A DNA stretch of 21,891 nucleotides from the IMG/VR virus record IMGVR_UViG_3300033571_013602, positions 1-21,891 of that record, one strand, 5' to 3'. Made by a program: the position numbers and the translations under genes. Source of the stretch: a virus. The notes beneath the pieces were generated by a model, which made no database searches, was not told the origin of the DNA, and was given only the letters and a program-made list of their open reading frames with translations. The stretch's first letter is position 1; every line of letters starts with the position of its first letter. This document shows, piece after piece, positions 1 to 21,891 of this stretch.

Positions 1-225
1 CTGCTCTCAACCGTGGGGGACATTAACATTGAAGCTACTACAGGAAATGTTAATATTAAGGGTGGCATAAATACTAACGTAGAGGGAGCCGCTCAATTAA
101 ATGCTTATGGCTTAGGTGCTACTAATTTAGGCGCACTTACTCCATTAACACTAAATAGTAATGCACCGACACCTGTTACCCCTGTGGTGCCAAGTATACC
201 TCAGTTTAATGTTTATGGCAAGTAA
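1..225 (+). CDS. C-terminal end of a baseplate hub/spike protein (gp5/VgrG-like beta-helix), 5' truncated by the window
   Basis: The frame is open from the first base (Leu-Leu-Ser-Thr-Val-Gly...), and the GTG at 13 is an internal Val codon, so this is the tail of a longer gene. The visible 74 residues begin with an octad-like repeat, VGDINIEA then TGNVNIKG, with Gly-Asp/Asn turns and alternating Ile/Val. This is the pattern of the triple-stranded beta-helix at the C-terminus of T4 gp5 and VgrG spikes. The remainder is a Pro/Thr-rich tail ending in FNVYGK. The next gene starts 5 bases after the stop. A place just upstream of gp25/gp6-type genes fits a hub or spike protein, with the PAAR protein at 20112 as a candidate cap. 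It could instead be another beta-helical virion protein; no lysozyme or OB-fold domain is visible because the gene is cut. Confidence 0.55.
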   Translation: MLSTVGDINIEATTGNVNIKGGINTNVEGAAQLNAYGLGATNLGALTPLTLNSNAPTPVTPVVPSIPQFNVYGK

Positions 226-230
226 TTAAA

Positions 231-2915
231 ATGGCAGCATTTGATTTTAATTTATTTAATTCTTTAGCAGGGGGCGTAGCAAATCCTCTAGGTGCCATAG
301 GAACGTCGTTTGGACTGCCTAGCTGCCTCCTACAGCTAGGATCAGCCGCCCTTTCTCTACTGCCTAGCCCAATTCTTGCAGCCATTCTTGGTGGAATACA
401 GGCGGGTATGAGGCTGGCTGACGGAGTTGTAAAAGCTATCTTCGCCAAGATAAGAGACTGGCTGGGTATTACTGAATGGGATACAGAAGACGGCATATTC
501 TCTTTTATATCTAAAATATTTGGTGCAGGAGGAGACTCTAGCATAATTGCGATACTTGCTTTGATGGGTGGTATCATTGGTGCTGCGGGAGCCTTAGGTC
601 AGATATACGCTAATATTCAAGCCACCATTGCTGAAATTGAAGCAATGATTGATTGCATCAAAAGCTATAGAGATTTTCTAAAGCTAAAGAATGGTTTTGC
701 TGATGAGCCTATGACACCCGAGGCTTTCCAAGACTACTTAGATTCTTCGCTAGCCGTAGAGAAGGCACAACTTCAATCAGCCTTAGCTTTTATTGAAGCT
801 GGAAATAAACAAATTGATGTGATTGGTAGCATCCTCGCTGATCGAGCGGCCAATCCTGAGCTAGAGCCAAAGTTTACAAAAGAAGCTTGTGTTTATTTCG
901 CAGGCTTAGGTGTTCAAGTTAACTGCGAAGTCGAAGACCCTCAAGACGAGTTAGACAAGAAAGAAATATTTAGACTTATATATGGCCCACCAAAAAGCTC
1001 TGCGGGCCAGTTCATTTTGTCGCAAGATGGATTATATTTCGATTCTCAAGTTAGTGGCATAACCCCAGTTCTAACATACTTAAATAGAAAGAGAAATGCT
1101 GTTCCAAAAGAAGAACTTTGGAAGTTCATGCATGATCCAAACCTTGGAGGTCGCGGAAAGCAATTCTCTACCAAAGATCTTGCTTCGTACTTTAACACTA
1201 TCCTAGACCCTGATAGAATAAATGAGAGTCCATACTTTCAAACTTATTACGACAAGGACGGATTCTTACAAGAGTTAATAGGTAACAAAAATAAAAGAAT
1301 ATACGATCTATCCTCTCAGATTCATGATCTAGAGACTGGAAATGCCCCCACATCTGTAATTATAAACTTCAAGCAATCTTTAATTTCAGAGAATATAACA
1401 TTAAACAAGAGGATAAACAAAAGAAAGAAGCAGATAGAGTTAGCAGTAGCTTTACCGCAACTATATCAAACACAAGTAAGATACGATCCAGGAGAAGTTC
1501 CTATAAATGATTTCTCATACTTAGCTGGTATCAACTTAACAGTAGACATTCAAAAACAAAAAGCTCTGTCATTTAGCCAAGCTGACGTATCTGGAGTTAT
1601 TTCTCCAATAAGACTGCAAACAAATTACATTATACCAAAGATTGGAAACACAAGAAATTCATCGCTTGAGCACTTGATCATTCCAGAGAATGGAGAGGGC
1701 GCAATAATATATGATGGAAGCAGTGTTTCGGCTGTTGATGCAGTCATCCTACAAACAGAAAACAGTTTAACAACTGATGGTCTGTTTGCCATGTACAACT
1801 TCTTAGACACTGATGTCGAAGATCCATCATCTACTTTATTTAACGTAAGAAACTCTGCTTCTGAGACTGATGAACTTTATGCTCAGTTGGTAGCTGAGAA
1901 CACAGATTCTGTGTTCTCTAGAGGATTAGGAATTCCTTTCCTTAGGGGAATTACGAAACATTATAACAGTAGTCCAACGTCACTCTCTGGACTTGGAAGT
2001 TTTGTTAAGCTGCCTGATTCCCAAAAGTTCAATGACTTCCTTTACAACTATGAGGGAGCTTCGATAGATTTCTGGGCATATGTCCCCGATATATTTACAA
2101 GCAGCGGAGTAGGGGATGTTTCTTCTCTTTACAGATTAGTGCTCGCTAGTGAGAACGTAGGGTTTATTGGAGACGTTAGTTCAACCAACACAGAGTACAT
2201 CTCAAATAATCTAAGTAATAATGTTGTTCGTGGATTCATGATGGGATTCACACGCGATAGAAGAATTGTAAGTAACCAAGGTGCTTCAAACAACTCTGGC
2301 GATAATCCTGTTGCTCAAACATCGTTCTTTATTGCTCCAACTCAATCAGTAACCGCATCTTCCGCTGGACTTATAAATAGATCTACTTATGACGGTGTAG
2401 ATTGTTTTGCCGATACAAAATACCATGCTATGAAGCACCCACTGTCTACCGACATGAAGAATGTGTCGGGGCAGTTCTGTCACATAGCTGTGACGTTCAA
2501 TCCAGATAAGGACGAGGTTTCCTTCTACTTTGACGGTAGCAAAGTAACAACCTCAAGTCTTTCTAATGTATTTGGTATTCCAAAGTTTACAATGCCTAAC
2601 CTACCAACATTTAAACTTACAAATAGCTTTGAGTATTCTCAAACTTCTGTAAATGCAGATGCGCCACAAAGCTTGAAGTACGGTCCAAAACTGGACACTT
2701 ACTTTACTCCTTGGGTAATTGGCGGTGGATATACAGATGGTTTATTTAACAAAGGTAACTTCATGGGTGGGACTTATGGAGGAATTATAAGTGGTTTGAG
2801 AGGGTATTTAGGAAGTATAAAGTTCTATTCTAAACCACTGGATGGATCTCAAATACTAAATAATTACAATACTCATAACTCGTTCTTTAAGAACATAGAC
2901 GTATCGAAGTTATAA
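231..2915 (+). CDS. Large virion structural protein with hydrophobic N-terminal helices and C-terminal LamG-like domain
   Basis: This 894-residue protein is probably baseplate-associated. Residues about 8-80 are rich in Gly/Ala/Leu, and residues 105-127 form a second, strongly hydrophobic stretch (IIAILALMGGIIGAAGALGQ...). Both could be buried or membrane-active helices. Around residues 350-410 there is a charged, heptad-like region rich in Lys/Glu/Asn/Ile, a probable short coiled coil. Residues about 595-885 look like a concanavalin/LamG-like jelly roll: the strand ASIDFWAYVP, then FCHIAVTFNPDKDEVSFYFDG, and a closing strand LGSIKFYSKPLDGSQILNNYN, all typical of LamG-3 type domains. Such domains bind glycans or act as adhesin modules in phage tails. 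It lies between the hub-like gene and gp25, with 2 bases before gp25. The only start near the upstream stop is the ATG at 231, and no Shine-Dalgarno is evident. The exact virion location is unknown. Confidence 0.7.
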   Translation: MAAFDFNLFNSLAGGVANPLGAIGTSFGLPSCLLQLGSAALSLLPSPILAAILGGIQAGMRLADGVVKAIFAKIRDWLGITEWDTEDGIFSFISKIFGAGGDSSIIAILALMGGIIGAAGALGQIYANIQATIAEIEAMIDCIKSYRDFLKLKNGFADEPMTPEAFQDYLDSSLAVEKAQLQSALAFIEAGNKQIDVIGSILADRAANPELEPKFTKEACVYFAGLGVQVNCEVEDPQDELDKKEIFRLIYGPPKSSAGQFILSQDGLYFDSQVSGITPVLTYLNRKRNAVPKEELWKFMHDPNLGGRGKQFSTKDLASYFNTILDPDRINESPYFQTYYDKDGFLQELIGNKNKRIYDLSSQIHDLETGNAPTSVIINFKQSLISENITLNKRINKRKKQIELAVALPQLYQTQVRYDPGEVPINDFSYLAGINLTVDIQKQKALSFSQADVSGVISPIRLQTNYIIPKIGNTRNSSLEHLIIPENGEGAIIYDGSSVSAVDAVILQTENSLTTDGLFAMYNFLDTDVEDPSSTLFNVRNSASETDELYAQLVAENTDSVFSRGLGIPFLRGITKHYNSSPTSLSGLGSFVKLPDSQKFNDFLYNYEGASIDFWAYVPDIFTSSGVGDVSSLYRLVLASENVGFIGDVSSTNTEYISNNLSNNVVRGFMMGFTRDRRIVSNQGASNNSGDNPVAQTSFFIAPTQSVTASSAGLINRSTYDGVDCFADTKYHAMKHPLSTDMKNVSGQFCHIAVTFNPDKDEVSFYFDGSKVTTSSLSNVFGIPKFTMPNLPTFKLTNSFEYSQTSVNADAPQSLKYGPKLDTYFTPWVIGGGYTDGLFNKGNFMGGTYGGIISGLRGYLGSIKFYSKPLDGSQILNNYNTHNSFFKNIDVSKL

Positions 2916-2917
2916 CC

Positions 2918-3382
2918 ATGGCATTAAACCAATCAATAGAAACCTACGGATCACAACTTCCTAAGTCTCCTTCCTTTTTAAATAGAAGGAAGGCTGACAA
3001 AGACTATGGATTTGCCTTTCCATTAGGAGATATTGATTCTGGTAAATTTCTAGCTAAGTCTTCTGATTTGCAACTTGTAAAGGGCCAGTTAAAGCAGCTT
3101 CTTTTTACAAATCGTGGCGAAAGGGTTATGCTCCCTTCTTACGGGACTAACCTAAGAAGGTTCCTTATGGAGCCGATGGATCAAGCCACATTCAGCCAAA
3201 TTAAAAGGGAGATTCTAGAATCTTTTAGTAAATATGCTAGAAACGTAGCTGTAAATAAACTTCAGATATTTCCAGGCTCAACTTCAACTCCTCAAGGTGG
3301 AAACTTTATAATTATAAAGCTTTACTGCACTTTGTTGATAGAAGATAAAATTTCTTTTGATTTAACCCTAAACATACAATAA
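2918..3382 (+). CDS. 25: Baseplate wedge protein gp25 (GPW/gp25 family)
   Basis: This 154-residue protein belongs to the gp25/GpW_gp25 family, the wedge subunit that touches the inner tube/sheath end and, with the gp6-type protein, holds the baseplate together and nucleates the sheath. The family signature is clear: FPLGDIDSGKFLAKSSDLQLVKGQLKQLL is abbreviated here by its parts FPLGDID and LVKGQLKQLLFT, followed at residues 67-86 by GERVMLPSYGTNLRRFLMEP, which matches the conserved G-E-R-x-x-x-P-x-x-G-x-x-L core. It is slightly longer than T4 gp25 (132 aa) because of an N-terminal extension of about 30 residues. Its stop codon TAA shares its last A with the ATG of the gp6-like gene (TAATG), which implies translational coupling of the two wedge partners. 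This is the most secure identification in the window. Confidence 0.93.
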   Translation: MALNQSIETYGSQLPKSPSFLNRRKADKDYGFAFPLGDIDSGKFLAKSSDLQLVKGQLKQLLFTNRGERVMLPSYGTNLRRFLMEPMDQATFSQIKREILESFSKYARNVAVNKLQIFPGSTSTPQGGNFIIIKLYCTLLIEDKISFDLTLNIQ

Positions 3383-4986
3383 TGGCATTCCGTGGCACAG
3401 TAACCTCTGACTTCATGAAGCTCATATCAGCAGATGATGCTGATAAAAGAAACTACATAAATTTTGCTGCAACTGATTTCTTAAGTCTTAGAGATTCTTT
3501 GCTGCGTTATGTTCAAGCAGTCTACCCTTTAGATTACACTTATTTCTCGGAGTCAGATTTTGGCATGATGTTGATAGAACTGGTAGCTTACATGGGCCAT
3601 GTTCTATCTTACAAAGCTGATTACCTAGCTAACGAAAATTTCTTAAAGACTGCTAAGTCTAGAGAAAGTATAAAAAATTTAATGCAGCTTATTGGTGTGA
3701 GGATGAGGGGGCCAATCGCTGCCGCCGCTGACGCTAAACTATCTTTACCATTTACTTGGGCTGATTCTGCAAACAGCTTTATAACCATAGCCCCAGAAAA
3801 TAGAGTTGTAACAATAACATCCCCCGAAGATGGTCTCCCACTAACCTATACATTATATAAAGTTGCCGCAGACGGGGATATAGATACAGCAAACTCTAAT
3901 GCTAGCTTAATAATTTATAATTCAGATAAGACTGGATCAGTCACTACCTTCTCAAGCTTAGTTCTTCTTGAAGGATCTTTGGTTGTAGAGCAAGGAACAT
4001 TCTCTGATACAGAATCACTTAAGAGTGTAAGATTACAGCAGGCTCCAATAGTTGAGGGAAGCTTACAGGTTGTAATAACAGGCGAATCTGCAACTAGTGG
4101 AGAGTATGTTCAGGTAGATAACATATTTTATGCCTCAGGCCCATCTCAAAAAGTATTCCAGTTATTGTCCAATGAAGATTATGGCGGAACTATAGTATTT
4201 GGAGATAACAACATAGGAAAGACTCCTTCCATCGGAGATCAATATACAATTTTGTATAGAGTTGGTGGAGGAAGTAGAGGAAACATACGAAAAAGTGTTT
4301 TAAACGCTCCAATATCTTTAACATTTGAAGATGGAGGCTCCCCAGTCTCATACCAAGCTACTGTTCAAAATACTTCAATAGGAACTGGAGGGTCTGACGC
4401 TGAAACAGCAGAGAATGCGAAGCGGTATGGTCCTTTAATGTTCAGAACTCAAAATCGTTTGGTGACACTGAACGATTATAAAGCATTTGTTAATAGCTAT
4501 ATTAGCTCTTACGGGTCAATAGGAAAGGCTACTGCCGTTACAAGAAGAGCTTACTCTTCGGCTAATATAATTGATCTATATGTCCTTGAGAAGGCTAACA
4601 ATCTACAATTAAGAAAAGCTACACCAGAATATAAGCGTCAAATACTTCTAGCAATAGATGATAAAAAGATGCTTACCGATGAGGTGGTGGTTGTGGATGG
4701 ACTAATTAGAACTTTGGATCTTCAAATAACACTTAGACTGGACAAGAAATACCAGTTCAACGAAGGAACAATTAGACAAAAAGTTAGAAATGCCATCGAA
4801 GCATTCTTTAATATGGACAATAACGACTTTGGGAAAGTGTTTAATCCTCAAGATTTGATGTATTCAATATTCCAAGTCGAAGAGGTTAGATTCGCTACCA
4901 TAGACAATGTTCCAGAAGCTATTCAAGTAAACTTTAATGAAATAGTTCAACTAAATAATTATACACTGAATATTGTTTATGTCTAG
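3382..4986 (+). CDS. 6: Baseplate wedge protein, gp6-like / baseplate J family
   Basis: This 534-residue protein is of the gp6/baseplate-J type. In T4, gp6 dimers form the continuous inner ring of the baseplate and hold gp25 and gp7. The N-terminal part (residues about 54-110) carries SDFGMMLIELVAYMGHVLSY followed by DYLANENFLKTAKSRESI, the typical start of baseplate-J proteins. Near residues 270-305, IVFGDNNIGKTPSIGDQ and YRVGGGSRGNI are the usual FGDGxxGxxP and GxxGNI-like motifs. Around 350, RTQNRLVTLNDYKAFV matches the R-x-V-T-x-x-D-Y-x-x-L segment. It is shorter than T4 gp6 (660 aa). It starts on the A of the gp25 stop. Its last codons overlap the next gene by 8 bases (ATG at 4979, TAG at 4984-4986). 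Assignment to the family is firm; equivalence to gp6 follows from the gp25 neighbour. Confidence 0.88.
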   Translation: MAFRGTVTSDFMKLISADDADKRNYINFAATDFLSLRDSLLRYVQAVYPLDYTYFSESDFGMMLIELVAYMGHVLSYKADYLANENFLKTAKSRESIKNLMQLIGVRMRGPIAAAADAKLSLPFTWADSANSFITIAPENRVVTITSPEDGLPLTYTLYKVAADGDIDTANSNASLIIYNSDKTGSVTTFSSLVLLEGSLVVEQGTFSDTESLKSVRLQQAPIVEGSLQVVITGESATSGEYVQVDNIFYASGPSQKVFQLLSNEDYGGTIVFGDNNIGKTPSIGDQYTILYRVGGGSRGNIRKSVLNAPISLTFEDGGSPVSYQATVQNTSIGTGGSDAETAENAKRYGPLMFRTQNRLVTLNDYKAFVNSYISSYGSIGKATAVTRRAYSSANIIDLYVLEKANNLQLRKATPEYKRQILLAIDDKKMLTDEVVVVDGLIRTLDLQITLRLDKKYQFNEGTIRQKVRNAIEAFFNMDNNDFGKVFNPQDLMYSIFQVEEVRFATIDNVPEAIQVNFNEIVQLNNYTLNIVYV

Positions 4987-7900
4987 TCCAATTAAGTTTA
5001 TAGATAATCGTCAATATCACAAGTCGAATTATAGCGATGCGATGAAGTATGTCATCCCATCAATGTATTACGAAGAAGACTATGCATTAAAAAACAAAGA
5101 AATAGATGTACTAGATCAATTAATAAACTCACATCTAAACATAATTGGAAATATAAATAGTATTCTATTTATCAGCGGAGTGGCTGGCACAGTTTACAGC
5201 GGAATGAATACTCCAGAGGGTATCGCACCGTTCTTTATAAAGCAAAATAATCTTACGGATATAGACACTAACGACTTTGAAAGAAAGATACTTCTACCCT
5301 TAGACACATCATTAAAAGATTTTAATTCTAGTGCAGAGTTCAGAAATTATTTAAACAACACATTATTACCTGGAATAAGAACTAATAACCCAACTTTAAC
5401 TTTTGCTGAAAACGCTACAAAAGAACAAACACATAATTATCTAATAACTAATTTATCTTGGTTCTACTTTTTAAATAGAAGTGGATCATTGACATACAAT
5501 CCATCTTCGTATGTATTAGATACTTTAGTAAATAACATTTACCAAGGCAAGCCACTGACCACGAATGATGGAATTCGCGGGCTAACAGAGTACATCTGGC
5601 GTAATTACACAACTCAATCATGGTCTTCTATTGACGTAATACCAGATGATTTCTTGCCTATTGCAAGTAATACAAGTTCACAATTTACAAGCGGAACTCA
5701 ACAGCTTAGTAAACTTAATACTTTAGTTGATGTGCTGTACTCTCCATTATATATTGATGATGGAGATGTTAGAGTTAGGGATGCTATTGAAGATTATCTT
5801 CAAAACTCTTATTTAATAACACAAAAGTATTTACAAGGCCCATTCATAAAGTTGATAAAGGCAATGTCATTTGCCTTCGCAGATTATTCAAATCAAGTTG
5901 ATAGGCTAGAGTCACTATACGATATAGACGAATGCCCAGACGAATACTTACCACTTCTAGCTAATTTAATTGGGTGGAAGCTGTTTGGTTCTGAGCCTGA
6001 TCGCTGGAGATTGCAAATAGCTAATGCTGTAGACATTTACAGGGCCGTAGGTACAAAGAAGTGTGTTAAGCTAGTAGCTGATTCTGTGTTTGGGCAGGAC
6101 GTACTAGGAGCAAGCTCTTTGATAACAGAGATGTGGGAGTCTTACATCCCATTCCTAATTCAATACTCATTAGCTACAGAGTCTCCCCTACTTCAAAACT
6201 TTTCAACTTGGACTCAATCTGTTGCTCAGAGTTTAGGGGTTACTAATTACAGTCTCAACAGTTTTGATGAAAATATAAAGATGTGTGTAGACAAAATATT
6301 AACTGATCTTGTCACCACATTCCCAGACAACTTTATACTAGCTGGAAGTAGGTTTAGAATAAATAGACCAGATTTTGTTTTTGAATACAGAAACAAAATA
6401 AATAAAATTCCACCATTTGAGGAGATTCCTTATTACACAACTGTAAAATTAACTAAGGATATGGTTAGCTTTATAGTTGATAAACTTGTCTGCTTTGGAG
6501 TTCCTATTTCATTTGCCGACAAGGTGGGTGACTACATCTTAAAATACACTTTAGAGAACAACGAAGACTATTCACTAAGAAACAGCTTCTTGATGTTCAC
6601 TCCAAGCTCTGAGTATCCACCCAACTGGGATTCGGTAATAAAAGACTTGTCCGACACAAAGACCGAGTACCTATCTCTGTGGAACGGTAAATCATCTCAT
6701 TTCCAAATAGTTATAGATACTTCAAGCTTTAACTTTGGAAAAACATCATTAGAGGCAGATTCAGCAGAAATACTTAAGATAACATCTCAGACAATTAAAG
6801 AATTCTCTCCTGCGAAAGCCATGCCGGATATTATTGCGAGATCGTCTGCGGAAGATTTTGCAAGCTATCTTGATGCCATTCGCCCATACATCCGAGTCGC
6901 TAAACAAGACTACGCTGCAATAACCTATGCCAGCGGAGCATCAATAGCGGGATTTGCAACCTCCGCTATAGCTATGAAGACTTATAAGAGAGGGCTTACT
7001 CCTACGTCAACTGCAACCTTCTCTAGATTTAATGCAGATAGCTTATCAGACAGTCTTATTAGATTTGATGCTCTAGCCTCATCTACTTTACCAAGAAGAT
7101 CTCACCGTAGAAGAGATTTAAAGTTTATACTTCCTAAAGGTGGGTTTTATGATCGTACTGGATTTAATATGCCAGTTTCTTATGATTATAATTTTTCAAC
7201 CGCTAAAACTCCTTTAGGGCTTATCCCAAGTTCGATGACCTTCGTTCCGATTCCTGACTACAACAATATCCCAGAGATATACTCAAGATGCAATAATCTT
7301 GATTCTAGTAACTCTTATTATGGATACAGTGTAAGCAACACCGTTCCCGCGCGTGGCGGATCAGAAGTTGGACCAACTAAGAATCTAGTTATCTTAGCTG
7401 GTCAGAGCAACATGAATGGTAGAGGGCAAACACCCAGAGATTCAATTGGAGGATTAAATTGGTATAATCTAGAGACTTCTACATATGTTGATACATTAAT
7501 CCCATTTGAAAATACACAAGTTAATGCTCCACTTTATCCTGACGCAGCCCCCTTTACTTCTCCTGGCTATTCATATGATAGTTCTTACTGGGGACCAGAG
7601 ATGCGATTCGCAGAGTTATTACAGAAAGATGGATTAGTTAAAAATACTTATTTGTTTAAATTTGCACAAGATAAAACCGTAGTAGTAAACTCAAGTGATA
7701 TAAATAGTTGGTGCCCAAGTAATACGTTTACAAACTCTTTATACAAAAGATTTGAAAGAGCCTTAGATGATGCTGTTAATAAACTTGGAGGTATTTCAAA
7801 ACTTAGAAATATTACTTTAATTTGGAGTCAGGGAGAAACTGAGGCTGGAACTGGGCAAGAAGCGAACTCAAGCGCAATAGCTTTTTCGGGGGCGACAGCA

Positions 7901-9997
7901 TATTTTTTAGATACTGTTAGAAACAAATTTCCAACAACAGTTAACTTTAAAATATTAAGAGCTAAAATAAATGATCAATTTTCAGTAGGATCTGAACCAG
8001 ATAGATATTACTTCCCTAATGGAAAATATATTTCTAATATTCCTGGTTATCCTGAAACATCTCCTGGAAATTATGGTGTTTGGTCTTGGTCTTCAACGAA
8101 TGTTGTCAGACAAGGGCAAGTTAATTTAGCTTCTGCAACTTATGGAAAACTTTTAGATTTTGATGATTTAGATCAATTTAAAACTGAACCTGACTTTGAA
8201 TCTCATTCTTCCCCGACTCCAACCCCCGCTACACAATTCTTTAATGAAGGAGGATTCTATATAAGTGGATACTTTACTCCTCAAAATTATTCAATTTCTA
8301 ATATTCATTATGATGATGATGAACTAGACATTATAGGTGAAAGATTTTACTATGCTTGGCTTGAGACTTTAGCAAGGACTGACAGCTTTTTAGATCGTGG
8401 GCAGTTAGATAAGTTCGTAGCAACTCTTCACTATATTCAAGAACAGGCAAAGGTAGTTCAAGCGTCTGCCTACTACGCAGATAATCTAACTGAGTATGCT
8501 CAAGATGCTTGGTGGAAAAACAACCTTCAAAGCTATGCTAACAGTGCAACAATCTATAGCGGAGCTTTCCCAAACTCATTTGATAATTATATAAACTTTA
8601 AGTTCGGTAGAGACTTCCATAAACTATACGAAGATTACATTCACAACTTTAATCGACACAGAATTGGTGGAGGGATATTAAATCTAAATGGCCCAACTAT
8701 ATTTGGGCACACTTTTGGATCTATACTTTACAATTCAGACTTACTTTTAAAGGGAAATTTCGCCAGCCAGTATCCTCAATACATTACGTCTAGTTTAGAT
8801 AATGTATATGAGTTCTATGCGACAAGACCTCTGTTCTCGATATCTGGAAATCCATCGGGAACTTTTGTTGCTTCAACAATAGAAGATGCGACAATATATC
8901 GCTCAGACAACCCAACTATTCAAAAAGAATTTAGAAATTCTGGAATAATAAGCTATATGGAATTCTGTCACCCATCAGGTTGCAGTCCATACAATAGCTT
9001 TGCTGTAATAGATATAGATGATTCTGAGAAAGTTGGGTACAAGTACAAGCCATTAATACACGAGAATGTATTAATAAAACAAAAATCAAGAAACTCAACA
9101 AGTAGAATGATTTTTGATATAGGCAAGTATGCTCACGATTCTAATAATGGATTTGATGTAAGCACCAACTTCTTAACTCCCGACCATGAGTTTAAACTTA
9201 GCTTAAAATCTTTAATATCAACTTTAAATGGAGAAGTATTTGGTGGGGGAGCTATTAACTTCTGGATACATACAAAGCCAGAGAGAAATAAGATATGGAC
9301 CTTTATGAAGAATGGAGAGTGGGAACAGCACGATGCTAGTTCTGTAACAAACTCCACTCTCGTACAGACCTACTGCCATCAGCTTTCTATGCCAGAACTT
9401 ACTAGAGACTTAAATAGTAGTTCTATAAGATGTAACAACTTTAGATTAATTACAAATCAAAATAAAGAAAATGACACTATTGCATCTTTAGACAAGTCAG
9501 ATTTTAATCAATTAGAATTAACTTTTAACACTAGAAATAGATATCTTAGTGTTCCCGCAGACTATTTTGAAAATATATCAAATCATGTTCACAGACTAAA
9601 CCAAAGATATGTCATTGAAATATTCAGCGACGTTAAAGATGAAAACAGATTTACACTGTTTTATGATTTAAATTTAATAGATTTAACTCTAAATAAGTGG
9701 TCTAAACCTTTTATAACTGGAACCCCAAATGGTTCAACCATGGGTGAAATTTATTGCAAAGAATACAGAGTAGATGTAAATAGAAATCATTTACAATCTA
9801 TAATAAGATATTTTAATGAGATTGCAGGAGCCTATACAAGTGAGTTTGGATATGCAAATAGGTCTGCCTCTTACACAAGCGGAGTTTACGAAGTGAGCGG
9901 TGGAAGCAGAATAAATTATGTGGAATCTCCGTTCTGGAATACATACTCTGTAACTGGAACCACAGGCGGATTAACTAACTTAACTTACAAGAACTAA
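4979..9997 (+). CDS. Giant baseplate wedge protein: gp7/P2-gpI-like domain with inserted SASA-type carbohydrate esterase
   Basis: I place the start at ATG 4979, giving 1672 residues; a TTG six bases upstream is less likely. Residues about 285-370 (LYDIDECPDEYLPLLANLIG, then RLQIANAVDIYRAVGTKK) match the tail protein I / gpI family, whose contractile-tail members fill the gp7 wedge position. The gene order after gp25 and gp6 supports this. Residues 802-812 read NLVILAGQSNM, the nucleophile block of sialate O-acetylesterase-type (SASA) esterases, with Ser810. WSQGE lies at 949-953, and the C-terminal His1110 is in NIHYDD followed by IGERFYYAW. After the esterase, residues from 1139 (DRGQLDKFVATLHYIQEQAK) return to a helical structural region, and about 1400-1530 is beta-rich (INFWIHTKPE, LELTFNTR). 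The product is therefore a wedge scaffold with a built-in glycan deacetylase. The gpI-like identification is strong and the esterase fold is strong, but esterase activity is inferred. Confidence 0.85.
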   Translation: MSSPIKFIDNRQYHKSNYSDAMKYVIPSMYYEEDYALKNKEIDVLDQLINSHLNIIGNINSILFISGVAGTVYSGMNTPEGIAPFFIKQNNLTDIDTNDFERKILLPLDTSLKDFNSSAEFRNYLNNTLLPGIRTNNPTLTFAENATKEQTHNYLITNLSWFYFLNRSGSLTYNPSSYVLDTLVNNIYQGKPLTTNDGIRGLTEYIWRNYTTQSWSSIDVIPDDFLPIASNTSSQFTSGTQQLSKLNTLVDVLYSPLYIDDGDVRVRDAIEDYLQNSYLITQKYLQGPFIKLIKAMSFAFADYSNQVDRLESLYDIDECPDEYLPLLANLIGWKLFGSEPDRWRLQIANAVDIYRAVGTKKCVKLVADSVFGQDVLGASSLITEMWESYIPFLIQYSLATESPLLQNFSTWTQSVAQSLGVTNYSLNSFDENIKMCVDKILTDLVTTFPDNFILAGSRFRINRPDFVFEYRNKINKIPPFEEIPYYTTVKLTKDMVSFIVDKLVCFGVPISFADKVGDYILKYTLENNEDYSLRNSFLMFTPSSEYPPNWDSVIKDLSDTKTEYLSLWNGKSSHFQIVIDTSSFNFGKTSLEADSAEILKITSQTIKEFSPAKAMPDIIARSSAEDFASYLDAIRPYIRVAKQDYAAITYASGASIAGFATSAIAMKTYKRGLTPTSTATFSRFNADSLSDSLIRFDALASSTLPRRSHRRRDLKFILPKGGFYDRTGFNMPVSYDYNFSTAKTPLGLIPSSMTFVPIPDYNNIPEIYSRCNNLDSSNSYYGYSVSNTVPARGGSEVGPTKNLVILAGQSNMNGRGQTPRDSIGGLNWYNLETSTYVDTLIPFENTQVNAPLYPDAAPFTSPGYSYDSSYWGPEMRFAELLQKDGLVKNTYLFKFAQDKTVVVNSSDINSWCPSNTFTNSLYKRFERALDDAVNKLGGISKLRNITLIWSQGETEAGTGQEANSSAIAFSGATAYFLDTVRNKFPTTVNFKILRAKINDQFSVGSEPDRYYFPNGKYISNIPGYPETSPGNYGVWSWSSTNVVRQGQVNLASATYGKLLDFDDLDQFKTEPDFESHSSPTPTPATQFFNEGGFYISGYFTPQNYSISNIHYDDDELDIIGERFYYAWLETLARTDSFLDRGQLDKFVATLHYIQEQAKVVQASAYYADNLTEYAQDAWWKNNLQSYANSATIYSGAFPNSFDNYINFKFGRDFHKLYEDYIHNFNRHRIGGGILNLNGPTIFGHTFGSILYNSDLLLKGNFASQYPQYITSSLDNVYEFYATRPLFSISGNPSGTFVASTIEDATIYRSDNPTIQKEFRNSGIISYMEFCHPSGCSPYNSFAVIDIDDSEKVGYKYKPLIHENVLIKQKSRNSTSRMIFDIGKYAHDSNNGFDVSTNFLTPDHEFKLSLKSLISTLNGEVFGGGAINFWIHTKPERNKIWTFMKNGEWEQHDASSVTNSTLVQTYCHQLSMPELTRDLNSSSIRCNNFRLITNQNKENDTIASLDKSDFNQLELTFNTRNRYLSVPADYFENISNHVHRLNQRYVIEIFSDVKDENRFTLFYDLNLIDLTLNKWSKPFITGTPNGSTMGEIYCKEYRVDVNRNHLQSIIRYFNEIAGAYTSEFGYANRSASYTSGVYEVSGGSRINYVESPFWNTYSVTGTTGGLTNLTYKN
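7352..8395 (+). other. In-frame SASA/SGNH esterase cassette inside the wedge gene
   Basis: This 1044-base segment (348 codons) encodes residues 792-1139 of the wedge protein and contains all esterase blocks: GQSN (Ser810), WSQGE (949-953) and the C-terminal His1110. Identical CGTGG pentamers, both coding Arg-Gly in the same frame, lie at 7352-7356 and 8396-8400. Joining them would give an uninterrupted SNTVPARGQLDKFVATL. Parts are much poorer in G+C (12 of 60 at 7921-7980) than the flanks (26 of 60 at 6001-6060, 23 of 60 at 8401-8460). SASA-family enzymes remove O-acetyl groups from sugars. I infer that the domain was inserted into an older wedge protein. A five-base repeat can be chance, so the exact boundaries are uncertain. 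Confidence 0.6.
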
Positions 9998-9998
9998 A

Positions 9999-10982
9999 AT
10001 GCTAGTAGATGGAGCAGGAAAATTAATTGTCGATGTGCTTACAGCAGAGCGAAGCCTGCAATCCATTCCGTCTGCGTCAGCTATTCTTGATGCTTCTAAC
10101 TACACTATTCAGGCTGTTTCCTTTGGGAAGGATGCTGCCGGATTTAGATTTCATGCTCATGAGATACTGGCTCCTTCAGCCCCAGACGCTAATCCATATA
10201 ATAGAGTTCTAAAAGTTGTTTCATACCAACCTAAGTCAGTATCTAGTTACCATACCTCGGCAACGGAGATAGCGTTAGAGCACATCTACAAGATCTTGCC
10301 AGAGTCTCCAACTCCATTAAATACTAGATTGGAGTCCAAATCTACTCTGCCTAACTACTCGTCTGGCGTAGTAGATATAGGCCACTGCCTTAATCCTGCT
10401 GTCTCTCAAGACTTAAGTTCTTATGCCCATTTAATTGGTTGCTTTGCACCCTCAGGGTATGGGTTTAAGTATTGGGTGGTATCGTCAGCCATAAGCCCAT
10501 CCACAAGCGTCCTGTACTCGGGAACTTTATATAGCGATTTTAATTTTTACAAATTAATGGACGCTTCAGGATTTTTAACTTTTGCAAGTGGTAATTCAAC
10601 TTATCACGCTACTTTAGCCTCAGACCCAACTAAGGGGGCTATTAGATATATTCAAACTGGTAGCTTCCCTAATAAAGTAACTTATAGATTTTATATTGGG
10701 CAAGGGGACGCGGGATCTTTAAGTTTATTTGGAGGGCTGTACCATATCGGATTGTGGTACATAGATTTAAAAACATTATTAAGTGAAGGTAAAACCCCAC
10801 CTTATTCATTTAACTATCTAAATAATATAAGAAAATATAAACTTCTTGCTAAAAAGACTTTTAATAAGAACTTATTAACCGTAAATGATGTTGGGGTATC
10901 TTCAGGGTTTAACTTGTCTCATAATTTTCCGTATGCGACACCTACTGGACTTACTTTAAATTGGGAATTGTACTTCGTATGA
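9999..10982 (+). CDS. Putative virion structural protein (baseplate/fibre-associated), unknown fold
   Basis: This 327-residue protein has no enzyme motif that I can recognise. It starts 1 base after the preceding stop and its TGA overlaps the next ATG (ATGA at 10979-10982), so it is co-translated with the wedge and adhesin genes. The N-terminal half mixes short strands and loops with little Lys/Glu. The C-terminal half is Gly/Tyr/Ser-rich with aromatic strands (FKYWVVSSAI, VTYRFYIGQGD, LYHIGLWYIDLKTLL). It ends in a more conserved-looking segment, YSFNYLNNIRKYKLLAKKTF, and then a beta strand LTLNWELYFV. The central part (about 10530-10920) is AT-rich compared with the first 500 bases, as in the neighbouring fibre genes. 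I infer a beta-sandwich-type component of the tail periphery. It could be an adaptor for the fibres that follow. Confidence 0.6.
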   Translation: MLVDGAGKLIVDVLTAERSLQSIPSASAILDASNYTIQAVSFGKDAAGFRFHAHEILAPSAPDANPYNRVLKVVSYQPKSVSSYHTSATEIALEHIYKILPESPTPLNTRLESKSTLPNYSSGVVDIGHCLNPAVSQDLSSYAHLIGCFAPSGYGFKYWVVSSAISPSTSVLYSGTLYSDFNFYKLMDASGFLTFASGNSTYHATLASDPTKGAIRYIQTGSFPNKVTYRFYIGQGDAGSLSLFGGLYHIGLWYIDLKTLLSEGKTPPYSFNYLNNIRKYKLLAKKTFNKNLLTVNDVGVSSGFNLSHNFPYATPTGLTLNWELYFV

Positions 10983-11596
10983 TAAAGAATATAATTGATG
11001 AGCTTGATATTAAAGGACATTTGAAGATATCAAAACTATTTTCAAACGGGTCTGAAGAGGTTATTTTTGATGACCACAACGTAATTGTTTCCGGTATGGG
11101 TGTGGCTCTAGCTCACTTATTCGCTCTTTCTGGGTCAGACTCTGTACTAGACTATCAAGTAGATAGATTCCAAGTTGGAGTATCTGGTGGTGCGGCTAAC
11201 GAGGTTTATCAAACCAATAGCCTGTCTGCCCCACTGTCGAGCCTGTCAGAGTATATTGGAACTGCGGGAGCGGGAGACATCCTTACAGCGTCTGCACATC
11301 AGCTAATTAATAACTCTGTTGTAACCACGCCAAGATGGTATGGCCTAATCCCCCAGCACCAGATTACAAGAATAGATGAGAATACTGTTAGATTTACAAT
11401 ATTCTTGGATCAAGAGTCTTGCAATAATCTAAGCAGAGGATCTTCTATAGCCTACTTAAATGAGATAGGTCTATTTATAAAGAATATAAAGAAATCAAGT
11501 CCTGCGGCCCCAGTTCTCGCGGCGTACAGGTCATTTGATAATGTTAGAAAAACTGACGATTTCGCACTTGTTTTTAGATGGAGTTTAACTTTCTAA
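10979..11596 (+). CDS. Putative tail-fibre adaptor / baseplate structural protein
   Basis: I choose ATG 10979 (MIKNIIDELDIKGH..., 205 aa). An in-frame GTG/ATG further upstream would sit inside the previous gene, while 10979 forms the ATGA overlap with the upstream TGA. Residues about 27-55 (VIFDDHNVIVSGMGVALAHL) resemble the 'D-x-N-x-I-x-x-G' segment of phage proteins that start with a structural anchor. The C-terminal part, with AYLNEIGLFIKN, then LAAYRSF and FRWSLTF, matches the 'I-N-E-I-G-L-F ... A-Y-R-x-F ... F-x-W-x-I-x-F' pattern of tail-fibre and baseplate-fibre proteins. No catalytic motif is visible. Its place between a wedge protein and two giant beta-rich proteins suggests an adaptor or short fibre. 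It stops 1 base before the next ATG. The identification is by pattern only. Confidence 0.6.
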   Translation: MIKNIIDELDIKGHLKISKLFSNGSEEVIFDDHNVIVSGMGVALAHLFALSGSDSVLDYQVDRFQVGVSGGAANEVYQTNSLSAPLSSLSEYIGTAGAGDILTASAHQLINNSVVTTPRWYGLIPQHQITRIDENTVRFTIFLDQESCNNLSRGSSIAYLNEIGLFIKNIKKSSPAAPVLAAYRSFDNVRKTDDFALVFRWSLTF

Positions 11597-11597
11597 A

Positions 11598-14500
11598 ATG
11601 TTTATTAAAGAAGATATTTATACAACCAGTAGCACTGTAAAGCTTTTCCACTGCTGGACCGACAAGGTTACAAAGTTTGATTCAAGTGCATTCTACAATT
11701 GGGAACAGGACAATATGCCTGTTTACGATCTTGAGGAGAGAACTTTTTATCTGTGGGAGAAGCTTGGATACCCAACATCAAGCATTCCTGGAGTAGTCCT
11801 TGCGGTCTCAGCCGATGCTCCAGACAGTGCCATAAGCTGCAACAAGAATATCTTCCGAAGCCTCAGTGCTGCAATCGACGCTCTCCCAGAGACTATTAAT
11901 TTCCCAATCATTATCGAGGTTGGAAACTTTGGTGCCTTGGGTGATCTAGTTTTAAATAACTTTAGATTTGGACCTAGAGGCTCATTAGAAATAATTAACA
12001 GATGCTCATCTAAAAGTATTGGAACATTTTCTGGAGTTGGATTCGTCAACGGAGAGCAAGAACTTAATTATGCTTCAAGCTATTCAAATAACAAATATTC
12101 TTACTACTCTGCATTAGCGACTCCAGCTCCTTTTGGAGAAGTAGGGTTCGGACCTCAAACTTCATTAATTCAAACTTCTTGTGTTAGCTTAAGCACACTC
12201 ATACTAAGCGCACAATCAGATACAAGATTAACAAATAATTTTAATGCATTTATTTCTCAACCTCTAGTTTCAGTTGGACAAAATTCAAAATATACTCGCT
12301 CAACTTTATCAATTGCTAGCAAGAACACTTCTTTAATTCAAGGAACTTCAACTGAAGGATATAAATTTACAGCTTATGATGTTAACTCAGAATCGCAAGA
12401 TGGTGTTGGAGTTTATGACTTAAGCACTATAGACTTAATAAGAGACAACTCTACCGAACTATATTTAAATGATCATACAGCTAATGGAACTCACGGAGTT
12501 AATGTTTTAATTTTTGGTAACAGATTAGATAAAATAATAGTTAATAACTGTGAAGGACCTATTTATTTAAGAAATTTCTTTGTAGATGGGAGTGGATATA
12601 ACAGATCAACAAATTATTATGGAGTGGAAGTCGCAGACTCTAATAATATTTATTTAGAAAATATTGTATCAGTAAGACATAGAAAAGCAGGATTTATATT
12701 CAATGATTCTAATGTTACACTTTTAAGAGGGTGTGTTGCTCATAGAATATATGATTTTGATTCAACCGGTAAGAGATTAACCGGACCTTGGAATTCTAAG
12801 AGATTATTTAATTCCTACAACTCTACTGTAGGATATTCAAATTATGATAAAGCTGCTGGACTTTTAGCTAACAACAGTACTATAACTCTTAGTTCTACAA
12901 GAGAATTTGAACAGCCTTTGTTAAGAAATAAAATTATTACCTTAGCATCCCCAGCTTTCACAGATGTAGACCCTTATGTTCACCTAAGCTATATTTTTGA
13001 TTTTAGCAAAAATTCAAATGGTATAGTGCTTAATAATTCAGTATTCCAAGGGGGTAGCACTTACAAAGCAAGCTCAACTGATCACTATAGACATACTATA
13101 AACATCAATGTTCAAGGTAACGTAGAGTGTGGAGTTAAGCTTACAAACTCTAAACTATCTTTTGACGGTAGATTGAGTGTGTTTGAAAACCTAAATGGAA
13201 TTAAATTAGACTCATCTGTATTTGAGATAGATAAGCTTTCTTTAATGTACAATCAGAAAGCTGCTATAGAAGCGGATAACTCTAAAATTATATATGGAAA
13301 GAATTTATCTCCATATCTGAATGGAGGAGCTAACGCCGAGACAAATACCCCCATTTACTTTAGTGGTAACGGGCAGCATTTAGTTCTTTCAAACTCAAAA
13401 ATAAATCCTGTTATTACTTCTGCAACTGACTCCATCTATGAGCAAATAATATTTGAGAATACTATTGGGGCTAAGAATCAACAAACGGGTTCAAATGCCA
13501 CACCAATACCAGCAATAGAAATAAAAAATAACTCTGAAGCTGTGCTAATAGGTTCTAAATTAACTAGAAATCAAGCCCATGCAGAATCAGGAGCTTCTTG
13601 CAAAGGATCTGAGTTATCAGTAGTTAATAATTCTTTTGCTAATTTGATAGGAACTAGATATGCTGCAACTCGTATAATAGGCCCCTCAGGTAGAGCTTAT
13701 CAAAAGAATATGGCTGGTTGCTATGCGGGTAAAAACTCAACAATAGAATTTAATGGCCCTACAGTTATAGCTAACTATGGAATAGATTTATTAGCAGAAG
13801 ATAATTCTACAATAAATTTAAACCCTTACAGATTAAAAGGTGAGGAGATCTTAGACTTAAGCTCTTTTGATCTTTCTTTAAAAGAAAATCATACTGCTGT
13901 AGAACTTCATTCAACAAGATCTTGCGTTGTAGTTGATAACAATTCTATCTTCAATGCAAGAGATTTAGGATCGTTTAAAACATCTTGGGCTGTTACTGGA
14001 AACTATTTTTCTAATAGATCTTCTAGCGGTATAGATTATGGAGCATATGCAAATTTTGATTTGTATTTAAGTGCAGGAGGATTGCAATTCTATCCAAATC
14101 CAATAGCTCCGGTTTCGTATAATTCTATAACTTTCCCAGGCGCGGACGATCCAACTATTCCAAGCAACAAAGCTTTCTCTATAGCTGCAAATAACAGATA
14201 TCTCTATTATTTAGTAGACTCTAATATTGGTACAAACAATTTTAGCTCAGTAACCAACGGTGGATACTGTGTAAGAGCTTTAAACAATAGCTTAGTTAAC
14301 ATTAATAATGTTAACTTTCCTGCTGGGTGGTGGAACTGCTCAGCCGCTTATTATGATAACACAGTTTTGCCTGCTAACGGGGGACTCTGCTACAAGACAT
14401 TTATTTGGAATATAGCGGATACATCACAATTAAAATCTTCCTATACCTCTGTACAAGGTCTTTATCCAAGGGCAGCAGGCTATGTGGGGCCTTCGGGAGT

Positions 14501-15071
14501 GTGGGGGACTAGCACGGGGGCAATAGCGTCAGGGCTTCCTGCGGGGACTCCGGATACAAGTTCAGCTTCTATTCTTGATTACTTTGGAGCAGCACCAGTA
14601 TCCGCTAATCCATTTGGAACAACCTCTGTGGCAAACTACGGACCATTTAGATTATACTTCTCGGTAAATCCGGTTGCTAACGCTTTTACAGATTTAAGTT
14701 CAACAACTTATGAGATAATACCGCAAATATACTCTCAAGGATACCAACCATCCTCTTCGTTAATTTGTAGCGGATACGATCTTAGCTCTATCTACAAAAT
14801 AGCTTTACAAAGAAATTCATCTAATAGTATCGTCCCATCTGGGTATTATTATGGATCCAGTATAGTAGATAACGGAGGGTTTGTTAGAGTATTCTTAGAT
14901 GAGTCTTCTTCAGATTTGTTTGCCAATGCTAAACACTGTTCTACAGGAAGATCTGGAAATGCCAAGTTGGTTTCAATCTACTATCCATACAGTGCTGTTC
15001 AATTCGGAAGTTCCTACAATACTAAGGGACTAAAATCACCAAACTTATTCGATTTACATAGAGATAACTAA
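11598..15071 (+). CDS. Right-handed beta-helix tail adhesin/fibre protein
   Basis: This 1157-residue protein is probably a trimeric or monomeric pectin-lyase-like fibre. Residues 1-140 form a compact N-terminal domain (WEQDNMPVYDLEERTFYLWE at 35-54, then FRSLSAAIDALPE and FPIIIEVGNFG) that likely docks on the baseplate and starts the helix. From about residue 300 to 800 there are many short strands separated by Asn-Ser turns: NNSTITL, NNSVFQG, TNSKLSF, DNSKIIY, SNSKINP, NNSEAVL, NNSFANL, KNSTIEF, DNSTINL, NNSIFNA. This is the asparagine-ladder style of parallel beta-helices. The C-terminal 300 residues look like a separate beta domain. No depolymerase active-site motif could be recognised. 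Base composition drops from 32 of 60 G+C (11761-11820) to about 17-20 of 60 (12181-12240, 12541-12600), consistent with a conserved anchor and an exchangeable body. The TAA stop overlaps the next ATG by one base. Confidence 0.8.
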   Translation: MFIKEDIYTTSSTVKLFHCWTDKVTKFDSSAFYNWEQDNMPVYDLEERTFYLWEKLGYPTSSIPGVVLAVSADAPDSAISCNKNIFRSLSAAIDALPETINFPIIIEVGNFGALGDLVLNNFRFGPRGSLEIINRCSSKSIGTFSGVGFVNGEQELNYASSYSNNKYSYYSALATPAPFGEVGFGPQTSLIQTSCVSLSTLILSAQSDTRLTNNFNAFISQPLVSVGQNSKYTRSTLSIASKNTSLIQGTSTEGYKFTAYDVNSESQDGVGVYDLSTIDLIRDNSTELYLNDHTANGTHGVNVLIFGNRLDKIIVNNCEGPIYLRNFFVDGSGYNRSTNYYGVEVADSNNIYLENIVSVRHRKAGFIFNDSNVTLLRGCVAHRIYDFDSTGKRLTGPWNSKRLFNSYNSTVGYSNYDKAAGLLANNSTITLSSTREFEQPLLRNKIITLASPAFTDVDPYVHLSYIFDFSKNSNGIVLNNSVFQGGSTYKASSTDHYRHTININVQGNVECGVKLTNSKLSFDGRLSVFENLNGIKLDSSVFEIDKLSLMYNQKAAIEADNSKIIYGKNLSPYLNGGANAETNTPIYFSGNGQHLVLSNSKINPVITSATDSIYEQIIFENTIGAKNQQTGSNATPIPAIEIKNNSEAVLIGSKLTRNQAHAESGASCKGSELSVVNNSFANLIGTRYAATRIIGPSGRAYQKNMAGCYAGKNSTIEFNGPTVIANYGIDLLAEDNSTINLNPYRLKGEEILDLSSFDLSLKENHTAVELHSTRSCVVVDNNSIFNARDLGSFKTSWAVTGNYFSNRSSSGIDYGAYANFDLYLSAGGLQFYPNPIAPVSYNSITFPGADDPTIPSNKAFSIAANNRYLYYLVDSNIGTNNFSSVTNGGYCVRALNNSLVNINNVNFPAGWWNCSAAYYDNTVLPANGGLCYKTFIWNIADTSQLKSSYTSVQGLYPRAAGYVGPSGVWGTSTGAIASGLPAGTPDTSSASILDYFGAAPVSANPFGTTSVANYGPFRLYFSVNPVANAFTDLSSTTYEIIPQIYSQGYQPSSSLICSGYDLSSIYKIALQRNSSNSIVPSGYYYGSSIVDNGGFVRVFLDESSSDLFANAKHCSTGRSGNAKLVSIYYPYSAVQFGSSYNTKGLKSPNLFDLHRDN

Positions 15072-17650
15072 TGGTACTATTTTCTCAAAGTTCTTATAGA
15101 TTCACTGATCCAATCAGATACTTCAAAGCTAACGATCCAATCTACTATGAAGTTGATAACATACCTCTTAAACAACTTCAGCAAAATGATCTTTGGCTTA
15201 AAGAGCAATTAGAAAATTTAGAACTTCCTAGACAGCAAGAGATAGGCAGATCTACATTTACAGAACTTCAACCTTACATTGACGGATCAGATAACGTAGT
15301 ATACGTTAGACCAGGGAGATATAGTGCAAGAATAAACGACGTATTTAATCTTCAATCAATGCAATTACTTAATGTAATTCCAACCTATGAAGATATTGTC
15401 ACTGCAAAGACAAATAATCACGCTTATATTCAACAAGTAATTGATAAAGTTAGAGGAGTTGTAGCAACAGACTCTTTGGCACTAAACGGGTTAGTTGAAA
15501 GAACTTTTACCAAAGCTTCAGCATGGCATCACACAGTATCAAAGTTGATGCTGTCTAGCACTGTCGGGTACAATGAAGCTAGACTTGAACAATTAGACTT
15601 TGGTGGGAAATGGCCCTACCCAATGTACAAAGGAATGCTGTACACTCGAAATGGGGTATTCAGCCCTTCGTATGATGCGTCAACTGTAGGCGGTTTAAAG
15701 TTTGATTTTTTTCCTGGGCAATCAGCTTCTGGTAATGATCTAGGGTACGCTAGACTTGCGGTATTAGAGAGCGAGTTTATGAAGAAGTGGAGAGGGGTTG
15801 CTAGAACTTCTATAGTAGACATCCCTGAACAACTCTCTATAGAAATACCCCCGTTCGACCCAGATGATTACTTTTACTACGACTCTAATGGGGTAAGAAC
15901 TTTAATTTCAGAAGCTAATCAGAGAATAGATTTACTATTTATCTATTCAAAACCAATAGATACTTCTGCTGCAACTATTGCAAAATTTGTAAACGGTGGA
16001 AATACTCCTACAAAAATTTATACCCCTCAGCTAGGTATTGTAAAGGGAGCAGGGTTGGGGCTAAATAAAAAATCTACCACTGATTCAACACTAAGTCCAC
16101 GAGATTACGGATACACAACTCCATTGCAAGATGATGATGGAAATAATTTAATGTTGGCGTCTCATGCTGACGCATTAAATCAAAATCTTGGATTTAGCGG
16201 CGTAAAAGGATCTTTTCCATCCCCCGATGATTTATTAAATTTTGCTCCAACTTTGGCAGACATAATTGAAAGCAATCATATGGCTTTGCTAGGCCAGTCA
16301 ATACTTCCCCTAGCTTATATTGTTGTTAAAAAAGAAGCTTCTCTAAATGAAAACGACATACCCAGACTTACCTCTAATGACTTGATTGATATAAGACCTT
16401 TCTTTAGAACAACAGAACTTACATACAATGAAAGAGCGGGTATAGCGGCTGCTCACCCACAAATATCATTAGCTAACCCAGTTGCGACTCAATCTTATGT
16501 TGATTTTCCGGTCAAAGATCTTTATGAAAAAATTGCAGACGTAGATTCTAGAATACCAGTATTACCTGGACTTTCTCCTAGAGTTATTTCGACTGGATAT
16601 ATTTACGGTGGTCTTTTTTATGGAGTTGAATCTGTTCTTTTACATTACTTAAGCAAGAAATATACAAATTTAAACTCTTCACAATTAATAGAAAAAGTAA
16701 GAGAACACTTTAATTATCCTGATAGTTTTTCTCAAGGAGACCCAGGGTGGGATTTAGCCTCGTGGAGAGTAACTCAAATAGAAGGAAACAGCCTCGACAA
16801 GTATGATTGGTTAAATATTGTTCAAAATAGCACATACCCTTCTAACGGAGGATATTACGGTGGTGAGTACAGTTGGCTGGAAGGATTTTTAAAATTTTCT
16901 CCAAATGTTTTAAATTCTTATGATGCCTCTTTTAAAAATGCAATAAAAGAAATTCAAAGATCATTCCATAATGCTCCCGCTATGGCATTTGGAAGATCAA
17001 TTCAAACAGAGTCATTTTTGTCCAATCAATCATCATTTCCTGGAACTGGAGTAAGGGGGTTAGGATCTACAGATGGAACATCTTCTGATGACTACACTTT
17101 CTGTTATGTTAGAAAGAAGATTGTTATTCAACCTCAACAAACTGGATGGGCTTCAGATTATATGTTAAAAGCATCATATCACAATTGCACTACTGTAGGC
17201 GGTGGAATTGGCCCAAATAATATTATTGTTACAAAAGAGAAAAATTTAGCCACTGGAAATATTGAATTTACAGTTATAGCTGGATGGCCCGTTAAACTTA
17301 AAGAAATTAACAGAAACTCGTTCGGCGGGTTTAGTTACTATCAAGCTTTCCCAGATAACAAATATACTTTTCCTTTGTTCCATAGAAAACAATCTCCGGG
17401 GTATGATGGTCCTGGTCCCTTATTTAGAAATTGGAATGGTACACTTGTTATAACGGATGAGATGTCCTCGGACATAAATACTGCTGGACATATCGGTGCA
17501 GTAAGGGTAGATAGTACAGCAAGCGAATACGGTATATCAAATTACGGAGTCGCACTGTACCCAACTGTAAAATTTGAAATTATCGGAATTCCAAATCAAT
17601 ATTTAACAACTAATTTATTTTATAATTCTAATACAGTAATTACTCAATAA
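15071..17650 (+). CDS. Large virion structural protein with conserved N-terminal docking-type segment
   Basis: This 859-residue protein starts on the last A of the upstream TAA (TAATG). Residues 11-50 (FTDPIRYFKANDPIYYEVDN followed by IPLKQLQQNDLWLKEQLENL) form a distinctive start that I associate with structural proteins of T4-like marine phages. Residues 26-47 align without gaps to residues 35-56 of the beta-helix protein upstream. The middle contains charged helical stretches (DLYEKIADVDSRIPVLPG near 490) and the C-terminal third is rich in Gly/Tyr/Asn with beta strands (FTVIAGWPVKLKEIN, VALYPTVKFEIIGIP). There is no enzymatic signature. Position in the adhesin block and shared docking motif suggest a baseplate-attached fibre or peripheral wedge component. 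The specific T4 counterpart, if any, is not apparent to me. It ends 3 bases before the next gene. Confidence 0.7.
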   Translation: MVLFSQSSYRFTDPIRYFKANDPIYYEVDNIPLKQLQQNDLWLKEQLENLELPRQQEIGRSTFTELQPYIDGSDNVVYVRPGRYSARINDVFNLQSMQLLNVIPTYEDIVTAKTNNHAYIQQVIDKVRGVVATDSLALNGLVERTFTKASAWHHTVSKLMLSSTVGYNEARLEQLDFGGKWPYPMYKGMLYTRNGVFSPSYDASTVGGLKFDFFPGQSASGNDLGYARLAVLESEFMKKWRGVARTSIVDIPEQLSIEIPPFDPDDYFYYDSNGVRTLISEANQRIDLLFIYSKPIDTSAATIAKFVNGGNTPTKIYTPQLGIVKGAGLGLNKKSTTDSTLSPRDYGYTTPLQDDDGNNLMLASHADALNQNLGFSGVKGSFPSPDDLLNFAPTLADIIESNHMALLGQSILPLAYIVVKKEASLNENDIPRLTSNDLIDIRPFFRTTELTYNERAGIAAAHPQISLANPVATQSYVDFPVKDLYEKIADVDSRIPVLPGLSPRVISTGYIYGGLFYGVESVLLHYLSKKYTNLNSSQLIEKVREHFNYPDSFSQGDPGWDLASWRVTQIEGNSLDKYDWLNIVQNSTYPSNGGYYGGEYSWLEGFLKFSPNVLNSYDASFKNAIKEIQRSFHNAPAMAFGRSIQTESFLSNQSSFPGTGVRGLGSTDGTSSDDYTFCYVRKKIVIQPQQTGWASDYMLKASYHNCTTVGGGIGPNNIIVTKEKNLATGNIEFTVIAGWPVKLKEINRNSFGGFSYYQAFPDNKYTFPLFHRKQSPGYDGPGPLFRNWNGTLVITDEMSSDINTAGHIGAVRVDSTASEYGISNYGVALYPTVKFEIIGIPNQYLTTNLFYNSNTVITQ

Positions 17651-17653
17651 ACC

Positions 17654-20110
17654 ATGACATCTACTGGACTTCCTGTAACTACTTATCCATGTGGAAATCC
17701 TGTTCCAGGATATGAAGCTAGAAATCCAGTACAGGATGCCCCTAATACAAACTATATTCCAAACGGTAATGAGGTAACACACGTTTTAACCGTGCCTGTG
17801 TGTGTCACAGGTACTTTTCCACCTGATGCCGGGGAGGGTGGACCAATATTAAATCCACCACCTCCACCTCCAAATTTTCCCCCAACTCCACCGCCACCCC
17901 CTCCAAGACCAAGAAGACCAAGGGTCACTAGAAGAAGAACTCCCCCACAATATGTTCCACCAGAGGCAAGAAGAAGAGGTGTGGGTCAGGGACCACAAAT
18001 ATCCGGTAATGCATTTGTTACACGAGCAGAATACAGATACAATCTTAATTCAGGAAGAGGTCAGAGATTTGGTATTCAAGGACAGCCAAACCCATCTCAA
18101 TTTTTATTTCCAAGTAATAACCCTCAAACTGTAAACGCATCCCTAGAATATAATTTAACACAAACTTCTAATGAGGGCAGTGAAAGCTTTCCAATAAATC
18201 CTGCCGGATCTCAAGTAACTCAAAAATTACCTAATCCATTACAAGAAGAGTGTATTCCAACATACAATCAAACTTATAACTTTTTTAAAGTTCCTTCAAC
18301 CCCAGTAACAGATTTAGTTGCAAATCAATCTAGATTAGATATTTTTTCTAATCAAGTAGCAGAAGAAGTTAAATATTTTTTAGATATGCAAAATTCTACT
18401 GCTGCATGGAATGAAAAATATATATCTAATTTAAGCATTGAAAAAATTTCTATTAGCATAAACTCTTCTCTGTATGAAAGCTTAAATAACATTCATGGGG
18501 AAGGTAGTTTAAAAATTGATTTTTCTGTTTTTTTAAACACACTAAAATCTCATTTATTACAAGGGACATTAAATGAATTTGATCCTTCATTTTTTATTAG
18601 TGTGGCTCAAAAACAACAAAACGATAACTTCTATTCTTTATCTAGAACGCAAGAATCTCAAGCTACAATAAATACTTCATTAGCAATATTTGAAGGCACT
18701 TCTGTAAATCCAGATTACGAAAGATTAAATTTAGATAAAAATGAAAGAAATGATTTTAGAAGAATGAGATTTCTCCCAGAAGATTTGCAATGTAAAATAG
18801 ATGTTCTTCAAATAGACGGAACCTCAGAACCCCTTTTAGTTACAAATAATGGGATACCTACTCAACAGTTACCAGCACTGATAGATGATCCTTCTGTAAG
18901 TTCCATAGAGACTCAATTCGGTGATGGGGCTGGATATTATTTTTCTTCGCTTTCAATAAATGGAGAGGAGTATCCTCTTCCAACTTACAACGAGTTGTCC
19001 AATTCTTACTATTTAAATACAAGAGATCGAGCGTTAATTCTTGGGTTATTAGGCGCGGATTCTTCCCTTAGGCTAACTTCAACTTCGCCTTTAAATAATC
19101 ACGAATTTACTTCGACTTATAACTCATCCGCTGATGTTGATCTAATGTATTTTATTCTTGATATGTCTTCTGTCGGGGATATTATCGGGACAAAATTAAT
19201 GGTGACTACAACTTCTGCAAATTACATAAGAACAACAAGTGAAGAAGCAATAGCTCATTCAAAAAATAATTGTCTTAATTTATCTAAAATAAATGTTGAT
19301 TATAGGGACCCGTTTATCCACTACGCAAGGGACTCTAGTTCCGTATATTGTGAAATAGAAGACTTTAGTGTAAAAGCTTTAAATATAGAAACAACTCCAA
19401 ACTCAGATAAATTAATATTAAGAAGTCTACCTCAAGGAATTATTCTATTACCAGGATGCGGATCAAAGCACAATCCATTTAATGGTAAATCTAAGTTTCA
19501 AGACTATTCAAATTCTGCTGTTAGAAGAACTTTAAGCTTAAAGCCAACTATAGATCAAACAGATTTACAAATTCAAACTACTCCATTAGCTCAAGAAAAA
19601 GTTGTGTTACAGCTTGGGACTGACAGTTTTGGTCTTTATGAAAAATACTTAGATGAAGATTTAGAAGGATTAATTTATTCGTTCAATGCTAGCTCTGAAG
19701 AATTTTTAAATTCTTATTATTCATACCCAAGCGGGTTTAACTCCACGCAGCCTCCCTCTGAATTTAGAGTTAATTCCCCAGAATCAAATTTATTAAATTT
19801 AACTGATAAGCTTGCAACTGTTGCTCTTGATTTAAAAAATACTTCTGGTACTCAATACGGATTTTTAAGTTGGTATGATATTTACAGAAGAATGACTCTG
19901 AATGATATTGGAAAATTAATGTATACTAATTCTCAAGATTTAATATCAAAGATAGAACAGGGTTTTGTTCAAGGAGTATTTGTTAACAATACTTTAAATG
20001 ACGTAAATACTACTATTTATTATGGAATTCCCGAATCAGCAACAGTGCCGAATGACTCTATAATAATAACAGAAGCAGATAGAATAAACTTTAAAAATTC
20101 ATTAAAATAA
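17654..20110 (+). CDS. Large virion structural protein with polyproline/arginine linker
   Basis: This 818-residue protein has an N-terminal segment of about 55 residues rich in Pro/Gly/Asn. Residues about 56-108 are low-complexity, with Pro runs of six at 68-73 and 79-84 followed by an Arg-rich stretch (RPRRPR, RRR, RRR). A short Gln/Asn/Phe-rich stretch follows, and then a long, AT-rich coding, mixed alpha/beta region. The segment RMRFLPEDLQCKIDVLQ around 375-390 and the C-terminus (TTIYYGIPESATVPNDSI, then RINFKNSLK) look like folded structural protein. The polyproline II linker could act as a stiff spacer between an anchoring N-terminus and a distal domain. I see no catalytic motif. It lies just upstream of the PAAR tip gene (1-base gap) and in the late operon, so a virion role is likely. 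The actual location is unknown. Confidence 0.65.
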   Translation: MTSTGLPVTTYPCGNPVPGYEARNPVQDAPNTNYIPNGNEVTHVLTVPVCVTGTFPPDAGEGGPILNPPPPPPNFPPTPPPPPPRPRRPRVTRRRTPPQYVPPEARRRGVGQGPQISGNAFVTRAEYRYNLNSGRGQRFGIQGQPNPSQFLFPSNNPQTVNASLEYNLTQTSNEGSESFPINPAGSQVTQKLPNPLQEECIPTYNQTYNFFKVPSTPVTDLVANQSRLDIFSNQVAEEVKYFLDMQNSTAAWNEKYISNLSIEKISISINSSLYESLNNIHGEGSLKIDFSVFLNTLKSHLLQGTLNEFDPSFFISVAQKQQNDNFYSLSRTQESQATINTSLAIFEGTSVNPDYERLNLDKNERNDFRRMRFLPEDLQCKIDVLQIDGTSEPLLVTNNGIPTQQLPALIDDPSVSSIETQFGDGAGYYFSSLSINGEEYPLPTYNELSNSYYLNTRDRALILGLLGADSSLRLTSTSPLNNHEFTSTYNSSADVDLMYFILDMSSVGDIIGTKLMVTTTSANYIRTTSEEAIAHSKNNCLNLSKINVDYRDPFIHYARDSSSVYCEIEDFSVKALNIETTPNSDKLILRSLPQGIILLPGCGSKHNPFNGKSKFQDYSNSAVRRTLSLKPTIDQTDLQIQTTPLAQEKVVLQLGTDSFGLYEKYLDEDLEGLIYSFNASSEEFLNSYYSYPSGFNSTQPPSEFRVNSPESNLLNLTDKLATVALDLKNTSGTQYGFLSWYDIYRRMTLNDIGKLMYTNSQDLISKIEQGFVQGVFVNNTLNDVNTTIYYGIPESATVPNDSIIITEADRINFKNSLK

Positions 20111-20111
20111 T

Positions 20112-20426
20112 ATGCCAATAGCAGCAACAGTAATAGATCCTAGTACGGGGCATTGTCATCCGCCAACCGCACATCTACTAGGTGCGGCAGGACCGGGAGG
20201 AACAGCTTTAGTTTTTATTGGGCCTGCTTTAGCCCCCCCGGTTTTACTTGGAGACGCTTATATCTCAACTAGCTGTGGAGATACAGCCCATGTACCAATT
20301 GTAACTTTAGGTAGCCTTAATGTTCTAGTTGGCCCTTCTTTAATAGGAATGTCTTTTATTGGGGCACCACTTTCTTGTGGGGATATTGTTGGGGCCAATC
20401 CAGCAAATAATGTGACTGTTAACTAA
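20112..20426 (+). CDS. PAAR-like baseplate spike tip protein
   Basis: This 104-residue protein is built of Gly-rich beta hairpins in the PAAR pattern: ...STGHCHPPT..., VFIGPALAPPVLLGDAY, HVPIVTLGSLNVLVG, SFIGAPLSCGDIVG and NNVTVN. PAAR proteins cap the trimeric gp5/VgrG spike and sharpen the membrane-piercing tip by binding a metal through His/Cys residues. Candidates here are His14/His16/His21, Cys55, His60 and Cys89. The length fits (T4 gp5.4 is 97 aa). A run of seven C at about 20236-20242 encodes the Ala-Pro-Pro turn. It is the last gene of the tail operon, about 20 kb from the hub-like gene at the window start with which it would assemble. A stop and an 82-base AT-rich gap follow. The fold call is strong; the exact ligands are inferred. 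Confidence 0.82.
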   Translation: MPIAATVIDPSTGHCHPPTAHLLGAAGPGGTALVFIGPALAPPVLLGDAYISTSCGDTAHVPIVTLGSLNVLVGPSLIGMSFIGAPLSCGDIVGANPANNVTVN

Positions 20427-20460
20427 TTTTAAAAATTTAATAAATTATATTTAATGGTCG

Positions 20461-20468
20461 TATAAATA
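20461..20468 (+). promoter_or_regulatory. T4-type late promoter (TATAAATA)
   Basis: TATAAATA, the exact T4 late-promoter consensus recognised by the gp55-type sigma factor, sits in the only sizeable intergenic gap (20427-20508). Transcription would start near 20473-20476, leaving a leader of about 35 bases before the ATG at 20509. The same octamer occurs by chance inside AT-rich genes, but this is the only intergenic copy, and it precedes a new transcription unit. The rest of the gap is almost pure A/T and shows no GC stem-loop terminator. Confidence 0.7.
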
Positions 20469-20492
20469 GATATAGGTAATTAATTATTGATT

Positions 20493-20498
20493 ACGAGG
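20493..20498 (+). promoter_or_regulatory. Ribosome binding site for the acidic protein gene
   Basis: ACGAGG lies 10 bases before the ATG at 20509 and is a fair match to the Shine-Dalgarno core. It stands out because the genes of the upstream operon have no comparable site before their starts. It supports choosing ATG 20509 as the start and suggests strong, independent translation of this gene. Confidence 0.55.
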
Positions 20499-20508
20499 TT
20501 TTTTAATT

Positions 20509-20958
20509 ATGAAGCACAATGTTTTAAAGGAAGAGGTTGATCAGATCCTTAGCCAAGCTTTCTGGAATAAGGGTGGAATCAAGTTAAACGAGAACGCCGC
20601 CCCTGAGGCTGCTGAGACGGTCGAGCAGCCTGCCGCTGAGGAGGTTCCTGCTGAGGCTGTAAACGAGGAGGCCCATGTTTGCCCCCTCTGCGAGTCACAT
20701 CTAGAGGCTCCAATCAGCGATGACAAGCTCTCAGAGCACATTGATCTAATGATTGACATCATTGATGAGATGGCTCAACTCACCGAGGGCGATGATTCAG
20801 AGGGCGATGGAGAGGAGCTTGCTGAGGAGTCTCACGAGGATGACGAGGACGCCGAGCAAGTAGTTGAGAAGAAAGGTCTTCCAGCGTTTCTTAAGGGCAA
20901 AATGAATAAGAAGAGCAGCAAGGCTAGCTCTTCAACGAAAGGCCCTGAGATGAAGTGA
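20509..20958 (+). CDS. Highly acidic small protein, possible prohead core component, with CPLC zinc-like motif
   Basis: This 149-residue protein is dominated by Glu/Asp/Ala. Its N-terminus (KEEVDQILSQAFW) is helical, residues 30-55 are an Ala/Glu/Pro-rich linker, and HVCPLCESH at 56-64 followed by His77 could bind zinc. Residues 94-120 are almost all acidic, and the C-terminus is basic (KGLPAFLKGKMNKK). The sequence is unusually GC-rich (38 of 60 at 20581-20640) and uses GAG/GCC codons, unlike its neighbours. QLTEGD at 90-95 fits the [LI]-x-E-[GAS] cleavage consensus of T4 gp21 protease. Very acidic small proteins precede the protease in T4 (gene 67). It follows the late promoter and begins the downstream unit. 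I infer a prohead core or scaffold-associated role; the identity is unproven. Confidence 0.6.
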   Translation: MKHNVLKEEVDQILSQAFWNKGGIKLNENAAPEAAETVEQPAAEEVPAEAVNEEAHVCPLCESHLEAPISDDKLSEHIDLMIDIIDEMAQLTEGDDSEGDGEELAEESHEDDEDAEQVVEKKGLPAFLKGKMNKKSSKASSSTKGPEMK

Positions 20959-20960
20959 GG

Positions 20961-20978
20961 CTAACTGTTAACAGTTAG
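20961..20978 (+). repeat. 18-bp perfect palindrome with a third half-copy before the next start codon
   Basis: CTAACTGTTAACAGTTAG is a perfect inverted repeat; as RNA it gives a 7-bp stem with a TTAA loop. A direct copy of the left arm, CTAACTG, lies at 20980-20986, immediately before the ATG at 20988. CAGTT (20972-20976) can pair either with the left arm or with AACTG at 20982-20986. The ATG has no Shine-Dalgarno, so the element may control translation, protect the mRNA, or bind a protein. Confidence 0.75.
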
Positions 20979-20987
20979 TCTAACTGC

Positions 20988-21416
20988 ATGAGCGATAAAT
21001 TTTTACCAGATATTTCAGTTGGGGATCTTGCCATGAACCTATTAAAGGACATGGCAAAAAACCCAACACAAGCTCTCAAGCCTGCTCTTAAGGAATCAAC
21101 ATTACAGAATGTTGGTGCCCCTGATGTTAGCAGAGTAGAAGTATCTGATGATTATGTTTCATTAGTGTTAGAGGGAAAGAAACCCCAGCCAAAGAAGCCA
21201 GCAGTTCAAATCAAAGAATCATCAGAGTCTAAACTAACAAGTTTGGTAGAAAGACTTTCAACTTTGATTACTGAGGCCAAGCAAATAATGGAAGAGATAT
21301 CTTCTGGTGCTACTACCACTGGAAACATTGGTGTGAGCATGGCTGGTAAGAGCAGAAAAAATCCTAAACTTCAAAACTGCATAATGAAGCTTAAAAGAAA
21401 ATATGGTGACAAATGA
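20988..21416 (+). CDS. Small basic-tailed protein, possible prohead core/internal protein
   Basis: This 142-residue protein has no recognised family. Residues 1-35 are helical (VGDLAMNLLKDMAKNP), and 44-65 form a likely beta segment (VSRVEVSDDYVSLVLEG). Residues about 82-104 form an amphipathic helix (KLTSLVERLSTLITEAKQIM), and the C-terminus is strongly basic (KSRKNPKLQ, MKLKRKYGDK). Four sites resemble the T4 gp21 cleavage consensus: LKE|S (36/37), VLE|G (62/63), IKE|S (77/78) and ITE|A (96/97). That is more than I would expect in 142 residues, though the motif is weak. The gene lies 29 bases after the acidic gene behind the palindrome and lacks a clear Shine-Dalgarno. Its TGA overlaps the next ATG (ATGA at 21413-21416). 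By position it could correspond to T4 gene 68. This is inference from context. Confidence 0.6.
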   Translation: MSDKFLPDISVGDLAMNLLKDMAKNPTQALKPALKESTLQNVGAPDVSRVEVSDDYVSLVLEGKKPQPKKPAVQIKESSESKLTSLVERLSTLITEAKQIMEEISSGATTTGNIGVSMAGKSRKNPKLQNCIMKLKRKYGDK

Positions 21417-21814
21417 AAGACCTTATCTCCCTATTAGAAGAGATTTCAATTAGTGAAAGAAAAACTGAGAAAGGTAGAGGTTCGAAAGAAGGTCGCCAAG
21501 CTATTCAACAGAACAGTCGTGATAAGGCTCATACCACTCCAGGCAAATCTAGAGTTAGAATTTATAACTCAATAACCGACGCTCTTCGTAATGGATACAT
21601 GGGCCAAATCTTCTCAACCAAAGGTGCTGATCGTCTTTATGTCATTACCAAACAGAAGTGGGGAAAAGACGATGAGCAGATGGTTGCTGGAAGAACAGCT
21701 AAAGGATTTACTCCTGGATCAATACCCTCTTCATTTAAAGACGTAAAGAAGTATTCCACTAGAACAATGGTTCGCCATGCTGGGGCAGATAAGCCCAAAA
21801 AGGCCAAGAAATAA
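21413..21814 (+). CDS. Small basic hypothetical protein
   Basis: This 133-residue protein is rich in Lys/Arg/Gly/Ser. It begins with a short amphipathic helix (MKDLISLLEEISISERK), followed by a basic, probably disordered segment (residues 18-46). A compact-looking domain follows at about 47-110 (VRIYNSITDALRNGYMGQIF, then RLYVITKQKWGKDD), and the tail is basic (DKPKKAKK). The start is ATG 21413, overlapping the upstream TGA, with GGTGA upstream as a weak ribosome site. I do not recognise the family. The basic ends would suit nucleic-acid or acidic-scaffold contact, for example with the acidic protein encoded at 20509. It stops 2 bases before the next gene, so all four downstream genes form one tight unit. 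Confidence 0.6.
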   Translation: MKDLISLLEEISISERKTEKGRGSKEGRQAIQQNSRDKAHTTPGKSRVRIYNSITDALRNGYMGQIFSTKGADRLYVITKQKWGKDDEQMVAGRTAKGFTPGSIPSSFKDVKKYSTRTMVRHAGADKPKKAKK

Positions 21815-21816
21815 CT

Positions 21817-21891
21817 ATGCAACAAATTCAAGACGTATTCATCATCCAGAATCTAAGAGTCCTTAACGAGGGTAAGACTGGCCCACTCAAG
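21817..21891 (+). CDS. N-terminal fragment of a phage protein, possibly prohead protease (gp21-like)
   Basis: Only the first 25 codons are present (MQQIQDVFIIQNLRVLNEGK, then TGPLK), reading open to the window end. The start lies 2 bases after the preceding stop. Residues 16-19 (LNEG) match the gp21-type cleavage consensus, as expected if this protein is itself processed during prohead maturation. In T4 the order is 67-68-21-22-23, and this gene occupies the place of 21. The fragment is too short to show any catalytic motif, so the protease idea is only a positional guess; a scaffold or capsid protein would also fit. Confidence 0.45.
   Translation, partial: MQQIQDVFIIQNLRVLNEGKTGPLK

Follow-up and report, generated by a model that had tools for sequence, protein, structure and literature searches.

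A short homologous N-terminal element on different phage fibre-type proteins, best read as a modular virion-attachment element

Introduction

That one kind of N-terminal anchor can fix various bodies to a phage tail is already known, the examples being T4 gp9/gp10, CBA120 and RaK2 as these are described in the excerpts cited here. In T4, the N-terminal domain of gp9 binds gp7 and the homologous N-terminal domain of gp10 carries gp12, the two N-termini being 23% identical over 200 residues (excerpts of PMC3004832). In the tailspikes TSP1-4 of CBA120 and in the branched fibres of RaK2 and K64-1, several beta-helix tailspikes are joined through conserved N-terminal domains, and these N-terminal parts are described as folded domains such as the gp10-like XD (excerpts of PMC10253068). 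The long and short fibres of Anabaena phage A-1(L), gp34 and gp33, have N-terminal domains anchored at the baseplate wedge; compared by description rather than by sequence, these domains are unlike each other and sit at different places (excerpts of PMC10966104).

Here we analyse a 21,891-base IMG/VR virus record, which was read whole and is called the window below. Its gene order is gp25-like, gp6/Baseplate_J-like, 1674 aa, 327 aa, 211 aa, FamA, FamB, 818 aa and PAAR-like, with the following features:

2918-3382: gp25-like gene
3382-4986: gp6/Baseplate_J-like gene
4973-9997, + strand: 1674-aa Tail_P2_I-like baseplate protein with a SASA esterase domain (Pfam; upstream position conserved)
10961-11596, + strand: 211-aa protein (phrog_5417), directly 5' of FamA
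11598-15071, + strand: FamA, 1157 aa; shared element, then a predicted right-handed parallel beta-helix body (ORF, AlphaFold2, Foldseek, VIA-align)
15071-17650, + strand: FamB, 859 aa; shared element, conserved middle and variable C-terminal part (ORF, conservation profile, AlphaFold2)

The SASA-type carbohydrate esterase domain occupies residues 803-985 of the 1674-aa protein, whose counterpart is divided between two ORFs in several relatives. Elsewhere in the window, an 894-aa protein (231-2915) has a weak Laminin_G_3 (lectin-like) match close to its C-terminus, an 818-aa protein without a family match (17654-20110) is rich in proline and arginine over a long initial stretch, and a small PAAR-like protein (20112-20426; phrog_281, E 9e-5) is placed 3' of the fibre-type genes.

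FamA and FamB resemble T4 gp9/gp10 in being encoded by adjacent genes 3' of the baseplate wedge genes, with a one-base overlap (in the window, between the FamB start codon and the FamA stop), and in having a common N-terminal element, which in the T4 pair is evident from BLASTP (3.4e-10). The T4 likeness spans about 200 residues, whereas that of FamA and FamB spans about 40, and an hmmsearch with the FamA and FamB profiles against T4 gp6-gp12 gave no in-register N-terminal match, the best E being 0.14 and located elsewhere. By analogy, T4 gp9/gp10 may be regarded as the nearest working counterpart, without sequence similarity to the pair studied here. Because the homologous N-termini of gp9 and gp10 have different partners in the T4 description cited above, one site for FamA and FamB is not to be assumed. 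The modelled body of FamA resembles CBA120 TSP2 (VIA-align Z 18.1) and the K64-1 depolymerase S2-4 (Foldseek E 3.1e-5); unlike the tailspikes of CBA120, RaK2 and K64-1, however, FamA is predicted to pass from a short arm and a helix straight into its body. A look for XD domains at the N-termini gave no Pfam match. When the N-terminal pieces were compared with PHROGs and Pfam, hits being admitted to E 10, none was better than 0.1, and PDB sequences to the same limit contained no match. The words of the motif of this element occurred in no relevant paper of the literature outside subscription journals, the only two matches being unrelated, and further literature listings contained analogues only. 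Since the principle is known and the element has no counterpart in Pfam, PHROGs, the PDB, T4 or this literature, we regard it as a new form of a known anchoring principle.

Results

The shared element in the window pair

The original prediction singled out a 22-residue stretch near the N-terminus of each protein that aligns without gaps and has eight identical residues (E, D, N, P, L, L, E and L), and it named a shared motif, E-x-D-N-[IM]-P; the alignment proved exact and the motif is present in both proteins where it had been placed. The shared stretch is in fact longer, as profile alignment extends it to FamA residues 20-57 and FamB residues 11-48.

11700-11765, + strand: 22-residue stretch first noted in FamA, residues 35-56
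15146-15211, + strand: 22-residue stretch first noted in FamB, residues 26-47
11655-11768, + strand: shared element in FamA (arm and helix; profile alignment, 37-38 gapless columns)
15101-15214, + strand: shared element in FamB (profile alignment, 37-38 gapless columns)

By itself, the window pair carries little weight, as shuffled sequences also attain eight identities in 22 residues: 24 of 2000 shuffled pairs did so within the first 80 residues of both proteins and, at full length, such a stretch was contained in 20 of 20. The best ungapped BLOSUM62 score of the first 80 residues, 53, was attained by 1 of 2000 shuffled pairs. Beyond the N-terminus, sequence comparisons of FamA with FamB returned no match, in agreement with the earlier impression that the two proteins otherwise look unrelated.

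Family-level evidence for homology

Viral contigs were scanned with the N-terminal alignments, yielding 323 FamA-type and 231 FamB-type stretches confirmed by tblastn, of which 80 of each were kept. The motif thus recurs in other phages, across hundreds of viral contigs; because several scans, each contributing at most 80 loci, returned the same contigs, the locus counts given below do not equal numbers of independent genomes. Comparison by hhalign of 57 FamA with 69 FamB N-termini (71 aligned, less two isolate rows) gave 38 gapless columns with a score of 36.2, which none of 300 column shuffles reached (best 23.8), and broader sets of both families gave 37 columns with P 1.5e-7 and a score of 43.1 (0 of 200 shuffles, best 20.3). 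The FamA HMM matches FamB proteins from E 1.8e-4, the best unrelated ORF among 3205 distinct ORFs standing at 0.3, and the HMM matches between the two families are reciprocal and in register. Within the first 90 residues, E.DN.P is found in 142 of 147 FamA and 130 of 153 FamB proteins and the exact form E.DN[IM]P in 28 of 147 and 107 of 153, and neither pattern occurs in any of the 1310 other ORFs that are 100 aa or longer; only this last count is independent, because the profiles that collected the families contain the motif.

FamA proteins carry the N-terminal signature FYNWEQDN[LM]P..DLEERT..LWE and FamB proteins DPIRYFKANDPYYYEVDNIPLKQL.EN..WLKDQ; the core of the element is D-N-x-P, the leading E being variable in FamB. 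An intermediate FamA in locus L231 (IRKYTASSFYNWEQDNIPIDDLESRT) bridges the two signatures and is 40% identical to a FamB-type element over 35 columns. The most conserved columns include the arm residues Y, D, N and P besides the helix, in which leucine or isoleucine recurs at a spacing of seven residues. Among the 62 offsets listed, the aligned one gives the highest correlation (0.47) between the hydrophobicity profiles of FamA and FamB; the conservation profiles correlate at 0.35 there and at 0.43 at the next offset, so that this test does not single out the register. Together, these sequence comparisons indicate that the likeness of the FamA and FamB N-termini is real, a question settled by the family profiles rather than by the window pair, and that the two families have in common, at their N-termini, a homologous element some 38-45 residues long and of shared descent.

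The D-N-x-P core is degenerate in the FamA copies of loci L222 and L242 and in the second FamA of L277 (10012-13923), which lies beside an intact copy and has kept D-N and lost P. Several matches were set aside. That of Shigella phage Moo19 to the FamB profile (E 0.001, found by tblastn) falls within an exonuclease, at residues 187-235, and was judged to be due to chance, its locus (L032) being excluded from later counts; a weak match to a tail fibre of Thermus phage Lalka8 (tblastn E 8, HMM 0.12) lacks D-N-x-P and was excluded, and Streptococcus and Xanthomonas matches at E 1-6 were likewise left out of the counts.

Predicted structures

The AlphaFold2 model of FamA has a mean pLDDT of 81 and a pTM of 0.85, with residues 17-52 below pLDDT 50 and a helix at 45-55; the beta-helix body sets in near residue 61. 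In the FamB model (mean pLDDT 69), residues 13-31 are below 50 and a helix at 31-49 begins immediately after V-D-N. The two segments are thus not placed in different folds: the same succession of arm and helix appears in both models, at low confidence in each, and FamA and FamB may share a layout in which a floppy arm is followed by a helix near D-N-x-P. An arm and helix predicted at low confidence would be in keeping with folding upon a partner as well as with folding within a trimer, without telling which.

VIA-align placed the FamA body closest to 8egr_B of Staphylococcus phage Andhra (Z 20.9, rmsd 3.5, 468 aligned), and seven of its nine Foldseek matches at E<=0.001 are phage tailspikes or capsule depolymerases/lyases; on these models it is a right-handed parallel beta-helix of tailspike type. 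By contrast, Foldseek found no PDB fold matching the FamB model at E<=0.001, and its best VIA-align hit (Z 3.4) lies in the C-terminal part. The description of both proteins as adhesin-like therefore suits FamA and is unproven for FamB.

Gene neighbourhood and copy number

One FamA and one FamB gene stand as neighbours in 163 of 190 loci, with FamA only in 21 and FamB only in 6; in 128 of those 163, the final base of the FamA stop is also part of the FamB start. The 211-aa family lies immediately 5' of FamA in 107 of 107 cases and the order wedge, Tail_P2_I-like, 327, 211, FamA, FamB is largely conserved. Proteins of 1230 and 954 aa that stand beside a normal copy upstream of FamA (loci L021 and L195) also match the 211-aa family, which may itself be a shared module. 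When 20 longer records were scanned in six frames with a profile of FamB type, 31 matches at E<=0.05 were obtained, 21 of them in FamB-type genes and the other 10 in long frames of 1089-1413 aa at FamA-like places, which were called FamA-type from frame length and place, two being checked by sequence. Tandem growth is seen in L277 (211 aa, FamA, FamA, FamB) and in L278 (FamA, FamB, FamB).

A gp23-family major capsid protein in 18 of the 20 records marks the window's phage group as T4-like. The photosystem genes psbA and psbD, a cyanophage marker, were found in 0 of 20 related records. The only match in a cellular genome, L195 (QCKN01000003.1), belongs to this phage group; this 130.6-kb contig comes from a single-cell assembly of Prochlorococcus and provides a lead to the host. 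Whole FamB, searched against phage records, found no isolate relative.

Different bodies behind one element

FamA could be aligned over its whole length in 52 non-redundant members, and one body type only was seen. FamB is conserved over its first ~480 residues and variable after them. In the FamB-type proteins of L226 (359 aa) and L252 (497 aa), BLASTP found 66% identity over residues 1-41 and no match thereafter. We profiled five FamB classes (long, mid, short, tandem pair, Arash/D69), whose whole-protein profiles match one another in pairs at P 7.8e-6 to 3e-52; in all pairs except long-mid, the alignment is confined to the N-terminal 33-66 columns (P 7.8e-6 to 1.9e-19). Once the element was removed, P was 0.28 or worse in nine of the 10 class pairs, long versus mid again being the exception (three of 40 long FamB members, in which the pattern missed the motif, were omitted from these body-only profiles). 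The alignment of L204 with L300 extends past the element to residue 88.

We also found the element outside the window's group, in gp199 of Salmonella phage Arash (annotated 'structural protein'), in a protein of Vibrio phage D69 and, in its FamB-type form, in 19 further viral loci, the largest being in records of 168-185 kb. Across 12 phage records (two huge phages, T4, cyanophages, Pelagibacter, Caulobacter, Streptomyces, Pseudoalteromonas, Thermus, Arash and D69), the FamB-type profile matched two, D69 and Arash, and the FamA-type profile none; later HMM E-values of Arash and D69 are flattered, both having been found by the same kind of search. Record G028 (168 kb) has two carriers of 399 and 1604 aa, ~91 kb apart. 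The longer one is a tail fibre in which collagen repeats (E 2e-60) and Fibritin_C were recognised; in G032, a carrier of 602 aa has Peptidase_S74 (E 5e-11), the endosialidase-type chaperone, at its end. The Arash/D69-type proteins (304-310 aa), the 392-399-aa proteins and the 602-aa protein have about 147-329 residues in common, so some bodies of this second group are related. At 2682-9399 of L305, three fibre-like genes of 675-676 aa lie 3' of the collagen fibre, and one of them has matches of lectin-like and beta-propeller type.

In G024 and G028, a sheath family was matched above the cut-off, indicating that these phages have contractile tails. The Baseplate_J, Tail_P2_I and gp25 families were detected in 0 of six second-group records, which is weak evidence against a common socket, since in the window's own group Baseplate_J likewise went undetected in three of the four records. 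Literature searches for 'Salmonella phage Arash' or 'AG-409-P03' returned nothing. In all, the element was found on at least six kinds of body, two of them recognised tail fibres, and FamB-type elements keep one signature across differing bodies. This bears out the part of the original prediction that spoke of a common element with different bodies attached, now across hundreds of viral contigs; the docking role that went with it is weighed below.

Discussion

On the best reading of these data, the element is an N-terminal module for virion attachment that has been inherited and put to repeated use, and most likely it serves as a plug that fixes different fibres to the tail. It would consist of an arm in extended form, which bears several aromatic residues and the D-N-x-P core, and of a helix after it. 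In a fibre trimer, the arm would be disordered until it met a peripheral baseplate protein, onto which it would then fold, and the helix would lead into the body behind it, whatever its kind. The element stops short of the body and can thereby be joined to new ones by recombination or handed on by tandem duplication, which would give one tail several fibres. What the data show directly is the homology of the element, its N-terminal place and its boundary, its presence on unrelated bodies that include recognised tail fibres, its tandem expansion and the arm-helix layout of both models; we infer that the proteins are trimers, that the element docks and that the socket is shared or similar. Against this reading stand the degenerate core of some FamA copies, the single body type of FamA, the related bodies within the second group and the T4 precedent of homologous N-termini with different partners. 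The first socket candidates in this phage, by gene position only, are the 211-aa neighbour and the Tail_P2_I-like protein.

The main rival to a plug is a role in starting the trimer, in which arm and helix together form a nucleating module, the helix being the beginning of a three-helix bundle; the element would then need no socket of its own, and other parts would attach the fibre. A helix after the arm in both models, the seven-residue spacing of leucine and isoleucine within it, the presence of the element on recognised tail fibres and its occurrence in two phage groups between which no common wedge family was detected would all suit such a role. However, the arm residues Y, D, N and P, and not the helix alone, are among the most conserved columns, and fibre trimers are often equipped with nucleators of their own, such as the fibritin-like C-terminus matched in L305, which we take to be one; we consider this role a good deal less probable than attachment. 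Copies of one module may, alternatively, have come to sit on different partners, one protein for example holding the other, as the T4 gp9/gp10 precedent would allow (excerpts of PMC3004832). The frequent adjacency of the FamA and FamB genes (163 of 190 loci) and their distinct signatures, FYNWEQDN.P and DP.YYEVDN.PL, are in keeping with this, but FamB-type elements retain a single signature on differing bodies, and D69 and Arash have the FamB type with no FamA detected (an empty search being weak evidence), so that separate partners appear unlikely. That a common helix cap and some aromatic residues arose by chance or convergence, without shared descent, is highly improbable: the window pair by itself lies within chance over its full length, but the profile scores were attained by 0 of 200 and 0 of 300 shuffles, E.DN.P is missing near the N-terminus of all 1310 other ORFs, and the intermediate FamA of L231 joins the two types.

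Returning to the attachment plug, a broader picture, in which one short plug serves at least six fibre bodies in two contractile-tailed phage groups through one so-far unrecognised kind of socket and makes the fibres exchangeable, is conceivable though rather doubtful. Shared N-terminal anchors have so far been a matter of a few cultured phages and of folded domains. If the attachment reading is true, a far shorter element does this linking in a large group of uncultured T4-like phages and also in the second group, which includes cultured Salmonella and Vibrio phages. Several carriers of the element are without a clear family match, and the element offers a means of recognising fibre genes even where the body has no match.
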